From Leptolyngbya sp. KIOST-1 (GTDB taxonomy: Bacteria; Cyanobacteriota; Cyanobacteriia; Phormidesmidales; Phormidesmidaceae), in contig NZ_JQFA01000002.1 of assembly GCF_000763385.1 (NCBI RefSeq), positions 2,604,001 to 2,668,000 on the forward strand: 64,000 bases of DNA, given 5' to 3'. A program made the translations under genes and the position numbers. Of the stretch, positions 1 through 64,000 are shown piece by piece (within the stretch, counting starts at the first letter, position 1; each line of letters opens with the position of its first letter). The notes below the pieces were generated by a model. The model saw nothing but the letters and a program-made list of their open reading frames with translations. It was not told where the DNA came from and searched no databases.

Positions 1-408
1 TTTACCTAGGTCCCCTTTTCCACAAAAGAACCGCTGACCTTTAGCAAAACTGGCCGACGTTTAAACCAATTGCCCAGGATCCAACCATGGACATTTAATC
101 ACCAAAACCAACGCCATTATTGCTCTACCTGGGGAAGCAAACCCTCCCAGCAATGTCCCAGAGATTGCTCTATCCAACGGCGGGGATCACCCGTCCTGAC
201 ATGATCCCAAGGTTAAGCATTTATAAAATAACGTTGCACCTTCTATAAATCAGCGTAATAATAAACCAAGAGGGAACGCAGTAATTTTATCTGCAACTTT
301 ATCATCGGTTCTCGCAGTGATATAAGCCATTGCGAGATTCTTTTTGCCCAGAACAGTCCACCGATAACATTTCTGGTTTATTCATTAAAAAGCTGCCGGA
401 GTCACAAA
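1..408. other. Intergenic region at window start
   Basis: No coding sequence or RNA gene is recognisable. The stretch from about 220 to 380 is AT-rich compared with its surroundings and probably holds the promoter of the small zinc-ribbon gene that follows, but I could not fix a promoter. Confidence 0.5.
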
Positions 409-597
409 ATGATTGGTCATTCTCAACAAGTTCACTGTCCAAACTGTGGGCATTTGGCCGAAAGGCACCACATTGACCCCGACCAGTTGGTGCGTACCCA
501 ATGTGCGGCCTGTGATTATCTCATGATTACCTGTGCTCAGACGGGCAAAGTGATCGAGGCCTATGCTCCAGGGCTGTTTGCCGCCTCAGCCCGCTAG
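409..597 (+). CDS. Small zinc-ribbon protein
   Basis: A 62-residue protein with two CxxC pairs (CPNC near residue 10 and CAAC near residue 33) that would form one zinc ribbon, followed by a short conserved-looking tail (CAQTGKVIEAYAPG). Small proteins of this type are widespread in cyanobacteria and are often labelled 'replication restart DNA helicase PriA', apparently because of the zinc ribbon. There is no helicase domain here, so that name should not be carried over. Its function is unknown. The ATG start is preceded by a weak GGAG-like box (gccggagtcacaaa). It stands alone, with the codA gene about 240 bp downstream. Confidence 0.75.
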   Translation: MIGHSQQVHCPNCGHLAERHHIDPDQLVRTQCAACDYLMITCAQTGKVIEAYAPGLFAASAR

Positions 598-690
598 GGG
601 CTGCGCCAGGGATAGGGGAGAATTGCGAAGTCCACGCCACCCGGTTGACCCGGCTCAAATGCTTCGATCTCCTTCTCTCTGGTGCATTCT

Positions 691-719
691 CCCCGGCCCA
701 CCTGCCTGGTAGGCCGGGG
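691..719 (+). terminator. GC-rich hairpin, possible terminator
   Basis: The arms CCCCGGCC (691-698) and GGCCGGGG (712-719) form a perfect 8-bp stem. It lies about 95 bp beyond the small zinc-ribbon gene and upstream of codA. No long T-run follows. Just downstream (about 731-765) the phrase 'tgggt.tcccactttt' occurs twice in tandem. Confidence 0.35.
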
Positions 720-840
720 ACACTTGTATTTTGGGTTTCCCACTTTTTGGGTCTCCCACTTTTACAGAGCCGATCCCCAGTTCATCAAGTTGCTATAGTC
801 GAAGCCAGAGTACGGTGCGCTTTGGGGCAGGCCTGGGGGT

Positions 841-2073
841 ATGGATACTATTCTGCGCAGTTGTCGGCTCCTCAACGGAGAGGTGATCGACATCGGATTG
901 GACAATGGGCTGATTACGGCTATGGAGCCCCACCTGGGGGCAGAGGCAGCTCAGGACATTGTGGTGGGGGGAAAGCTCGTTAGCCCTCCCTTCGTCGAGT
1001 CCCACGTCCATCTGGACTCGGCTCTCACGGCTGGGCAGCCCCGCTGGAACCAGAGCGGCACGCTGTTTGAAGGCATTGAAATCTGGCGCGATCGCAAGCA
1101 GTCCCTCAGCCTGACAGACGTGAAGGAACGGGCGATCGCCACGCTCAAACTTCAGGCCGAACAGGGGACCCTGTATGTACGCAGCCATGCCGACGTCAGC
1201 GAGACAAATCTGGTGGCGCTCACGGCCCTGCTAGAGGTGCGCGACGCGGTCAAAGACTGGATCACAGTCCAGGTCGTCGCCTTTCCCCAGGATGGCCTCT
1301 ACGGCAGCCCCGGCAATCTGGAGCTGATGAACGAGGCGCTGAAGCTGGGGGCCGATGCCGTGGGCGGCATTCCCCACTACGAAATGACCCGCGAAGACGG
1401 CGTGCAGTCGGTGCACCGCATCTTTGAGCTGGCCCAGCACTACGATCGCCTGATCGACATTCACTGCGACGAAATTGACGACGACCAGTCCCGCTATCTG
1501 GAGGTAGTGGCCGCCTGCGCGGTGCGATCGGGCCTGGGATCGCGGGTGACCGCCAGCCACACCACCGCCTTTGCCAGCTACAACAACGCCTACGCCTTCA
1601 AGCTAATGAGCCTGCTGGCGCGATCGCAGATCAACTTCATCGCCAACCCGCTGATCAACATCACCCTCCAGGGCCGCACCGACACCTACCCCAAGCGACG
1701 CGGCGTCACCCGAGTCAAAGAACTCTGGCAGCAGGGCCTCAACGTCAGCCTCGGCCACGACTGCATTCAGGACCCCTGGTACAACCTGGGCACCGGCAAC
1801 ATGCTCGATGTCGCCGCTATGGCCGTCCACGTCTGTCAGATGACCGGCCAGGAGGAAATCGCCGCCTGCTACGACATGATCACCGCCAACGGGGCTAAAA
1901 CCCTTGCCCTAGAAGACGCCTACGGCCTCGAAGTGGGCAAACCCGCCAACCTGATTGTGCTCGATACCGACAGCCCCTACGAGGCGATCCGCCGCCGCGC
2001 CACCGTGACCCACGTTTTTTCGCGGGGCAAACTGCTGGTGCAGACCGAGCCTGCGGTGGTGCGGTGGGAGTAG
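841..2073 (+). CDS. codA: Cytosine deaminase (amidohydrolase)
   Basis: A 410-residue metal-dependent amidohydrolase that deaminates cytosine to uracil and ammonia in pyrimidine salvage. The sequence follows E. coli CodA through most of its length. The HVHLDSALTAGQPRWNQSGT segment near residue 55 carries the HxH metal ligands and substrate pocket. HCDEIDDDQSR near residue 205 has the metal-binding His and catalytic Glu, SHTTA near residue 240 has a further His, and LGHDCIQDPW near residue 300 has the catalytic Asp region. The length is normal for the family. No permease gene (codB) lies beside it, so it is not in an obvious salvage operon. Related amidohydrolases can use isoguanine or creatinine, so the exact base is an inference. 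Confidence 0.9.
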   Translation: MDTILRSCRLLNGEVIDIGLDNGLITAMEPHLGAEAAQDIVVGGKLVSPPFVESHVHLDSALTAGQPRWNQSGTLFEGIEIWRDRKQSLSLTDVKERAIATLKLQAEQGTLYVRSHADVSETNLVALTALLEVRDAVKDWITVQVVAFPQDGLYGSPGNLELMNEALKLGADAVGGIPHYEMTREDGVQSVHRIFELAQHYDRLIDIHCDEIDDDQSRYLEVVAACAVRSGLGSRVTASHTTAFASYNNAYAFKLMSLLARSQINFIANPLINITLQGRTDTYPKRRGVTRVKELWQQGLNVSLGHDCIQDPWYNLGTGNMLDVAAMAVHVCQMTGQEEIAACYDMITANGAKTLALEDAYGLEVGKPANLIVLDTDSPYEAIRRRATVTHVFSRGKLLVQTEPAVVRWE

Positions 2074-2085
2074 GGGGGTGGGGGA

Positions 2086-2141
2086 GTGGATGGGTGGATG
2101 GGTGGATGGGTGTGTGGGTGGATGGGTGTGTGGGTGGATGA
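2086..2141 (+). repeat. G-rich tandem repeat (GGGTGGAT/GGGTGTGT)
   Basis: Directly after the codA stop codon, about 55 bp of degenerate octamers GGGTGGAT and GGGTGTGT repeat in tandem. The G-runs are strand-biased: all lie on the plus strand. It could fold as a G-rich structure, but no function is shown. Confidence 0.8.
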
Positions 2142-2351
2142 GGAAGGTCAGGGTCGCCCGCAGAGCAATCGGCAAAACAGAAGTTTAAACCGATGATCGG
2201 CTAGTTCTTTCCATCGGGTCCAGGGCGGCCAATGTTCGCGTTAGCGCCTCAGCAGGGGCGACGCCCCTGGTCGACGGGGGTCTGGGGCCAACGAAATGGC
2301 CCCGGCAGCAGATCTGGCTTTAGCCCCCAGTTGTGCGCCACTAGTCTAGAC

Positions 2352-2453
2352 CTAGGATTGGCGGGCAGAAATATAACAACTCTTGCTGTAGGTGTTGGGT
2401 GCCGGGTGCCAGGTGTCACGAATGGTTGGCCAACACACGCCGCAGAGTACTAG
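2352..2453. repeat. IS630-related MITE, copy 1
   Basis: A 102-bp segment bounded by CTAG at both ends. Its right end reads GCCGCAGAGTACTAG, which in reverse complement (CTAGTACTCTGCGGC) closely matches the terminal repeat of the IS630-family element at 28.2 kb (CTAGTACTCTGAGGC). The interior, including GGCAGAAATA, CTTGCTG and CAGGTGTCA, matches the element at 23388-23475 in the same relative orientation. It has no coding capacity. It occupies much of the 464-bp gap between codA and the SDR gene; the rest of that gap shows only the G-rich repeat. Confidence 0.7.
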
Positions 2454-2537
2454 CAAGGAAAACCTGGTAAGCCGTGTCCGCCCGTTGCCTCACCCCAACC
2501 CCTCCCCCAGGGGCGAGGGATCCACAATTTTCCCCCT

Positions 2538-3302
2538 CTAATGAAAGTAAGAGGCTCCATTGATATCAAACGTCGCCCCCGTGGCGTGGGGCGCTAGCCC
2601 CGCCACCAAAAACGCCACCAGATTGGCAACATCCTGCGGCTCCGCCGGAGCTCCCATGGGAATGTCCCGGGTCACGTACTCAGCCCCCCGCTCGGCCATC
2701 ACCTGCTCAATGCGATCGGTGCGCACAAAGCCGGGCGCGATCGCGTAGGCCCGCACCCCATCGCGGGCAAACCCCTTGGCCAGGCTGCGCGTAAGGCCAA
2801 TCACCCCGCCCTTCGAGGCCGCGTAGGCCATATACTCTGGCCCATCGCCCCGAAACGCAGCCCGACTGGCCAGGTTCACCAGGGTGCCGCCGCCCTGGGT
2901 TTGGAAGTGGCGCACGGCCTCCCGGCACAGGTCGGCCATGGCCACCAGATTGACCTGTAGGGTTTCCTGCCAGGCCATTGACCACCGATCCCAGTCGGCG
3001 ACGATGGGGGCGGCGGGCATGGTGGCGGCATTGTTCACCACGGCGTCAATCTGCCCGCGCCAGTCCAGTCCCCGCCGCCATAGATCTACCGCAGCCCCAG
3101 GCACAGCCAGATCGGCCTGTACCAGGCTAAGGCGTTCATGGCCCAGATCGGCGGCGATCTGGTTGGCCTCGGCCTGGCCCTGGCTGTAGTGGAGCAGGAG
3201 CGAGGCCCCTGCCCCGTGCAGCGTGCGCGCGATCGCCTCGCCAATACCACGGGAGCCCCCCGTGACCAATACCGTGCTGTTCTGCAAGTCAATTAACGTC
3301 AT
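2538..3302 (-). CDS. SDR-family oxidoreductase (FabG-like)
   Basis: A classical short-chain dehydrogenase/reductase of about 254 residues. TGGSRGIG at residues 14-21 is the Gly-rich NAD(P) motif, NNAAT is the NNAG-type motif, the catalytic Ser lies in NLASRAAF, and the catalytic Tyr and Lys are in YAASK. PGFVRTD follows, as is usual. Similarity is closest to 3-oxoacyl-ACP reductase-like SDRs, but the substrate cannot be read from the sequence. I start at the ATG at 3302, since this places the nucleotide-binding motif at the usual distance; an in-frame start 42 bp upstream would add an atypical Trp-rich leader. It diverges from the HLIP genes. Confidence 0.85.
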   Translation of the reverse strand: MTLIDLQNSTVLVTGGSRGIGEAIARTLHGAGASLLLHYSQGQAEANQIAADLGHERLSLVQADLAVPGAAVDLWRRGLDWRGQIDAVVNNAATMPAAPIVADWDRWSMAWQETLQVNLVAMADLCREAVRHFQTQGGGTLVNLASRAAFRGDGPEYMAYAASKGGVIGLTRSLAKGFARDGVRAYAIAPGFVRTDRIEQVMAERGAEYVTRDIPMGAPAEPQDVANLVAFLVAGLAPHATGATFDINGASYFH

Positions 3303-3437
3303 CAACCATGGCCACCAGGGGGAACGGGCCCAACCTTTCGCCATTTAGCGCATCCCTCATGCAGGGACCAGGGCACCGATAGCCAATGTACAGCGGAGAT
3401 GACGCCAGCGGGAATGTAAATCGTATTGCAACATTTG

Positions 3438-3455
3438 TTTACATTGCGTTACAAT
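3438..3455 (+). promoter_or_regulatory. HLR1 box (RpaB-binding motif) of the first hli gene
   Basis: TTTACATTGCGTTACAAT matches the HLR1 consensus (two TTACA-type direct repeats spaced two bases apart) without mismatch. HLR1 is the site bound by the response regulator RpaB, which controls high-light and photosystem I genes in cyanobacteria. It lies 35 bp upstream of the HLIP start codon, a position suited to repression under low light. Confidence 0.75.
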
Positions 3456-3489
3456 TTCTCTACGGAAATACCAAAGGAGAACAGTACCT

Positions 3490-3702
3490 ATGACTACTAA
3501 TGGCTACACCACCGAAGAGGGCGGTCGTCTTAACAACTTCGCTGTTGAGCCTAAGGTTTACGTCGACAGCAGCCAGCAGTTTGGCTTCAACGAGTACGCC
3601 GAGAAACTCAACGGTCGCCTGGCCATGATTGGCTTTGTGTCCGCCGTCCTATTTGAAGCCATTACTGGCCACGGCATCGTTACCTGGCTGACCAACCTCT
3701 AG
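3490..3702 (+). CDS. hli: High-light-inducible protein (one-helix CAB/ELIP family)
   Basis: A 70-residue one-helix chlorophyll-binding protein. The signature [23 protein letters not shown] (about residues 37-59) contains the ExxxGRxAM chlorophyll-binding motif at the start of a single membrane helix, with the usual C-terminal helix end. Such proteins sit in thylakoids, bind chlorophyll and carotenoid, and dissipate excess energy or protect newly made photosystem II assembly intermediates. The soluble N-terminal part (about 36 residues) is typical of HliA/B-sized members. The ribosome site AAGGAGA is 12-18 bp before the ATG. A second, shorter hli gene follows, and the HLR1 box upstream suggests RpaB control. 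Confidence 0.92.
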
Positions 3703-3802
3703 ATTTTGCCCAACCCTGGCCTGGACCCGCCGTCCTGTGAATCTTTCAATCGTATTCATTCGATAAAGTCATCATCTCCAGACCCCGCCCTCCAAAAATA
3801 GT

Positions 3803-3818
3803 GTTACATTAAGTAACA
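3803..3818 (+). promoter_or_regulatory. HLR1-like box of the second hli gene
   Basis: GTTACATTAAGTAACA has a perfect first HLR1 half (GTTACA) and a second half with one mismatch (GTAACA); it also reads as an imperfect palindrome. It lies about 45 bp before the second HLIP start, so this gene may have its own light-responsive promoter. Confidence 0.5.
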
Positions 3819-3861
3819 GGATATTGATTTTCGCACCTCTATCATTTAGGAGATATCCACC

Positions 3862-4005
3862 ATGGAAACCAACGAAACCAAGTTCGGCTTTGTTAACTTC
3901 GCAGAAACCTGGAATGGTCGTCTGGCTATGCTGGGCTTCGTGATCGGTGTGGCTACTGAGTTCCTAACTGGTCAGGGCATCCTGTCTCAGATCGGCCTGA
4001 TGTAG
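3862..4005 (+). CDS. hli: Small high-light-inducible protein (HliC-like)
   Basis: A 47-residue protein whose ATG follows TAGGAGATATCCACC. It reads METNETKFGFVNFAETWNGR and continues into LAMLGFVIGVATEFLTGQG. It therefore has the one-helix CAB/ELIP core with ExxxGRxAM and almost nothing else. The size matches the short HliC/ScpB class, which pairs with larger Hlips in thylakoids. The predicted role is chlorophyll and carotenoid binding for photoprotection or photosystem II assembly. It lies 159 bp after the longer hli gene on the same strand, with its own HLR1-like box. Confidence 0.9.
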   Translation: METNETKFGFVNFAETWNGRLAMLGFVIGVATEFLTGQGILSQIGLM

Positions 4006-4045
4006 TCCATCGGTTCTTGATCGCTATCACAACTTAATCAATGCC

Positions 4046-4082
4046 GAGGGAGGGAGCTTAAGTCTGAGCCCCCTCCCTTTGC
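4046..4082 (+). terminator. Probable terminator after the hli genes
   Basis: The G-rich arm GAGGGAGGGAGCT and the C-rich arm AGCCCCCTCCCTTT form an imperfect hairpin about 45 bp beyond the second hli stop codon. It is followed by a short T-run. Confidence 0.5.
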
Positions 4083-4178
4083 ACGTTGTCTATGCTGCTC
4101 ATTAAGCCAATCACTGGGGCTATGGGCAGCAAAGTCCTTAAAATAGAGATAGACCACTACCTAGAGACGAGATAATCC

Positions 4179-4418
4179 ATGGAAACCCTGGCCCTGACCT
4201 CCGATAATGTCGAGCAGGTGCTCGACGAATTGCGCCCCTACCTGCTCGCCGACGGTGGCAACGTAGAACTGGTCGAAATTGATGGCCCCGTCGTTAAGCT
4301 GAGGCTGCAGGGGGCCTGTGGCTCTTGCCCGAGTTCAGCGATGACGCTGCGCATGGGTATCGAGCGCCGCCTGCGCGAATTTATTCCCGAAATTGCTGAG
4401 ATTGAGCAGGTGTTTTAG
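4179..4418 (+). CDS. nfu: NifU C-terminal-domain Fe-S scaffold protein
   Basis: A 79-residue Nfu-domain protein. The CGSCPSS motif near residue 48 supplies the CxxC pair that holds a bridging 4Fe-4S cluster in a homodimer. In cyanobacteria and chloroplasts such NifU/CnfU-like proteins assemble clusters and pass them on to photosystem I and ferredoxin. The protein is the whole domain and nothing else, the normal length for the cyanobacterial form. The start codon lies after GAGACGAGATAATCC. It is followed 70 bp later by serS and is probably transcribed separately. Confidence 0.92.
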
Positions 4419-4479
4419 GAATCCTGATATTCTGTTCTCTTGGCAACGGCTTTTGCCCACGCCAAGGATCAGATTTTAG

Positions 4480-5766
<1,287 letters not shown>

Positions 5767-5770
5767 GGTC

Positions 5771-6190
5771 TTAGAGGGGAAAACGATAGACGATCGCCCC
5801 GGTGTCTTTGACCTCAAAGGAGGCGTTAAGCACTCGGGCTTTTTGGTCCAGAAACGCCTTGGCCTGCTCAATGGGAATCTGGGCTGCCGCCGCGAACTGA
5901 ATGATGGTCAGGTCGCCGGCCTGATTCTGGAGCAGCTGCAAAAACAACTGCTCCTGCTGGAGCGCCAGCGTCTGGGTTGACTGCTGGCTCTGGTGACGGC
6001 GATTCCAGGTTAGACAACCGCCTAAAGCTGTGGGAACCAGGCCAAAAATGACCAGAGCAACCCCAGCTTCGGCGGAGTCCTCCGGCTCAAACTCATCGCC
6101 GGAGCCAATGGCGTATACGGCCGCCAGCAGCAGAGTTGAGAGGCCAAACAGCAGGCATAGGTTCGCCAGTGACTTCTGAAACGTTCGCAT
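5771..6190 (-). CDS. Two-helix membrane protein with cytoplasmic C-terminal domain
   Basis: About 139 residues from the ATG at 6190. Two hydrophobic segments (LCLLFGLSTLLLAAVYAIG and AGVALVIFGLVPTALGGCL) are joined by an acidic loop (GDEFEPEDSAEA). A soluble, Gln-rich helical region follows, and the last ~45 residues (DLTIIQFAAAAQIPIEQAKAFLDQ) look like a small winged-helix-type fold. I do not recognise a named family. An in-frame upstream start at 6262 is possible but would add an unlikely leader. It converges on serS with only 4 bp between stop codons. Confidence 0.65.
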   Translation of the reverse strand: MRTFQKSLANLCLLFGLSTLLLAAVYAIGSGDEFEPEDSAEAGVALVIFGLVPTALGGCLTWNRRHQSQQSTQTLALQQEQLFLQLLQNQAGDLTIIQFAAAAQIPIEQAKAFLDQKARVLNASFEVKDTGAIVYRFPL

Positions 6191-6268
6191 ATCCCAATCT
6201 CTCTCTATGGCAATGATTGTAGCCATCCCAGGGGAGAGTGGGGTTGCTAGCGTTGTTCTCAACCAACG

Positions 6269-6655
6269 TCAACCCTGCGGTGAGAAGAGCTGCCCCAGCA
6301 CCGATAGGCGGGAGCAGTGCCAGTAGTCGATGTGAGAAATCACTTTGCCGTCGGCTCCCAGGGCTAGTTCGCTGTGCCCTGGAATGCTCATTCGCGGCTG
6401 CCAGGGGACAGGGGCGACCCAGCGGAGGGTCCAGCGGGTGTTAATTTGAGCGGGGTTGGCATACTCAATGCTGTGCAAGTCTAGCTCCACGGATTTGAAC
6501 CAGCGATTGATCAATCCGATCATGCGCCGATAGCGATCGACACCGCGAAACTCGTTGAGCGGGTCTTTGAAGTACACATCGTCAGCGTACAGGTGATAGC
6601 TCTGATCTTGAGGAAAGCGCTCGTAGTCGAGGCGAATCTGTTCCAGGATATCCAT
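6269..6655 (-). CDS. DUF2358-family protein (SnoaL/NTF2-like)
   Basis: A 128-residue protein resembling the DUF2358 family of cyanobacteria and plastids. The N-terminal LEQIRLDYERFPQDQSYHLYADDVYFKDPLNEFRG segment is the characteristic 'Y..DV.F.DP...F.G' pattern. The alternating strands after it suggest an NTF2-like cone, which usually forms a ligand pocket. The biochemical role is not known. It is transcribed away from the amino-acid transporter ATPase and toward the small membrane-protein gene. Confidence 0.75.
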   Translation of the reverse strand: MDILEQIRLDYERFPQDQSYHLYADDVYFKDPLNEFRGVDRYRRMIGLINRWFKSVELDLHSIEYANPAQINTRWTLRWVAPVPWQPRMSIPGHSELALGADGKVISHIDYWHCSRLSVLGQLFSPQG

Positions 6656-6753
6656 AGCGAGACTGGCGCTCTACTCACCGGGGCAGGGAAAAAGTAGCAT
6701 GGCCCGTTTGAGCCTGCTCACCCTTCAGGGTAACGCTCCAGTCAATTGGAAAG

Positions 6754-7533
6754 CTAAAGAATCTGGGACAGGAATTTTTTGGTGCGCTCTTCCCGGGGAT
6801 TGCTGAAAAACTCCTGGGGGGTGTTTTCTTCCACCAGGTAGCCGCCGTCCATCAGCACCACGCGGTCGGCCACCTCGCGGGCAAAGCCGACTTCGTGGGT
6901 GACGCAAACCATCGTCATCCCCGATTTGGCCAGCCCACGCATGACGTCCAGCACCTCCCGCACCATCTCTGGGTCGAGGGCGGAGGTGGGCTCGTCAAAC
7001 AGCATCACCTTGGGCTGCATGGCCAGGGAGCGCGCGATCGCCACCCGCTGCTGCTGTCCACCGGACAGCTGCCCCGGAAACTTGTGGGCTTGCTCCAAAA
7101 TGCCGACCCGATCCAGCAGCTGCATCGCCACCTCCTGGGCCTTGGCCTTGGGCCAGCGACGCACCCAGATCGGGGCCAGGGTGACGTTTTGCAGCACGGT
7201 AAGGTGGGGAAACAGGTTGAACTGCTGAAACACCATGCCCACCTCGCGGCGGATGGCCTCAATGTTTTTGAGGTCGTGGGAAATGGTAATGCCGTCTACC
7301 TCAATGGAGCCTTTTTGGTAAGGTTCGAGGGCATTGAAGGTGCGAATAAAGGTGGACTTACCCGATCCAGACGGCCCCATGACCACCAGCACTTCGCCCT
7401 TGTAGACCGTCATACTGACGCCTTTGAGCACGTGAAAGCCGTTGTCGTACCACTTTTCCACATCGCGAGCGACAATCACTGGCTCAGTACCCATCTGATG
7501 GGCTGGTGGTTGCTCCGTCTGAAACTGTGTCAT
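6754..7533 (-). CDS. Amino-acid ABC transporter ATP-binding protein (GlnQ/AapP family)
   Basis: A 259-residue ATPase of a polar amino-acid uptake system. Walker A is GPSGSGKST near residue 53, the signature is LSGGQQQR, Walker B is [12 protein letters not shown], and the switch His is in CVTHEVGFA. It is the last gene of the natF-natG-natH cluster, 233 bp after natH, so it probably energises that transporter. In Anabaena the equivalent permease uses the shared ATPase BgtA; here the ATPase is encoded beside the permease genes. The first ~16 residues are a loose extension; the core starts at [13 protein letters not shown]. Confidence 0.92.
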
Positions 7534-7766
7534 GAACGTTTTCCTCTTAGGTGAGACCCTGAGACGGGTCGCTAACGACGCAAAAACAACAACGAATTCA
7601 AAGCATTAGACACGTTAATCGCAGGCGAGTAATGCTATTTTGCCTTAACCCTAAGGGGTTTCTGAACGCCAGACTGTTAACTGTTACACGGAGAGACATT
7701 TAGTCGCGATCGCGCCCCAATCATCCCCGGCTTCAGCCACCGCCCAAGCCTCCTTTTAGGCAATGG

Positions 7767-8984
7767 TTAATGGTCAGTATTGAGTTTTTCTTCGATACGG
7801 CGACTGCCCAGGGACATGGCGTAGCAGAACACCCAGTAGATCACCGCCAAAAACAGGTACATCTCGGCAAAGCGCCCTAGGTAGGTCGGGTTTGCCAAAA
7901 TGGAGCGGCCAATGCCCAGCAGCTCCGCCAGGCCCACAACGGCCAGCAGGGTAGTGTCCTGAAACAGGCTGATAAACTGCCCCACGATCGCCGGGATGGC
8001 AATTTTGAGCGCCTGGGGCAGGATGATAAAGCCCAGGGTCATGGGCTTATTGAGCCCCAGGGATGCAGCCGCCTCGTGCTGGCCTCGGGGCACCGCCTGA
8101 AGACCGGCGCGTACGTTTTCGGCCAGGTAGGCGGCGCTGAAGAGAGCCAGGGCAATGATCGCCCGCAGAATGCGATCGGGCCGAGACCCCACTGGCAGAA
8201 ATAGCGGAATCATCACCTGCCCCATGAACAGCAGCGCCACCAGGGGCACCCCCCGCACCAGCTCAATGTAAATGGTCGACAGCCAGCGCACCAGCGGCAG
8301 GGCACTGCGCCGCCCCAGGGCCAGCAGCAGCCCCAGGGGGAAGCAGAGAACAATGCCGCTGACAGCGGTAAATAGCGTCAGCAGTAGCCCGCCCCACTCG
8401 TTGGTGCGCACCGGGGTGAGCCCCAGGCCACCGCCAATCAGCCAGATCGCCACAAAGTAGGACAGGAACCACAGGAGCGAGAGAATATTACCCATGCCGC
8501 GCACCCGCCGCCCCACCTGACGACCGGCCGCAGCGCTCACCGCCACCAGGGCCACAATCGGCAGCAGTTGCAGGGTACTGGGCCGGGTGGGCGGGAAGAT
8601 CACAATAAAGGCGCAGACAACGGCAAAGCCAATCAGAATGTTGCGGCTAAACAGGGTGGACAGGTTGCGCCCCAGCACCCCCCACGACAGCCCCGCCAAA
8701 CCGCAGATCATCGCCAGCAGCGCCCAGATGCGCGGATACAGGGCCGGGGGATAGGTGCCGGTCATCAACAGGTCGAAGTTGTTGGGTATTACCTGCCACT
8801 GGGCCGTAGTCAGGGCCCAGTGGATCAGGCTCAATATCCCGCCGCCCAGCACCAGCACCAGCACCACCGTCAGCAGACTATTGAACCAGTCGCTGAACAG
8901 ATTTTTTTTGGCCCAGGCAACCGGCCCCAGGGCCAGGACCTCTGGGGGCGCAGAGGACAACGAATCGGGGGTTACGGTGGTCAT
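7767..8984 (-). CDS. natH: Amino-acid ABC transporter permease (NatH/AapM-like)
   Basis: A 405-residue inner-membrane permease of the polar amino-acid (HisM/GlnP) family. It has several extra N-terminal membrane helices compared with the ~220-residue GlnP type, as in AapM/BztC. The EAA loop that contacts the ATPase reads EAAASLGLNKPMTLGFIILP near residue 310. With NatG it would form a heterodimeric channel. Its start lies 3 bp after the natG stop codon, so the two are translationally linked. Substrate breadth (acidic and neutral polar amino acids in Anabaena N-II) is inferred from family and gene order. Confidence 0.88.
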   Translation of the reverse strand: MTTVTPDSLSSAPPEVLALGPVAWAKKNLFSDWFNSLLTVVLVLVLGGGILSLIHWALTTAQWQVIPNNFDLLMTGTYPPALYPRIWALLAMICGLAGLSWGVLGRNLSTLFSRNILIGFAVVCAFIVIFPPTRPSTLQLLPIVALVAVSAAAGRQVGRRVRGMGNILSLLWFLSYFVAIWLIGGGLGLTPVRTNEWGGLLLTLFTAVSGIVLCFPLGLLLALGRRSALPLVRWLSTIYIELVRGVPLVALLFMGQVMIPLFLPVGSRPDRILRAIIALALFSAAYLAENVRAGLQAVPRGQHEAAASLGLNKPMTLGFIILPQALKIAIPAIVGQFISLFQDTTLLAVVGLAELLGIGRSILANPTYLGRFAEMYLFLAVIYWVFCYAMSLGSRRIEEKLNTDH

Positions 8985-8987
8985 CGC

Positions 8988-10166
8988 TTAGCGCTCCTTG
9001 AACTGGACTGTGCGGTTGAGCTGGTTCATAACCAGGGTGATGATCAGGCAGAGCACCAGGTAGGTCGCCATAATCACCAGGAAAACTTCCACCGGACGGC
9101 CCGTCTGGTTATAGGTGGTGGTGGCGACGGAGTACATCTCCGGAAAGGCGATCGCAAAGGCCAGACTGGTGTTTTTCGTCAGGTTCATAAACTCGCTGTT
9201 GAGCGGCGGAATGATCACCCGCAGCGCCTGGGGAAACACCACCAGCCGCATCACAATCCCCGCATGCAGACCCAGGGACCGGGCTGCCTCCCACTGCCCC
9301 TTAGACACCGACTGAATCCCCGCCCGCACAATTTCCGCCACAAAGGCGGAGGTGTAGAACACCAGGGCCGTCAGCGCCGCCGCGTACTCCCGCGTCAGCC
9401 GCAGCCCACCGGTTACACCGCCGGCCTCCAGGGCCTCGGGGAAGGTCCAGCCCAGGCCAAAGACCATCAGCCCCATCCACGCCACGCCCAGCACAATCAG
9501 GCCAATCAACTGATTTCGCCCCCCAGTGCCGGTTTCAATCCGCAGTCTGGTGCGCCACTGCCACAGGTACAGGGCCGCGATCGCCGCCGCGATCGTTGCC
9601 CCAATGCCCAGCAGCGCCAGCCCCGCACTGCCCGCCCAGGGAATAAAAATCCCCCGGTTGTTCAAAATCATCAGCCCCGACACCCCCAGCTGGTCGACGG
9701 GGCGAGGCAGCATGCCAAAGATGGCGAAATACCAAAAAAACAGCTGGAGCAGCAGCGGCACATTGCGTACCAGCCCGACGTAGAGGCGGCTGAGTTTGTA
9801 CAGCAGCCAGTTTTTAGAAAAACTGGCCACCCCTGCCGCGGTTCCCAACACCGTAGTTAGAGCAATGCCCGCCGCCACCAGGCTGAGGGTATTGCTGAGG
9901 CCCACCAGCAGCGCCCGCCAGTAGGGGTCGTTGGGGCGATACTGAATCAGGCTTTCGCCAATGCTAAAACCAGCTGGGTTGCGCAAAAACGCAAACCCAA
10001 ATACCCGCCCCTGCTGAGTCAGGTTGCGGTTCAAGTTGCCTAGGAAAAAGCTCAGCAAGAGCAGCACGACGATCAGCGTAATCACCTGGAAGGCAATCTT
10101 CCAGAATCGCTCGTCCCGCAGCATCACCCTGAGGTTGAAGGGTGTACTGCCGCTGTTGTGGGCCAT
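8988..10166 (-). CDS. natG: Amino-acid ABC transporter permease (NatG/AapQ-like)
   Basis: A 392-residue permease partner of NatH. An N-terminal helix near residue 25 is followed by a long periplasmic segment (NRNLTQQGRVFGFAFLRNPAGFSIGE) that is typical of AapQ/BztB proteins. The EAA loop is EAARSLGLHAGIVMRLVVFP near residue 305. It is the first gene after the intra-operon hairpin and lies 310 bp downstream of natF. The ATG gives MAHNSGSTPFNLRVMLRDERFWK, a normal start for the family. Confidence 0.88.
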   Translation of the reverse strand: MAHNSGSTPFNLRVMLRDERFWKIAFQVITLIVVLLLLSFFLGNLNRNLTQQGRVFGFAFLRNPAGFSIGESLIQYRPNDPYWRALLVGLSNTLSLVAAGIALTTVLGTAAGVASFSKNWLLYKLSRLYVGLVRNVPLLLQLFFWYFAIFGMLPRPVDQLGVSGLMILNNRGIFIPWAGSAGLALLGIGATIAAAIAALYLWQWRTRLRIETGTGGRNQLIGLIVLGVAWMGLMVFGLGWTFPEALEAGGVTGGLRLTREYAAALTALVFYTSAFVAEIVRAGIQSVSKGQWEAARSLGLHAGIVMRLVVFPQALRVIIPPLNSEFMNLTKNTSLAFAIAFPEMYSVATTTYNQTGRPVEVFLVIMATYLVLCLIITLVMNQLNRTVQFKER

Positions 10167-10264
10167 CTATGTCACCTGCGGTTGAATCGGCTAAATCGGG
10201 CAAAAGCTGTATGCAAAATAATCCAGGAGGGATGTCAAGAAAAGTTCAATTTGTTACAAGGGTT

Positions 10265-10296
10265 TATAAAAAAGGCGCAGACTAGCTGCGCCTTTC
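10265..10296 (-). terminator. Hairpin with U-tract between natF and natG
   Basis: On the minus strand the arms AAAGGCGCAG and CTGCGCCTTT (10271-10280 and 10286-10295 on the plus strand) form a perfect 10-bp stem with a 5-nt loop, directly followed by a run of T. This is a classical intrinsic terminator located after natF and before natG. The rest of the 310-bp gap holds nothing else I can identify. Confidence 0.8.
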
Positions 10297-10476
10297 AAGC
10301 TCAAGGGATGTCATCAATATCGGGCCAACCCCTCTTGCCACCAACACACCAAGCCCAACCCAAACGCAGGGTTAGATCCGTGGCTGTTGGCGATTGAATG
10401 CTCAGGGGCTCAGGATGACAGCCCTCAGACGTGACCAGCTAAGACCAGAGGGTCCAGGTCACTCGTCGCCTGTGGC

Positions 10477-11535
10477 TTAGCGGAAGGGGGGAGAGTACAT
10501 CAGGCCACCGTCGGTCCAGAGGGCATTTTGGCCGCGCTCCAGGGCAAATTGGGAACCTGCCCCCAGGTTGCGATCAAAAATTTCACCGTAGTTGCCCACC
10601 TGGGTAATCACCTGCACCATAAAGTCGTTGGGCAGCCCCATATCGGTGCCCAGCGTCCCCTCCTGGCCCAGGAAACGAGCAATATCAGGATTCTCGGTGC
10701 CCTCGAAGGTGGCGATGTTGTCCGAGGTGATGTCGAACTCCTCAGCCTGCATCAGGCCGAAGGTGACCCACTTAACCACGTCGAACCAGGCGGAGTCGTT
10801 GTTGACGGTCACCGGGCCGAGGGGCTCCTTGGACATGGTGACTTCAAGCAGAACATGGTCATCGGGGTTGCTGAGGGTGCTGCGGCGGGCAATCAGCTGC
10901 GACTTGTCGGAGGTCATGCCCTCACAGCGGCCTTCGTCGTAGGCGGCGTAGGCTGCATCGGCATCCTGAAACACCACCGGCTCGAAGTTGACGTTGAGCT
11001 GGCGCATTTGGTCAGTCAGGTTGAGCTCGGTGGTGGTACCGGTCTCTACGCACACGGCCTGCCCTTCAAAGTCGGTCAGCTCGGTGATGCCGCTGTCGGT
11101 GCGCACCAACATACCCTGGCCATCAAAGAAGGTGGTAGGGGCGAACTCCAGACCCAGGCTGGTATCGCGGCTAATGGTCCAGGTGGTGTTGCGAGAGAGC
11201 ATGTCAACTTCGCCACCGGCCAGGGCGGTGAAGCGCTCGGTAGAATCCAGACGGCGATACTCTACCGCATCGGCATCGCCTAAAACGGCGGCGGCTACGG
11301 CCCGGCAGACATCGACATCCAGTCCGGAATAGGTGCCTGCCTCATCGACAAAGCTAAAACCAGGGATGCCACCATCAACGCCACAGATCAGCTGACCGCG
11401 GCTTGTAACAGTATCCAAACGGCTGCCTCCGGCAGGGGCCGCTCCCCCGCCACCGCCAGCGGTAGTTGTGGTGTCGCCACCGCAGGCGGCTATCGTTAGC
11501 CCCAGGGCGGCTGCTAATAAACCCCACTTACGCAT
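10477..11535 (-). CDS. natF: Amino-acid ABC transporter substrate-binding lipoprotein (NatF-like)
   Basis: A 352-residue periplasmic binding protein of the polar amino-acid family (AapJ/BztA type). The N-terminus MRKWGLLAAALGLTIAACGGD is a lipoprotein signal with lipobox IAAC, so the mature protein is anchored at Cys18. A Gly/Thr-rich linker follows, then the binding domain: GVDGGIPGFSFVDEAGTYSGLDVDVCRAVAA, DMLSRNTTWTISRD and the VCVETGTTTELNL hinge segment. It heads the natFGH-ATPase cluster. The terminator just after it would make this transcript more abundant than those of the permeases, as is common for binding proteins. Confidence 0.92.
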   Translation of the reverse strand: MRKWGLLAAALGLTIAACGGDTTTTAGGGGGAAPAGGSRLDTVTSRGQLICGVDGGIPGFSFVDEAGTYSGLDVDVCRAVAAAVLGDADAVEYRRLDSTERFTALAGGEVDMLSRNTTWTISRDTSLGLEFAPTTFFDGQGMLVRTDSGITELTDFEGQAVCVETGTTTELNLTDQMRQLNVNFEPVVFQDADAAYAAYDEGRCEGMTSDKSQLIARRSTLSNPDDHVLLEVTMSKEPLGPVTVNNDSAWFDVVKWVTFGLMQAEEFDITSDNIATFEGTENPDIARFLGQEGTLGTDMGLPNDFMVQVITQVGNYGEIFDRNLGAGSQFALERGQNALWTDGGLMYSPPFR

Positions 11536-11577
11536 GAATCAATCCTCACTCACAAGAAAAAAAACACTGCAAAATCT

Positions 11578-11601
11578 ACACTCTTTAGAAACCAAGAGTG
11601 T
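11578..11601 (-). promoter_or_regulatory. Small hairpin upstream of natF
   Basis: ACACTCTT (11578-11585) and AAGAGTGT (11594-11601) form a perfect 8-bp stem with an 8-nt loop, 43-66 bp before the natF start. It could be an operator or a leader hairpin; no NtcA consensus (GTA-N8-TAC) was seen nearby. Confidence 0.3.
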
Positions 11602-11794
11602 TGCACTTGCTTAACACTCCAACGGTTTGAGTTTTCATTTTGCATCAGAGATAACAATATAGCTGGAGGAGATTCAAAGTGGGGTAGCGCGATATCTATA
11701 TCTGGCAATAGCGAAACGTCCGTAGTTTTAAACCTTCGCCGTTAACCTGTCTGTGGATTAAGGGCTCCCTTGTTCTGGCCATCGATCTGTCAGG

Positions 11795-11966
11795 GCGCTA
11801 GGCGTTGACCTAAGGTTTAGTCAAACCTAAGTTTGTAGGTTGGGTGGCGCGCTAGCAGAACCCAGCAAGGCTGACTGCCATTGGGTTACGCTCTGCTTTA
11901 CCCAACTTACGGGAACCCTAACTTCTTAGCTTTGACGCTGCGTTAGGCGTTGACCTGAGGTTTAGT
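11795..11966. repeat. Palindromic interspersed repeat (family A, copy 1) with flanking direct repeats
   Basis: The core (11835-11910) begins GTAGGTTGGGT and ends ACCCAACTTAC, with further inner pairing, as in a widespread class of cyanobacterial palindromic repeats. It is flanked by a 27-bp direct repeat (11795-11821 and 11940-11966) with two mismatches and sharing the block TAGGCGTTGACCT. A second copy of the core lies at 53871-54126. No protein is encoded. The whole gap 11536-12207 otherwise contains only the natF leader. Confidence 0.75.
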
Positions 11967-12207
11967 GAGGCGTAGGAGGCAAACGTTTTAGAGGTATGAC
12001 AGTCTCTGAGTTACGTGCCTTTACACCCTAAAACCCAGCGAACTGTTACATTGCATGGGTCATAGCCATCCAAAACCGGGCAGACGACTGGAACCGCCTG
12101 GCATGATTAGCTAAGCGTTTCTGATCACTAAAAACCAAGTACCTGAGATCCGCAGCAACGGGATACATCTAGGCCGCCTATGCCGCAGAGTAAGTATTGG
12201 GCTGTAC

Positions 12208-12417
12208 CTAGCGCTCCTGGGCCAGGTCGCGGATAAGGGGGATTTTAGCGAGAATATAGCCGTGCAGCTGATCGGCTTCGGCCTGGTTAATGGACTGCTG
12301 CCCCGTGAACTGGTCTAACAGCCAGTGCACCAGGCTATGGTCATCTAGGGCCAGGAGATGACTGCTCTGCGACCGTTCTACCAAAGACCACAGGCGTCGT
12401 AGAAGCTGAGGGTTCAT
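12208..12417 (-). CDS. Conserved small cyanobacterial protein
   Basis: A 69-residue all-helical, soluble protein (MNPQLLRRLWSLVERSQSSH, then LLALDDHSLVHWLLDQF and a C-terminal IPLIRDLAQER). I recognise the pattern as a small protein found across cyanobacteria, but no function is known to me. It has no metal motif, no membrane segment and no signal peptide. It lies downstream of comF on the same strand, separated by 87 bp. Confidence 0.65.
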   Translation of the reverse strand: MNPQLLRRLWSLVERSQSSHLLALDDHSLVHWLLDQFTGQQSINQAEADQLHGYILAKIPLIRDLAQER

Positions 12418-12504
12418 AGCAGCTGTTAATAATTTCTTTAGATTTATACTAATGCACTTGCCCCGGGTTATGGCAGTGGCAAAGAATTATTAAGGTAGCC
12501 TCTG

Positions 12505-13269
12505 CTACTGGGTAGTCCCTGTGCCCTGGGATGGAGAGATGGTGGGGACAGCGCCCTGGGTTTCAGCGGCGATCGCGCGAGCCACCGTGCAGATGCCGGC
12601 TACCGCAATGCCACTGTTGCGCAGGGTTTGAGCGGCGGCCTGGGCCGTGGCTCCCGTGGTGAAAATATCGTCGAGCAGCCACACCGTAGTATTTCGTAGG
12701 GCACCGATTTGGGCTGGATCGACCGCAAAGGCCTGGGCTAAATTTTGGTGGCGGGCGGTGCGGTTCAGGCTGTGCTGGGCCTGGGTTGCCCGAATGCGCC
12801 GCAGCCCGTGGCTGTACAGGGGCAGCCGGGTGGTGCGGCAAAACCCCTGGGCCAGCAGATCGGCCTGGTTAAAGCCGCGCTGCTGCAGCTTGGCGGGATG
12901 GAGAGGAATAGGCACAATGGCCACGGAATGGGGCCGGGGGGTAGGCTGGTGGTCGCGCCAGGTCTGCCCCAGGGCAGCGCCCAAAACCCGCGCGATCTCC
13001 CGTTGACCGCTGTACTTGAGGCTGCCGATCGCCTGGCGGAGGCTGCCTTCGTAGTGCCCCCAGTTCAGGATTGTCAGGTCATTCCAGCGGCGATCGCAGG
13101 GAATTGTCGTCTGACACTGCCGCACCTGGCGATCGCAGCTGGGGCAGAGCACCGCCGGGGTCGAACGCTGACACAGCGGGCAGGGGCTGGCCAGAAATAG
13201 GCTCAATAGCTGCTGTTTACCTTGACTCAACCAGGTTGACGTGGACGAAAATGGCGTCTGCTTCTGCAT
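12505..13269 (-). CDS. comF: ComF-family phosphoribosyltransferase-like protein
   Basis: A 254-residue ComF homologue. The N-terminal double zinc finger is CPLCQRSTPAVLCPSC (about residues 30-45), and the C-terminal phosphoribosyltransferase domain has the PRPP loop VWLLDDIFTTGATAQAA near residue 205. In naturally competent bacteria ComF is needed for uptake of transforming DNA; in others its role is not settled. The 395-bp region upstream, before the PEP-synthase-like gene, holds no credible gene, only the presumed divergent promoters. Confidence 0.85.
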   Translation of the reverse strand: MQKQTPFSSTSTWLSQGKQQLLSLFLASPCPLCQRSTPAVLCPSCDRQVRQCQTTIPCDRRWNDLTILNWGHYEGSLRQAIGSLKYSGQREIARVLGAALGQTWRDHQPTPRPHSVAIVPIPLHPAKLQQRGFNQADLLAQGFCRTTRLPLYSHGLRRIRATQAQHSLNRTARHQNLAQAFAVDPAQIGALRNTTVWLLDDIFTTGATAQAAAQTLRNSGIAVAGICTVARAIAAETQGAVPTISPSQGTGTTQ

Positions 13270-13663
13270 AGAGAATTACCCTGATGGTGTGGGGCAGGGC
13301 TGGGATTGGCACTGCCAAATCCATTGTCAAAGCGGGCTGGCGACCGTGGCGAGGGTAAAAATAACCAAGCTTTGTTTGAGTTGGGTCCGATTGTGGACCT
13401 TTGGACGGGTGTTTGGGGTGAGGCGGACGGGTGAGGCGGTCGGTTAAGGCGATGGTCATCGCGTAGAATCAAAACTATAAGATGATGATTCTGCAAATGA
13501 CACTTTAAAGAAGACGCTCCTCGGCGATCGCCCCAGGGCACGGGGCCTCGACGGATGGAATGGGTGAGGGTTCTGGGGCGACTATAGGCCTTGATTAAAA
13601 TCCAATACGTTGGCCATCTCCCTCCGGCTGGTTTTTGGTGAGGGCTAGCCTTTTACCTCTGGT

Positions 13664-16036
13664 ATGACCTGGCTTCGACAACTGGATGACCTGGGCATAG
13701 CCGATCTGCGGGCGGTGGGTCAAAAAGCTTACTACCTGAGTTGCCTAAAGCAGCAGGGGCTGCCCGTCGCCCAGGGGCGGGTGCTGACGGCCGCTACCTG
13801 GCACCGCAGCCTGGAGCAACTAGCCGGGCTAGACCTGGCGGACGATCGCCTGGCCGCCGTTTGCCAGGGCGGCTATGCCGTCCTGCAGCAGTGCAGTCAG
13901 CGCTGGCAGCAGGCCATGGGGGCCACCCCAACCGCCCAGGCCGACTGGGCCGACTGGGCCAACTCCGCCCCAGAGCAGGACATGGTGGCCACCGCCTGGA
14001 TGCTGCGCTCGTCGCTGTGGGTCGATGGGCCGTCGGAGCGTTGGTCGGTTCCGCCCTCGCTGCTCGGCAGCGGGCTGTTGCCGGCCCAGGTGGAGGCCGA
14101 TTACGCCCTGCTGCCCCAGGTGCTGCCACAGTTCTGGAGCCAGGCGCTGACGGCCCGCTGCCTGGCGGTTTGGCAGCTGCACTGCGAGCGGCTCAGGGAC
14201 CTCAGCCTGGCCACGCTGATTATGCCGGTTTACCCAGCGATCGCCTCCGGCACCCTGACCCTTGAGCGGGGGCAGATCACCGTGACGGCGGTGGCCGGGC
14301 TGGGGTTTGCCCTCAGCCAGGGAGAGGCGCGGCCCGCCTGCTGCCGCACCAGCCGCAGCACCCTGGCTACGGCTACCTGGGAACCGGGGTTTCAGGAACG
14401 GGTTTACCAGCTGCTGCCGCCCTCTAAGTACCACCCCAATCCAGCGGCGACAGCCCAGCCCATTGCCCTCCTGGAGCGCGATTGCCCGGAGCTGCCCCCG
14501 CCTCTGAATACGGCTCAGCTGGCCCGCCTGGTGGGCCTGGCGGAGCAGGCCCAGGCGGCCCTCGGCAGGGGCGGAATCCGTTTGGAATGGCTGTTACACC
14601 CCGGCCCCAATCCCGCCCAGCCCGCCCTGGTGATCACCGAAGCAACTCCCTGGGGTGACCCCGCGCCAGTGACCCCTGCGCGGCCTCCGACCCCCTCGGC
14701 CCGCCCCAGCGCTCAGCCTCCCCTGCCCTCGGCCAGTACGGTGGTGCGCGGCATTGGTGCCGCGGGAGGGCGAATTCAGGGGGTGGCGGTGGTCGCTAAC
14801 CACCCCCAGGATCTGCCCGAGCCCCTGCCGGTGGGGGCCATCGTGGTGCTGCCCGACCTCCAGCCCGATGTCTTTATGCAGCTTGAGGCGGTGACGGGCA
14901 TTGTGACCGAGCGGGGCGGGGCCACCTGCCATGCGGCAATTTTGGCCCGGGAGGTGGGGATTCCAGCCGTGGTTGGGGCACCCCAGGCCACCCAGCTCTT
15001 GGAAACGGGCATGGTGCTCTGGCTGGACGGCGATCGCGGCGTGGTCTACGGGCTGACCGAGGAGGCCACCAACCACCAGCAGTTTGCAACCGCCCTGGCT
15101 CAGTTTCAAACCCTGGCTCCGCCCCTGGAGCTGTCGCCCCAGCACAGAGTGCGCTACCAGCACCTGCGCACCCAGGTGATGATCAACCTGAGCCAGACTC
15201 GGCAGTTGGACACCCTGCCCATGGACTACGCCCAGGGCATTGGTCTGCTGCGATCGGAGTGGCTGCTGCTGGAGGTGCTGGATGGACGTCACCCGTGGGA
15301 CTGGGTGAATCAGGGGCAGGAGGCCGAGCTGCAAAGCCGTCTGGTGCAGCAGCTGGAGCCGATCGCCCAGGCCCTGGGGCCTAAGCCCCTGCGCTACCGC
15401 AGTCTCGATCTGCGCTCCCACGAATGGCAGGCCCTGCAGGGCAGCCCATCGGTCGAGCCCAACCCAATGCTGGGGCTGCGCGGCACCCTCAGCTACGAAG
15501 TGGACGATCGCCTGTTTTTGGTGGAGCTAGGGGCTCTGGCCACGCTGCAGCGGGCCGGATACACCAATTTGCAGCTAATTTTGCCCTTCGTGCGCACCGT
15601 CGAAGAGGCGATCGCCTGTCGGCAGCGGGTTGAGCGCACGGGCCTGCTCGACGCTGAAGGCTTTGCCCTGTGGATTATGGCTGAGGTGCCCTCGGTGTTG
15701 TTTCTGCTGCCCGCCTACGCCCAGGCCGGAATTCAGGGCATTGCCATCGGCTCCAATGATTTAACCCAACTGCTGCTGGCCGTCGATCGCGACCAGCCCA
15801 CCATGGCTTCAGCCTACGACGAACGCCATCCCGTTGTGCGCCTGGCGATGGCTCACCTGGTGCAGGAGGCTCGCCGCTACGGCCTGATATGCTCTATCTG
15901 TGGACAGGCCCCGGTGCGCCATCCCGAGCTAATTGCAGATCTAGTCGACTGGGGAATTGACTCCATTTCGGTCGAAGCCGCCGCGCTGCCCTTTACCTTT
16001 GAAGCGGTGTGGCAGGCTGAGCAGGGGGAGCGGTAG
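13664..16036 (+). CDS. Phosphoenolpyruvate synthase-like protein
   Basis: A 790-residue protein with the three-part layout of PEP synthase (E. coli PpsA is 792). The N-terminal ATP-grasp-like region (residues 1-330) keeps the LRSS motif and 'ASGTL...AVAGLG', but is otherwise strongly diverged. The mobile phosphohistidine domain has TERGGATCHAAILARE with the catalytic His at residue 423. The C-terminal PEP/pyruvate barrel has LPFVRTVEEA, IAIGSNDLTQLLLAVDRDQ and the active-site Cys in ICGQAP. It probably interconverts pyruvate and PEP, but the N-terminal divergence means it could be a specialised paralog. It stands as a single gene. Confidence 0.8.
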   Translation: MTWLRQLDDLGIADLRAVGQKAYYLSCLKQQGLPVAQGRVLTAATWHRSLEQLAGLDLADDRLAAVCQGGYAVLQQCSQRWQQAMGATPTAQADWADWANSAPEQDMVATAWMLRSSLWVDGPSERWSVPPSLLGSGLLPAQVEADYALLPQVLPQFWSQALTARCLAVWQLHCERLRDLSLATLIMPVYPAIASGTLTLERGQITVTAVAGLGFALSQGEARPACCRTSRSTLATATWEPGFQERVYQLLPPSKYHPNPAATAQPIALLERDCPELPPPLNTAQLARLVGLAEQAQAALGRGGIRLEWLLHPGPNPAQPALVITEATPWGDPAPVTPARPPTPSARPSAQPPLPSASTVVRGIGAAGGRIQGVAVVANHPQDLPEPLPVGAIVVLPDLQPDVFMQLEAVTGIVTERGGATCHAAILAREVGIPAVVGAPQATQLLETGMVLWLDGDRGVVYGLTEEATNHQQFATALAQFQTLAPPLELSPQHRVRYQHLRTQVMINLSQTRQLDTLPMDYAQGIGLLRSEWLLLEVLDGRHPWDWVNQGQEAELQSRLVQQLEPIAQALGPKPLRYRSLDLRSHEWQALQGSPSVEPNPMLGLRGTLSYEVDDRLFLVELGALATLQRAGYTNLQLILPFVRTVEEAIACRQRVERTGLLDAEGFALWIMAEVPSVLFLLPAYAQAGIQGIAIGSNDLTQLLLAVDRDQPTMASAYDERHPVVRLAMAHLVQEARRYGLICSICGQAPVRHPELIADLVDWGIDSISVEAAALPFTFEAVWQAEQGER

Positions 16037-16129
16037 CAAGCCGCCTGCCCCCGCAAAGTCACCCCGGCATACACAGCGATCGCCGTTTGATGGCCGATAA
16101 TTAAGACGTTGTGCAGACAGTTAAGCCCT

Positions 16130-16594
16130 ATGTCTCTTCCTTCCAACCTGGCTACCCTAGACGGTGCGCCTCTGGCCCCCGAATCCCTGGCCAACAAAGT
16201 CATTTTGTTTGTAAATGTGGCCAGCAAGTGTGGTCTGACACCCCAGTACAGCGGTCTGGTAGACCTGGACAAAGCCTATGGCGATCGCGGCCTGATGATT
16301 GTAGGGGTGCCCTGCAACCAGTTCGGGCAGCAGGAACCCGGCAGCTCTGAAGAAATCAAAGACTTCACCAAAACCAAGTACGACGTCGATTTCACCCTGC
16401 TCGAAAAGCAGGATGTCAACGGTCCCAACCGCAGCCCGCTCTACCAGTTTTTGGTGGGGGAAGGCCCGGATATCACCTGGAACTTTGGCAAGTTTCTGGT
16501 CGGTCGCGACGGCAGCGTGGTCGCCCGCTTTGACCCCCAAACTCCGCCCAACGACCCCGAGCTGAAGGCGGCGATCGAGCAGGCCCTGGGCTAA
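16130..16594 (+). CDS. Glutathione peroxidase family protein
   Basis: A 154-residue thiol peroxidase of the glutathione peroxidase fold. The peroxidatic Cys is Cys34 in NVASKCGLTPQY (Cys, not selenocysteine). The catalytic Gln lies in VPCNQFGQQEPG and the Trp in WNFGKFLV. Non-seleno enzymes of this type in cyanobacteria often use NADPH or thioredoxin and reduce lipid hydroperoxides. The ATG at 16130 gives the standard N-terminus (MSLPSNLATLDG); an earlier in-frame TTG is unlikely. A repeat copy begins 17 bp after the stop. Confidence 0.92.
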   Translation: MSLPSNLATLDGAPLAPESLANKVILFVNVASKCGLTPQYSGLVDLDKAYGDRGLMIVGVPCNQFGQQEPGSSEEIKDFTKTKYDVDFTLLEKQDVNGPNRSPLYQFLVGEGPDITWNFGKFLVGRDGSVVARFDPQTPPNDPELKAAIEQALG

Positions 16595-16610
16595 GGGGTC
16601 AGCGGGTTTA

Positions 16611-16712
16611 GGGCGTGTCGTTAAGTCCGGTTAACAACCGTCTACTAACAGCCGTGCCACGCCCGACCCAAACAACAGGCGAGGGGCCGTCGCCTATAGT
16701 TCTTGGATTATA
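16611..16712. repeat. Interspersed repeat (family E, copy 1, right end missing)
   Basis: This segment starts GGGCGTGTCGTTAAG. It parallels the complete element at 55287-55413: GCCACGCCCGACCCAAA, ACAGGCGAGGGGCCGT and AGTTCTTGG match GCCACACCCGACCCAAA, ACAGGCTAGGGGCTGT and AATTTTTGG there. The right terminal inverted repeat is not visible, so this copy seems truncated. Confidence 0.6.
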
Positions 16713-16726
16713 TAGTTCTTGGATCA

Positions 16727-17800
16727 TTAAGAGTGAATGGATGACGCCCCTAGCACGTCGTGCAGCAGGTCCTGGTGCATGAGGGCGCGATCGACCCGCG
16801 ATTTGATTTGCTCTGGAGTCAAGGGGTCGCCGTTGGCGTAGACCTCCAGCCAGGCTTGGGTCACCTGCTCCGGGGTCTCTGGCCAGCGATGGGCCACCGC
16901 TCGGGGATTGAGATCAAAGCCCGGCAGATCAAGGTCGGTCATCAGCTGGCTGACCTTGGGGTCGTAGCTGAACCCAAAACAGCGGCAGCCCTCAGCCGCC
17001 GCCATGATCAGGGCGTGGAGCCGCATTCCCAGGGTCATCTCCACGCCGCGAAACAACCCCTTGAGCTGGTGGGGGTCGCTGAGGGTGTAGATGTGGCTGG
17101 GGCCGGGCAGACGGGGCTGAATATACTCGGCAATGGGCAGATCTTTGCCGGGCTGAAACGGCACCAGCAGCAGGCAGGTCCGGGTAGCCGATTGAAACGC
17201 GGCCAGGGCTTGAGTGAACTGGTCGAGGCGGCTTTCGGTAAGCCAGGGATGGGGACGCAGGGCCACGGCAACGCGGGGGGCGGGGAGATCCCACAGCCCC
17301 TCCACAGGGGCAGCCTCCAGGGCCCACACCGGATCGGGGGCCTGCATGCCCGGCACCTGCCAGCGGGCCAACCAGGCCGCCGAGCCATTGTCGCGCACGC
17401 TGACGGCGTCACAGCGGCCCAGCGTATAGCGCCCCAGCCCCTGACTGAGGGGATGGTTGAGCGGACCTATGCCCTGGCCCCAGGCCAGGGTCTTGAGCCC
17501 CAGCCACTGGGCCAGGGCCATCAGGCCGCCGTAGTAAATAGGATTTTGCAGGCTGGTGGCATCTTGCAGCAGGCTCCCCCCGCCCCAAATAAACACATCG
17601 GCCCCTCGCAACGCCCGCAGAACGGGCTTCAAGGCTTTGCGGGGCACCGCCTCCACCCCGTAGCGCTGGGCAGTTTCAGCCGGGTTGCCGGACAGCACCA
17701 CCGGAGTCACCCTGGGGGGCAGCATTTGCAGCAGGGTGGCCAGCAGCGCTTCGTCGCCGCCGTTGCCCATGCCGTAGTAGCCACACAAAACCGCTCGCAT
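16727..17800 (-). CDS. csaB: CsaB-type polysaccharide pyruvyl transferase
   Basis: A 357-residue polysaccharide pyruvyl transferase. CsaB adds a ketal-linked pyruvate to secondary cell-wall polysaccharide, creating the ligand for SLH-domain proteins. Features are YYGMGNGGDEALL near the N-terminus, GGGSLLQDATSLQNPIYY near residue 75, GQGIGPL near residue 110, and the C-terminal GMRLHALIMAAAEG with the conserved His. The length is normal. It fits with the SLH-domain protein encoded at 57.7 kb, but that link is inferred from the known pairing of these functions rather than from position. Confidence 0.9.
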   Translation of the reverse strand: MRAVLCGYYGMGNGGDEALLATLLQMLPPRVTPVVLSGNPAETAQRYGVEAVPRKALKPVLRALRGADVFIWGGGSLLQDATSLQNPIYYGGLMALAQWLGLKTLAWGQGIGPLNHPLSQGLGRYTLGRCDAVSVRDNGSAAWLARWQVPGMQAPDPVWALEAAPVEGLWDLPAPRVAVALRPHPWLTESRLDQFTQALAAFQSATRTCLLLVPFQPGKDLPIAEYIQPRLPGPSHIYTLSDPHQLKGLFRGVEMTLGMRLHALIMAAAEGCRCFGFSYDPKVSQLMTDLDLPGFDLNPRAVAHRWPETPEQVTQAWLEVYANGDPLTPEQIKSRVDRALMHQDLLHDVLGASSIHS

Positions 17801-17847
17801 GTCTCCTGCCCCCGATCAACCCGCTGATATTGCCATCGCCAGAACTG

Positions 17848-17950
17848 TTAGGACAATCTGTAACCGCGTGGGGCGATGGCTATACGCCATTGCGCTGCCC
17901 CAGTTCTGGCGAGCAACAGGGGCAGATGTCCTAAGCGCAATGGCCATCGC
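17848..17950 (+). repeat. Palindromic interspersed repeat (family B, copy 1)
   Basis: The core 17873-17950 runs from GCGATGGCTATACGCCATTG to GCAATGGCCATCGC, so the ends are inverted repeats. The interior carries CCAGTTCTGGC, AGCAACAGGGGCAGATG and TCCTAAGC. An upstream TTAGGACA (from about 17848) pairs with the inner TGTCCTAA. Other copies lie at 44079-44194 and, inverted, at 46244-46318. The unit is about 80-115 bp and non-coding. Confidence 0.75.
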
Positions 17951-18018
17951 GATAAAACCGCTATACGCCGTTGCCCCGACCTCTCTACAATAGAGGCTGT
18001 TGTCACGCTCTGAACCCC

Positions 18019-18333
18019 ATGCACGCCCTGTCGCTACCCACCTGGATGATCCACATTTCAAGCGTGCTGGAGTGGATGGCGGCGATGTGGTTCATCTGGC
18101 AGTTTGCGGCAGTAACCCAGCGCCCTGTGTGGCGGTGGCTGGCGATCGCCATGTTTCCAGCCCTGGTCAGCGCTATGGCCGCCTGCACCTGGCACCTGTT
18201 CGACAACGCGCCCGGGCTGGCCTGGCTGGTGACTTTCCAGGCCGCCATGACGGTGGTGGGCAATGCTACCCTCTGCCTCGCCGCCTGGTGGATCTGGCGG
18301 CAGGGCAGCGCTTCGGCAACCAGCGCCAAGTAA
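18019..18333 (+). CDS. DUF2499 membrane protein
   Basis: A 105-residue membrane protein with about three helices that fits the DUF2499 family of cyanobacteria and plastids: LPTWMIHISSVLEWMAAMWFI, FPALVSAMAACTWHLFDN, then VTFQAAMTVVGNATLCLAAWWIW. I start at the ATG 18019 (MHALSLPTW), which matches the family's N-terminus; upstream in-frame sequence belongs to the repeat. The function is unknown. The next gene encodes DUF3593, the usual neighbour, and the two have been thought to act together in the thylakoid or plastid envelope. Confidence 0.85.
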   Translation: MHALSLPTWMIHISSVLEWMAAMWFIWQFAAVTQRPVWRWLAIAMFPALVSAMAACTWHLFDNAPGLAWLVTFQAAMTVVGNATLCLAAWWIWRQGSASATSAK

Positions 18334-18447
18334 GTTTTAGATTTGAAATTCTTAGATTTTGGATTTCAGATTTCAAGCAGCAATTTACCCCTCCCTCCCC
18401 ACCCGCCTACTCACCCACCCGCCTACCTCCCCCCTCACCCATCCCCA

Positions 18448-18756
18448 ATGCTCGACAAAAACACTCTCTTTGCCATGTCCCTCTTCCCCTACCTGGGGTT
18501 TCTGTGGTTCATGAGCCAAACCAAAGAAACTCCCCGCCTGGCGCTGTCCGGGTTCTATGCGCTGCTGGTGTTTGTGGCCGTGACCATTCCGGCGGGCATC
18601 TATGCCAAGGTGGGCCTGGGTGAAGAGTTGGCCAATGTCGACTGGCTGCACGGGGGAGCCGAGGCGTTCCTGACTCTGTCAAACATTCTGGTGGTGCTGG
18701 GGTTTCGGCAGGCGGTCTTGCAGCACCGGGCCGGGGTGGAGGAAGAGGGCAAGTGA
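18448..18756 (+). CDS. DUF3593 membrane protein
   Basis: A 102-residue membrane protein fitting the DUF3593 family. It starts MLDKNTLFAMSLFPYLGFLW, then has a second hydrophobic helix (ALLVFVAVTIPAGIYA) and the conserved HGGAEAFLTLSNILVVLGFR segment. It is the regular partner of DUF2499, 114 bp upstream on the same strand. The function is not known. The ATG at 18448 is chosen because the preceding in-frame Pro-rich stretch is low-complexity intergenic DNA. Confidence 0.82.
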   Translation: MLDKNTLFAMSLFPYLGFLWFMSQTKETPRLALSGFYALLVFVAVTIPAGIYAKVGLGEELANVDWLHGGAEAFLTLSNILVVLGFRQAVLQHRAGVEEEGK

Positions 18757-18853
18757 GGTGATGGGGAGGTAGAGGGATAGAGGGATGATAGAGAGATGAG
18801 TCGTTGAGGAGCCGTGACAATCAAGCCCTCCCAGGCCTATTTCACCTACGACC

Positions 18854-19489
18854 TCACCTACCCTCATCCCCCAGGGCAAAGGCCATTTGCCAGAAGGCGG
18901 CTTCGAGTTCGGCAACTCGCAGAAAGGCAGCTTTGGCTTCGGCCTCCACCATGGGACTGGCGGTGGCCAGGGCCGCATCGGCCTGGGCGGCCAGCAGGCG
19001 CACGTAGTCGGTGAAGCCGGGGTTGCCCCAGCGATCGGCAAACTCGGTGTAGGGTTCGGGCATGGGGCCAGGGAGTTGCCAGCCCTGGTTGTAGGCATAT
19101 TCGATCGCCCACAGGGCGGTGGCCTGCACCGGGTAGGGGGCAATGGCCAGGCTGGCCATAAACTCACAGTAGTACTGACAGGTGGGCTGAAGGGGAGTGA
19201 CCAGATTGAGCGATCGCTCGGCAGCCTTGGCCTCAAACCACAGCAGCTCGTCCTTGAGGGCCCCCAGCCCCGCCAGCAGCCCGTCAATGTGGTCGTCGGG
19301 GGCGGCGGCCAGCACCCGGCCCACCATGCGGGTAAAGGCTTTGACAAACAAAAAGTCCTGCACCAGCCAGGTGTTGAACTGGGCTGACTGTAGGGTACCG
19401 CTGTGGCAACCGCTCAAGAAAGGATGGGTGGTGGCCTTTTCCCAGGCGATCGGGTGGGCTTGCAGCAGGGACTGACAGGTCAATGGCAT
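18854..19489 (-). CDS. TenA-family protein, TenA_E type
   Basis: A 211-residue TENA/THI-4-family protein. These enzymes hydrolyse degraded thiamin fragments (aminopyrimidines) for salvage. The helical pattern is typical: FNTWLVQDFLFVKAFTRMVGRVLAA, DELLWFEAKAAE, and ALWAIEYAYNQGW with the acidic residue. At the position where TenA_C enzymes have the nucleophilic Cys, this protein reads IAPYPVQATALWAIE, with no Cys. That makes it TenA_E-like, the type known in plants to act on amino-HMP derivatives. A second, Cys-containing TenA is encoded at 26.6 kb. Confidence 0.85.
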   Translation of the reverse strand: MPLTCQSLLQAHPIAWEKATTHPFLSGCHSGTLQSAQFNTWLVQDFLFVKAFTRMVGRVLAAAPDDHIDGLLAGLGALKDELLWFEAKAAERSLNLVTPLQPTCQYYCEFMASLAIAPYPVQATALWAIEYAYNQGWQLPGPMPEPYTEFADRWGNPGFTDYVRLLAAQADAALATASPMVEAEAKAAFLRVAELEAAFWQMAFALGDEGR

Positions 19490-19592
19490 GGAACGTTTCT
19501 CAGCAGGACTGGGGTGAGCAGTTTAGGGTTTATGGGCTGCGGTCGAAGGCTCAGGTCTGCACCCGATATCGGCGACCTGACGCCGAATACCC

Positions 19593-20741
19593 CTAATTCG
19601 GCACAATTTCGGTGACGACGCGGCCGCCGTCCACCACAACAGTTTGATCGTCGAGGCGACCCACCGCGCGGGAGCCGTTGAGGTTGAGGGTGGGGTTGAC
19701 CTGGCGATAGTTGACTCGGCCTTCGGCCACCACCGTCTGGCTTTCCACGTCCCACCTGAGGCGATCGCTGGTCATGCGGGTCTGATTGGTTTCGCCAACA
19801 GCCACCACGTCCTGGGTCAGCAGAATTTGCTGAGCGGCCAGGTCCATCTGACCCCGGCTGGCGGTGACCCGAATTCTGTTTTCGGGGTGGACTAGGGTCA
19901 GGGGCTGGTTGACCGCTACCTGCTCCTGATCCACCTGCCAATCCAGGGCCTCGCTGGTCATGGTGAGCGGTAGTTCCAGCATTTGCATCGCCACCTGCCC
20001 CCGCAGGGCAACCAGCTTCTCCGCCAGGTCCACAGAACCGCGCTGGCCGGTGACGACATCGCTGATGGCGTTTTGCTTAAACTGCTCAACCCGCAGGGGC
20101 TGGGTGCTATCGATGCGCTCGTCCTGCCAAAACCAGGTCAGTTCCTGGGCCTGGAGCTTGAGCCAGGGCTCAGTTTGGGGATCTTCCACCACGGTGTTGG
20201 CCACCACGTTGCCCTCTAGCTCCATGCGGTTTTCGCGGTTAAACACCCGCGCCTCATCGGCGGCGGCTCGCAGCTGGGGATGGGTGCCGGTAATCTGATT
20301 GCGCATGATCAGCACGTCATTTTGGGGTCGCCACTCCATTTCGCTGCCGCGCAAAATGGAGCCGTTCTGGACACCGGTGGCCACAATATTGCCGCGCAGC
20401 AGAATCACGCTGCCGTTTTCCCGCACTTCCCCCGTGTCGGCAACGACCCTGTAGATTACCTCCCCATCCTGAAACAGGTCGCCGTCGGGCCTGGTGATGA
20501 AGGCCACCTGCTGGTCAGTGCTGTAGGTGACTTCGTCACCCTTCACTCGCCACAGCAGCTGCCCCTGGTCATCGGGCTGCTCCAGGGTGACATCGCGCAG
20601 GGTGAGGCCGGGTTCTGGATCGTTGGCCGTGTCTACCACCCCGCTATTGGGATCCGGGCCAGGGCCAATCAAGCTATACAGGCCTACCGTCAGGGCGGCG
20701 ATCGCCGCCCCGCTAATCATTAACCGCCGCCACTGTGCCAT
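19593..20741 (-). CDS. lptC: LPS export periplasmic protein LptC
   Basis: A 382-residue LptC protein of the cyanobacterial type, about twice the proteobacterial length. One N-terminal membrane anchor (LMISGAAIAALTVGLYSLIG, residues 7-26) is followed by a long beta-rich periplasmic part with repeated motifs such as GEVTYS-, MEWRPQNDVLIMR-, and ALDWQVDQEQVAVNQPLTLV-, consistent with an extended beta-jellyroll bridge. LptC links the LptBFG transporter to the LptA/LptD path and carries LPS to the outer membrane. It ends a minus-strand run with labA-like and metG; the gap to the upstream NYN gene is 17 bp, so they are probably co-transcribed. Confidence 0.85.
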   Translation of the reverse strand: MAQWRRLMISGAAIAALTVGLYSLIGPGPDPNSGVVDTANDPEPGLTLRDVTLEQPDDQGQLLWRVKGDEVTYSTDQQVAFITRPDGDLFQDGEVIYRVVADTGEVRENGSVILLRGNIVATGVQNGSILRGSEMEWRPQNDVLIMRNQITGTHPQLRAAADEARVFNRENRMELEGNVVANTVVEDPQTEPWLKLQAQELTWFWQDERIDSTQPLRVEQFKQNAISDVVTGQRGSVDLAEKLVALRGQVAMQMLELPLTMTSEALDWQVDQEQVAVNQPLTLVHPENRIRVTASRGQMDLAAQQILLTQDVVAVGETNQTRMTSDRLRWDVESQTVVAEGRVNYRQVNPTLNLNGSRAVGRLDDQTVVVDGGRVVTEIVPN

Positions 20742-20758
20742 GCTGCGCCTGGGAAAAA

Positions 20759-21412
20759 CTACTCGCCGATCGCTAGGCTATCGTTCGGAGGTTCCTCTGC
20801 GGTAGCTAAATTAGACAGCGGGCGATAGGTGTAGTTTTGACTGGCAGAATTTCGGGGCAGCTTGCGAATGTCGTCCTTGACCCCTTCCAGGTCAATGTAG
20901 CGATCGGCCACATTGATCAGGCTGTCGCTGGTCATCGATCGCAGGCTGACCACCTCCACCCGCGCCCCCCGATAGCTGGCGGCATCGGCGGCGTAGGCCA
21001 GATCGCCATCGCCGCTGACCAGTACCGCCGTGTCGTAGTAGTCGACCAGGGCCACCAGGTCAACGGCAATTTCGACGTCCAGATTGGCTTTTTTCGAGCC
21101 GTCGGGCAGCTGCACCAGGTCCTTGGCAATCACTCGGTAGCCGTTGCGCCGCATCCACAGCAAGAACCCCTGCTGCTTTTCGTTGGTACGGTCTACCCCG
21201 GTGTAGAAAAACGATCGAAACAGCCGTGACCCGGAGGTCAGCTTGCACAGCAACTTGGTGTAGTCGATTTCAATCCCCAGTTGCAGGGCCGCATAGAACA
21301 GATTGGATCCATCGATAAAAATAGCCACCCGCCCCCGATTGTCGAGCACCTGCTCTGGGGTGAATATGGCGTCGTCGCTAAGGAGAGAATGGTTCTGGTG
21401 AGTATCTAACAT
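20759..21412 (-). CDS. labA: NYN-domain protein, LabA/DUF88 family
   Basis: A 217-residue NYN (PIN-like) domain protein. The conserved acidic residues for metal-dependent RNA cleavage are visible: IFIDGSNLFY near residue 32, KANLDVEIAVDLVAL near residue 108 and VLVSGDGDLAYAAD near residue 130. In Synechococcus, LabA and LalA of this family affect circadian output, giving low-amplitude expression when lost. Whether this one is LabA proper or a paralog cannot be decided here. The C-terminal ~40 residues are low-complexity and variable. It is followed 17 bp later by lptC. Confidence 0.85.
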   Translation of the reverse strand: MLDTHQNHSLLSDDAIFTPEQVLDNRGRVAIFIDGSNLFYAALQLGIEIDYTKLLCKLTSGSRLFRSFFYTGVDRTNEKQQGFLLWMRRNGYRVIAKDLVQLPDGSKKANLDVEIAVDLVALVDYYDTAVLVSGDGDLAYAADAASYRGARVEVVSLRSMTSDSLINVADRYIDLEGVKDDIRKLPRNSASQNYTYRPLSNLATAEEPPNDSLAIGE

Positions 21413-21486
21413 GGGGTTTTAAGTGGTTATTAAATGGGTATGGGTTTAAATTTGAAGCGAACGTAACAGGGCTGAAGCAGTGTTGA

Positions 21487-23094
21487 TCAGGGGCTGGCCG
21501 CTGGGGTGGGTAGCTCTAGCCGCTGAAAGACGGGTGCGGCTTCTCCCAGGGGCTGGCCGGGGGGAAGGTAACCCCAGGCGGCGTGGTCGGCATAGGCGAC
21601 CCTCTGGCCCAGGGTTTTGTCGTTAAACTCGAAGGCAAAGCCCAGCTGTGTATAAATCCGGTTGCTGAGGTCGGGGATGATGGGCGACAGCAGGTAGGCG
21701 GCCTGCCGCACCGACTCCAGCACAGCGTACAGAACCAGCTCGGTTTCGGCCTGTTTGCCCTGCTTGTAGAGACTCCAGGGCGCTTGCTCGTCTAAAAACT
21801 TGTTGCTGGCCTGCACCAGCGCCAGGGTAGCGGTGCAGGCCTGGCTAAAGGCCAACTGGGAATAGGCCTGGGCCACGGTGTCGGTGAGGGCAGTTCCGAT
21901 CGCCCGCAGGGGATGGTCTAGGGCGATCGCCTGCCGATCGACATCGGGCACCCGACCTTCGCAGTAGCGGGCCGCCATTTTCAAGGTGCGGTTGAGCAGG
22001 TTGCCCAGATCGTTGGCCAGGTCCGCATTGAGCACGTTGATAAAGCGGGTTTCGTTAAAGTCGCCGTCTTTGCCAAACTCAATTTCGCGCAAAAAATAGT
22101 AGCGCACCGCGTCGGGGCCGTACTTCTCAACCAGGTCCACCGGGTCCAGGGTGTTGCCCTGGCTCTTGCCCATTTTCTGACCGTCCTTGGTCAAAAAGCC
22201 GTGGCCAAACACTCGCTCGGGCAGGGACAACCCCGCCGACATCAGCATGGCAGGCCAATAAACGGCGTGGAAGCGGAGAATATCTTTGCCAATCAGGTGG
22301 GTGTTGATCGGCCACCAGTGGGCGATCGCCTTGTCCAGGCTGGGCGGTTCGTCAGAGTCTTGCAGAGCGGTGATGTAGCCCAACAGGGCATCGAACCAAA
22401 CGTAGAGAGTGTGGTCGGCGTCGGTGGGTACTGGAAAGCCCCAGTCGAGGTTGATGCGCGAGATGGAAAAATCCTGCAATCCCCGCTTGACGAAGCTCAG
22501 CACCTCGTTGCGGCGCGACTCAGGCTGAATAAAATCGGGGCGATCGGCGTAGAGCTTTTCTAGCTGCTCCTGATAGTTAGATAGCTTAAAAAAGTAGTTG
22601 GACTCGTCGCGCCACTCCACCGGCTTGTTGGTGTGGATGGGGCAGCGCTTTTCTCCAATCAGGTCGCGCTCTTCTTTAAATTCTTCGCAGGAGACGCAGT
22701 ACCAGCCCTGCTGCTGGCCTTTGTAAATATCGCCCCGGTCCCACACCCGCTGAAAAAACTCGTTGACGATGACATTGTGGCGGGGGGCGGTGGTGCGAAT
22801 GAAGCGATCGCAGTCAATATTTAATAGCTGCCACAACCGCTCAAACCCAGCCACAAATTCGTCGCAGTGCTCCTGCGGCGAAACCCCCCGTTCTTCAGCG
22901 GTGCGCTGAATCTTTTGGCCGTGCTCATCGGTGCCGGTTATCATCAGCACCGGGTGCCCCATCAACCGATAAAACCGAGCTACGACATCGGCAGCAATGG
23001 TCGTATAGGCGCTGCCAATATGGGGTAAACCATTGACGTAGTACAGCGGGGTAGTAATGGCAAAGGATGGCTTATCGGCAGGGGTAAAAGTCAT
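21487..23094 (-). CDS. metG: Methionyl-tRNA synthetase
   Basis: A 535-residue class I synthetase that charges tRNA-Met, including the initiator. The HIGH-type motif is PHIGSAYTT near residue 20, and the KMSKS-type motif is QKMGKSQGN near residue 305. The connective-peptide zinc knuckle includes CVSCEEF and CPIH. It has the shorter bacterial form without the C-terminal tRNA-binding extension. The start MTFTPADKPSFAITTPLYYVNG is normal. The 409-bp upstream gap holds an IS630-related MITE at 23388-23475 and no gene. Confidence 0.96.
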   Translation of the reverse strand: MTFTPADKPSFAITTPLYYVNGLPHIGSAYTTIAADVVARFYRLMGHPVLMITGTDEHGQKIQRTAEERGVSPQEHCDEFVAGFERLWQLLNIDCDRFIRTTAPRHNVIVNEFFQRVWDRGDIYKGQQQGWYCVSCEEFKEERDLIGEKRCPIHTNKPVEWRDESNYFFKLSNYQEQLEKLYADRPDFIQPESRRNEVLSFVKRGLQDFSISRINLDWGFPVPTDADHTLYVWFDALLGYITALQDSDEPPSLDKAIAHWWPINTHLIGKDILRFHAVYWPAMLMSAGLSLPERVFGHGFLTKDGQKMGKSQGNTLDPVDLVEKYGPDAVRYYFLREIEFGKDGDFNETRFINVLNADLANDLGNLLNRTLKMAARYCEGRVPDVDRQAIALDHPLRAIGTALTDTVAQAYSQLAFSQACTATLALVQASNKFLDEQAPWSLYKQGKQAETELVLYAVLESVRQAAYLLSPIIPDLSNRIYTQLGFAFEFNDKTLGQRVAYADHAAWGYLPPGQPLGEAAPVFQRLELPTPAASP

Positions 23095-23387
23095 ACAACC
23101 AATGGGAACACATGCCTCCTGAGAGGCTAAATTGACAGCGGCAGCCGTGGCGCAACAGCCACCAAAGCTAGGCTTTAGGGCAAAACCCGACCGATAACCA
23201 GGATAGCAGCGTCAGCCAAAAGCTGACCTTTGACACCTGCTTAAACCGGACATCAGCCCTATCCTAAGCAACTGTGTTAAGGTTCCCTGAATAAACCCCG
23301 GAAGATTTAAGCATCTGGGGAAGAAATCAATCGACACAAAGCGGCTATTCTCGCGCTTACCCCACGGCGATCGCCGCGTTTTTCTCG

Positions 23388-23475
23388 CTAGTACTCTGCG
23401 GCAGAAGTCAGTCAACTGTTCCTGACACCTGACACCCCCAGCAAGGGTTGCTCTATTTCTGCCAACCAGTACTAG
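23388..23475. repeat. IS630-related MITE, copy 2
   Basis: An 88-bp element that starts CTAGTACTCTGCGGCAGAA and ends TTCTGCCAACCAGTACTAG; the ends are imperfect inverted repeats. The CTAG termini fit the TA target duplication of IS630/Tc1-mariner elements, and the left end is almost identical to that of the IS at 28221. The interior matches the MITE at 2352-2453 in inverted orientation. It lies between metG and lepB. Confidence 0.75.
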
Positions 23476-23503
23476 CGCCCGGCGGCTACCATCGCCCCAC
23501 GGC

Positions 23504-24112
23504 TCAATCGTCGATCAGGCCAACCCGGCCCGGTGGCCAAAATCGCACCACGGCTCTGCCAATAATGTTTTCCTGGGGCACAAATCCCCAGGCGTGGCTG
23601 TCATAGCTACTGTTGCGGTTGTCGCCCAGCACCATGAAGGATGCCTCGGGTATTTCCTCAGGTCCCCACTGGTAGTCGGGCGGGGCTTTGATGAAGGGTT
23701 CATCCAGCACCTCGCCGTTGCGAATCACCTCACCATCGCGCACTTCCACAACGTCTCCCGGCAGACCCACAATCCGCTTAATAAACGCATCGCGGCGCCT
23801 GCCCGGTGTGGTCAGGCTATCGGGGGGCCAAAACACCACAATGTCGCCATGCTGAGGGGGGTTGAGGTGATAGCTAATTTTTTCGATCACCAGGCGATCG
23901 TTGATCTGGAGCGTCGGCTCCATAGAACCAGAGGGAATGTAGCGCGCCTCTGCCACAAAGTGCCGAATGCCCAACGCCAGCACTACGCTGAGCCCAATAG
24001 TTTGCAGCCCTTCCACCCAGGGGTTGGGCTGGGACGCCTGTTTTTTGGGTACCGAACCCGGAGTCAGGGCAGGCTCGGGCGGTAGCGAAGACTTGTCAGA
24101 CGGATCGGTCAC
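23504..24112 (-). CDS. lepB: Signal peptidase I
   Basis: About 203 residues. Type I signal peptidase cleaves the signal peptides of exported proteins at the plasma or thylakoid membrane. One N-terminal anchor (LQTIGLSVVLALGIRHFVAEA) leads to the nucleophile Ser in IPSGSMEPTL; the general-base Lys is in RRRDAFIKRIVGLPGD, and the family box D/E reads MVLGDNRNSSYDSHAWGFVP. I favour the GTG at 24112 (MTDPSDKSSLPPEPA), which matches usual cyanobacterial N-termini; the frame stays open to an ATG at 24247, which would add 45 residues. Confidence 0.93.
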   Translation of the reverse strand: MTDPSDKSSLPPEPALTPGSVPKKQASQPNPWVEGLQTIGLSVVLALGIRHFVAEARYIPSGSMEPTLQINDRLVIEKISYHLNPPQHGDIVVFWPPDSLTTPGRRRDAFIKRIVGLPGDVVEVRDGEVIRNGEVLDEPFIKAPPDYQWGPEEIPEASFMVLGDNRNSSYDSHAWGFVPQENIIGRAVVRFWPPGRVGLIDD

Positions 24113-24318
24113 AGGTGTGTCCCCGAAAATTACAGAAGCAGACTGGCTGGGATTGCCTGGAGGCGCGTTGACTCTGGGAGTAGCTGCGCTGCAAGTATCC
24201 CATTTAACCCCTTTAATTTGTCCTAGTGTAGTCGATCTGATCTGCAACCACAGTCCCCCTTAGGCAGTGGCTAGGGGCGACAGCGGAGAGAGCGGGTCGG
24301 CGGCTGAGGCCGTAACCC

Positions 24319-25341
24319 CTAGGCGATCGCCTCACCGATCGCAGCGGCAGGTGCAGGAGGAGCCAGTTCCTCTGACCACAGGCCCTTCTCTTCCAGCCAG
24401 GAGCGGCTGTAGATGCGCGACTGATAGCGCGAGCCACCGTCGCACAGCACCGTGACAATGGTGTGGCCGGGGCCAAGCTGCTGGGCCAGTCGGACCGCCG
24501 CCGCCACGTTGATGCCCACAGAACCGCCCATGAACAGGCCGTCCTGGTACAGCAGCTGATAGATGGTGCGCAGGGCTTCGGTATCGTCCACCTGAATGGC
24601 ATCGTCGATGGGGACGCCGTCCATGTTGGCGGTGATGCGGCTGTTGCCAATGCCCTCGGTAATCGAATTGCCCTGGATATTGATTTCCCCCGTTTTGACA
24701 TAGCTATAGAGGCCGCTGCCCATGGGGTCGGCCACCACGCAGCGAATCTGCGGATTTTTCTCCTTTAGAAACAGGGCTGTGCCCGCGTAGGTGCCGCCGG
24801 TGCCCGTGGCGGCTACCCAGCCGTCGACTCGGCCCTCGGTTTGGGCCCAGATCTCGGGACCGGTGGTTTCGTAGTGGGCCAGACGGTTAGCCAGGTTGTC
24901 AAACTGGTTGGCCCAGACGGCGTTGTCGAGTTCTTCGGCCAGCCGCCCCGAGACTTTGACGTAGTTGTTGGGGTCCCGGTAGGGCACGGCGGGCACGGTG
25001 CGCACCTCAGCGCCCAGGGTGCACAGCAGGTCAATTTTCTCCTGGGACTGGGTGTCGGGAATGACGATCAAGCAGCGGTAGCCCTTGGCATTGCAGATGT
25101 GGGCCAGACCAATGCCGGTGTTGCCTGCGGTGCCTTCAACCACGGTGCCGCCGGGCTTCAGCAGCCCCTTTCTCTCCGCGTCTTCAACAATGTAGAGGGC
25201 GGCCCGGTCTTTGACCGACCCACCGGGGTTGAGAAACTCTGCTTTGCCCAGAATGTCGCACCCCGTAGCCTCGCTAACGCTGGGAAGACGAATCAGCGGA
25301 GTATTACCTACCGTGGCGACAAACCCGTTTTTGATATCCAT
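24319..25341 (-). CDS. cysK: Cysteine synthase A (O-acetylserine sulfhydrylase)
   Basis: A PLP enzyme of about 340 residues that makes cysteine from O-acetylserine and sulfide. The PLP Lys lies in NPGGSVKDRAALYI near residue 40, the substrate loop is EGTAGNTGIGLA, the phosphate loop is ATGTGGTYAG, and the PLP N1-binding Ser lies in LFMGGSVGINV. The protein is of the slightly longer type common in cyanobacteria, with inserts such as TVPAVPYRDPNNYVK and an Ala/Pro-rich C-terminus. The start at 25341 (MDIKNGFVATVGNTPL) fits the family; an ATG 21 bp upstream is also in frame. No cysE is adjacent. Confidence 0.92.
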   Translation of the reverse strand: MDIKNGFVATVGNTPLIRLPSVSEATGCDILGKAEFLNPGGSVKDRAALYIVEDAERKGLLKPGGTVVEGTAGNTGIGLAHICNAKGYRCLIVIPDTQSQEKIDLLCTLGAEVRTVPAVPYRDPNNYVKVSGRLAEELDNAVWANQFDNLANRLAHYETTGPEIWAQTEGRVDGWVAATGTGGTYAGTALFLKEKNPQIRCVVADPMGSGLYSYVKTGEINIQGNSITEGIGNSRITANMDGVPIDDAIQVDDTEALRTIYQLLYQDGLFMGGSVGINVAAAVRLAQQLGPGHTIVTVLCDGGSRYQSRIYSRSWLEEKGLWSEELAPPAPAAAIGEAIA

Positions 25342-25638
25342 GTCCTTCGTAACCGTTGACAACAGTCTGCTGCGCTGGGGCCGACTCTGACCTGGGGCCA
25401 GGTCGCCTCTTCATCCTACGGTGAAACGGTGGGCTTCTCGGCTAGAATCGTTGTGCTTTCTGCCGTTTTGACCTACCCATTTTGACCTAACAGGCCGGGC
25501 GAGACAGGCCGAGTGCGATGGAAATAGACATTGCCCCCAGGCCTCTCTCAGTCTGCCTGGGTTCAGAGTCGGCAACATCTGCCCTTAGATTCCGGTGGTA
25601 GGTGCTATCTCCATATCTCCCGTCGGTCGTCTCCACGA

Positions 25639-26400
25639 ATGCCCATGAAAACCCTTGACGCGCTCATCTTTGATGTCGATGGTACCCTGGCCGAAACCGA
25701 GCGGGACGGCCACCGGGTTGCGTTTAACCAGGCGTTTCAGGAGTTTGGTCTACCCTGGCACTGGCCGGTAGGCCTCTACGGTCAGCTGTTGCGGGTGGCT
25801 GGGGGCAAGGAGCGCATTCGTCACTACATTGAGCGCTACCAGCCCCCGGTGCCGCCGCAGGAAGAGATCGAGGCGCTGGTGGTGGCGCTGCATCAGGCCA
25901 AGGCTCGCCATTTTCAGGCGCTGGTTGCCAGCAACGTCATCCCGCTGCGGCCAGGGGTGCGGCGATTGATCGCCGCAGCGCAGCGGGAAGGGGTACGCCT
26001 GGCGATCGCCACCACCAGCGCCAAGGACAGCGTGCTGCCGCTGCTGGAGCACCTGCTGGGGCCAGGGTCGCCCACCTGGTTTGAGGTGATTGCGGCGGGC
26101 GACATGGTGGCGAACAAAAAACCCGCCCCTGACATTTACCATCTGGTGATCGACGCCATGGGCCTCAACCCCGCCACCTGCCTGGTGGTCGAAGACAGTC
26201 GCCAGGGGTTAGAGGCCGCCGTTGCCGCCGGACTTCCCACCGTGGTCACGGTCAATGACTACACCCGCAGCTCGGCTATGCCCCACGCGCGCCTGGTTAT
26301 CAGCCATCTGGGCGAACCCAGTCTCCCATTTGAAGTGCTCTGGGGCAACGCGAACAACGCCTACTATTTCTCCCTCGATCTGGCCCAGGCGCTGCTGTGA
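25639..26400 (+). CDS. HAD-superfamily phosphatase, CbbY/GPH-like
   Basis: A 253-residue HAD hydrolase of the subfamily with a helical cap (CbbY, phosphoglycolate phosphatase, beta-phosphoglucomutase). Motif I is IFDVDGTLAETERDGHR near residue 8, motif II Thr lies in AIATTSAKDSVLP, motif III Lys is in VANKKPAPDIYH, and motif IV is VVEDSRQGLEAA. The cap and ...AFNQAF.EFGL.W.W pattern resembles CbbY, which in autotrophs removes the inhibitor xylulose-1,5-bisphosphate. The specific substrate is not proven. The start chosen is the ATG at 25639; 36 further in-frame codons upstream look non-coding. Confidence 0.85.
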   Translation: MPMKTLDALIFDVDGTLAETERDGHRVAFNQAFQEFGLPWHWPVGLYGQLLRVAGGKERIRHYIERYQPPVPPQEEIEALVVALHQAKARHFQALVASNVIPLRPGVRRLIAAAQREGVRLAIATTSAKDSVLPLLEHLLGPGSPTWFEVIAAGDMVANKKPAPDIYHLVIDAMGLNPATCLVVEDSRQGLEAAVAAGLPTVVTVNDYTRSSAMPHARLVISHLGEPSLPFEVLWGNANNAYYFSLDLAQALL

Positions 26401-26447
26401 GTCTGGTCTGATTTATTCTTGAATGAGGCGGAACGAGCCAGAAGCCC

Positions 26448-26504
26448 ATCCCACAAGAGGCAGGCTCTCGGGCTTAAAGGGGCTGTGGGAAAAGCTTGTG
26501 GGAT
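26448..26504. repeat. Inverted repeat between HAD and TenA genes
   Basis: ATCCCACAAG (26448-26457) and CTTGTGGGAT (26495-26504) are perfect 10-bp arms separated by 37 bp. It may be a hairpin terminator of the HAD gene, although no T-run follows, or a small palindromic repeat. Confidence 0.4.
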
Positions 26505-26629
26505 AGCCGTCCTGGCTGTCCAATCTGCCTAGGGCAAAATCCGATGCGCACCCACCTCAATCTCTCGGCACCAAATCTCGCCGCCAAACCATCCACACCT
26601 TAACTATCCTCACCCTTTCCCCCTGCCCC

Positions 26630-27256
26630 ATGTCGCTCTCCCTCTCCCTCTGGAACGCCAACGCCGATCTGGCCCAGGCCTGTCTACAGCACCCCTTTGT
26701 GCAGGGCCTGGGCGTCGGCACCCTGGCCGTTGAAACCTTTGCCTACTACGTCGGTCAGGACGCCTTTTTCCTTGAAGCCTTTGCCCGGGCCTACAGCATT
26801 GCTGCCGCCAAAGCGGCTACCTGGGAAGCGTTTCAGGTGTTTCACCAGCTTGCGGATGGGGTACTGGCCGAGCTCAATTTGCACGGCAGCTATGCCAAGG
26901 AATGGGGCGTGGAGTTGACCTCGGTGTCCCCCGGTGCCGCCACCCGCCGCTACACCGATTTTTTGCTCAGCACCGCCTGGGGGCAACCCCCAGGGGCAAC
27001 GGCGATCGCTATGGCCCCCTGCATGCGGCTCTATGCCTTTTTGGGGCAGTCTCTGGCCCAGCTGGAGCCGCCGCCCCACCGCTACAGCGCCTGGATCGAG
27101 ACCTACAGCAGCGACCAGTTTGAGCCCCTGGCCGCTCAACTGGAGGCGCTGATCGATGAGCAGGCTGTCGATACCCCCAGCCATCGGGCCGCCTACCGCT
27201 ACGCGATGGAGTGCGAACTCGCCTTTTTTGAAGCCGCCTGGCAGGAAAACGCCTGA
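26630..27256 (+). CDS. tenA: TenA-family thiaminase II, TenA_C type
   Basis: A 208-residue TENA/THI-4 protein that keeps the catalytic Cys at residue 131 (AIAMAPCMRLYAFLGQSLA). This corresponds to the active-site Cys of Bacillus TenA, which hydrolyses aminopyrimidine products of thiamin breakdown for reuse. Other family features are YYVGQDAFFLEAFARAYSIA near residue 40 and the C-terminal YRYAMECELAFFEAAW with the catalytic Glu. Together with the Cys-less paralog at 18.9 kb, the window encodes both known TenA classes. No other thi genes are adjacent. It converges on a phosphoribosyltransferase gene, 4 bp between stop codons. Confidence 0.9.
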   Translation: MSLSLSLWNANADLAQACLQHPFVQGLGVGTLAVETFAYYVGQDAFFLEAFARAYSIAAAKAATWEAFQVFHQLADGVLAELNLHGSYAKEWGVELTSVSPGAATRRYTDFLLSTAWGQPPGATAIAMAPCMRLYAFLGQSLAQLEPPPHRYSAWIETYSSDQFEPLAAQLEALIDEQAVDTPSHRAAYRYAMECELAFFEAAWQENA

Positions 27257-27260
27257 GGCC

Positions 27261-27920
27261 TCAGCCCGAACAACTCAGGAGGTGGCGAACATCGTCGTCG
27301 CTGGTTTGGGAAAAGTCCTGGTACCAGTAGCCGATCGCACGCAGCGTTGGCGGCATGACCACACACACGACCTCATCCACCATCAGGCTCAACTCCTGGC
27401 ACAGGGCCGGGGCGGCCACCGGGGCGGCCACAATTAGCCGGGCTGGTCCTTGGGGCTGGATCACGGAAACGGCGGCCCGCATGGTAGCCCCGGTGGCGAT
27501 GCCGTCATCGACCAGAATAACGGTGCGATCGCGGATGGAGGGCGACGGTCGATCGCCCCGGTAGGCGCGATCGCGGCGCTGTAGCTCCTCCAGTTCTCGG
27601 GCCGCGATCGCGTCAATGGCGGCGGCAGAAATCCCCATCCCCTTCACCACATCGTCGTTCAACACGCGCACTCCGCCCGAGGCGATCGCCCCCAGGGCCA
27701 GTTCCTTATGGTCTGGCACCCCCAGCTTGCGCACCAGGCAGATATCCAGGGGAGCCTGAAGGGCCTGGGCCACCGGGTAGGCCACGGGCACGCCGCCCCT
27801 GGGCAGGCCCAGCACCAGCAGATTTGGGCACTGGGCATAGCCTTTGAGCCGATCAGCCAGCTGTTGTCCGGCGTCGGCACGGTCTTGAAACCGCCTATCG
27901 TGGGCAACCGTGTTGAGCAT
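27261..27920 (-). CDS. Phosphoribosyltransferase-domain protein
   Basis: A 219-residue type I phosphoribosyltransferase. The PRPP loop is VILVDDGIATGATMRAA near residue 135, LGLPRGGVPVAYPVA near residue 38 is the other conserved loop, and the hood contains RKLGVPDHKELALGAIASGG. Proteins of this form often occur beside Hsp20 or hydrolase genes in stress-related clusters, and the remnant of an hsp20 gene lies directly upstream here. The base or other substrate is unknown. A good AGGAGG ribosome site stands just before the ATG at 27920. Confidence 0.85.
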   Translation of the reverse strand: MLNTVAHDRRFQDRADAGQQLADRLKGYAQCPNLLVLGLPRGGVPVAYPVAQALQAPLDICLVRKLGVPDHKELALGAIASGGVRVLNDDVVKGMGISAAAIDAIAARELEELQRRDRAYRGDRPSPSIRDRTVILVDDGIATGATMRAAVSVIQPQGPARLIVAAPVAAPALCQELSLMVDEVVCVVMPPTLRAIGYWYQDFSQTSDDDVRHLLSCSG

Positions 27921-27934
27921 TTCACCTCCTGAAT

Positions 27935-27970
27935 GGGTAAGAGAGCGGGCGATCGCGGGCTCTCTTACCC
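27935..27970 (-). terminator. Strong hairpin upstream of the phosphoribosyltransferase gene
   Basis: GGGTAAGAGAGC (27935-27946) and GCTCTCTTACCC (27959-27970) form a perfect 12-bp stem. It lies between the hsp20 remnant and the next gene on the minus strand. No T-run follows, so it may be a processing or attenuation hairpin rather than a full terminator. Confidence 0.5.
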
Positions 27971-27976
27971 TACGGT

Positions 27977-28063
27977 CTATTGGGTTTCGACTTTGACGAC
28001 CCGCTGCGGCTTGCTTACCAGTTTGGGCATAGTCAAATCCACCATGCCGTTTTTACAGTCAAC
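27977..28063 (-). pseudogene. C-terminal remnant of an Hsp20 small heat-shock protein gene
   Basis: On the minus strand, the frame ending at the stop codon 27979-27977 reads CKNGMVDLTMPKL, then VSKPQRVVKVETQ. This matches the end of the alpha-crystallin domain (the 'NG.L.LT.PK' strand) and tail of Hsp20 proteins. The frame is closed by a stop codon upstream at about 28064-28066, and no further Hsp20 sequence is seen before the IS element. It is therefore a short fossil of a gene that was deleted or disrupted. Confidence 0.7.
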
Positions 28064-28242
28064 CTATACATAGTCGGTTTAAATCCAAGTCGACAGCGGA
28101 ATTGTGCGTTCAAACACCCCCTAGCGAAATTTTGAGCGCATAGACCACTATCGGTTTGCTTAGATTCCGACTTGCGATCGTCTTCGATCCAAACCGATGA
28201 TTCTGTCACCTGACCTCCTAGTACTCTGAGGCGAAAGTAGAT

Positions 28243-28364
28243 GGCTCTTCCGGATCTGTGGTTGAAAGTGTGCTGGCTGATACATTTTACTTTCCCTGCA
28301 TTCGCTGAAAGCCTTGCTGCGCCTGAATATTAGCCGAGCTTATCACCCTGAACCCGGAAGAGCC
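28243..28364. mobile_element. 122-bp ISL3-like MITE, copy 1 (nested in the IS630 element)
   Basis: The ends GGCTCTTCCGG and CCGGAAGAGCC are 11-bp perfect inverted repeats of the GGCTCTTC type seen at ISL3-family termini. The 8-bp target duplication AAGTAGAT stands on both sides (28235-28242 and 28365-28372). It differs from copy 2 by one base in 122. It encodes nothing and must have been moved by a transposase elsewhere. Confidence 0.9.
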
Positions 28365-28410
28365 AAGTAGATCTACTATTTAAGGGTAGAGCGCACGGAA
28401 CTGAGTTGCC

Positions 28411-28989
28411 ATGCCAAGACTTGCCGCTCCTCCCATCACGCTAACGACCGATGAACAGACGGGCCTAGAGAAAATCGCTCGGCGACCGAGCACAGCCCAG
28501 CAGATTGCGCTGCGAGCGTCCATCATCTTGCGTGCCGCTCAAGGTGCCAGTCATGGCGAGATTGCTCGGGAACTCGGGATTACCAAAGATACGAGTCGTC
28601 TCTGGCGCAGTCGGTGGCTAGAGCTGAGTGCCCGTGAGTTACCCATCGAAGATCGACTCCAGGATGCGCCTCGAGCGGGGTGCCCGCCGACGTTCACGTT
28701 GGAGCAAATCACGCAACTCTATGCCCTGGCCTGCGCCCCGCCTGAGCAGTATGGTCGCCCCATCAGCCATTGGACGGGTTGCGAGTTGGCCGATGAGATG
28801 ATGAAGCAGGGCATTGTCGACACCATCAGCCCCCGTCACGTCGGGCGATTGTTAGCTGAAGCCGAACTTAAACCCCACCAGACTCGCTACTGGCTCCATC
28901 CCCCCCGGATCCTGAGTTCGCCGCCAAAGTTACCGACATCTGCGGTGTCTATCAGCAGGCCAGGGCGCGCAGCGAGCACGGTGAGTTGA
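28411..28989 (+). CDS. IS630-family transposase, N-terminal part (orfA)
   Basis: Frame A carries the DNA-binding half: a helix-turn-helix (GEIARELGITKDTSRLWRSRW, about residues 50-70) and a second helical domain resembling the usual winged-helix region (PRHVGRLLAEAELKPHQTRYWLHP). The last codons after RYWLHPP are out of frame and not conserved. True continuity is with frame B, entered by a -1 slip at seven C residues (28900-28906), so after codon 165 the ribosome would continue as PDPEFAAKVTDICGVYQQAR. Confidence 0.85.
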   Translation: MPRLAAPPITLTTDEQTGLEKIARRPSTAQQIALRASIILRAAQGASHGEIARELGITKDTSRLWRSRWLELSARELPIEDRLQDAPRAGCPPTFTLEQITQLYALACAPPEQYGRPISHWTGCELADEMMKQGIVDTISPRHVGRLLAEAELKPHQTRYWLHPPRILSSPPKLPTSAVSISRPGRAASTVS

Positions 28990-29612
28990 CCTACAGCCTC
29001 GACGAGATGACCGGTATTCAAGCCCTAGAACGGGCGATGCCGAATCTGGACATGAAGCCGGGACGCTGTGAAAAGGTGGAGTTTGAGTACATTCGTCATG
29101 GCACCCAGGCCTTAATCGCCACGCTGAATGTCGCGACCGGCCAGATTGACCAAGCCAGTGTCGGGGACACCCGAACCGAGGCTGATTTAGAGGCTCATCT
29201 CAGAGCCCTCCTGGGCCCAGCACCCAGCGCTCCCAAAATTCATCTCGTTATGGATTGTCTCAATACTCATCAATCCGAGGCCTTGGTGCGCGTAGTGGCT
29301 GAACTTGAACCTGAACCCCTTGAGCTAGGCGAAAAGGGTAAGTCCGGCATTCTGGCCTCAATGGCCACTCGCGCTGATTTTTTGAAAGACCCTTCTCATC
29401 GCCTGGTCGTGCATTTCACGCCTAAACATTCGTCCTGGCTCAATCAAATTGAAGTTTGGTTTAGCATCCTGGTGAGCAAACTCCTACGCCGTTCCAACTT
29501 CACCAGTCAGGCTGACCTCAAAGCTAAAATCCTCGCCTTTGTGGACTACTACAATCGCACCTTGGCCAAGCCCTTTAAGTGGAATTACACCGGTAAACCC
29601 TTAGTCTCGTGA
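28986..29612 (+). CDS. IS630-family transposase, catalytic part (orfB)
   Basis: Frame B carries the DDE domain of IS630/Tc1 type: first Asp in YSLDEMTGIQALE, second Asp in HLVMDCLNTHQ, and the Glu in SSWLNQIEVWFSILVSKLL. The frame has no good start of its own (TTG at 28986), and conserved sequence begins further upstream at about 28905, inside orfA. With the -1 shift the fused protein would be about 400 residues. The catalytic residues look intact, so the element could be active if the shift occurs. Confidence 0.88.
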   Translation: MTYSLDEMTGIQALERAMPNLDMKPGRCEKVEFEYIRHGTQALIATLNVATGQIDQASVGDTRTEADLEAHLRALLGPAPSAPKIHLVMDCLNTHQSEALVRVVAELEPEPLELGEKGKSGILASMATRADFLKDPSHRLVVHFTPKHSSWLNQIEVWFSILVSKLLRRSNFTSQADLKAKILAFVDYYNRTLAKPFKWNYTGKPLVS

Positions 29613-29649
29613 ATGATAGACTTAGTTCTGCCTCAGAGTACTAGAAACT

Positions 29650-31212
29650 TCAAATGGCTGACAAATAGTAAATATGGAAATAATTAAAATCCTCAACTAT
29701 ATAGTCTATTTTATATGCATCAGAAATTTTTTCTTCGAGGGGAAATTCTGCCTCCAAAAAATGCTTCCGATTAACAACCAATATAATTTTTTTTGAGTCA
29801 TTAGCTACTGAAGACAAACTTTTTAACCAATAATCATCTCCTGACAACATTTTCCAAGCAACTTCGTGACCATCTATTGTTTCAAAATCGCCATAGTATC
29901 TGATCAATTTAGTAGAGCCAAAAAGCAATACAGATGGACTACCAGAAACTCGATTTTCAATCAAATAACGAACAACGGATCGGTAATCATCTCGCCAATA
30001 GCTCTGATCGAAGTAATAATTGGAAACGGAATATAAATTTAGAAATATGAAAAACAGGATTGATAACCTAGCTATCGCCTTGTAAAGGGGTCTAACTTTT
30101 CCAATCAGGAATGGGCCATGCAATAACGATGGCAAAATCATGGCTAGAGGCAACCAGAGGTAGTAGGCATGCCTTGGAACCAAATTCATCTTTGTAATTA
30201 GAGCCATAACTATTGCCAAGACAAAAGAGGTAACTGCAAGACAAATAAAGAAGCAATCCAGCCGGAAAATTTTGCTCCTAAAGTCACGCTGAAGAAACAG
30301 CCTTATAATAAGCAGAAAAATTACAGAAACAACAGCGATAAATATCAAAAGAACTGGCCAGCTCCCTAAAACCACTGCCAGCTTATCATCTCCTCTCAAC
30401 TGCTCTTGCGATGGTCCATAAGTAGTGCCAACTAAAATCCCGTAAATCACAAAAGCTGCATTGTAAATAATAGGAAAACCGAACCTCGATATATTAACGG
30501 TTGATGGATTTGCATCAGCAGGCAAAGTCAGGAAATAAACTATTGGAAACAAACAAAAAATCGCAGTAGGCAACCACCATTGAATCCAGTGCCTCCACTT
30601 CCTAAAAATTAATAAATGCGAAAAGCTTAATGATGCAGTAAACACAATAGACTGAACACTGCAGAACAAACCAATTGAAGAAATGATTGCAAAAAAGAAC
30701 CTTGATAAAGGTTTTTTAGATGAATCCGCGTCCAAAACTTCACTGAATATACAAAGCTGTAGCGATGCAATAAAAATCAACAAGGAATAGTTTCTCGCCT
30801 CTTGACTGTAGCCAATCAAAAAGGAACTAAAAACCAGAATAAAAAGAGTCCATATGCTGTGGTTTTTACCATACAAGCGCCTAGCAAGGCCATATAACAT
30901 GGGCAACACTAAAAAACCTAGAATTGCCGAGAACCCCCTTAAAACAAACTCCGAATCTCCCAAAAATAGGCGTATAACATACAAGAAAACATAATACAAA
31001 GGCTGAAAAATATCACTGTGCGGCAAATTCCTTAATCTTGTAATAAGTTCGACGAACGAAGAAGCTTCAATATTGTCAAGAGTCAAGCCTTCATCAAACC
31101 AAAGACTTTGGTTTGTCAACAGAAAAAAACGCAGAAAAAACCCGATAAAGAAGAGATAGAAAAGTTTTGCCAAGTCGCTACTTAATGTCTTTCGAGATAT
31201 AAATTTGATCAT
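29650..31212 (-). CDS. GT-C membrane glycosyltransferase (family 39-like)
   Basis: A 520-residue polytopic membrane protein with about 11-13 helices. The first outer loop has the GT39/ArnT-type signature LWFDEGLTLDN (acidic pair near residue 40) and HSDIFQPLYYVFLY. Later come YGLARRLYGKNHS and SQEARNYSLLIF, as in 'dolichyl-phosphate-mannose-protein mannosyltransferase'-like bacterial enzymes. Such proteins use polyprenyl-phosphate sugars on the outer membrane face. The gene is markedly AT-rich compared with its surroundings, a sign of transfer. It is the last gene of the minus-strand cluster with the UbiA-type phosphoribosyltransferase, so the donor could be a lipid-linked pentose; donor and acceptor are both inferred. 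Confidence 0.8.
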   Translation of the reverse strand: MIKFISRKTLSSDLAKLFYLFFIGFFLRFFLLTNQSLWFDEGLTLDNIEASSFVELITRLRNLPHSDIFQPLYYVFLYVIRLFLGDSEFVLRGFSAILGFLVLPMLYGLARRLYGKNHSIWTLFILVFSSFLIGYSQEARNYSLLIFIASLQLCIFSEVLDADSSKKPLSRFFFAIISSIGLFCSVQSIVFTASLSFSHLLIFRKWRHWIQWWLPTAIFCLFPIVYFLTLPADANPSTVNISRFGFPIIYNAAFVIYGILVGTTYGPSQEQLRGDDKLAVVLGSWPVLLIFIAVVSVIFLLIIRLFLQRDFRSKIFRLDCFFICLAVTSFVLAIVMALITKMNLVPRHAYYLWLPLAMILPSLLHGPFLIGKVRPLYKAIARLSILFFIFLNLYSVSNYYFDQSYWRDDYRSVVRYLIENRVSGSPSVLLFGSTKLIRYYGDFETIDGHEVAWKMLSGDDYWLKSLSSVANDSKKIILVVNRKHFLEAEFPLEEKISDAYKIDYIVEDFNYFHIYYLSAI

Positions 31213-31291
31213 GATTTCAAACCTTCTTAATCAATAAATAGTACAAAACAAAATACTAAGGCCGATTTACCGTACAAATTTAAGGCTTAAG

Positions 31292-31413
31292 GGCTCTTCC
31301 GGATCTGTGGTTGAAAGTGTGCTGGCTGATACATTTTACTTTCCCTGCATTCTCTGAAAGCCTTGCTGCGCCTGAATATTAGCCGAGCTTATCACCCTGA
31401 ACCCGGAAGAGCC
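31292..31413. mobile_element. 122-bp ISL3-like MITE, copy 2
   Basis: It has the same terminal repeats GGCTCTTCCGG/CCGGAAGAGCC and the same length as the copy at 28243-28364, with a single base difference. Its own 8-bp target duplication GGCTTAAG flanks it at 31284-31291 and 31414-31421. It fills most of the gap between the glycosyltransferase gene and the small-transporter gene and could affect read-through between them. Confidence 0.9.
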
Positions 31414-31470
31414 GGCTTAAGCAGCCTCCCAAAATCTAATTTGTGAAATTAATTCTATTAGCTACAGCAT

Positions 31471-31806
31471 TCAATTCTTTGCAAAAGCAATAGCCCAGAT
31501 GCCACTTAGCATAAGGCCAATTCCAAGCCAGGCAGTTATCCCGACTTTTTCTTGAAAAAACGCAGCTCCAAAAACAGTGGTAGAGATCACCGTCAAACCA
31601 ATTACCAAGGGGTAGGCCACAGATAGATTCACTTTACTCAACACTAAAATATACATTAAGGTGCTGATGCCGTATGCTAAAACTCCGCCCAGCAAGTATA
31701 TGTTTGGCAGAGTCTTACCAGATCCCATCTTGAGTAAGACTTGTGCAAAAGTATTCAAACCGACAGTAGAAGTTATTAGAACACCAAATATCAATGGATT
31801 AGTCAT
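31471..31806 (-). CDS. Small four-helix transporter, SMR/EamA-like
   Basis: A 111-residue protein with four hydrophobic helices, the size of an SMR or ArnE/ArnF subunit. Visible segments are GVLITSTVGLNTFAQVLLKMG, LLGGVLAYGISTLMYILVL, VAYPLVIGLTVISTTVFGAAFFQEKVG and LGIGLMLSGIWAIAFAKN. 'SVAYPLV.GLTVISTT.FG..FF.EK' is the EamA/SMR pattern. Small proteins of this type can flip undecaprenyl-phosphate-linked sugars (ArnEF) or act as exporters. Its position between a prenyl-phosphate pentosyl enzyme and a GT-C transferase suggests a flippase; this is inference. It is AT-rich like the next gene. Confidence 0.75.
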   Translation of the reverse strand: MTNPLIFGVLITSTVGLNTFAQVLLKMGSGKTLPNIYLLGGVLAYGISTLMYILVLSKVNLSVAYPLVIGLTVISTTVFGAAFFQEKVGITAWLGIGLMLSGIWAIAFAKN

Positions 31807-31827
31807 TGGTATACAATCAATTAAAAA

Positions 31828-32355
31828 TTAAGGGTAAAGATATTCGCAGTCTGCCAACCAAAGCTCTTCAGTATTAAGGTATGGAACCTGTACCCATTTA
31901 CCAAGAATTTTTTCCCACCAACGGGGCGGATGAGGAAGGCTCGCCACTTGAACACAAGAACAGCCCACTAGTATTGAACCTAAAACATCGGTGTGAAAAC
32001 TATCACCAATGACAACCACCTGACGAGGTTTAAGTTGCATGATCTGAATCGCCCTGCGGAAACTCTTTGGGAATGGTTTACGGGCAGGACTAATAGCTGA
32101 AATATTTAAACGAGCAGACCAATAGTTAACTCGATATTTTCGCTTGCCGTTGGACAGCAAAAAGAGCTTCAGGCCCTCATGCTGAGCTTCACGAATCCAG
32201 TTTTCAGAATCAGGGGAAAGGTATACATCATCCTCAGAGACGATGGTATTGTCGAGGTCAAGAATGATGCCTCGAATACCTTTTTCCCTCAGCAGGCTTC
32301 GGTCAATCTGGCTGAGTTGTCTAATTCTGAGGGTATATCTCTCTGTTATTGGCAT
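31828..32355 (-). CDS. YqeG-type HAD phosphatase
   Basis: A 175-residue HAD-IIIA phosphatase of the YqeG family. Motif I is GIILDLDNTIVSEDD near residue 28, motif II Ser/Asn lies in LFLLSNGKRKYR, a conserved Lys lies in ARKPFPKSFRRA, and motif IV is VVIGDSFHTDVLGS. The substrate is unknown. Most cyanobacteria have a YqeG elsewhere as a household gene. Here it stands between the UbiA-type phosphoribosyltransferase and the small transporter, so it could be the phosphatase that removes the 5-phosphate from a prenyl-phosphoryl-ribose-5-phosphate. That would be a new role and needs proof. Confidence 0.82.
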   Translation of the reverse strand: MPITERYTLRIRQLSQIDRSLLREKGIRGIILDLDNTIVSEDDVYLSPDSENWIREAQHEGLKLFLLSNGKRKYRVNYWSARLNISAISPARKPFPKSFRRAIQIMQLKPRQVVVIGDSFHTDVLGSILVGCSCVQVASLPHPPRWWEKILGKWVQVPYLNTEELWLADCEYLYP

Positions 32356-32479
32356 GATCAGATCCCGTAAAGCTATGAATAGTAAAATCCATCAAATTTT
32401 TGCCTGTGATTAAGAGAGCTGAGTTGGCTTTTTCTCCTAACATCATCCAAACTAAAACTTCGAAGTTGATATCAAAACT

Positions 32480-33424
32480 TTAGGCTAAAATACCTTGATT
32501 GTGCAGTGAAAGCACGGCGATAACCATCATCAGCCAAGCAATTATGGTCAGCCCAAGAGGACGGTCGCTAAGCAAGATCTCTTCCGGTCGTTCAGTCTTG
32601 CCACCGTGGTCGGTACCATTAGCGCGACGACTAATTTCCTCTGGATCGCTGAGAAACTGGTAGCGGAATACTCCATAGGCAACAAAGGGAAGAGTAATCA
32701 TCATCCAAGGCGTAGTTGCCCCGTTAACAACAGGCCCAGCACTCCAGAGTGCGTAGGTCATAATAACTCCAGTAGTAACAGTACCTTCCATCCGGGTTAG
32801 CAAGGGCTGAGAATAACGGTAAAGGACACGGCGAGTTTGTCCCCCTTTGAGTTTTGTAACGCGAAGCTCTGCTTTGCGTTTTTCAATCCCCAAAAACAGG
32901 GCCAACATAGCGGTACAGAGCAAGAACCACACCGAAACCACAATTCCCGTAGCAGCGGCCCCAGCACACGCTCGGAGCACAAAGCCCGAGGCGATACAGA
33001 TTACATCAAGGATGACCGTATGCTTGAGCCGTAAGTTGTAGGCGACCTGCATTAGGGCATACGCTATCAGCGTGCTGCCGAGCAGCGGCTGGTGGAGCCA
33101 ACCAACGGCTACGGTTCCCACCAACAAAATTCCGGCCATAGTTAGGGCGGTAGGAATGCTTACCAAGCCTGCAGCAATTGGGCGCTTACACTTGGTAGGA
33201 TGACAACGATCTGATTGAACATCAGCGATGTCGTTAAGCAAGTAGAAGGCGCTAGAGAGGCCGCAGAAAAGTACAAAGGCTAGAAAAGATTGCAGCAAGG
33301 AAACAGGATCAAGCTGCAAGGAGAAAATAGGGGCTGCAAAAACAATTAAATTTTTTGTCCATTGCTTAGGACGTAACGCAAGCAAGTAGACCAACAAAGA
33401 TTTTTTTTCTTTAGTGAATAGCAT
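32480..33424 (-). CDS. Polyprenyl-phosphate phosphoribosyltransferase (UbiA family)
   Basis: About 314 residues, polytopic, of the UbiA superfamily branch that acts on PRPP instead of a prenyl acceptor ring. The first Asp-rich motif is LLNDIADVQSDRCHPTKCKR followed by PIAAG, the hallmark of decaprenylphosphate phosphoribosyltransferases such as mycobacterial Rv3806c. The second region is LDVICIASGFVLRACAGAAA followed by LFLGIEKRKAEL, which also fits. It would join the ribose-5-phosphate of PRPP to a polyprenyl phosphate. The PRPP synthetase gene lies 145 bp upstream on the same strand. I start at the ATG 33424 (MLFTKEKKS); the frame runs 25 codons further upstream. Confidence 0.88.
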   Translation of the reverse strand: MLFTKEKKSLLVYLLALRPKQWTKNLIVFAAPIFSLQLDPVSLLQSFLAFVLFCGLSSAFYLLNDIADVQSDRCHPTKCKRPIAAGLVSIPTALTMAGILLVGTVAVGWLHQPLLGSTLIAYALMQVAYNLRLKHTVILDVICIASGFVLRACAGAAATGIVVSVWFLLCTAMLALFLGIEKRKAELRVTKLKGGQTRRVLYRYSQPLLTRMEGTVTTGVIMTYALWSAGPVVNGATTPWMMITLPFVAYGVFRYQFLSDPEEISRRANGTDHGGKTERPEEILLSDRPLGLTIIAWLMMVIAVLSLHNQGILA

Positions 33425-33568
33425 ATTTTTGCTCCAAGCGTGTTTTACAATACAGCTAGTTATTGAATAAATAATGTCTACACAATTAAAAATAAGCATT
33501 TTATTTTTAATGCTGGTATTTCCTTAAAAATGTTGAGAAGAATCAAACATATGTTTAATTTTTAGCTC

Positions 33569-34564
33569 TTAAGGCGACTGAAGCATGCTGCTGACAGAAT
33601 ACTCCTTATGAATTCTGCGAATAGCTTCGCTTATCAGTTCGGCAACGGATAGAATTTTGAGTTGCTGAACTTCTTCTTGAGGGACTGGAATCGTATTAGT
33701 AACAATTATCTTCTCAAAAAAACCGTTTGAAATGCGATTGATTGCTGGCGGAGAAAAGATAGCGTGGGTAGCACAGGCATAGATCGTACTTGCCCCTGCC
33801 TCTTTGAGGGCGCGGGCACATTCTGTGATTGTGCTCGCCGTATCAATGATGTCGTCAATAATAACTGCCGTCTTACCATTTACTTCACCAATCACATTCA
33901 TAATATCGGCGCAATTGTGGTCCGGGCGACGTTTATCGATAATCGCAAGAGGTGCATCATTGAGGTGTTTGGCAAAGGCTCGGGCGCGAGCTACACCACC
34001 AATATCAGGCGATACAATCACAACGTCATCGATTTCCTTAGTCCGTAGATAGCGATGCAGAACGGGAGCAGCAAAAATGTGATCTACTGGAATGTCAAAG
34101 TAGCCTTGGGTTTGGGCTGAGTGTAAATCCATGGCAAGAATGCGGTGAGCCCCAGCTTGTGTAATTAAATTAGCCGTTAGCTTGGCCGTAATTGACTCGC
34201 GCCCTGCAGTTTTTCGATCGGCTCGAGAATAGCCGTAGTAGGGAATGACAGCGGTAATCTGCCGAGCCGATGCCCGCCGACAAGCATCGATCATGATTAA
34301 GAGTTCGAGCAGGTGATCGTTGACCGGTTGACAGGTGGGCTGCATCAGGTAAACATCACAGCCACGAATGGATTCTTGAAATTGAACATAAATTTCACCA
34401 TCGGCGAAACGCTTGCGCACCATTAACCCTAATTCGCAATGTAGGTATTGGGCCACTTCTTGAGCCAAACCAGGGTTAGCAGAACCAGAGAAAATACGGA
34501 GTCTGCTGGGCAAGTTTCGACTTAACCCCTCAGGTTTTTGAGCCAGAATCACAGGGGAAAGCAT
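33569..34564 (-). CDS. prs: Ribose-phosphate pyrophosphokinase (PRPP synthetase)
   Basis: A 331-residue class I PRPP synthetase that makes PRPP from ribose-5-phosphate and ATP. Clear motifs are RIFSGSANPGLAQEVA near residue 25, FADGEIYVQFQESIRGCDVY, AVIPYYGYSRADRK with the flexible catalytic region, the PRPP-binding loop VIIDDIIDTASTI near residue 230, and RRPDHNC. PRPP feeds purine, pyrimidine, His and Trp synthesis, and here also the neighbouring polyprenyl-phosphate phosphoribosyltransferase. Length and sequence are normal for cyanobacteria, so this is probably the housekeeping gene next to which the accessory cluster lies. Confidence 0.95.
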   Translation of the reverse strand: MLSPVILAQKPEGLSRNLPSRLRIFSGSANPGLAQEVAQYLHCELGLMVRKRFADGEIYVQFQESIRGCDVYLMQPTCQPVNDHLLELLIMIDACRRASARQITAVIPYYGYSRADRKTAGRESITAKLTANLITQAGAHRILAMDLHSAQTQGYFDIPVDHIFAAPVLHRYLRTKEIDDVVIVSPDIGGVARARAFAKHLNDAPLAIIDKRRPDHNCADIMNVIGEVNGKTAVIIDDIIDTASTITECARALKEAGASTIYACATHAIFSPPAINRISNGFFEKIIVTNTIPVPQEEVQQLKILSVAELISEAIRRIHKEYSVSSMLQSP

Positions 34565-34794
34565 GGGGGTTGTTAGGAAGAATTATGTTCTTGGATCTAA
34601 GCTACTCCAGGTAAGCTTGGGGCGGGCGCTCTGGCAGTGGGCTTTACTGAGGGCTCACGTTTTAATAAAGATACCTACCTTTAGGTAGATGGCGATTTGC
34701 TGGAGAAAGGTGCTCTCGTCTTGTATCAGCGACAGTTAGAACTCTTACAAGGACTCAATTGCCTACCATAGGGAAAACACACCAGGCTCACCCC

Positions 34795-35628
34795 ATGACT
34801 GTCGACATTCGTCTTCTTGTGCTCGATATTGATGGCACCCTAGCTGGTGTCTCCAACGAAATCACCGCCCCCGTGCTGGAGGCCATTCGGCAGGTGCAGC
34901 AGCGCGGCATTGCCGTGGCGATCGCCACCGGGCGCATGTACCAGTCGGCCCTGCGGTTTCACCAGCTGGTGGGTTCGGCACTACCCCTGATGGCCTACCA
35001 GGGGGCCTTCATTAAGGATCCCAAAACCCAAACGCTGCACCGGCATACGCCCCTACCCCGCCGGCTGGCGCTGGAAATTTTGGCCTACCTGGCCCCAATG
35101 GAGGCCCGCAATGACCTGTCGATTCACCTGTATATCGACGATCAGCTCCACGTGCGGAGCATTATCGACGACACTGAAGCCTATGCTCAGCGATCGGGCA
35201 TTCGACCGATCGCCGCCGGAGATTTGGCCCTGCTGTTGAGCAACAATGTGGCGATCGAAACCACGAAGCTGCTGACGCTGAGCACCAACATCGACCTACT
35301 CAGCGATATTTTGGCCCACCTGAGCCAGCGCTACCCTACAGAAGACCTGTACCTGACGCGATCGGTGGAATACTTCGTGGAGGCCACCCATCCCCTAGCC
35401 CACAAGGGCGAAGCGGTGCGGTTTTTGGCCGAAGACCTGCTGGATCTCAAGCCTGACCAGGTGATGACCATTGGCGACAACTTCAACGACCTGGAAATGC
35501 TGCGCTACGCCGGCATTGGCGTGGCCATGGGCGATGCTCCGGAGCCGGTTAAACAGGGGGCTGACTGGGTGGCCCCTGGGGTGGATGCGGATGGGGTGGC
35601 GGCGGCGCTGTGGGAATTTCTGCTGTAG
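34795..35628 (+). CDS. Cof-type HAD-IIB sugar-phosphatase-like hydrolase
   Basis: A 277-residue HAD hydrolase with the large IIB cap. Motif I is LLVLDIDGTLAGVSNEITA near residue 6, motif II lies in VAIATGRMYQSA, and motif IV is MTIGDNFNDLEMLRYAGIGV followed by AMGDAPEPVK. HPLAHKGEAVRFL contains the motif III Lys. Members dephosphorylate a range of sugar phosphates and cofactors, so a precise substrate is not given. The ATG at 34795 gives the family N-terminus. The last 80 bp overlap, on the opposite strand, the end of the polysaccharide deacetylase gene. Confidence 0.9.
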   Translation: MTVDIRLLVLDIDGTLAGVSNEITAPVLEAIRQVQQRGIAVAIATGRMYQSALRFHQLVGSALPLMAYQGAFIKDPKTQTLHRHTPLPRRLALEILAYLAPMEARNDLSIHLYIDDQLHVRSIIDDTEAYAQRSGIRPIAAGDLALLLSNNVAIETTKLLTLSTNIDLLSDILAHLSQRYPTEDLYLTRSVEYFVEATHPLAHKGEAVRFLAEDLLDLKPDQVMTIGDNFNDLEMLRYAGIGVAMGDAPEPVKQGADWVAPGVDADGVAAALWEFLL

Positions 35629-36358
35629 CGGTGGGGCCGGTCGCCGCCAAGCTGTCGTAGAGGTCTGAGAGGGTGACCACCCGGTAGCCCTGGCGATCGA
35701 TCAGGCTCAGCAGGGTGGGCAGCGCCTGGGATGTTTGCACACAGCGCTCCAGGGAGCCGCCGTGCATGACAAAAATTGCCCCCGGAAAGATAAACCGGGA
35801 CAGGTACCAGGTGTTGAGGTTGGGGGTACTAAGGGGTCTAAGGGTATCGAAGGGAACCATGGAGGCCAGAGCCACCAGCGACTCGTAACCGGGGGTGAGC
35901 CGAATGTGGTCGACCATGGCCCGGTTATAGAAGCCGCGTCCTGGTCGGTACCAGCGAATCGGCTGCTGGATCAAGTCGGTGATGCGATCGTGGGCCTCTT
36001 GAAAATGGCGGGCAAACTGGACCGGCTGCAAAATGGCAGGGGTGGTGTCTGTGGTGCCGTGGTTGGCAATCTCGTGGCCGCTGGCCAGGATCTCCTGCAG
36101 AATGGTGCTGCCGGGGTTGAGGTGGTCGGTGATCACAAAAAAGGTGGCCCGCACCGGGTGCGCGGCGGTGCGGTTGTAGCGATCGAGGGCAGTGAGAATC
36201 AGCCGGGTGGAGGCATCGTTGCGATCGCCCGGTGTCGGTACATCATCGATGGTGAGGGCCACCATCTGGGCCTGGGTCGGGGCGTAGAACAGCGCATCCG
36301 GAAACATCCGGGCGACCTGGGTGAGCAGCTGCTGCTGGGGAAGAGCCATAGGGAGCAC
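35549..36358 (-). CDS. Polysaccharide deacetylase (NodB-homology) family protein
   Basis: A 269-residue protein of the carbohydrate esterase 4 type. The TIDDVPT motif near residue 37 supplies the catalytic Asp pair, GHEIANHGTTD near residue 92 the zinc His, YRPGRGFYN the later conserved Arg/Pro loop, and FVMHGG the final His. Such enzymes remove N-acetyl groups from chitin, peptidoglycan or exopolysaccharide. No clear signal peptide is seen, although the N-terminus is short. The final ~25 residues (TAPPPPHPHPPQGPPSQPPV) are Pro/His-rich and are encoded antisense to the convergent HAD gene. GTG (36358) or ATG (36349) may be the start. Confidence 0.85.
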   Translation of the reverse strand: MLPMALPQQQLLTQVARMFPDALFYAPTQAQMVALTIDDVPTPGDRNDASTRLILTALDRYNRTAAHPVRATFFVITDHLNPGSTILQEILASGHEIANHGTTDTTPAILQPVQFARHFQEAHDRITDLIQQPIRWYRPGRGFYNRAMVDHIRLTPGYESLVALASMVPFDTLRPLSTPNLNTWYLSRFIFPGAIFVMHGGSLERCVQTSQALPTLLSLIDRQGYRVVTLSDLYDSLAATGPTATAEIPTAPPPPHPHPPQGPPSQPPV

Positions 36359-36442
36359 CCGCCGAGACAGGGGGCTGGGGTGTAGAGTACCAAGCCCAGT
36401 CTACCGCCAGGGGTCTGCCTCGTCGCAGACTTGCCTGGCTGA

Positions 36443-37354
36443 CTACCGGCTGGTCGGATCGAGGCTATCCCGCAGGCGATCGCCCAGGGTATTGATACAC
36501 AGCACCGTCAAAAAAATCGCCAGGCCCGGAGCCAGCACCAGGTAAGGGGCGCTCTCGATGTAGTTCTGGGCATCGAACAGCATCCGCCCCCAGGTGGGCA
36601 CATCGGGGGGAAAGCCCACCCCCAAAAAGCTCAGGGTCGATTCGGCCAGCAGGGCGTTGCCCACTCCCAGGGTGGCCGCCACAATCACCGGCCCCAAAAT
36701 GTTGGGCAGCAGATGGGTTTTGACAATGCCCCAGGGCCGCGCCCCCAGGGCCACCGCCGCCTGGACAAAGGTGCGCTGCTTCAGGCTCAAAAATCCGGCC
36801 CGCACCAGGCGGGCCACGGGCATCCAGCTCAGGCCGCCGATCACCCACACGATCAGCCAAAAGATACCCTGCTCTGGCCCCAGGGCACGGCGCACCGGGT
36901 CCCCCAACAGGTAGACCACCAGCAGCACCAGGGGCAGCTGGGGCAGGGCCAAAAACAGGTCGGTGAGGCGCATCAGGAGGCTGTCCAGCCAGCCGCCGTA
37001 GAACCCGGCCAGCACGCCAATGCCCACCCCCAGGCTGAGGCCCACCAGAGTGGCGGTCAGCCCTACCGCCAGGGAAATGCGCCCCCCCACCAGCAGCCGG
37101 GCCAGCTGGTCCTGGCCCAGATCATTGGTGCCCAGGGGGTGTGCCAGGCCCGGCGGGCGCAGGGCGCGGCCAAAGTCGATGGCGCTGGGAGACCCCTGGT
37201 AGAGCAGCGGACCAGCGGTGACAGCCAGCAGCAGCAGGCCCAGGGCCACCAGGGCCAGCCGGGCGGTGCGATCGCCCCATAGCCGTCGCCAGGCGCGATC
37301 GGCTCGGCCACCGGGATCGATGGGCCGAGTCGCCAGCTCAACGTTAGTGGCCAT
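36443..37354 (-). CDS. Peptide/nickel-type ABC transporter permease, DppC-like
   Basis: About 303 residues. The N-terminal anchor (LALVALGLLLLAVTAGPLLY) and the 'HPLGTNDLGQDQLARLLVGGRISL' region are typical of DppC/OppC proteins; the EAA loop is AAVALGARPWGIVKTHLLPN. It pairs with the DppB-like permease, whose gene overlaps it by 11 bp. The ATG at 37354 (MATNVELATRPIDPGG) is preferred; the longer frame runs into dppB and is unlikely. No binding protein or ATPase is encoded nearby. Confidence 0.88.
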   Translation of the reverse strand: MATNVELATRPIDPGGRADRAWRRLWGDRTARLALVALGLLLLAVTAGPLLYQGSPSAIDFGRALRPPGLAHPLGTNDLGQDQLARLLVGGRISLAVGLTATLVGLSLGVGIGVLAGFYGGWLDSLLMRLTDLFLALPQLPLVLLVVYLLGDPVRRALGPEQGIFWLIVWVIGGLSWMPVARLVRAGFLSLKQRTFVQAAVALGARPWGIVKTHLLPNILGPVIVAATLGVGNALLAESTLSFLGVGFPPDVPTWGRMLFDAQNYIESAPYLVLAPGLAIFLTVLCINTLGDRLRDSLDPTSR

Positions 37355-38306
37355 AGCGCAGCCTGGGATCAATGACGACGTAGAGCAGATCCGCCACCAG
37401 GTTAAAGGCCACCACCAGCACCCCATAAATAAAGGCAATCCCCATGACGACTGGGGTATCGCTGCGGTAGATAGACTCAATCAGCAGCGCCCCAATCCCC
37501 GGCACCCGAAATACCTGCTCGGTCACCAGCGCCCCGGTAAAAATGGTGGGAATATCCAGCGCCACCAGCGTGACAACGGGAATCAGCGCGTTGCGCAGCA
37601 TGTGCAGGGTGACGATACGCCAGCGCCCCAGTCCCTTGGCCCGTGCGGTTTTTACATAGTGCTGAGGAATTTCTTCCAGCATGGCGGCCCGCACAAACCG
37701 CAGCAGCACCGCCGTTTGAAACAGCACCAGCGTGGCAATGGGCATGATCGACTGCCGCAGCCACTGCCCCAGACTGCCCAGGTCCCTCACCACCAGAGTG
37801 TTGTCGTAGATAAAAGGCAGCCAGCCCAACCGCACGCTCAGCACAATAATCAGCACCAGGCCCGAAAAAAATGGCGGGGTTGAGAACCCCATGAACGCTA
37901 CGGTGGTAATCGCCCGATCCACCCAGGTGTTTTGCCGCAGAGCCGCCACAATGCCCAGGGGCAGGGCCAGGGCCACGCTCAGCAGGTAGGCCACCCCAAT
38001 GATCCAGAGGGTGACGGGCAGGCGCTGGGCAATCAGGTCTACTACCGGCAGGCGACTGGTAAAGGAGTAGCCCAGGTTGCCGGTAAACAGCGCCGCCGTC
38101 CACTTTAAGTAACGGATATGAATAGGCTGATCGAGACCGAGCGATCGCACAATGTTCTCCCGCACCTCCGGCGTAATGGCCGGGTTGGTGGCGAGATCCC
38201 CCAGGGGGTTGCTGGGCGACAGCGCCAAAATAACGAAAATCACCGCGCTAATCGCCACCAGGGTGGGAATGGCCATCAGCAGACGCCTGAGCAAGTAGCC
38301 GAGCAT
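37344..38306 (-). CDS. Peptide/nickel-type ABC transporter permease, DppB-like
   Basis: A 320-residue DppB/OppB-family permease. The N-terminus MLGYLLRRLLMAIPTLVAISAVIF is a first membrane helix typical of the family. GDLATNPAITPEVRENIVRSLGLDQPIHIRY is the conserved outer segment, and the EAA loop is YVKTARAKGLGRWRIVTLHML near residue 220. With DppC it would import peptides, nickel or other small solutes. The substrate cannot be deduced, since the binding protein and both ATPases are elsewhere. Confidence 0.9.
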   Translation of the reverse strand: MLGYLLRRLLMAIPTLVAISAVIFVILALSPSNPLGDLATNPAITPEVRENIVRSLGLDQPIHIRYLKWTAALFTGNLGYSFTSRLPVVDLIAQRLPVTLWIIGVAYLLSVALALPLGIVAALRQNTWVDRAITTVAFMGFSTPPFFSGLVLIIVLSVRLGWLPFIYDNTLVVRDLGSLGQWLRQSIMPIATLVLFQTAVLLRFVRAAMLEEIPQHYVKTARAKGLGRWRIVTLHMLRNALIPVVTLVALDIPTIFTGALVTEQVFRVPGIGALLIESIYRSDTPVVMGIAFIYGVLVVAFNLVADLLYVVIDPRLRYGH

Positions 38307-38731
38307 GGTAGGGAGAGAGCGGGAAAGGATCCGTAGGGGCTATTATCAATCAACCTTGGCTGACATATCCATGAGCGGTCACCGCCCCTGGCCTGGTTTG
38401 GAGCTGACAGTTAAGGGGGTTTGGCCAGAATCGATGCCACTAGATTATCGCTAGTTTAGCGGGGCTGTTCCCCTGTGCACAGCCTTAGCGCCGTGGGAGT
38501 CGTTAGTTTGGCAGGGTAACCGTCTCGGGTGACCGATCAGGACACTGACCAAAGGGAAAACTTCAGTCCTATGGAGTGTTGGCAATTGCTGACACTCTTT
38601 TTAGGCTGAAATAAGCGAACTTCGGTCAGTTGGCTGATCTGGGCTATTCGATTGGCAATGGTGTGGGTTGGGCTGGCCATTGGCGCTTGGGCGATCGCCC
38701 GAACGTCAGACAAAGGGCGAGGAGATCCAGT

Positions 38732-39289
38732 ATGAGAACGTGGAATCAGTTATTTGGCCTCATGAGTTTTGTAGCAGCGGCGGGGCTTGCGCCTTATGCC
38801 ATTGGGGGGCTGCTGCTGCAAGACTATCCCCACGCCTCAGCATCCTCCTTTTTTAACTCTCCCGCGGTTCTTGCCGACTCAACCAGAGCCGCTGAAGAAG
38901 TGGTTTGGTTAGAGATCAGCCTCAGCCAGCGTCGGGTAACGCTATACGAGGGTACTAAGCGGATCGAGCAGTACCCGATTGGCATCGGCAGAGCTGGGTG
39001 GGAAACCCCCGTCGGCACCTTCCGAGTGCGCCAGATGCAGGAAGATCCTATCTGGATACATCCCTTCACCGACGAGCGAATTCCGAACCATGACTCACGC
39101 AATCCACTGGGCACCCGGTGGATTGGATTTTGGACGGACGGTCACATGTGGGTCGGCCTCCACGGCACCTCTGACCCCTCGTCCATCGGCACGGCGGCGT
39201 CCCACGGCTGCATTCGTATGCACAATGCCGACGTAGAAGCCTTGTTTGGCCGCATTGAAATGGGCACACCGGTAAGAGTTGTGCCCTAG
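38732..39289 (+). CDS. L,D-transpeptidase (YkuD domain), copy 1
   Basis: A 185-residue secreted YkuD-domain protein. The N-terminal hydrophobic stretch (LFGLMSFVAAAGLAPYAIGG) is a signal or anchor. The catalytic domain has ISLSQRRVTLYEGTKRIEQY, GWETPVGTFRVRQMQEDPIW, and the catalytic His and Cys in LHGTSDPSSIGTAASHGCIR. L,D-transpeptidases cross-link peptidoglycan (3-3 links) or attach proteins to it. The ATG at 38732 is preceded by GGCGAGGAGATCC; longer in-frame N-termini are unlikely. A paralog, facing the other way, lies 840 bp further on, with a repeat protein between. Confidence 0.9.
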   Translation: MRTWNQLFGLMSFVAAAGLAPYAIGGLLLQDYPHASASSFFNSPAVLADSTRAAEEVVWLEISLSQRRVTLYEGTKRIEQYPIGIGRAGWETPVGTFRVRQMQEDPIWIHPFTDERIPNHDSRNPLGTRWIGFWTDGHMWVGLHGTSDPSSIGTAASHGCIRMHNADVEALFGRIEMGTPVRVVP

Positions 39290-39487
39290 GACTCATCAAG
39301 CACAGCCGACCTGCGGATGTTCTCTGGTCAGGTAAGCCCCTGCAAAAATTCGGCGTTACGGCGGGAAGGTGTCGTTCCAGACCGCAACGCTGAACCTGTA
39401 TAGACTGCGTTAACCGCAAAAGCTGGTGTTGCCTGCTTCTGCCGCTCGTTGGGGCTCAATTCTGCAAGCTAAGCCCCAACTTTTCCA

Positions 39488-39979
39488 TTACCACAGGGCA
39501 CGAACGCCGTTGTCGCCGTTGTCGTCGGCCTCAAACTGAGCGTCATCGTCAAACTGATCTTGCTGCTGTTGAATGGTGCCGGGCTGCTGCTGACCTGCGC
39601 CGGGGGTGGCGGGCTGCTGCTGTTGGATGGTGCCGGGCTGCTGCTGACCTGCGCCGGGGGTGGCGGGCTGCTGCTGTTGGATGGTACCGGGCTGCTGCTG
39701 ACCTGCGCCGGGGGTGGCGGGCTGCTGCTGTTGGATGGTACCGGGCTGCTGTTGACCAGTGCCAGGGGTGGCGGGCTGCTGCTGTTGAACGGTGCCAGTG
39801 GTACCGGGCTGCTGTTGCTGACCCGCGCCAGTGGTACCGGGTTGCTGCTGAGTGGTGCCGGGGGCTTGTTCACCACCACCAACTTGAGCCGTTACACTGG
39901 GCATACCCACCAGCACCCCGGTTACCAAAGCTCCAGCTAAACCAGTTAGGGCCAAAGTAATACGATTTTGAGCGTTCAT
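39488..39979 (-). CDS. Secreted Q/P/G/T-rich repeat protein
   Basis: About 163 residues from the ATG at 39979 (MNAQNRITLALTGLAGALVT). An N-terminal signal peptide ends near SVTAQ. The body is low complexity: a degenerate N-terminal part and then an 18-residue unit, GAGQQQPGTIQQQQPATP or close variants, about four times. The C-terminus is acidic (DQFDDDAQFEADDNGDNG). Nothing suggests an enzyme. A disordered, secreted or wall-associated linker is plausible, and its place between two L,D-transpeptidase genes suggests a cell-wall role. An upstream in-frame start at 40015 is possible. Confidence 0.65.
   Translation of the reverse strand: MNAQNRITLALTGLAGALVTGVLVGMPSVTAQVGGGEQAPGTTQQQPGTTGAGQQQQPGTTGTVQQQQPATPGTGQQQPGTIQQQQPATPGAGQQQPGTIQQQQPATPGAGQQQPGTIQQQQPATPGAGQQQPGTIQQQQDQFDDDAQFEADDNGDNGVRALW
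39575..39790 (+). repeat. 54-bp tandem repeat inside the Q/P/G/T-rich gene
   Basis: The unit begins GGTGCCGGGCTGCTGCTGAC and recurs every 54 bp at 39575, 39629, 39683 and 39737, with a few base changes in the last copy. Since 54 bp is 18 codons, copy-number change would lengthen or shorten the protein without a frameshift. Confidence 0.85.
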
Positions 39980-40128
39980 AAAATACCTCTTCAAAGCGAT
40001 TTCAACGTGGCTCATTTAAGAGCGTTAGTTCAAAGCTTAAAGAGGCTCATGCTGGACCTTATCTGTCGTTGGTTTAGCATTAGCTGAGATTTTCTACTAC
40101 CTGAATGAGGTCAGCGCACTCAAACTAA

Positions 40129-40776
40129 CTACGGCAGCACCGTGACTGGGGTGCCAAGTCTGACTTGCCGGTACAGGTCCTCCAGGTCAGCCCTGTGCAT
40201 ATGAAGACATCCGTGGGAGGAGTTTCTGCCTACCGTTGCGGGGTTACGAGTGCCATGAAACCCAATCCAGTTGTTGCCGTCGGTCCAAAAACCAATCCAT
40301 CGCGTTCCCAGGGGATTGCGGGCATCACCCCCGGGAATTCGTTGTCCATTAAATGGACTGATCCAAGTGGGGTGCTCGCGCATCTGGCGCACTCGAAAGG
40401 TGCCAGTCGGCGTTTCCCAACCGACTCGACCGATCCCAACGGGATAGCGGCTGGCAACGGTTGCACCCTGGTAGACTAAGACTTCGCGACGCCGCAGGTG
40501 AATTTCTAACCGCACATTCTCTGGTGCTGGAGCAAAGGCCTGGGTAGATTCAGCCGGGGGGGCAATGGTGGTCTCGGCGGTGAGAGATTGGCTGCTTTCG
40601 CCCAGCAATGCGGCGGTCTGCGGCAGCAGGGCAGAGAACTCCCGTGTCACCTCTGATGCAGGGGCAGTATTCCCAGCAGCGTTGGGCCAGTAACTGGAGC
40701 GGGCCTGATGGGCAGCAGGCACGGTTAAACTCAGCACCAGAGCCAGTCCGGTGAGATTAATGAAGCGGTTTAGCAT
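40129..40776 (-). CDS. L,D-transpeptidase (YkuD domain), copy 2
   Basis: A 215-residue protein closely related to the copy at 38.7 kb. It has a signal-peptide-like N-terminus (LTGLALVLSLTVPAAHQA), a spacer of about 80 residues, then the YkuD domain: LEIHLRRREVLVYQGATVAS, GWETPTGTFRVRQMREHPTW, and FHGTRNPATVGRNSSHGCLH with the catalytic His and Cys. The longer spacer may place the domain further from the membrane. The paralogs point at each other with the repeat protein between them, which suggests an inverted duplication or a small functional cluster. Confidence 0.9.
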   Translation of the reverse strand: MLNRFINLTGLALVLSLTVPAAHQARSSYWPNAAGNTAPASEVTREFSALLPQTAALLGESSQSLTAETTIAPPAESTQAFAPAPENVRLEIHLRRREVLVYQGATVASRYPVGIGRVGWETPTGTFRVRQMREHPTWISPFNGQRIPGGDARNPLGTRWIGFWTDGNNWIGFHGTRNPATVGRNSSHGCLHMHRADLEDLYRQVRLGTPVTVLP

Positions 40777-41460
40777 GGGAGTCTAAATTGCGATCGCGCA
40801 AAAAATACAGGTAATAAATGTTGCAAGCCTTCCACAAACCTGAAAACATCCTGTTTCCAACCGTGGCTGGGCCAACAGAGCAAGCCAGAACGTCTTGAAT
40901 CAGCGGAGTGACGGCGAAAGGAATACAAAAATGCGAAAGTTACCTCTTGCTCAAGAGAGATTCTACCCAAAATGTTAGGCATAGATAACATTGGGATGAT
41001 TTTATTTTCTTGGCGACTTTGGACGCTACGTTTGGCGTTCAAGCTGTCAGCAATTGGATCCATTTTTTTAGTCAGCCCAAACTGTGAAAAACAGCAGGTT
41101 GCAATACCCATAAATTTGCAGGCAGATCCCTCGTTAGCTGCCAAAAACTCCACATCCACTCCGGCGATCGCAGAGCTAAGGGGCAAAGTAAGGTGGAAAA
41201 CCGCTCTAAAAATGACCAAGGGCAGAAATGCAGATCCCGACAAAATTTTCTTTCGGGTCAATACCCTATTTTGGGAAATCGTCAGATAACCCCAGGGTTT
41301 CACCCACTTACTTTTAGAGGTTCGTCAGTAATCGGGTTTAGAGTTTCGCCAGCGCTACGGCTTTCGCGAGCCTTTGCGGTTTCCGGTTTGCGCGTCAGCC
41401 CCCCCCGGTTCGGTAGCCTGCACCACCACGCGCCCCAAGGACATCTGGTGGAATCTTGTT
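40777..41460. other. Long intergenic region without a supported gene
   Basis: About 680 bp. Frames are open on both strands (for instance 40972-41289 plus, 40770-41303 minus), but the translations lack any recognisable motif and overlap each other. The first half is AT-rich relative to the flanks. It probably includes the promoters of the transpeptidase and of the DUF1989-GcvT gene. Confidence 0.5.
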
Positions 41461-43290
41461 ATGACAACTCCCCTCCAGCGTCCCATAGCAAAGCGATACA
41501 GTGATGTGCCGCCGCCCCTGGGTGAGGTAGTGGCAGAGTATCGAATTGCGCCGGGAGACGCGATCGCCTACCCCGTCACCGCTGGCCAGTACGTCCAACT
41601 TATTGATGTGGCAGGCTCCCAGTGCTCCGATTTTTTGGCCTTTGGTGGCCAGGGCTATGGCGATCCGCTGGATGCCACCGTCACCCGCACGCTGACGGGG
41701 CTGGCGGTCCCCCAGGCGGGGCTACCCAGCAAGGTCTTTTCCCAGGCGATGCAGCCCCTGGTCGAAGTGGTGCAGGATACCTGCGGTCGCCACGACAGTT
41801 TTCTGCTTGCCTGCACCGCCCGCTACTACGAAGACGCCGGGTATCCCGGTCACCCCAGCTGTAGCGACAACTTCAACCGGGTGCTGGCTCCCTACGGCAT
41901 TGCTCCCCGTCCAGGCTGGCCTGCGCTCAACTTTTTCTACAACACCAGCGTCGATGGCCAGGGGGCGATCGGCTTTGCCGAACCCCTGTCGCGCCCCGGC
42001 GACTACGTGCTGCTGCTGGCCCACCAGGACGTGCTCTGCGCCAGTTCCGCCTGCCCCGACGACATCGACCCAGCCAACGGCTGGCATCCCACCCCCATTC
42101 ACGTGCGGATCTACGCGGCGGGGCAGACTTTTGCCCGCGCAATTGGTCGACGGGTCGCGGCGGACTTTCCCCTGCGCCTCACCCAGGACAGCGCCTTCAC
42201 CCCTTGCATTCGCCAGCTCACCGACGACCTGACCGAGTACAACGGCTTTTGGGTGCCCGGCAGCTTTGCCCACCAGGGCGACCAGGCGGAGTACTGGGCG
42301 CTGCGCCAGCGGGCCGCGCTGATGGACCTCTCGGCGCTGCGGAAGTTTGAGGTGCGTGGAGCCGATGCCTTTGCCCTGCTGCAGCACGCCTTCTCCCGCA
42401 ATCTAGAGAAAATTGCCCCTGGGCAGGGGGCCTACGGCTGCCTGCTCAACCCCCACGGCGGCATTGTCGATGACGGCATTGTGTTGTGCTTTAGCCCCAC
42501 CCGCTACCGCTACGTAGGCAACTGCGATACTGACGGTGCCTGGTTGCACAAGGTCGCCCAGGAAAAAGGCTGGACGGTGGCCATTGAGACCGTGGATCTC
42601 CACAACCTGGCCCTCCAGGGCCCCCTGGCTCGCAACCTGCTCCAAACCCTGGTGCCCGAGGTGGCGAACCTGGGCTATTTTCAATTTATCGAGGCTCAGG
42701 TGGAGCACCTGCCACTGCTGATTTCGCGCACGGGCTACACCGGAGAACTGGGCTACGAGCTATTTGTGTCGCCCCAGCACGGCGCGACCCTATGGAAAAT
42801 GCTGATGGCGGCCGGACAACCCTGGGGAATGCTGCCCCTGGGGATGAAGGCGCTCGATCGCGCCCGTATTGAAGCCGGACTGCTGGCCAGGGGCCATGAG
42901 TTTGACGATTTGACCTCGCCCTACCAGGCGGGTATCGGCTGGGCCGTGGCGCTGAAAAAGCCCGACTTGATCGGCAGGGCGGCGCTGGAGGCGATCCGTC
43001 GCCGTCCCCCCCGGCTGGCGGTGGGCCTGGTGCTGACGGGGCCAGAGGTGGCGGCCCACGGGCAGCCGGTGTTTGCCGCCGGGGAACAGTGGCGGGTGGG
43101 GCAGATCACCAGCGCCACGTTTTCGCCCATCCTCAACGCCAGCATCGCCATGGCCCAGGTGGTGCCTGAGTATGCCGAACCTGGAACCTCGGTGGAGGTG
43201 GGTCTGCTGGATGGGTTGAAACGGCGGGTGCTGGCCACGGTGGGTCCCCTAGCCACCTTTGACCCCACCAAAAATCGGGTGCGAGCATGA
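41461..43290 (+). CDS. DUF1989 - aminomethyltransferase (GcvT) fusion protein
   Basis: A 609-residue two-domain protein. Residues ~20-240 form a DUF1989 (urea carboxylase-associated) domain: GDAIAYPVTAGQYVQLIDVAG, YEDAGYPGHPSCSDNFNRVL and NFFYNTSVDGQGAIGF, with candidate metal Cys/His residues. Residues ~260-600 form a GcvT-type folate-dependent aminomethyltransferase: YWALRQRAALMDLSALRKFE, LLNPHGGIVDDGI, ISRTGYTGELGYELFV and IEAGLLARGHEFDD. It may strip a methyl or aminomethyl group from a small amine onto tetrahydrofolate. No gcvH or gcvP lies nearby, so it is not ordinary glycine cleavage. The ATG at 41461 is followed 4 bp before its stop by the start of the next gene. Confidence 0.85.
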   Translation: MTTPLQRPIAKRYSDVPPPLGEVVAEYRIAPGDAIAYPVTAGQYVQLIDVAGSQCSDFLAFGGQGYGDPLDATVTRTLTGLAVPQAGLPSKVFSQAMQPLVEVVQDTCGRHDSFLLACTARYYEDAGYPGHPSCSDNFNRVLAPYGIAPRPGWPALNFFYNTSVDGQGAIGFAEPLSRPGDYVLLLAHQDVLCASSACPDDIDPANGWHPTPIHVRIYAAGQTFARAIGRRVAADFPLRLTQDSAFTPCIRQLTDDLTEYNGFWVPGSFAHQGDQAEYWALRQRAALMDLSALRKFEVRGADAFALLQHAFSRNLEKIAPGQGAYGCLLNPHGGIVDDGIVLCFSPTRYRYVGNCDTDGAWLHKVAQEKGWTVAIETVDLHNLALQGPLARNLLQTLVPEVANLGYFQFIEAQVEHLPLLISRTGYTGELGYELFVSPQHGATLWKMLMAAGQPWGMLPLGMKALDRARIEAGLLARGHEFDDLTSPYQAGIGWAVALKKPDLIGRAALEAIRRRPPRLAVGLVLTGPEVAAHGQPVFAAGEQWRVGQITSATFSPILNASIAMAQVVPEYAEPGTSVEVGLLDGLKRRVLATVGPLATFDPTKNRVRA

Positions 43291-43814
43291 ACGAATTTAA
43301 CAAAGAGGTCACGGTTTCACAGCCCTGGGATATGGCGGGGGTCGACGGGCTGGTGGCCGCCAGAGCACTATTCGGCGAGGCGGTGGATCACCTGGCCCCG
43401 TTTCAGTCGCTGGAGACCGAGCTGGACGGATTGCCCTGTGCGGTGCTGCGGCTGTGCGATCGCAACTTTCGTGTCACCTACCCTGGCCCGCTGGATCAGC
43501 GGGTCGCGGCGCTCAACCTCAGCCTGTGGGTGAAGTCGCTGGACTGGCTGGGGGCGGTGGCTCTGCCGGGGGAGGGTTGGCCTGCGATCGCGGCGCTGGC
43601 CACCGTTCGAGCCCCCCACCGACTTACCCCATTGCCGCTGCACAGGGCAGTACCCGCTCAGGTAAACTCCATTTCTGTACTGATTTGGCACCACCCGATG
43701 GGGAGTCGATCGGGTTTAGAACTACACCTGGCTCGCCACCAAATTGAAACTTTTTGGGCGCTGATTCAAGCCTTCAACCACAGTTCAGTATCGCTCACTA
43801 CAGCTCATACCTAG
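43287..43814 (+). CDS. Unknown protein translationally coupled to the DUF1989-GcvT gene
   Basis: A 175-residue soluble protein without a motif I recognise. Its ATG overlaps the preceding stop codon (ATGA), so it is almost certainly translated with the fusion protein. It is rich in Leu and Ala; the middle (DRNFRVTYPGPLDQRVAALNLSLWVKSLDWL) looks like a beta-alpha fold and the end (LELHLARHQIETFWALIQAF) is helical. A small accessory or regulatory partner of the C1-transfer enzyme is possible. The call of a real gene rests on coupling and codon usage. Confidence 0.65.
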   Translation: MNEFNKEVTVSQPWDMAGVDGLVAARALFGEAVDHLAPFQSLETELDGLPCAVLRLCDRNFRVTYPGPLDQRVAALNLSLWVKSLDWLGAVALPGEGWPAIAALATVRAPHRLTPLPLHRAVPAQVNSISVLIWHHPMGSRSGLELHLARHQIETFWALIQAFNHSSVSLTTAHT

Positions 43815-44078
43815 CTTGCATTGCACACTCTTGACATAACAAGTTGGTTAAGGCGACTTGACTGGCTTAGTTGTACCAAGTCCGGCCCAATATTGGGAGT
43901 TTTTCAACTGATTTAACTTCATCTCTAGCCCTGGGTTTGATTGATTTGCTTCTGGCCTTGTTACAGCTCTAACAGTTCTCCAAGAGAGCTGTAGTGCTTT
44001 GCCTTGGCACAGTCGAACGGCTGTATCGCTCAGCTTCATCTACCTAATTTAGCCCACTTGTGAAGCCCCGTCAGACCA

Positions 44079-44194
44079 GTTAGGACATAGCCGATTCCCT
44101 TAAAGCGATGGCTATACGCCATTGCCCTGCTTCAGTCTCCAAACGCAGCAAGGGCCGCAGCAAGGGTCGATGTCCTAGGTGCAATGACAATCGC
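44079..44194 (+). repeat. Palindromic interspersed repeat (family B, copy 2)
   Basis: The core 44105-44194 runs from GCGATGGCTATACGCCATTG to GCAATGACAATCGC, matching the copy at 17848-17950 at both ends. It also has the outer TTAGGACAT and inner ATGTCCTAG pair. The interior is more diverged. The rest of the 452-bp gap before the ammonium transporter holds no gene. Confidence 0.7.
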
Positions 44195-44266
44195 TAAATT
44201 CACAGGTTGGTCGTTGCATTTTCGTCGGTTCCTTCGTGCAAATTATTTGACAGCTAGGAGTTATCT

Positions 44267-45664
44267 ATGTCTCCTGAATCGCAAGAGTTTTTAGCAACTT
44301 TTGTCTCAGAGTCTTACTACTATTGGGCCTCGGTGCTCATGTTGCTAATCCATGTGGGCTTTTTAGCGTATGAGGGTGGCGCAGCCCGCTCCAAGAACGT
44401 CCTGGCCACCATGGTCAAAAACCTGATGACCCTATCGCTGGTGGGCCTCACCTTCTTCTTCTTTGGCTGGTGGGTCTACAACGCCTTTCCGCTGTTTCCC
44501 CTCCAGGGCGGCATTGTCGGACCCTGGACTGATGCCGCCGCTGGTGGCACCGTCGGTGAGGTGCTGGAGTTGGTGGAAGCCTCCTACCCCTGGTCCCCGG
44601 CGCTGGGTCCCAACATCGCCGATAATTTAACGGGCGTGTTCTGGTTCGCCTTCGCCCTGTTTGCCATGACCACCGCCTCGATTCTCTCCGGCGCGGTGAT
44701 TGAGCGGATCAAGATCGGAGCTTACGGCATTCTGGCCATTGTATTGGGCTCGTTTACCTGGGTGGTCGCCGCCTCCTGGGGCTGGAACCCCTACGGCTGG
44801 TTCTTTACCCAGATGGGCTACCACGACTTTGGCTGTTCTGCCCTGCTCCACGCCGTGGCGGGGTTCTTTGCCCTTGGGGTGCTGCTCAACCTCGGTCCCC
44901 GGATTGGCAAGTTTGATGCCCAGGGCAAACCTCGGGTAATTATGCCCCACAATTTGCCCCTCACTATGGTGGGGTTAATGCTGATTTTTGTCGGGTTCTA
45001 CGCCTTCCTGGCCGCCTGCGTGATCTTTGTGCCGGGTCAGACGGTCGAGATCACCATCTACGGCACGCCGATGACGCTGGCCTCCGTCGGGGTCAACACC
45101 ACTCTGGCGCTATCTGCCGGTTTGGTTGGTGCCTACATGGGTTCTAAGGCCGACCCGTTTTACACCATTTCGGGTGGACTGGCGGGCATTATTTCTTCGG
45201 CAGCGGCCATGGATATCTATAGCCCGGCGATTGTGATTATCCTCGCCTTTGTTGGAGCTTACACCATGCCCTTTGTTGGCAATGCGGTCGAAAGAGCCGG
45301 CATTGACGATGCTGTTGGGGCATTTGCTGTCCATGGCTACTGCGGGGTATTTGGTTCCCTCATGGTGGGCATTTTTGCCGCTGGTTATCCTCAGCCGGAT
45401 GGGATACCTGCGATCAATTTTGGGGCTCAGCTGATTGGGGCGCTCATCTGTGCAATACTGCTGGGTTTTCTGCCCGGGTATGGGGTCAGCTTTGTGCTCA
45501 AAAAGCTGGGCCTGCTGCGCGTTTCTGAGGCCGAAGAAATCGCCGGTCTGGACCTGGCTGACTTTGGCATTGAGGGCTATCCGGAATACTCCATCCTGCC
45601 CCAGCAAAACGGCCATTCTCCCATGGCTCCCGTGACCATGCCTGAGGCGGCTCAAAAAATCTGA
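44267..45664 (+). CDS. amt: Ammonium transporter (Amt family)
   Basis: A 465-residue protein with 11 predicted membrane helices. The twin-His pore is visible as YHDFGCSALLHAVAGFFALG (near residue 195) and FAVHGYCGVFGSLMVGIF (near residue 365). The conserved GGAARSKNVL segment near residue 37 and FWFAFALFAMTTASILSGAV also fit. It differs from standard AmtB in several places, for example AYEGG in place of the common FYGG. The ~50-residue C-terminus (LLRVSEAEEIAGLDLADFGIEGYPEY) keeps the GLDL..HGE-like trunk. No glnK/glnB gene is next to it; a small membrane-protein gene follows after 42 bp. An ATG after CTAGGAGTTATCT is the start. Confidence 0.9.
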   Translation: MSPESQEFLATFVSESYYYWASVLMLLIHVGFLAYEGGAARSKNVLATMVKNLMTLSLVGLTFFFFGWWVYNAFPLFPLQGGIVGPWTDAAAGGTVGEVLELVEASYPWSPALGPNIADNLTGVFWFAFALFAMTTASILSGAVIERIKIGAYGILAIVLGSFTWVVAASWGWNPYGWFFTQMGYHDFGCSALLHAVAGFFALGVLLNLGPRIGKFDAQGKPRVIMPHNLPLTMVGLMLIFVGFYAFLAACVIFVPGQTVEITIYGTPMTLASVGVNTTLALSAGLVGAYMGSKADPFYTISGGLAGIISSAAAMDIYSPAIVIILAFVGAYTMPFVGNAVERAGIDDAVGAFAVHGYCGVFGSLMVGIFAAGYPQPDGIPAINFGAQLIGALICAILLGFLPGYGVSFVLKKLGLLRVSEAEEIAGLDLADFGIEGYPEYSILPQQNGHSPMAPVTMPEAAQKI

Positions 45665-45706
45665 ATTGCCCCCAGTAGAATGCTTAACATTTGAGGAACA
45701 AGTGCC

Positions 45707-46132
45707 ATGTCCAGTCCATTCTCTACCTTTGAAGAGTTTGAGGGCGCGATTGACGGTCCCACCGAAGGTGCGATCTACACCTTTGCCCATAGTCCGGCCA
45801 TTAACGCGATCGCCCTGCTAATTTGCGTTGGATTGTTTATTTGGTTTCTAGTCAGAACCTTTTCAACCCACTACGAGGTGCCTGCGGTTGACAAATCGCT
45901 CAGCCATCTCAGCGCCTTTATTGTGGCGGGGCTACTTTCATTGGCTGGAGCCGAGTATCGCCAGACGACTCAGCCCTATCAGCCCACCCAGGCCCAAACC
46001 CAGACTATGCCCCATCGGCCCGGTGCCAAGGTGGCTTTGGGCCTGCTGGGGATGGCCAGCGTGGGTCTCCCCGGTCGTCGGGGGGCCGCCCGTCGCCAGG
46101 GTCGCTACCGCGATATCAAAGCTCCTCGATAG
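45707..46132 (+). CDS. Small membrane protein co-transcribed with amt
   Basis: A 141-residue protein with an acidic N-terminus (TFEEFEGAIDGPTEG), one clear membrane helix (INAIALLICVGLFIWFLVRTF), a second weaker hydrophobic segment (LSAFIVAGLLSLAGAEY) and a basic C-terminal tail (LPGRRGAARRQGRYRDIKAPR). I do not recognise a family. It lies 42 bp after amt on the same strand, and a strong terminator follows, so the two form an operon. It could modulate the transporter, but that is inference from position alone. Confidence 0.7.
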   Translation: MSSPFSTFEEFEGAIDGPTEGAIYTFAHSPAINAIALLICVGLFIWFLVRTFSTHYEVPAVDKSLSHLSAFIVAGLLSLAGAEYRQTTQPYQPTQAQTQTMPHRPGAKVALGLLGMASVGLPGRRGAARRQGRYRDIKAPR

Positions 46133-46204
46133 GGGGGTGGTCAGCGGCGGCAGTCGCTTGACCACTTACAAACGTTTCTAGCGTTCCGTATAAACCCACT
46201 GTTG

Positions 46205-46234
46205 CCCCGCTGGTTGTGACCAGCGGGGCTTTTT
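46205..46234 (+). terminator. Strong intrinsic terminator after the amt operon
   Basis: CCCCGCTGGT (46205-46214) and ACCAGCGGGG (46219-46228) form a perfect 10-bp stem with a TGTG loop, followed by CTTTTT. It lies 72 bp beyond the small membrane-protein gene. Confidence 0.88.
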
Positions 46235-46243
46235 GTAGGTATA

Positions 46244-46318
46244 GCGATGGCCATTGCGCTTAGGACATCTGCCCCTGTTGCTAGCCAGAACTGGGTCAGC
46301 GCAATGGCTATATGGCGG
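46244..46318 (-). repeat. Palindromic interspersed repeat (family B, copy 3, inverted)
   Basis: In reverse complement it shows GCCATTGCGCTGACCCAG, TTCTGGC, AGCAACAGGGGCAGATG, TCCTAAGC and GCAATGGCCATCGC, almost identical over 60 bp to the copy at 17848-17950. It lies just after the amt terminator. Confidence 0.75.
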
Positions 46319-46397
46319 CTCAAACGGGTCAAAACGGCTCAAACTATTCTCCTGGCGCTATGATTTGGCGTAGCGCAGTGCAGAATGGCTGTTTACG

Positions 46398-48092
46398 GTG
46401 AGTATTGCTGATTTAACCCAATCGGTGGCCTGGACCCAAGCCCAGGCGGGAAACCTGGGCGCGATCGCCCAAATACTGGCCACCGTTGTAGACGACAGCC
46501 GGGTGCGCGTGGAGGTTTCGCGGCGCGATCGCACCCTGTACGTCTTTCTCACCGCCGCCCCACCGCTGCCGTTAGACCTCTACCTGCCTCCCATTCACGC
46601 CGCCGTCAGTGCCCTGAGGCTAGAGACCATCGCCCACCTCAAGGTCCTCGACGGCACGGAGAAGCGCCTGCTCAACCGCTGGCAGCGCGACTTTGATCTG
46701 GACCCTGGGCTGCCAGCGCCCCCTATGCCGCAGGCAGCCCAGGCGCACGAGACGGTTTTACCCGCCCAGGCCGAGGGGCACTCCCAGATGGCTCACTCAC
46801 CCGAATCTGCGGGTATCCCTCAGGGCCTGCCCGCCGCCGGGCAGGCGGAGCATGGACTGGCGGCACCGCGCGATCGCCGCTGGCCGTGGGCGCTGACCTT
46901 GACTGCGATCGGCCTGGGGTTTGGCCTGGCTGGCGGGGTAACCCAGTGGCGGTACACCCAGCAGCGCCCCGCCGAGGTCGCTGACGCCGAGCTGACTGCG
47001 GCCGATGTGACTCAAACTTCAGCAGCGACCCTGCCCGCCATCGCCTCGGGGACGCCCCCTGAGGCCACGCCCCTGCAGCCGCTGATCGCAGAGCGGACCG
47101 CCGCGATCGCCCCCCCGGTTCTGGCAACTCCAGTCACCCTCACGATCAAAGCCGTGGGCGACATTATCCCCGGCAGCGACTACCAGCGCTACCGCCTGCC
47201 CGAGGATTGGCAGTACCTGTTTGGCAGCATTCAGTATCACCTGGGCGACGCCGACATCACCTTTGGCAACTTCGAGAGCACCCTGACCGAGGTACCCCGC
47301 AGCGCCAAAGATACCAGCCGGGGCAATGTCTTTGCCTTTCGCACCCCGCCCTGGTACGCCAGCGTGCTCAAAGAGGCCGGTTTCGACGTGCTCAGCGTGG
47401 CCAACAACCACTCCATGGATTTCGCCCAGCAGGGGTTTGAGGACACCATCGCCCACATCGAGGCGGCGGGGATGAAGGCCGTGGGCCGCAAAAACGAAAT
47501 TTTGTACGTCGAGGCCAGGGGGCAAACGGTGGCCTTCATTGGCTTTAGCACCTACCCTGAGCACAACCGGGTGCAGGATCTGGAGGCGGCGATCGCCCTG
47601 GTACAGACCGCGAAGGCTCAGGCGGACATCGTCGTTGTGTCGTTCCATGCGGGTAAGGAAGGTACCGACGCCACCGTCACCCGCGACCAGACCGAATTTT
47701 TCTTTTCTGAAAATCGCGGCAACGTGGTGCAGTTCTCCCGCACCGTCATTGACCACGGGGCAGACCTGGTGTTAGGCCACGGCCCCCACGTGCCCAGAGC
47801 GCTTGAGCTGTACCAGGGCAAGCTGATCGCCTATTCCCTGGGCAACTTTGTCGGCTACCGCAGCCTCTCCACCGTTGGCCCCCTGGGCACCTCGCTGATT
47901 CTCCAGACCGATCTCGATGCCGGGGGCAACTTTGTGGGCGGTCGGATTATCCCAGTCGCCCTCGATCGCAACGGCGTGCCCTACCTCGACGACCACTTTG
48001 GCGGGGTCATTCTCATCCGCCAGTTCACCCAGCGCGACTTTCCCGACACCCCTCTGACCATCGACGACCTGGGCTACATTTGGCCCCAATAG
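46398..48092 (+). CDS. CapA-family (poly-gamma-glutamate synthesis type) protein with N-terminal extension
   Basis: A 564-residue protein with a three-part layout. Residues 1-100 are a small cytoplasmic domain (RVRVEVSRRDRTLYVFLTAAP, PIHAAVSALRLETIAHLKVL) of a kind seen fused to various cyanobacterial proteins. A linker and one membrane helix follow (WPWALTLTAIGLGFGLAGG, near residue 170). From residue ~245 comes the CapA metallophosphatase-like domain: IKAVGDIIPGSDYQRY, FGNFESTL, SVANNHSMDFAQQGFEDT, SFHAGKE and VLGHGPHVPRALELY. In Bacillus CapA takes part in poly-gamma-glutamate surface polymer handling; no capBC genes are near, so the substrate is open. The start is GTG at 46398. Confidence 0.85.
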   Translation: MSIADLTQSVAWTQAQAGNLGAIAQILATVVDDSRVRVEVSRRDRTLYVFLTAAPPLPLDLYLPPIHAAVSALRLETIAHLKVLDGTEKRLLNRWQRDFDLDPGLPAPPMPQAAQAHETVLPAQAEGHSQMAHSPESAGIPQGLPAAGQAEHGLAAPRDRRWPWALTLTAIGLGFGLAGGVTQWRYTQQRPAEVADAELTAADVTQTSAATLPAIASGTPPEATPLQPLIAERTAAIAPPVLATPVTLTIKAVGDIIPGSDYQRYRLPEDWQYLFGSIQYHLGDADITFGNFESTLTEVPRSAKDTSRGNVFAFRTPPWYASVLKEAGFDVLSVANNHSMDFAQQGFEDTIAHIEAAGMKAVGRKNEILYVEARGQTVAFIGFSTYPEHNRVQDLEAAIALVQTAKAQADIVVVSFHAGKEGTDATVTRDQTEFFFSENRGNVVQFSRTVIDHGADLVLGHGPHVPRALELYQGKLIAYSLGNFVGYRSLSTVGPLGTSLILQTDLDAGGNFVGGRIIPVALDRNGVPYLDDHFGGVILIRQFTQRDFPDTPLTIDDLGYIWPQ

Positions 48093-48232
48093 ACTTCAGG
48101 GGATGCCATCAACTCCCGCTATCGCCCCCCGAACAGCCGACGAGGGCCAAGGAGGCCTCACTCAAAAGGTAGACGACAGGACTGGAGCAAACCTCTAGGT
48201 TGAAGGCGTTGCTTGCTTGCGGGAGAACGCGA

Positions 48233-48412
48233 ATGGATCTACTAACCTGGGCCACTATCGCCTTAGTCATAGCCGTTATTGCGGGGGTTTTAGGGTTTTC
48301 CGGCATCGCACGTGGGGCGGCGAAAATCTCTCGAATCCTGTTTGGCAGCTTTCTGTTGATCGCGTTGATCCTGTTCGTGATGGTGGTGCTAGGGGTAGGG
48401 CTTGTCACCTAA
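48233..48412 (+). CDS. DUF1328 (YtjA-like) small membrane protein
   Basis: A 59-residue protein with two membrane helices: MDLLTWATIALVIAVIAGVLGFSGIARGAAKISRILFG and a second helix of Leu/Ile/Val. This is the complete DUF1328 domain. These small inner-membrane proteins are found in many bacteria and have no assigned function; some are stress-induced. The ATG at 48233 gives the family N-terminus. A strong hairpin follows the gene. Confidence 0.85.
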   Translation: MDLLTWATIALVIAVIAGVLGFSGIARGAAKISRILFGSFLLIALILFVMVVLGVGLVT

Positions 48413-48446
48413 GGCGCTGTCATCAATTGTTATAGACCACCAACAC

Positions 48447-48483
48447 AAAGGGGAGGGCATCACCTGTAGATGTCCTCCCCTTT
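48447..48483. terminator. Bidirectional terminator hairpin
   Basis: AAAGGGGAGGGCATC (48447-48461) and GATGTCCTCCCCTTT (about 48469-48483) pair almost perfectly around a short loop. It lies between the convergent DUF1328 and VKOR genes, and its A- and T-rich stem ends could serve either strand. Confidence 0.7.
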
Positions 48484-48525
48484 ATGTCATTGGGACATAA
48501 CAAATGGGCTTTGTTAAATCAAGCC

Positions 48526-49476
48526 CTAGCGCTGGAAGTTCATCGGACCTGTGTACCCCGAGATCTCCGCCAGGCGGGTCAGGCTCTGGGTACCGGCGTA
48601 GAATTCGCCGTTGATCTCCCAGCTGGGGAAGCCAGTAATTTCCGGCTTAGAGCGGCACAGAGCGGTTTGGGGATTTTGCCCATCCTCGGCGCACTCGACG
48701 TAGGTGAAGATGGTGGCGGCTTCGGCCCCGAACAGTTGCTTTTGGTCGTGGCAGTGGGGACACCACCAGGCTCCATAAAACGTCGCGCCAATATCATTCA
48801 GGTGATTGGCCAGCGCTATTTCAGCGGGGCCAGAGGCGGTGGTGACCGGTGGCCCAGGCTGCCCGGCCGCTACGGTAGCTGGACGACTGCCGCCGCCGCC
48901 AGCTCGAATGGGCGCATAGATGGCCAGGGTACTGGTTAGGGTGACAATCCCGACAATAAAGCCGATAAATGCCAGCTGGCCCAAATCATCCCAGCGGTTG
49001 CCAAACAGAACGATGCCAAACATCGCCAGGGCAAACAGGGCCGACGAAACGCAGTAGGGACAGAACGCCTGGATTTCAAACGCCAGCAGCGTCATCAGGT
49101 AGGCGCTAAACACCACCATAGACGAGGCCACCATGAACATCAGCGGCCAGGTCCAGGCCTCCAGCTTCTGGCGCAGCACCTTATTTTGGTCGGGATTGAT
49201 CACCAGGGGAGCCAGCGCCAGGGTGAACATTGTGGCGTAGGCCAAAAACCCGAACAGAGTTAACGGCAGCCCAAAGATCGTTGCATAGGGACTGGCAAAC
49301 ACGCGCTCGCAGCCCTCCGTAGGACAGGCACCGCCGCCGCCGGTCAGTTTATTGATCGTCAGGAACGCCGTCCCTAACGCGCCCACCGAGGCAATGCCCG
49401 CTACCATCCAGCGTGACCATCGGTGAATCCAGCGGCTCTCCTGGCGGCGGCGTCTCATAATGCGTCTCTCTTCCAA
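48526..49476 (-). CDS. Vitamin K epoxide reductase-thioredoxin fusion (LTO1-like)
   Basis: A 316-residue membrane oxidoreductase. The N-terminal part has four to five membrane helices with VKOR features: ACPTEGCERVFASPYATIFG, the loop Cys pair, and the quinone-reducing CPYC in FCPYCVSSALFAL. A periplasmic or lumenal thioredoxin-like domain follows, with WCPHCHDQK (near residue 245). The fused pair passes electrons from cysteines of exported proteins to quinone, making disulfides; in cyanobacteria and chloroplasts this is needed for photosystem assembly. The length and domain order are normal. It is a single gene, with the start at 49476 inferred from the basic leader; ATG at 49458 is an alternative. 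Confidence 0.92.
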   Translation of the reverse strand: MEERRIMRRRRQESRWIHRWSRWMVAGIASVGALGTAFLTINKLTGGGGACPTEGCERVFASPYATIFGLPLTLFGFLAYATMFTLALAPLVINPDQNKVLRQKLEAWTWPLMFMVASSMVVFSAYLMTLLAFEIQAFCPYCVSSALFALAMFGIVLFGNRWDDLGQLAFIGFIVGIVTLTSTLAIYAPIRAGGGGSRPATVAAGQPGPPVTTASGPAEIALANHLNDIGATFYGAWWCPHCHDQKQLFGAEAATIFTYVECAEDGQNPQTALCRSKPEITGFPSWEINGEFYAGTQSLTRLAEISGYTGPMNFQR

Positions 49477-49750
49477 AACGGTTAATCCAACTCACCTGCT
49501 GACTAGGGTAGCCAATAGTGCCGAGGACTGTGGCTCCCGGGTCTATCTTAATGCATAGCCCAAAGGGGCAACAGGCACCCCAGTACTCAGCCGATTTGCA
49601 CAGTGGCGAAGCAGCAATCTACGATTCCCCGTTTCAGGGCTGCGGTTCTAGTTCCAGCCCTGCACCTGAAACCTGGCGCCGTGCACCAAACTGGGCACCT
49701 GAAACCCCACCGACCCGTCAGCTTTGAGCTGATTTGAGCTCAATCAATCC

Positions 49751-50593
49751 CTAAGGGGCCACCATGGTCGGCAGGGGATTACCCTCCAGGGTCTGCAACC
49801 CCTCCTGCATTGCCTCGACAAACTGCCCGACCCGGATCGGGTCAATGGGCTGGTTGATGTCCCCCTGGCGCTTGAGAGAACTGGCAACGATGACCCCATC
49901 GGCAGCCTTCATCAGGGTGTTAATGTTGTCCACATCGGCCCCACTGCCGATGAACACCGGGCGATCGCCCGCAGCGGCCTTGGCCAGCTCCAGATCTTCG
50001 AGGCTGGGGGGGCTGCCCGTGGCCCAGCCCGACAGTATAATGCCGTCGGCCAGGCCCCGGTGAATCGTTTCCTGCACGGCGGTGGTCAGGTTGGGCGATC
50101 CCAGGGGGCGGGCGTGCTTGACCAGCACATCGGCCAGAATTTTCACCGAGCTGCCCAGCTCTTTGCGGTAGCGCAGCAGGTCGTGGGCACAGCCTTCAAT
50201 CAGGCCCTGATCGGTAGCCATTACCCCGGTCAACACGTTGACGCGAATGAATGCCGCCCCGGTACAGGTGGCGATCGCCAGAGCACTGCGGGCATCGTTG
50301 CGCAGCACATTGATGCCCAGAGGTAGCGTGATCAGGGTTTGCAGGCGCTGCACCACCAGCCCCATGGCGCTGACCACCGCCGGGTCTACCGGCCCTTTGG
50401 CAAAGGGGGCATCAAAAAAGTTTTCAATAATAATGCCGTGGACGCCGCCCGAGGCCAGGGCCGTGGCCTCCTGCTCAGCGCGATCGACAACGGCCTGTAA
50501 ATCCCCCTGCCAGCGAGGTGAGGTGGGTAGGGGCAACAGGTGTAATACCCCAATGACCGGGTTGTGGGTGTTGAATACTTCGATTAAGTCCAC
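49751..50593 (-). CDS. btpA: Photosystem I biogenesis protein BtpA
   Basis: A 280-residue BtpA-family TIM-barrel-like protein. Typical segments are VIGVLHLLPLPTSPRW at the N-terminus, GGVHGIIIENFFDAPF near residue 48, GAAFIRVNVLTGVMATDQG, and DGIILSGWATGSPPSLEDL near residue 188. In Synechocystis BtpA is an extrinsic thylakoid protein that stabilises the photosystem I reaction-centre proteins PsaA and PsaB. The length is normal. The 377-bp upstream gap, before the divergent rimO gene, holds only intergenic DNA with two HIP1 octamers. Confidence 0.9.
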   Translation of the reverse strand: MDLIEVFNTHNPVIGVLHLLPLPTSPRWQGDLQAVVDRAEQEATALASGGVHGIIIENFFDAPFAKGPVDPAVVSAMGLVVQRLQTLITLPLGINVLRNDARSALAIATCTGAAFIRVNVLTGVMATDQGLIEGCAHDLLRYRKELGSSVKILADVLVKHARPLGSPNLTTAVQETIHRGLADGIILSGWATGSPPSLEDLELAKAAAGDRPVFIGSGADVDNINTLMKAADGVIVASSLKRQGDINQPIDPIRVGQFVEAMQEGLQTLEGNPLPTMVAP

Positions 50594-50970
50594 GTGAATT
50601 TTGCCTGGACTCGCAGAACGTTATAGGACACTAGATCATCGCAGCTTGCCACAGCGCTTGCTGCGGCAACGGCCAATCTACCCTATCAGCATATCAACCC
50701 CTGGGGTCCGATTTGGGACACCGGCTGCTTTTGTGTTGTATTATTTATGAGTGTTAATTTGTATTGCCCCCTGGTGCCATTGGCCAAAAGATTTGCTGGG
50801 CAATTCGTCAACACAGGATTGATGGATGCCTAAGTGGTAGCGTGAGTCATGCTGGTACCTGTTAAGCGGTGCGCGATCGCCCGATGCGATCGCTACCCCC
50901 AGCAATTACCGACTAACGTCTTTGGCAGAATTGGCGTGATCACAAAATTCGAGAGACACTAAGGGACACC

Positions 50971-52326
50971 ATGGGGCTAAAGCCAACGGTTGCATTTAAC
51001 CACCTGGGCTGCGAGAAGAACCGGGTCGATACCGAGCACATGCTGGGGTTGCTGGTGCAGGCCGGCTATCAGGTCGATGCCAACGAGGAGTTGGCCGACT
51101 ACGTGGTGGTCAACACCTGTAGCTTTATTGAAGCGGCGCGGGAAGAGTCGGTGCGCACCCTGGTGGAGCTGGCCGCCGCCCAAAAGAAAGTCGTCATTAC
51201 GGGCTGTCTGGCCCAGCACTTTCAGCACGAGCTGCTCGAGGAAATTCCCGAGGCCGTGGCCCTGGTGGGTACCGGCGACTACAACCGCATCGTCGAGGTG
51301 ATTGAGCGGGCCGAAGCCGGAGAGCGAGTAAAGCTGGTCTCCCCAGAGCCCACCTACATCGCCGACGAAACCGTACCCCGCTATCGCACCACCGCCTCCA
51401 GCGTTGCCTACCTGCGGGTCGCCGAGGGCTGTGACTATCGCTGTGCCTTCTGCATCATTCCCCACCTGCGAGGCAATCAGCGATCGCGCCCGATTGAGTC
51501 CATCGTGGCTGAGGCCCACCAGCTGGCCGCCGAGGGGGTACAGGAGCTGGTGCTGATCTCCCAAATCACCACCAACTACGGCCTAGACCGCTATGGCAAG
51601 CCCCAGCTGGCCGAACTGCTGCGCGCCCTGGGGGAGGTCGATGTGCCCTGGATTCGCATGCACTACGCGTACCCCACGGGCCTGACACCAGCCGTGATCG
51701 CCGCCATTCGCGACACCCCCAACGTGCTGCCCTACCTCGACCTGCCGCTGCAACACTCCCACCCCGAAGTGCTGCGGGCCATGAACCGGCCCTGGCAGGG
51801 GCAGGTGAACGACGACGTCATCCACCGGATCAAAGACGCCCTGCCGGAGGCCGTGCTGCGGACTACGTTTATCGTTGGGTTCCCGGGCGAAACCGAGGCC
51901 CACTTCGAGCACCTGCTGGCCTTTGTCGAGCGCCATCGGTTTGACCACGTGGGTGTGTTTGGCTTTTCCCCGGAGGAGGACACCCCGGCCTATGATCTGC
52001 CCAACCCGGTGCCCGAGGCCGAGCGCGATCGCCGCCGCGAAGTCCTGATGCTGGCCCAGCAGCCGATTGCCTGGGCGCACAACCGGGATCACATTGGCCG
52101 CGTGGTCGATGTGCTGATCGAGCAGGAAAACCCGGCAACGGGTATGGCGATCGGGCGATCGGCCCGATTTGCCCCCGAGGTGGACGGCCTGGTCTACGTG
52201 AGCGGGGCCGCCCCCCTCAATCAAATCGTGCCCGTGACCATCACCGCCGCCGACACCTACGACCTATTCGGCGATGTGGCTCCGGTGATCGCAGCGCCCA
52301 CCCCGGCCCTGACTCTGGCCCCCTGA
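50971..52326 (+). CDS. rimO: Ribosomal protein S12 methylthiotransferase RimO
   Basis: A 451-residue radical SAM enzyme that adds a methylthio group to an aspartate of ribosomal protein S12. The N-terminal UPF0004 domain has three Cys for one 4Fe-4S cluster ([22 protein letters not shown] and TGCLAQ). The radical-SAM motif is [15 protein letters not shown] near residue 152, and the C-terminal TRAM domain ends the protein. The sequence [14 protein letters not shown] distinguishes RimO from MiaB. It is 80 bp upstream of a DEAD-box helicase on the same strand; a shared translation-linked role is possible. Confidence 0.95.
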
Positions 52327-52406
52327 CCTTCAATCCCTAACGTTTATCCCTGACAATTTCTCGCCCGCTTTCCTGTACCCGTTGTCCACTGTCCCAAGGA
52401 ACCACC

Positions 52407-53819
52407 ATGACCTTATCGTTTACTAGCCTGGGGTTGTCAGAAGCCCGCGTGAGCCATCTGGAAAGCTTGGGCTATGCAGAACCCACGGCTATTCAGGCGG
52501 AGGCCATTCCCCATCTGCTTTCGGGCCGCGACTTGATTGGTCAGGCCCAGACCGGCACCGGCAAAACCGCCGCCTTTTCGCTGCCGCTGATGGAGCAGGT
52601 TGACCCCAGCAACCCGGCTGTTCAGGCCCTGGTACTCACCCCCACCCGCGAACTCGCCATTCAGGTCTGCCAGGCCATGCGCGGCTTTCGCCTCAGCGGG
52701 CGGCCCAAGGTGCTGGCCCTCTACGGCGGTCAGTCCATCGAGCGCCAGCAGGATCAGCTCAACCGGGGTACTCAAATTGTGGTGGGAACTCCGGGCCGGG
52801 TGCTCGATCTGCTCAATCGGGGCACCCTGTCGCTGCAAAACCTCGGCTGGTTGGTGCTCGACGAAGCCGACGAAATGCTCAACATGGGCTTTATTCAAGA
52901 CGTAGAAAAAATTCTCAGCAAGGCCCCGGCCAATCGTCAAACCGCCTTTTTCTCGGCCACCATGGCCCCCGAAATCCGCGAGCTGGCCACCAAGTATCTC
53001 CACTCGCCCGTCACCGTGACGGTGCAGTCCCCCAAGGCTTCCCCCAAGCAGATTCAGCAGGTAAGCTACATCGTGCCCCGGGGCTGGACGAAGGTGCGGG
53101 CCCTGCAGCCGATCCTGGAGCTGGAGGATCCCGAAACCGCCATTATTTTTGTGCGAACTCGCCGCACCGCTGGCGACCTCACCCGTCAGCTGCAAGCGGC
53201 GGGCTATAGCGTTGATGAGTACCACGGCGACCTCAGCCAGTCCCAGCGCGAGCGGCTGATGATGCGGTTTCGTCAGCAGCAGGTGAAGCTGGTGGTGGCC
53301 ACCGACATTGCCGCCCGCGGGCTCCATGTCGACGACCTCACCCACGTGATCAACTTCGACATGCCCGACGCCATGGAAAACTACGTGCACCGGATTGGGC
53401 GCACCGGACGGGCGGGCAAAAACGGGGTGGCCATTTCCCTGGTCACTCCCCTGGAGAAGTACAAGCTGCGGCAAATTGAGCGCCACACCAAGCAGCCCAT
53501 GACCCTGATGAAAATTCCCACCCGGGCTGAAATTGCCGCCCGCAATCTGGATCGGCTGCGCAACCAGGTGCGAGAAGCCATTACCAGCGAGCGGCTGGCC
53601 TCGTTTTTGCCCATTGTGTCTCAGCTCAGCGAAGAGTATGACCTGCGTACCATCGCCGCTGCCGCATTGCAGATGGCCTACGACAAAACCGTGCCATCCT
53701 GGCAGCGGGAGCACCACAGCAGCGATGCCGAGGGGTCTGAGCGGGGTGTGCCCCTGCCCAAAAAGCGCAAAGGGCCCTCCTCCACAGAGTCTCGGGAAGT
53801 CAGCCAGGCCAAAGACTAG
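52407..53819 (+). CDS. crhR: DEAD-box RNA helicase (CsdA/DeaD-like)
   Basis: A 470-residue DEAD-box helicase. In order: Q motif (AEPTAIQAEAIP), motif I AQTGTGKTAAF, PTRELA, TPGRVLD, motif II VLDEADEMLNMGF, SAT, and in the second domain HGDLSQSQRERLMMRFRQ, ATDIAARGLHVDDLTHVINF and HRIGRTGRAG. The C-terminal ~100 residues carry the CsdA-like 'IPTRAEIAARNLDRLRNQV' region and a basic tail. Cyanobacterial enzymes of this type (CrhR) are induced by cold and redox changes and remodel RNA. The identification with CrhR itself is probable, not certain. Confidence 0.9.
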   Translation: MTLSFTSLGLSEARVSHLESLGYAEPTAIQAEAIPHLLSGRDLIGQAQTGTGKTAAFSLPLMEQVDPSNPAVQALVLTPTRELAIQVCQAMRGFRLSGRPKVLALYGGQSIERQQDQLNRGTQIVVGTPGRVLDLLNRGTLSLQNLGWLVLDEADEMLNMGFIQDVEKILSKAPANRQTAFFSATMAPEIRELATKYLHSPVTVTVQSPKASPKQIQQVSYIVPRGWTKVRALQPILELEDPETAIIFVRTRRTAGDLTRQLQAAGYSVDEYHGDLSQSQRERLMMRFRQQQVKLVVATDIAARGLHVDDLTHVINFDMPDAMENYVHRIGRTGRAGKNGVAISLVTPLEKYKLRQIERHTKQPMTLMKIPTRAEIAARNLDRLRNQVREAITSERLASFLPIVSQLSEEYDLRTIAAAALQMAYDKTVPSWQREHHSSDAEGSERGVPLPKKRKGPSSTESREVSQAKD

Positions 53820-53870
53820 GGGCTGACGTCAATCAACGGCTCAACGCTCAAAACCCAGGGGTTACAGCTT

Positions 53871-54126
53871 GTAGGTTGGGTGGCGCGCTAGCAGAACCCA
53901 ACAAGGCTGACTGCCGTCGGGTTACGCTCCGCTGATGCTGTTGGCGAATTATTTCGTCATGGAATTGCTCGGCGATGGCCCCCAAAGTCCCCCAAAGTTG
54001 GGGGACTTTGACCTTCCGGCACCCCCAGGATTGGGGGCCGGGGGGGCTTTTGGGGGCAACTTTTCCAAAAGTATTTTGCAGATTGTTGATTTCGCCAACA
54101 GCATCCGCTCCGCTTTACCCACCTAC
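53871..54126. repeat. Palindromic interspersed repeat (family A, copy 2), interrupted by a MITE
   Basis: The outer parts read GTAGGTTGGGTGGCGCGCTA and then TTTACCCACCTAC, matching the core of the copy at 11835-11910. The two halves are split by the 172-bp MITE at 53934-54105 and the duplication it produced. Removing them restores a continuous palindromic repeat. Confidence 0.85.
53934..54105. mobile_element. 172-bp MITE with 15-bp terminal repeats and 9-bp target duplication
   Basis: The ends GATGCTGTTGGCGAA (53934-53948) and TTCGCCAACAGCATC (54091-54105) are perfect inverted repeats. CGCTCCGCT stands on both sides (53925-53933 and 54106-54114), a 9-bp target duplication confirmed by the uninterrupted copy at 11.9 kb. 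The interior has a smaller hairpin around AAAGTTGGGGGACTTT and G/C runs. It is non-coding; the mobilising transposase is elsewhere. Confidence 0.9.
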
Positions 54127-54329
54127 GGGAACCCCAATTTTTAGCTTTGGCGCTGAACTAGGCGTTCTCCATTCGTCGCAAACGGGTGGGTCCTCCGCTG
54201 CGTTTTCAGCCTCACGGGAGGGCTGCCCGTTTGCGTTTGATTGCGTATGCCAGCACACAGCAGGTTCTCTAGGGCATCCTAAGATTAGAGAAAGATCAGG
54301 TTAACCCTGGCCCGGGGGAGGTAACCGCC

Positions 54330-54527
54330 ATGTTGGTCATCATGACTGAAAGCCAACTCATTTCACCCCAGACGGTGTGCTGCAACTGTTTGATGGCCGA
54401 TCGCCACGGCCAGCCCCGCTGGCAGCAAGGGGTACTGCGGTGCGGTCGTCGCATCGCTGGATTAGACCAGGCTCAGCCGACCCAGTTTGAGTGCCAGATG
54501 GGTTTTCGAGTGGCGGACATTGAGTAG
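54330..54527 (+). CDS. Small conserved Cys-containing protein
   Basis: A 65-residue protein with a CCNC motif (VCCNCLMADRHGQPRWQQGV) and later single Cys residues (LRCGRR, FECQMGF) that could make a small zinc site. It resembles short cyanobacterial proteins with no assigned function. The ATG at 54330 is preceded at good distance by GGGGGAGG; an ATG four codons later is an alternative. It stands alone, 200 bp beyond the MITE-interrupted repeat. Confidence 0.6.
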   Translation: MLVIMTESQLISPQTVCCNCLMADRHGQPRWQQGVLRCGRRIAGLDQAQPTQFECQMGFRVADIE

Positions 54528-54792
54528 GAAAAACTTGCGGACCTGTCGTCTGGGGAAGCGGCCTGGTGGCGCTCAGCAGACCCATTCAAAGCCTATCCAA
54601 GGACATTGATGTTGCGCTGGTGGGCACGGCCTACCCAATGGGACTGCCAAAGGCTGGTTCGGGGCGATCGGGTGGGCCTGAGTCCCGGTGTGGGCGACCC
54701 GGTCGCCGCCGCAACATGTCCGCCCCCTTGGAGTTTGCGATATGGTAAAGCTATGACTCGGTAGCCTTTAGCCTGTCGCCTGGAGAAACATT

Positions 54793-55287
54793 ATGACCTG
54801 GAGCAGTTCCCCCAACCCCAACATTGTGGATCGCTTGCTGGCGGCCCTGCCCTATATTTTGCCAGTTACGGCGGGGTTGCCCTACGGTCTTCAGCTGATT
54901 AGCCAGTTTCCGGTCTTTGGGTTTTTGCTGCTGCCCCTGGCGCCGCTGATTACCGTCTACGGCACCCTGGAGCGAACCATTCCCTTCTTCGGCCTGATCG
55001 TATTTTTTGCCCTGATCCTGCTGGTGGTGCGCAACGAAAATATCAGTCGGTTTATCCGCTTCAACACTATGCAGGCCATTCTACTCAGCATTATTCTGGC
55101 GGTGTTTAGCCTGATTCTCAGCCTGCTGGATCCCAGTGTATTTGGGGCGCTGCTGTTTAATACCCTTTCCAACGTCCTGTTTTTAGGCATGCTGATCTCG
55201 GTTGGGTTTTCCCTGGTTCAGACTTTTCGCGGTCTGTACGCCGAGATTCCAACCATTTCAGAGGCGGTGCACATGCAGGTGCGTTAG
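54793..55287 (+). CDS. Tic20-family membrane protein
   Basis: A 164-residue protein with four membrane helices that fits the Tic20 family. DRLLAALPYILPVTAGLPYG is the characteristic N-terminus, followed by FFGLIVFFALILLVVRN, the conserved ISRFIRFNTMQAILLSIILAV and a last helix. In chloroplasts Tic20 is a core of the inner-envelope import channel; in cyanobacteria its role is unclear. The ATG follows CTGGAGAAACATT. The repeat element of family E begins at its stop codon. Confidence 0.88.
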   Translation: MTWSSSPNPNIVDRLLAALPYILPVTAGLPYGLQLISQFPVFGFLLLPLAPLITVYGTLERTIPFFGLIVFFALILLVVRNENISRFIRFNTMQAILLSIILAVFSLILSLLDPSVFGALLFNTLSNVLFLGMLISVGFSLVQTFRGLYAEIPTISEAVHMQVR

Positions 55288-55413
55288 GGCGTGTCATCAA
55301 TTTTGGTCAAAAGCTCGGTATATTAAGCGTTGCCACACCCGACCCAAAAGACAGGCTAGGGGCTGTAGCCTTTAATTTTTGGGCGGTTGGCCGCTAATTG
55401 ATGACAGCCCCTA
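55287..55413. repeat. Interspersed repeat (family E, copy 2, complete)
   Basis: The left end GGGCGTGTCATCAATT (from 55287) and the right end AATTGATGACAGCCCC (to about 55411) are inverted repeats with few mismatches, so the element of about 127 bp would fold into a long hairpin. The middle includes GCCACACCCGACCCAAA, ACAGGCTAGGGGCTGTAGCC and a TTTAATTTTTGG tract. It overlaps the stop codons of the convergent tic20 and FAH genes and could act as their terminator. Confidence 0.75.
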
Positions 55414-56187
55414 GGCCCTCAGGGTGATGGAGTTGTCCAGAGTACCAATGCCTTCGATCGCCACTCTGACTTGATCCCCCACGCTGAGGGGACCGACTCC
55501 GGCGGGGGTGCCGGTTAAAATCACGTCCCCCGGCAGCAGAGTCATGATCCCGCTGATGTATGCCACCAGATAGTCAGGGCTGTAGGTCATTTCGTCGACC
55601 GAGGCCGACTGCACGGGGGTTTCCTGGTTGTTGAGAAAGGTTTGCAGCCTGGCCCCAGGGCTCAGTTCACGCACAATCCAGGGCCCCAGCGGGCAAAAGG
55701 TGTCAAAGCCCTTGGCGCGGGTCCATTGACCGTCGCGCTTTTGCAGATCGCGGGCGGTGATGTCATTGGCAATGGTGTAGCCCCAAATTTTGGCGCGGGC
55801 CTCCTCGGGGGGCACGTGGGCACAGCGATCGCCGATCACCACCGCCAGTTCACCTTCGTAGTCCACCTGCGACGCCTGGGTAGGGTAGTAAACGGGGGCC
55901 CCCGCCGCCGTCACTGCGGTGGAGGGCTTGATAAACAGCAGCGGTTCAGTCGGCGTAGCGGTGCCCATCTCGGCGGCGTGGTCGGGATAGTTTTTGCCCA
56001 CAGCCACCACCTTGGAGGGGGCGCAGGGCGCCAGCAGGTCGTAGCCGCCGGGAAGTAGTTCAGTCTCAGTGGGCTGTCCCTGGAGCCAGGGTGGTGCGTC
56101 GAGCACCTGCACGCTGCGATCGGGACGCAGCAGCCCGTAGTGTAGTTGCCCGGTTTGAGACTGAACCCTAACGTAGCGTTGCGCCAT
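55411..56187 (-). CDS. Fumarylacetoacetate hydrolase (FAH) family protein
   Basis: A 258-residue FAH-fold hydrolase or decarboxylase. VVAVGKNYPDHAAEMG near residue 62 is the usual first loop. The metal-binding acidic residues lie in VDYEGELAVVIG (near residue 110) and in GYTIANDITARDLQKRDGQW (near residue 135). SPDYLVAYISGIMTLLPGDVILTGTPAGVG is the conserved end. Members cleave or decarboxylate 2-oxo/acylpyruvates, for example oxaloacetate. The substrate is unspecified. The ATG gives MAQRYVRVQSQTGQ. Confidence 0.9.
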   Translation of the reverse strand: MAQRYVRVQSQTGQLHYGLLRPDRSVQVLDAPPWLQGQPTETELLPGGYDLLAPCAPSKVVAVGKNYPDHAAEMGTATPTEPLLFIKPSTAVTAAGAPVYYPTQASQVDYEGELAVVIGDRCAHVPPEEARAKIWGYTIANDITARDLQKRDGQWTRAKGFDTFCPLGPWIVRELSPGARLQTFLNNQETPVQSASVDEMTYSPDYLVAYISGIMTLLPGDVILTGTPAGVGPLSVGDQVRVAIEGIGTLDNSITLRA

Positions 56188-56347
56188 AATTTTCTTACTC
56201 TTGGCCTGCTAATTCTTGGTATGATTGTAGATCCTTGTCTTTGCGCCAATGCCTCGGCATGGGTGGGCGCTGGGTGGCGATCGCCATTAGCGCTTATTTA
56301 TGCCCATTTTTGGCTGCTAAAGGCCACTATGTCCATAAGGAGTTTTC

Positions 56348-56713
56348 ATGAGAGCTTACATGTACGAAACCATGTACATTTTGCGGCCCGATCTAAACGA
56401 CGAGGCCATTGATGCCACCATCGGCAAGTACCAGGCCATGCTGAAGGACCAGGGCGCTTCTATCCTGGAGACGCAGCACCGGGGTAAGCGCCGCCTTGCC
56501 TACGAGATCGACCGCCATCGCGAGGGCATCTACATCCAGATGAACTACACCGGGCCTGGGGCGGCGATCGCTCCCCTGGAGCGGGCCATGCGCCTCAGCG
56601 ATGAAGTTATTCGATTTTTGACCGTGAAGCAAGAATCTGATGAACCCCTGCCCGCAGAGGTCGAAGAACCCGTGGCTGTCGCCGCTGCTACGGCTAGCGA
56701 CGAAGAAGAGTAG
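56348..56713 (+). CDS. rpsF: 30S ribosomal protein S6
   Basis: A 121-residue ribosomal protein S6, which binds 16S rRNA with S18 in the platform. The domain runs [20 protein letters not shown], then [23 protein letters not shown] and [18 protein letters not shown]; the Glu/Ala-rich tail ([24 protein letters not shown]) is common in cyanobacteria. The start ATG follows AAGGAGTTTTC. It is a lone gene with a strong terminator after it. Confidence 0.96.
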
Positions 56714-56765
56714 TCCAGGCCACGGTGACAGCCCAAGATTTTCACCCTGCCGCTGGTCAAACCGT

Positions 56766-56812
56766 GCCGCTGGTCAATCTGCCCTGAGGGGTAGATTGAC
56801 CAGCGGCATTTT
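56766..56812 (+). terminator. Strong intrinsic terminator after rpsF
   Basis: GCCGCTGGTCAATCT (56766-56780) and AGATTGACCAGCGGC (56793-56807) form a perfect 15-bp stem with a 12-nt loop, followed by ATTTTG. The stem's left arm is also preceded by a near-duplicate (GCCGCTGGTCAA at about 56749-56760). Confidence 0.85.
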
Positions 56813-57044
56813 GCATTAAGTGTTAAGCCTAGCGCTGGAGATTTGAATTAGGTGTGCCAACTTTTCTAGCAGGTGTTATAAATTATCAGCAACTTATCCA
56901 CCCTGGCAATTTAGGCCCAGTAGGCCCAGCAAGACTCAGCTACATCGGCCAGCCCTGGCCGTTCTGGGCAAAGGCTGGACGCAGGGTGGTTCAGGCTTTG
57001 GGGCATCGAGCAGTTAGGTTAGTTGTTGGTGTGGGAGTAATCTC

Positions 57045-57590
57045 GTGGCGCAGTCCTCATATACAGACATGAATGAACACCAGGCGGAAATCGCCCGGCT
57101 TGAGTCTGAGTTGGCCATTCGCGATCAGCTTGTGCAGCAGCTTTCCCAGGAGCTGTTTCGGCTGGTGAAGGGCAACGCCGGGTTTGTGCCCAGCCCAGAG
57201 GTCTCTGAGCAACACCAGGCCGAGATGTCTGCTCTGCGCGACCAGCTGCGCGGTGTTGAAAAGCAAATTGATTTTTACCAAGGGCAGCTCGAAGAGCGCG
57301 ACGGCGAAGTGCTGCAGCTGCGACAAACCGTGCAGGAACTCACCGATCGCACCCGGATGCTGGAGCAGGTGGTGCAGGAGCTACCCACGGTGTACCGACA
57401 AAAGTTTGCCGATCGGATGGCGGCGGTCAAGCAGCGGGTCGCTGAGATTCAGCGGGAAAACCGCCAGCTCCAGGCTGAACTCCAGAGCGTCAGCTACCGA
57501 CTGGCGATGCGGACGCGCCGCAGCCAGCGCCTGGAGCTGCCCACCCTCGAGCAGGACGGCATGGACGGAATTTCGCTCCCCTCTTTTTAG
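57045..57590 (+). CDS. Coiled-coil protein
   Basis: A 181-residue protein that is almost entirely helical. A heptad-rich region (HQAEIARLESELAIRDQLVQ ... QIDFYQGQLEERDGEVLQLR ... RVAEIQRENRQLQAELQSV) spans residues ~10-155. The tail is basic and then hydrophobic (RTRRSQRLELPTLEQDG). It is conserved in style with cyanobacterial proteins of unknown function and has no enzyme motif or membrane segment. The GTG at 57045 follows GGGAGTAATCTC; ATG at 57069 is an alternative start. Confidence 0.7.
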   Translation: MAQSSYTDMNEHQAEIARLESELAIRDQLVQQLSQELFRLVKGNAGFVPSPEVSEQHQAEMSALRDQLRGVEKQIDFYQGQLEERDGEVLQLRQTVQELTDRTRMLEQVVQELPTVYRQKFADRMAAVKQRVAEIQRENRQLQAELQSVSYRLAMRTRRSQRLELPTLEQDGMDGISLPSF

Positions 57591-57731
57591 CAGCTACCAA
57601 GCGTCTTTCCCCACATACTGATCGGTACCCGTAGGCTGCATCCCCACAGTGATGCAGCATCTTTGGGGGTTATAGCGGGACTATAGCCTTCGCTATACGT
57701 TTAACTCCGCACAGGCGTACTGGTCTGCCAA

Positions 57732-58664
57732 TCAGGGGGTAGGAGCCTCCAGCCCGCCCCCTGGCCCCTGGACAGCCTTGAGCGACCCCGTGTAGACCAG
57801 AGCCCGATGGAGCATAACGGCGACCTCGGCCCGACTGGCCGGGCGATTGGGCGCTAGCTGGTCGCGATCGGGGTAGTTCACCACCAAACCGGCCTCCACC
57901 GCTGCGACCAGGGGACGGAGGGCCCAGGGGGGAACCTGGCCGTGGTCGGGGTAGGCTTTGAGCGCCGTCGCCGGGTTACTGCTCGACTTCAGCGTCAGCC
58001 CGTTGGACAGGGCCACAATCACGTGGATGCGGCTGATGGTTTGGTTGGGCAAAAAGCTGTTGTCGGGATAGCCGCTGAGGAATCCCATCTGCACTGCCTG
58101 CCGCACGCTGTCGTAGGCCCAGTTACTGGCGGCCACATCGGCGTAGGCGGGGACCTGAACCTGCTGCGATCGCTCCGGAGACAGCGGAAATAGCTGGGCC
58201 AGCTGAGCCGCAAACTCGGCCCGAGTCATGGGGGCTGTTGGCCGAAAGGTACCGTCGGGAAAGCCCGTCACCAGGTTGCGCCGGCTCAGATCGGCCAGTA
58301 CAGGCCAGGCCCAGTGACCACTGTCGAGATCGCTAAAGCCGGGCTGAGCCTGCACCAGCGGTAGCTCGGGCCAGGCCTGCTGGGGCGGCAGGGGCTGGGG
58401 CAGTACCGGCGGCGGCAGCACCAGGGGTTGTTGCGGGTAGCGCCCCCAGCCCAACCACCCCCTCAGCCCCCTGGCCTGCCCCGAGGCCGCCACCGGCATC
58501 AGGGTGGTTGGGGCCTCGGGGGACGGTGGAGCGATCGCGGCCGCCAGAGCCAGACCTGCGGCGATCGCCGCCAAGCCAGCCGGGACAAGCGATCGCCAGC
58601 CAACCCCAGACCGAGAGCGGGTCCAACGTTTCAATCGAAGCAAGGGGGGAAACAGCGGCGGCAT
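57732..58664 (-). CDS. SLH-domain protein
   Basis: A 310-residue protein with one N-terminal hydrophobic helix (SLVPAGLAAIAAGLALAAAIA), a Pro-rich spacer (residues ~60-105), and three S-layer-homology repeats: DLDSGHWAWPVLADLSRRNLV, then VPAYADVAASNWAYDSVRQA, then YPDHGQVPPWALRPLVAAVE, each with the typical G(F/Y)PDGTFRP-like turn (TGFPDGTFRP, SGYPDNSFLP). SLH domains bind pyruvylated wall polymers or the outer-membrane porin layer in cyanobacteria. No porin barrel is present, so this is a small SLH protein. CsaB, which can make pyruvylated ligands, is encoded at 16.7 kb. Confidence 0.88.
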   Translation of the reverse strand: MPPLFPPLLRLKRWTRSRSGVGWRSLVPAGLAAIAAGLALAAAIAPPSPEAPTTLMPVAASGQARGLRGWLGWGRYPQQPLVLPPPVLPQPLPPQQAWPELPLVQAQPGFSDLDSGHWAWPVLADLSRRNLVTGFPDGTFRPTAPMTRAEFAAQLAQLFPLSPERSQQVQVPAYADVAASNWAYDSVRQAVQMGFLSGYPDNSFLPNQTISRIHVIVALSNGLTLKSSSNPATALKAYPDHGQVPPWALRPLVAAVEAGLVVNYPDRDQLAPNRPASRAEVAVMLHRALVYTGSLKAVQGPGGGLEAPTP

Positions 58665-58895
58665 TGGGCAGGGCGTCGGCTACTGCTAAACTAGAGCAGC
58701 CGGTCACAATGTTGACTGGGCTTGCCCATTATGATAGTTCTTGCCTAAGCTTTACGCTTGTTTCAGCCTAAAGTCTCGGTTTAAATTCAGGGTTGGCTAG
58801 AGCTAAAACTGTCGGTTATTTCACCGCCCCTGCCCCCGCAGATGGCACACCTGCCGATTACAACACACGCTGAGTCACGCATCGGATTTAACAGA

Positions 58896-59630
58896 ATGGT
58901 CACAGGGAAAAAACCAAGGCTTGGAGTACTGGCGGCGATCGCCACGGCGTCTCTGGCGGGCCTGCTGGCCGCTGGCCACAGTCAACAGTCGCGGGGGGTA
59001 GCCCAGGCGACCCATAGCCAGGCGGCGGCCTCAGGGACCGGATCGCTGTACTACGTTCCCAAGGCCAGTACGCTGCTCCATGGCGTGCTGGCCCCGCTTA
59101 ACTCGCTGCGGGTGATGCAGCGGGCGATCGCCCTCTCCCCCGGCATCGACGCGACTCAAGTCCCGACCCTGGCGCTGCTGGCGGCCCCGCTCAAGACCAC
59201 GGGCCTTGGCCCCATTCGCATTGGCATCACCCTGGAGGAGCTGCGGGAGCAAGGGCTGGACCTGGTGGCGATCGCCGAAGCAAGCCAGGGCCAGTGCCAG
59301 TATTACCGCATTCAGGACTACGCCGAACCGGTTGGGCTAATGGCCATCAACGACCGGGTTCTGCGAGTCGATGTTTGGCCCGGCAGCCTGACGACCACCC
59401 GCAGCGGCATTCGCATTGGCTCCACCGAGCGCGATCTGGTCCGGGTGTACGGCAACCAGCTAGAGGCAACCACCAACCCAAACACCCTGGGCAAAACCGT
59501 GATCTTCACCCCCCAGGATCCAGGCGAAGATGTCTATCGACTGGTGTTTGAAACCGACGACCAGGGGCGCGTCACGCAGTTTAGGGCCGGGCAATTTCCC
59601 TCGGTCACCTGGGCAGAGGGTTGTCTGTAA
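58896..59630 (+). CDS. Secreted protein of unknown function
   Basis: About 244 residues from the ATG at 58896. A signal-peptide-like N-terminus (KPRLGVLAAIATASLAGLLA) is followed by a low-complexity stretch. The C-terminal ~130 residues hold a recurrent pattern: TTGLGPIRIGITLEELREQG, CQYYRIQD, RVLRVDVWPGSLTTTRSGIR and DLVRVYGNQLEATTNPN, ending with a Cys. This domain is frequent in secreted bacterial proteins, but I know no function for it. The Cys in CQYYRI and the terminal CL may form a disulfide. An upstream in-frame start at 58842 is less likely. Confidence 0.65.
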   Translation: MVTGKKPRLGVLAAIATASLAGLLAAGHSQQSRGVAQATHSQAAASGTGSLYYVPKASTLLHGVLAPLNSLRVMQRAIALSPGIDATQVPTLALLAAPLKTTGLGPIRIGITLEELREQGLDLVAIAEASQGQCQYYRIQDYAEPVGLMAINDRVLRVDVWPGSLTTTRSGIRIGSTERDLVRVYGNQLEATTNPNTLGKTVIFTPQDPGEDVYRLVFETDDQGRVTQFRAGQFPSVTWAEGCL

Positions 59631-59806
59631 CGGGCGATCGGTCTGGCAACATAGTCTCTCAGTACACCCGCAGAACAGGCCAAGGTATGGCCCCTGTAAG
59701 CAGCCTAGCTGCGCAGCCAGTACCTGATCGCCTAGCTCAGCTAATCATTCCTGATACCTGACACCCGGCACCCCAATAAAGCCAGTACCACCTCTGCCCA
59801 GCAGCA

Positions 59807-61339
59807 TTAGCCCAGGCAACGAATTGCTTCCAGCATGCCCCGCGCCTTGTTCAGGGTTTCCTGATACTCCAACTCAGGCACTGAGTCGGCCACCAGCCCG
59901 GCCCCAGCCTGGACAGCAACGCTGTGACCGCCCTCGGGCAGGGCCCGCACCACCATGGTGCGAATGGTAATCGCGGTGTTGAGCTGCCCCTCAAAGTCGT
60001 AGTAGCCGTAGACCCCAGAGTAGGGACCACGACGGCAGGGCTCCAGGTCGTGGATGATCTGCATGGCCCGGATTTTGGGCGCGCCGCTGACGGTACCGGC
60101 CGGGAAGCAGGCCTTGAGCAAATCCCAGGCGGTTTTGCTGGGGCTGAGCTGCCCCACCACATTGCTGACAATGTGCATAACGTGGGAATAGCGCTCGATC
60201 ACCATCAGCTCGTCCACCTGCACGGTGCCGCTGAGGCATACCCGGCCCAGGTCATTGCGGCCCAGGTCAACCAGCATGACGTGCTCGGCCCGCTCCTTGG
60301 GGTCGGCCAGCAGGTCGTGTTCGTAGGCAGTGTCTTCGGCGGCGGTTTTTCCCCGGGGGCGGGTGCCAGCGATGGGGCGCACGGTGGCAATGCGGGGCTG
60401 GCTGGAGTCGTCGTCGGCCAGGGTAGCCTTGACCATCACCTCAGGGCTGGAGCCAATTAGCTGCCAGTCGTAGAAGTTGAAATAGCACATGTAGGGGGAG
60501 GGGTTGATCTGCCGCAGGGAGCGGTACAGGTCAAAGGGATTTCCGGCGTAGGTGGTGCTCAGCCGCTGGGAGATCACCACCTGAAAAATGTCTCCAGCCT
60601 GAATGTGGCCCTTAGCCCGCTCCACGCTGGCACAAAACTCGGCGGGGGTACGGTTACTGATGTAGTCCACGGCGGGGGTGCGGCTGGACGGGGGGGACCA
60701 GGCCAGGGTTGCTGGCTCTGCGGCCAGGGGCAGCGTGAGCTTATGGAGCAGCTGCCGGACGCGATCGCAGGCTCCCTCATAGGCTCCCCGCAGATCCGTT
60801 GCGGGATCGCGCAGGTCGGCGTAGGCCACCGCCCAGATCTTGCGCTGCACCTGGTCGAAGATCAGCAGACTGTCCACCTGCATCCACAGCCCGTCGGGCA
60901 AATCCCCCTCCTCCAGCGGATAAATGGGCACCGTTGGCTCGATCCAGCGGATCAGCTCGTAGCCCCAGAAGCCAAACAGACCACCGATGCCAGGGGGCAG
61001 GGCGGGCAGCTTGACCGGACGGTAAGGGGCAAGACAGGTGGCCAGGGTGTCAAAGGGATTGCCACCATGCTCAACGGCGGTGCCATCGCGGTGGGTTTGA
61101 ATCGACCGATCGCCCCGGCTCTCTAACACCCACAGCGGATCGCAGCCCAAAAAGCTGTAGCGGCCCAGGGTTTCGCCCCCCTCCACTGACTCCAGCAAAA
61201 AGCTGTAGGGCTGCCCGGCGCAAACTTTGTACCAGGCTGACACAGGGGTATCTAAGTCGGCCAGCCACTCTTGATAGACCGGCACAAAGTTGCCCTGGGT
61301 GGCGTAGGCCTGAAACTGCTCAAAGGCGGGAAAAATCAT
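59807..61339 (-). CDS. trpE: Anthranilate synthase component I
   Basis: A 510-residue chorismate-using enzyme that makes anthranilate, the first step of tryptophan synthesis, with the glutaminase TrpG. The N-terminal part has the allosteric Trp-binding LLESVEGGETLGRYSFLG. The catalytic part has FQVVISQRLST, STYAG-type NPFDLYRSLRQINPSPYM, IAGTRPRGKTAAED, ADPKERAEHVMLVDLGRNDL, FPAGTVSGAPKIRAM and VQAGAGLVADSVPELEY. The length is normal for TrpE; a separate PabB/TrpE-like paralog cannot be excluded. I start at the ATG at 61339 (MIFPAFEQFQAYA). TrpG and other trp genes are not adjacent. Confidence 0.93.
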   Translation of the reverse strand: MIFPAFEQFQAYATQGNFVPVYQEWLADLDTPVSAWYKVCAGQPYSFLLESVEGGETLGRYSFLGCDPLWVLESRGDRSIQTHRDGTAVEHGGNPFDTLATCLAPYRPVKLPALPPGIGGLFGFWGYELIRWIEPTVPIYPLEEGDLPDGLWMQVDSLLIFDQVQRKIWAVAYADLRDPATDLRGAYEGACDRVRQLLHKLTLPLAAEPATLAWSPPSSRTPAVDYISNRTPAEFCASVERAKGHIQAGDIFQVVISQRLSTTYAGNPFDLYRSLRQINPSPYMCYFNFYDWQLIGSSPEVMVKATLADDDSSQPRIATVRPIAGTRPRGKTAAEDTAYEHDLLADPKERAEHVMLVDLGRNDLGRVCLSGTVQVDELMVIERYSHVMHIVSNVVGQLSPSKTAWDLLKACFPAGTVSGAPKIRAMQIIHDLEPCRRGPYSGVYGYYDFEGQLNTAITIRTMVVRALPEGGHSVAVQAGAGLVADSVPELEYQETLNKARGMLEAIRCLG

Positions 61340-61483
61340 GGCACCTATTCTACCGCCCCAGCGGGGGCACAAAGACATGACCCTGGATGCAATCGGACTT
61401 GGATAGCAAAAGGGGCCTAGCCTAAGCTACGCCCCTCACAACACAACAGTCACAGTCAGCGATTAGCAGCGTTACACTGCAGG

Positions 61484-61523
61484 GTTTTTCTTAGGGTTCC
61501 AGGTCTGAAACCCTAAGAAAAAC
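61484..61523 (-). terminator. Hairpin between psaD and trpE
   Basis: GTTTTTCTTAGGGTT (61484-61498) and AACCCTAAGAAAAAC (61509-61523) form a perfect 15-bp stem. It begins 3 bp beyond the psaD stop codon on the minus strand. It lacks a separate T-tail, but its length and place suit a terminator or mRNA-stabilising structure. Confidence 0.6.
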
Positions 61524-61525
61524 GC

Positions 61526-61954
61526 TTACACTTCGTAGGGAGTTTTGCCGCTAAATTTAATGGTGGCAGGGTCGGGGTTGGCCCCAATGTTGCGGCCAAT
61601 GCTGTTGACAGCCCCACGGCCCTCATTGACCTTCTCGGGGAAGACACCGTCAGCCGGGTGCAGATACTGGGTTTCGCCAGAGGCATAGACCCGGTAAATC
61701 TTGTAGTTTTCAATTCTGGGCTTGAACTTGGCGCGGAGCTGGCGACCCAGGGCCAGGCATTGCTCTTTGCGGGCCAGGTACAGAAGGTTTTCCCCTTCGT
61801 TCATGAAAGCCGCACCACCGGTAGGCATTTCAAAAACCTGCTTCTTGGGGCTGGTCCAGGTGATGGCATACTTTTCTTCGACCTGGGCTTTGGTGAGGAG
61901 ACCGCCGGTGCTGCCTCCAAAAATAGGTGTTTGACCTGTCAGTGTTTCAGTCAT
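61526..61954 (-). CDS. psaD: Photosystem I reaction centre subunit II (PsaD)
   Basis: A 142-residue stromal subunit of photosystem I that forms part of the ferredoxin docking site and holds PsaC. The whole protein is conserved: [79 protein letters not shown] and [20 protein letters not shown]. The ATG gives [14 protein letters not shown], the usual start. It is a lone gene with a strong hairpin after it. The 228-bp upstream stretch includes a short repeat-like cluster (GGTTCA/TGCGG phrases at about 62080-62150). Confidence 0.97.
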
Positions 61955-62079
61955 GAAGTCCTATCTCTCAACCACTTAATGGGCGTTTGATGGGCATCGT
62001 ATCATCGCGGCAGCGATGGGTAATACCGATTGTTGAGGAAGTGTAACAGTTCTTCAGGAATGGGGTTTGGGGTTCAGGG

Positions 62080-62150
62080 TTGACGGTTCACGATTTGCGG
62101 TTCAGGGTTTGCGGTTTGCGGTCCCACCGTGAACCGTGAACCGTACACCT
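62080..62150. repeat. Degenerate GGTTCAGGGTTTGCGG repeat cluster
   Basis: The phrases GGTTCACGATTTGCGG, GGTTCAGGGTTTGCGG and TTTGCGG recur on one side, and CCGTGAACCGTGAACCGT on the other, giving a local inverted repeat (ACGGTTCACG against CGTGAACCGT). It lies between the minus-strand SDR and psaD genes. Confidence 0.5.
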
Positions 62151-62182
62151 TTTACCGCACCCCTGACACCCGACACCTAGTT

Positions 62183-62992
62183 TTACGCTGACCACGGTTC
62201 CTGGAAATCGGCATACAGGGTGAGCCCGCCGTCGATGTACAGGGTTTGCCCGGTGATGTAAGCGGCTTCTTCAGAGGCGAGGAAGGCTACCGCGGCGGCC
62301 ATTTCGTCGCTGGTGCCCGCTCGGCCCATGGGGATGTGGCTTTCGACCTCGGCCTGTTTCTCGGGATCCTCTGTCCAGGACTCGTTAATGGGGGTAATGG
62401 TGGCTCCGGGGGCAACGCCGTTCACCCGAATGCCTTTGGCGGCGTACTCCAGCGCCATGGTTTTGGTCATGTTGCCCATGCCCCCTTTGCTGATGGAGTA
62501 GCTGAGGTACTGGGGTCGTGGAATAATTTCGTGGACGCTTGAAATGTTGATGATGCTGCCGGAGCGTTTTTGCGCCAGCAGGTGCTTGATGGTTTCACGG
62601 GCGCACAGGTAGGCCCCGCGCAGGTTGACCCCCAGCACCCAGTCAAAGTCGTCGGCCTCGATCGCCTCGGAGGGGCTTTCGGTCTGCACACCGGCATTGT
62701 TGATCAAAATATCGAGCTGACCCAACTGCTCAATGGTCTGCTTCACCATGGCAATCGCATCCTCTTCCTTAGACACATCGCCCTGGACCAGCAGGGCTTT
62801 GACCCCGCAGGCCTCGATGCCCTGGCAGGCCTTTTCCATGGCCTGGCGGCGGGTGTCTTCGGCCCCTTCGCTGTCCTTGCGGTAGTTGATGGCCACATTG
62901 CAGCCCTCCTGGGCCAGGCGAATGGCGATCGATTGACCAATGCCTGAGGAAGCACCGGTCACGAGGGCAGTTTTGCCGGTCAGTCCTTTCAT
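62183..62992 (-). CDS. SDR-family oxidoreductase (glucose 1-dehydrogenase-like)
   Basis: A 269-residue classical SDR. TGASSGIGQSIAIRL near residue 13 is the NAD(P) motif, ILINNAGVQTESPS the NNAG motif, INISSVHEIIPRPQYLSYSISK contains the catalytic Ser, Tyr and Lys, and VAPGATITPINESW follows. The similarity and the C-terminal TGQTLYIDGGLTLYADF are typical of 'glucose 1-dehydrogenase' (GdhB-like) SDRs, though the substrate is not established. It is monocistronic. Confidence 0.88.
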   Translation of the reverse strand: MKGLTGKTALVTGASSGIGQSIAIRLAQEGCNVAINYRKDSEGAEDTRRQAMEKACQGIEACGVKALLVQGDVSKEEDAIAMVKQTIEQLGQLDILINNAGVQTESPSEAIEADDFDWVLGVNLRGAYLCARETIKHLLAQKRSGSIINISSVHEIIPRPQYLSYSISKGGMGNMTKTMALEYAAKGIRVNGVAPGATITPINESWTEDPEKQAEVESHIPMGRAGTSDEMAAAVAFLASEEAAYITGQTLYIDGGLTLYADFQEPWSA

Positions 62993-63125
62993 GGAATAGC
63001 TCCGTAGAGGTCAGTATGGGAAATGGGGTAGAGTCTCTAGTCAGTCAGGTTGAGTACGGCCCCTCCTCGGGTGAGCATACTAGACCCTCAAACTTTGGTA
63101 TATCCCTCTGGAGGGTTACTTTACC

Positions 63126-63231
63126 CTAAGCGTATCCCAACTCAAAAAACACCCTTTCTCAGGACGCGAACTCAACCCGTTGGGCCATCGCGGTGAGATA
63201 CCGAAATAGATATTGAGTTGGGACACGCTAA
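63126..63231. repeat. MITE-like inverted repeat element
   Basis: CTAAGCGTATCCCAACTCAA (63126-63145) and TTGAGTTGGGACACGCTAA (63213-63231) are inverted repeats with two or three mismatches, giving an element of about 106 bp. No coding sequence lies inside. It occupies the space between the SDR and TrkA-like genes. Confidence 0.6.
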
Positions 63232-63286
63232 AGCAGCTTGACCAGCATTGTTTTTAAGGAGTCACAGACTTAAGGAGTCACAAAGC

Positions 63287-63964
63287 ATGTACGTTTTAAT
63301 TGGCGGCGCTGGCATGCTGGGCCTGGAACTGGCAAAAACCCTGCTCGATGAGGGGCACACCGTGGCGGTGGTGGACACCGACCCGCTGGCCTGCCAGTAC
63401 GCCCGCGAGAAAATTGGCGTGATGGCGTTTGAAGGCAGCGCCGTTAACACCACCACGCTGCTGGAGGCAGGCATTCGCAAAGCCGACGCGGTGATTGCGG
63501 CCCTGCCGGAAGACGCCCTCAACCTGGCAATCGTTACCCTCTCCAAGCACTACGGCGTGCCCCAGACGGTGGTGCGCATGAGCGATCGCGACTTTGCCGA
63601 ACCCTACCAGTTGGCCGGGGCCACCCACACCATTAGCACCACGGAACTCACCATCAACCGCATGGTGAGCGCCATTGAATACCCGCAGGTGGAGGCGATG
63701 ATGCATTTTGAGCAGGGGCAGGTGGAGGTGCTAAAGCTGCCGATTCCCCAGCAGTGCACCATTGTGGGGCGCTCCCTGGCCGAGATCGCCCAGGATACCC
63801 GGTTCCCGGCCGGGACATTGATTATTGGGTACCAGGCCCACCCCCACGAGGATTTGACTATTCCCAACGGCAGCACCATTTTGGAGAGCGGTTCCACCAT
63901 TCTGGCTGTCACCAAACCTGGACTGGTGCGACAGATGCTCGATTTTATGGGCCTGTGCAGCTAG
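63287..63964 (+). CDS. TrkA/KtrA-like K+ transport regulatory protein
   Basis: A 225-residue RCK protein. The N-terminal domain is a Rossmann fold with the NAD(H)-type turn MYVLIGGAGMLGLELAKTL, then VVDTDPLACQYARE and VIAALPEDALNLAIV. The C-terminal ~80 residues form a TrkA-C domain (VEVLKLPIPQQCTIVGRSLAEI ... LTIPNGSTILESGSTILAVT). Such proteins bind nucleotides and gate Trk/Ktr potassium uptake at the inner face of the membrane. The ATG at 63287 follows TAAGGAGTCACAAAGC; the TAAGGAGTCACA phrase is repeated in tandem. No membrane subunit gene is in the window. Confidence 0.88.
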   Translation: MYVLIGGAGMLGLELAKTLLDEGHTVAVVDTDPLACQYAREKIGVMAFEGSAVNTTTLLEAGIRKADAVIAALPEDALNLAIVTLSKHYGVPQTVVRMSDRDFAEPYQLAGATHTISTTELTINRMVSAIEYPQVEAMMHFEQGQVEVLKLPIPQQCTIVGRSLAEIAQDTRFPAGTLIIGYQAHPHEDLTIPNGSTILESGSTILAVTKPGLVRQMLDFMGLCS

Positions 63965-64000
63965 GCGCGGGCCTGGCGCACCAAACGACGCCCCTCGGCC

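Follow-up and report, generated by a model that had tools for sequence, protein, structure and literature searches.

A putative lipid-linked pentofuranose cassette with a second PRPP synthetase gene in Leptolyngbya sp. KIOST-1

Five neighbouring genes on the minus strand of the cyanobacterium Leptolyngbya sp. KIOST-1 raise the question of whether this organism makes a lipid-linked pentofuranose and, if so, which sugar the lipid would carry. The genes lie at positions 29650-34564 of a 64,000-nt window, i.e., the whole stretch of DNA that was analysed (NZ_JQFA01000002.1, positions 2,604,001-2,668,000). Reading of the open reading frames (ORFs) confirmed all five as originally described, with family models over cut-off: a PRPP synthetase (Prs), a UbiA-family protein, a HAD phosphatase, an SMR protein and a GT-C glycosyltransferase. 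We suggest that the block is probably a horizontally acquired donor cassette together with an exchangeable transferase, which would place a pentofuranose, most likely D-ribofuranose, onto a glycan outside the cytoplasmic membrane.

Composition of the locus and the second prs gene

The GC content is 47.5% in prs and the UbiA gene, 44.7% in the HAD gene, 40.8% in the SMR gene and 36.4% in the GT-C gene; the flanking genes have 60.2% (Cof) and 63.1% (PDA) on one side and 64.8% (TenA together with PRT) on the other. Genome comparison revealed empty sites at the cassette position in two genomes. Hence the five-gene block was inserted, and the acquisition suggested by its AT-rich 3' half is upheld. 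Two mobile elements, both outside the proposed pathway, are also present. One is a 122-bp MITE between the SMR and GT-C genes (31292-31413, minus strand; seven copies in the genome), with 11-bp terminal inverted repeats and an 8-bp target duplication read from the sequence. The other is an IS630-family element (28218-29644, plus strand; matching ends read by eye), which has its transposase in two ORFs (PF13358 over cut-off, matches to NF033545) and ends 5 bases from the GT-C stop codon. A pair of MITE copies as the vehicle of the GT-C gene was ruled out, since each is flanked by a separate 8-bp target duplication. The Rfam scan of the window gave no matches, and the promoter and terminator scans gave fewer sites than the shuffle mean (4 vs 9.7 and 5 vs 6.1).

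The gene at 33569-34564 (minus strand) encodes a PRPP synthetase (NF002758, 569.2 bits; cut-off 518), as predicted, yet it is a second, cassette-linked copy. Another prs is located at C2:2402942 in the same genome and has a GC content of 59.2% vs 47.5% for the cassette copy. Two prs genes are present in two of 26 genomes of the genus, and the cassette adjoins one copy in both; in a tree a clade of these two cassette genes separates from the 26 remaining copies of the genus (99/99; long branches). The second genomic prs and the separate clade rule out a housekeeping gene, and we refer to the cassette copy as prs2. It is outside the conserved core of the gene set, with only two of 68 loci having a prs at most 8 kb from the UbiA gene.

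The predicted phosphoribosyltransferase and its conserved neighbours

By family, the UbiA protein (32480-33499, minus strand) is a polyprenyl-phosphate phosphoribosyltransferase (PPPRS; EC 2.4.2.45) of the Rv3806c type, as anticipated, and this activity is predicted for it. The protein passed two NCBIfam equivalog models (NF008978, 252 bits, cut-off 207; NF008977, 239.7 bits, cut-off 234), scored 205.9 against a third (NF008976), under the cut-off of 474, and matched PDB 8j8j_D in a sequence search (E 1.9e-45). Residues 89-106 read NDIADVQSDRCHPTKCKR, followed by PIAAG. Hand counting along the 8j8j alignment placed Rv3806c Lys28, Asn73, Asp77, Gln135 and Lys143 at K49, N89, D93, Q151 and K159, with R224 in place of Lys208, such that five of the six PRPP- and Mg-binding residues, the roles of which in Rv3806c are described in PMC10994848, are identical. 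Moreover, N89, D90, D93, D97, R208 and E211 have the same spacing as the residues of Citrobacter youngae ORF15 reported to have been probed by mutation, N247, D248, D251, D255, R366 and E369 (PMC11127046). The UbiA motif pattern is incomplete in 5 of 68 loci. Homologues start near residues 23-37 of the window ORF, and the true start is therefore probably Met26 (about position 33424).

As a member of the UbiA superfamily the protein might instead be an aromatic prenyltransferase, for example of the quinone or chlorophyll type, and it has weak matches to the chlorophyll synthase, homogentisate phytyltransferase and heme O synthase models. The aromatic-prenyltransferase models gave, however, 20-24 bits, far below cut-off. 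A phylogeny that could have placed it among the quinone and chlorophyll enzymes grouped it instead among PPPRS relatives and separated it from the five further UbiA proteins that the genome encodes (97/98; those five are very long-branched), and DprE1 and DprE2 adjoin close relatives of it. On the model scores and the tree we dismissed an aromatic prenyltransferase as scarcely credible.

Conservation of the predicted gene set was studied in 388 genomes of the class, sampled evenly from a larger set; of 565 confirmed matches in the named-genome scan, the best 80 were kept. Neighbourhoods comprised 9-10 kb or reached to the contig end, ORFs came from simple scripts, and transmembrane segments were estimated crudely from hydropathy. 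Since the HMMs were trained on the loci under study, members that went into them match by construction, and Pfam was therefore used to check the HAD fusions. A PPPRS is present in 66 of the 388 genomes. The HAD gene is next to the UbiA gene in all 36 loci holding both, and the SMR gene follows them in 33 (with other ORFs between HAD and SMR in one genome) and absent from three, G168 among them. The UbiA-HAD-SMR triad is thus the conserved core, with Prs and this GT-C outside it. HAD and SMR genes without UbiA were found in two genomes (short contigs). In two genomes, G001 and G214, PPPRS and SMR occur with no HAD detected at the locus, and the whole genome gave a housekeeping-type match only; the HAD may accordingly be dispensable, or an enzyme that escaped detection may take its place. 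Two further genomes lack the YqeG-type HAD, and their locus encodes a PF12710 HAD that stands alone.

The HAD gene (31828-32355, minus strand) encodes a separate, unfused HAD-IIIA protein of the YqeG type (TIGR01668, 166.1 bits, cut-off 89.1), without a PF12710 match at E 1e-3; a profile built from HAD-UbiA fusions matched nothing in the window locus. The catalytic motifs are present in 37 of 38 such proteins by pattern search. With the AF2 model (mean pLDDT 89.1) Foldseek gave general matches, including capless KdsC- and GmhB-type phosphatases (TM about 0.53), which are compatible with a phosphatase and give no substrate assignment. The protein also passes PGP_phosphatase PF09419, and together with TIGR01668 this would fit a housekeeping YqeG of the phosphatidylglycerophosphate phosphatase type that had been displaced into a chance neighbourhood. 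But the genome has another YqeG at C2:3544964, cluster-type HADs score at least 170 bits with the next match at 67.5 in the class sample, and 37 of the 39 genomes with a cluster-type HAD also have the UbiA protein. The second YqeG and the score gap led us to discard a housekeeping role as very improbable. As judged by sequence, the cassette HAD is a YqeG subgroup distinct from the near-universal copy, and we propose it as a polyprenyl-phosphoribose 5'-phosphatase.

The third triad gene (31471-31806, minus strand) encodes an SMR/EamA-like small membrane protein of 111 aa (PF00893, 32.1 bits, cut-off 23.7), with about four helices judged by length only, and is a candidate polyprenyl-P-ribose flippase. 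Its best NCBIfam models are ArnE and ArnF, i.e., the subunits of the 4-amino-4-deoxy-arabinose-P-undecaprenol flippase, which are of similar size; unlike these, it is encoded by a single gene and no pair, and its scores (34.3 and 32.0 bits) are far under the cut-offs of 92 and 99. The PDB sequence search gave no match.

Probable identity of the sugar and its transfer

The five window genes include no epimerase ORF, in agreement with the reported lack of DprE1/DprE2 in the cluster. A DprE1 search of the full genome gave no match at E 1e-30, and its six FAD_binding_4 proteins resemble GlcD, GlcE, one D-lactate-dehydrogenase-like and three MurB-like proteins (names by reading). The donor therefore most likely stays ribose, the better of the two options in the original prediction. 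DprE1 is also absent in 38 of 39 genomes with the cluster-type HAD, and the exception has a second, separate PPPRS; HAD and DprE1 thus occur together once among 66 PPPRS genomes (Fisher p 4e-9, in a test that ignores relatedness).

The same route could still deliver arabinose or xylose, if ribose were epimerised by an unlinked or unrecognised enzyme. In C. youngae O2 a single SDR epimerase is described as converting undP-Ribf to undP-Xylf (PMC11127046), SDR-epimerase-like genes with putative roles are found near the locus in seven genomes, and in the tree the UbiA proteins of DprE1 loci are mixed with those of the triad, from which it follows that the branches have switched. Against this stands the absence of matches noted above, in searches made for DprE1 alone; neither the window genes nor the cassette in G020 has an epimerase ORF. 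We regard epimerisation as unlikely and ribose as the favoured sugar.

The GT-C gene (29650-31212, minus strand) encodes a PMT_2-like protein (PF13231, 29.0 bits, cut-off 26.1; PF02366, 28.4 bits, cut-off 22.7), with a single weak PDB match (E 0.063) and a single-sequence structure model too poor for use (pLDDT 48.7). It is proposed as the outer-side transferase. Its link to the donor is the weakest part of the pathway, since the gene is not conserved, lies beyond the MITE and seems to have been acquired separately from the rest of the block. The GT-C could accordingly be a recent, unrelated acquisition working with a different donor, with ribose moved by a GT-C encoded elsewhere in the genome: its GC content is 36.4% vs 40.8-47.5% for the remaining cassette genes, the MITE separates it, the IS630 element abuts it, and a different polytopic protein takes its place in G020. 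However, a GT-C homologue (39.6% identity) is encoded directly upstream of PPPRS and SMR at a separate locus in G001, and a relative of the G020 protein adjoins PPPRS in G168. Moreover, of 16 other polytopic neighbours scanned at PPPRS loci without DprE1, seven pass the PMT_2 or GT87 cut-off (nine pass none), as an exchangeable transferase might predict. An unrelated GT-C is in our judgement improbable, and an exchangeable transferase is preferred. One recurrent polytopic family, present in 17 genomes, qualifies as a candidate transferase solely through its topology and position, and four members scanned reached no Pfam cut-off. Weak matches of this family were to DUF6080, GH15 and LrgB.

From these gene families we infer the activities, sugar and acceptor as follows. 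Prs2 would make PRPP, from which PPPRS would transfer ribose-5-phosphate to a prenyl phosphate, giving prenyl-P-ribose-5-P; the YqeG-type HAD would take off the 5'-phosphate to yield polyprenyl-P-ribofuranose; the SMR protein would flip this lipid to the periplasmic side; and the GT-C would move ribose onto a surface glycan or other acceptor.

Relation to known pentofuranose systems

Pathways of this type have been published: three-component pentofuranose systems in C. youngae O1/O2 are described by Kelly et al. 2024 (PMC11127046). According to their account a UbiA-superfamily PPPRS that uses PRPP and shares the catalytic residues is combined with a HAD phosphatase, a membrane flippase candidate and a GT-C, and ribofuranose is added without an epimerase in O1. 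PPPRS, flippase candidate and GT-C are likewise encoded together in the window, with the transferase variable. The reported C. youngae HAD, however, is a PRP-type domain fused to PPPRS (we assume that PF12710 stands for this type), the flippase is of the MATE family and the transferase founds GT136 (PMC11127046), whereas the window has a separate YqeG-type protein, an SMR candidate, a transferase matching PMT_2 and PMT, and a second prs. The string "Cyanobacteri" has no occurrence in the main text of that article.

The mycobacterial DPA pathway (Rv3806c, Rv3807c, DprE1/E2, Rv3789) shares the PPPRS family (8j8j), the use of PRPP and a small flippase candidate, termed SMR-family in PMC11127046. 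It differs in having DprE1, and its 5'-phosphatase is described there as unrelated to HAD PRPs, in contrast to the linked HAD of the window. Cyanobacterial DprE1/DprE2 loci have a homologous PPPRS (five genomes with 60-66% identity to the window protein, five with 51-53% and the rest with 34-38%), usually HAD and membrane flippase candidates, and in some cases GT87 or other polytopic neighbours. Unlike the window, they have DprE1 and, with few exceptions, DprE2. In 17 of 21 DprE1 loci the HAD is of the PF12710 type and fused (to UbiA in 10, to LPG_synthase_TM in 7), with GtrA or LPG-type flippase candidates; in the other four, neither kind of HAD was present within the sequence examined.

The route thus has known close relatives, and as judged from the genes it is the phosphatase and flippase types and the duplicated prs that set the cassette apart. 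We favour, with somewhat less confidence than the cassette itself, two largely exclusive cyanobacterial branches built on one PPPRS family. An arabinose branch would have DprE1/E2, PF12710-type HADs and GtrA or LPG-type flippases, and a ribose branch an exchangeable cassette with a previously undescribed YqeG-derived 5'-phosphatase, an SMR flippase, sometimes its own PRPP synthetase and a changing GT-C.

Ribose and arabinose are reported in cyanobacterial exopolysaccharides (PMC4390846), and a literature search, judged partly from listings, found no publication tying them to a lipid-linked donor pathway. The gene sets named here would predict which strains have surface ribose and which arabinose, and a subgroup of hypothetical YqeG phosphatases gains a testable role. 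Finally, phosphatase and flippase candidates from different families take equivalent positions in the two proposed branches, and a duplicated PRPP synthetase travels with a putative surface-glycan cassette.

The five genes and the identity of the UbiA protein

The five genes at 29650-34564 are all on the minus strand, as originally predicted, and family-model matches identify them as a ribose-phosphate pyrophosphokinase gene (prs2) and genes for a UbiA-family protein (32480-33499), a YqeG-type HAD phosphatase, an SMR protein and a PMT_2-like GT-C protein. The UbiA protein passes two curated decaprenyl-phosphate phosphoribosyltransferase models, and by sequence its closest solved structure is 8j8j, a mycobacterial phosphoribosyltransferase (E 1.9e-45). 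In the alignment with 8j8j, K49, N89, D93, Q151 and K159 are identical to PRPP- and Mg-binding residues of Rv3806c, and R224 aligns with a Lys among them (roles as given in the accessible part of PMC10994848); the spacing of the Citrobacter ORF15 residues probed by mutation (accessible part of PMC11127046) is also kept. Homologues start near Met26, which probably places the true start 25 codons downstream of the annotated one (33424-33499). Of the six UbiA-family matches in the genome, a 38-protein tree places the one in the window among phosphoribosyltransferase relatives and separate from the other five (support 97/98); some of these relatives are encoded beside DprE1 and DprE2 (the epimerase pair of the arabinose route). 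A quinone or chlorophyll enzyme was rejected on this placement; since the other five proteins are on very long branches the tree tells little beyond this grouping.

Conservation of UbiA, HAD and SMR, and two branches

One set of 388 genomes of the class was searched with the UbiA protein, a DprE1 and the window HAD. The UbiA protein was found in 66 genomes (E 1e-20) and DprE1 in 22 (E 1e-30). The HAD scores were bimodal: 39 genomes have 41 matches of at least 170 bits, and the next best match scores 67.5 bits. The low-scoring set is the YqeG of most genomes (at E 1e-10, 347 of the 388 genomes give a match), and the window genome has its own at contig position C2:3544964. The UbiA protein is present in 37 of the 39 HAD genomes, and in the other two (G049 and G271) the HAD is on a short contig. 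The HAD without DprE1 is found in 36 of the 66 UbiA genomes and DprE1 without the HAD in 20; nine have neither. One, G047, has both at separate loci: L028 with UbiA, HAD and SMR (the triad), and L034, where a HAD-UbiA fusion accompanies DprE1 and DprE2.

The neighbourhoods of the 68 UbiA loci in these 66 genomes, window included, were read. UbiA and HAD are co-present in 36 loci, adjacent and on the same strand in every one (median gap 47 bases), and an SMR gene follows in 33, in G052 with other ORFs in between; the loci without it are in G089 (HAD followed by transposase pieces), G168 and G197. Of the set whose conservation had been the point to check, these three genes are conserved. The triad is also present at L041 of Anabaena subtropica FACHB-260. 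A further 80 loci, the best of 565 matches, came from named genomes. The HAD is present in 14 of the 20 photosynthetic-cyanobacterial ones, which partly overlap the 388-genome sample, with two of the remaining six ending at a contig edge, and in none of the 60 non-cyanobacterial loci at E 1e-3, six of which have DprE1.

To the original prediction we add that there are two branches, largely exclusive, which differ in phosphatases and flippase candidates. The YqeG-type HAD is absent from all 21 DprE1 loci; there a PF12710 HAD domain is fused to UbiA (10 loci) or to an LPG_synthase_TM domain (seven), with neither fusion in the stretch read at four (G038, G083, G319 and G327). GtrA or LPG-type proteins occur at the same 17 of 21 DprE1 loci versus one of the 36 HAD loci. 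Two loci without YqeG-type HAD and DprE1 (G078 and G253) carry a stand-alone PF12710 HAD, such that some HAD accompanies the UbiA enzyme in 55 of the 68 loci (36+10+7+2). The 13 others are in G001, G038, G083, G146 (second locus), G214, G226, G288, G298, G306, G319, G321, G327 and G372; the stretch is short or ended by a contig edge in G298, G306, G319 and G321, the HAD is on a different contig in G288, and a PF12710-HAD relative is elsewhere in the genome in G038 and G226. That the two branches have HADs of differing subfamilies in the same place is the best evidence for the role that we propose for the window HAD, a candidate polyprenyl-phosphoribose 5'-phosphatase with D33 as its predicted active-site residue.

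PF12710 HAD fusions to LPG_synthase_TM (PF03706) in DprE1 loci include L161:3047-4672, L147:5645-7240, L178:9904-11514, L181:9557-11098 and L180:9173-10729. Fusion of a phosphatase to a flippase candidate suggests that dephosphorylation and flipping may be coupled. By reading, HAD and SMR genes stand behind rmlD-, rmlA- and rmlB-like (dTDP-rhamnose) genes at L195:282-4564, a short contig without UbiA. A legume-lectin and GDSL-lipase protein (cluster c3, six genomes; L167:6556-8712 and relatives) is encoded directly upstream of UbiA in several genomes.

Insertion, exchange of the GT-C gene and a second prs

The cassette (triad and prs2, with GT-C as last gene) is flanked by a TenA-like and a phosphoribosyltransferase-domain gene (26630-27920) and by a Cof-type HAD gene (34759). 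These flanks adjoin directly in G009 and G023, while the same interval holds 6.8 kb in the window. GC content falls from 47.5% (prs2, UbiA) to 36.4% (GT-C), against 60-65% in the flanks. The empty sites support the acquisition suggested from the AT-richness. The interval (27921-34758; L233-L253) is variable in the genus, being empty or holding the cassette or other small genes, some resembling, by reading, toxin-antitoxin pairs or a small heat-shock protein.

In G020 the TenA-like and Cof genes enclose a cassette whose last gene encodes another polytopic protein. A relative of that protein is encoded beside UbiA in G168, and one of the window GT-C in G001. The PMT_2 or GT87 cut-off is reached by seven of 16 other polytopic neighbours scanned at non-DprE1 loci and missed by nine. 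An unnamed polytopic family (cluster c0; L157:11280-12848, L145:11379-14684 and others) is next to the triad in 17 genomes; its scanned members reached no Pfam cut-off, and it is possibly a new GT-C family. Since the transferase varies between relatives that keep the donor genes, the donor part is stable and the transferase part changes; the GT-C predicted for the set is present in the window and is not a fixed member.

In the genus, 24 of 26 genomes carry a single prs; two copies are present in the window genome and in G020, the second adjoining this UbiA gene in both. The cassette copies form a clade (99/99) on long branches, with 82.5% mutual identity, and each is 69-71% identical to its genome's other prs. 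No other sample locus has prs within 8 kb of UbiA, and three of the 60 non-cyanobacterial loci (L076, L090 and L101) have it at 1.8 to 2.6 kb. The Prs assigned to the pathway hence does adjoin UbiA, corrected to a second, cassette-specific copy.

An IS630 element follows GT-C, its right end a few bases from the stop codon; the transposase (28411-29612) is split into two overlapping ORFs, which would reflect either frameshifting or decay. A 122-bp repeat lies between SMR and GT-C (31292-31413) and again within the IS630 element's left end (28243-28364). The genome (G000) has seven copies, 98-100% identical. Their terminal inverted repeats are 11 bp long (GGCTCTTCCGG), and the 8-bp target duplications are, by eye, perfect in six of seven. 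The repeat is a recently active MITE and may be related to ISL3-type elements.

The sugar and relation to known pathways

A DprE1 was not found in the window genome at E 1e-30, and by reading its six FAD_binding_4 proteins resemble GlcD, GlcE, MurB (three) and a lactate dehydrogenase. Given a polyprenyl-phosphate phosphoribosyltransferase (PPPRS) and a phosphatase with no epimerase, as in C. youngae O1 (accessible part of PMC11127046), the product should be polyprenyl-P-ribofuranose. According to the same text ORF13, an SDR of C. youngae O2, makes xylose, and an unlinked SDR might do so here. Ribose and arabinose are both listed among sugars of cyanobacterial exopolysaccharides in the accessible part of PMC4390846. 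The missing DprE1 speaks against an unlinked epimerase, and we regard arabinose or xylose, taken together, as unlikely. Of the two options first offered, ribose is therefore the more likely, and DprE epimerases elsewhere are not borne out as far as DprE1 is concerned.

In the open-licence literature we found nothing on DprE1 with cyanobacteria and arabinose or on pentofuranose in cyanobacteria, and no paper on decaprenyl-phosphate phosphoribosyltransferase in cyanobacteria, the sole match concerning another prenyltransferase. The accessible part of PMC11127046 describes PPPRS, HAD, flippase and GT-C adding side-chain pentofuranoses and terms the pathway widespread; "cyanobacteri" does not occur in its main text. 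A lipid-linked pentofuranose pathway, with all activities predicted from sequence, is the supported and best reading of the five-gene block, the original prediction being amended as to prs and GT-C. The cassette would work like these published three-component systems. The pathway type is thus already known, and what is new here is the types of the proposed phosphatase and flippase, which differ from those described.
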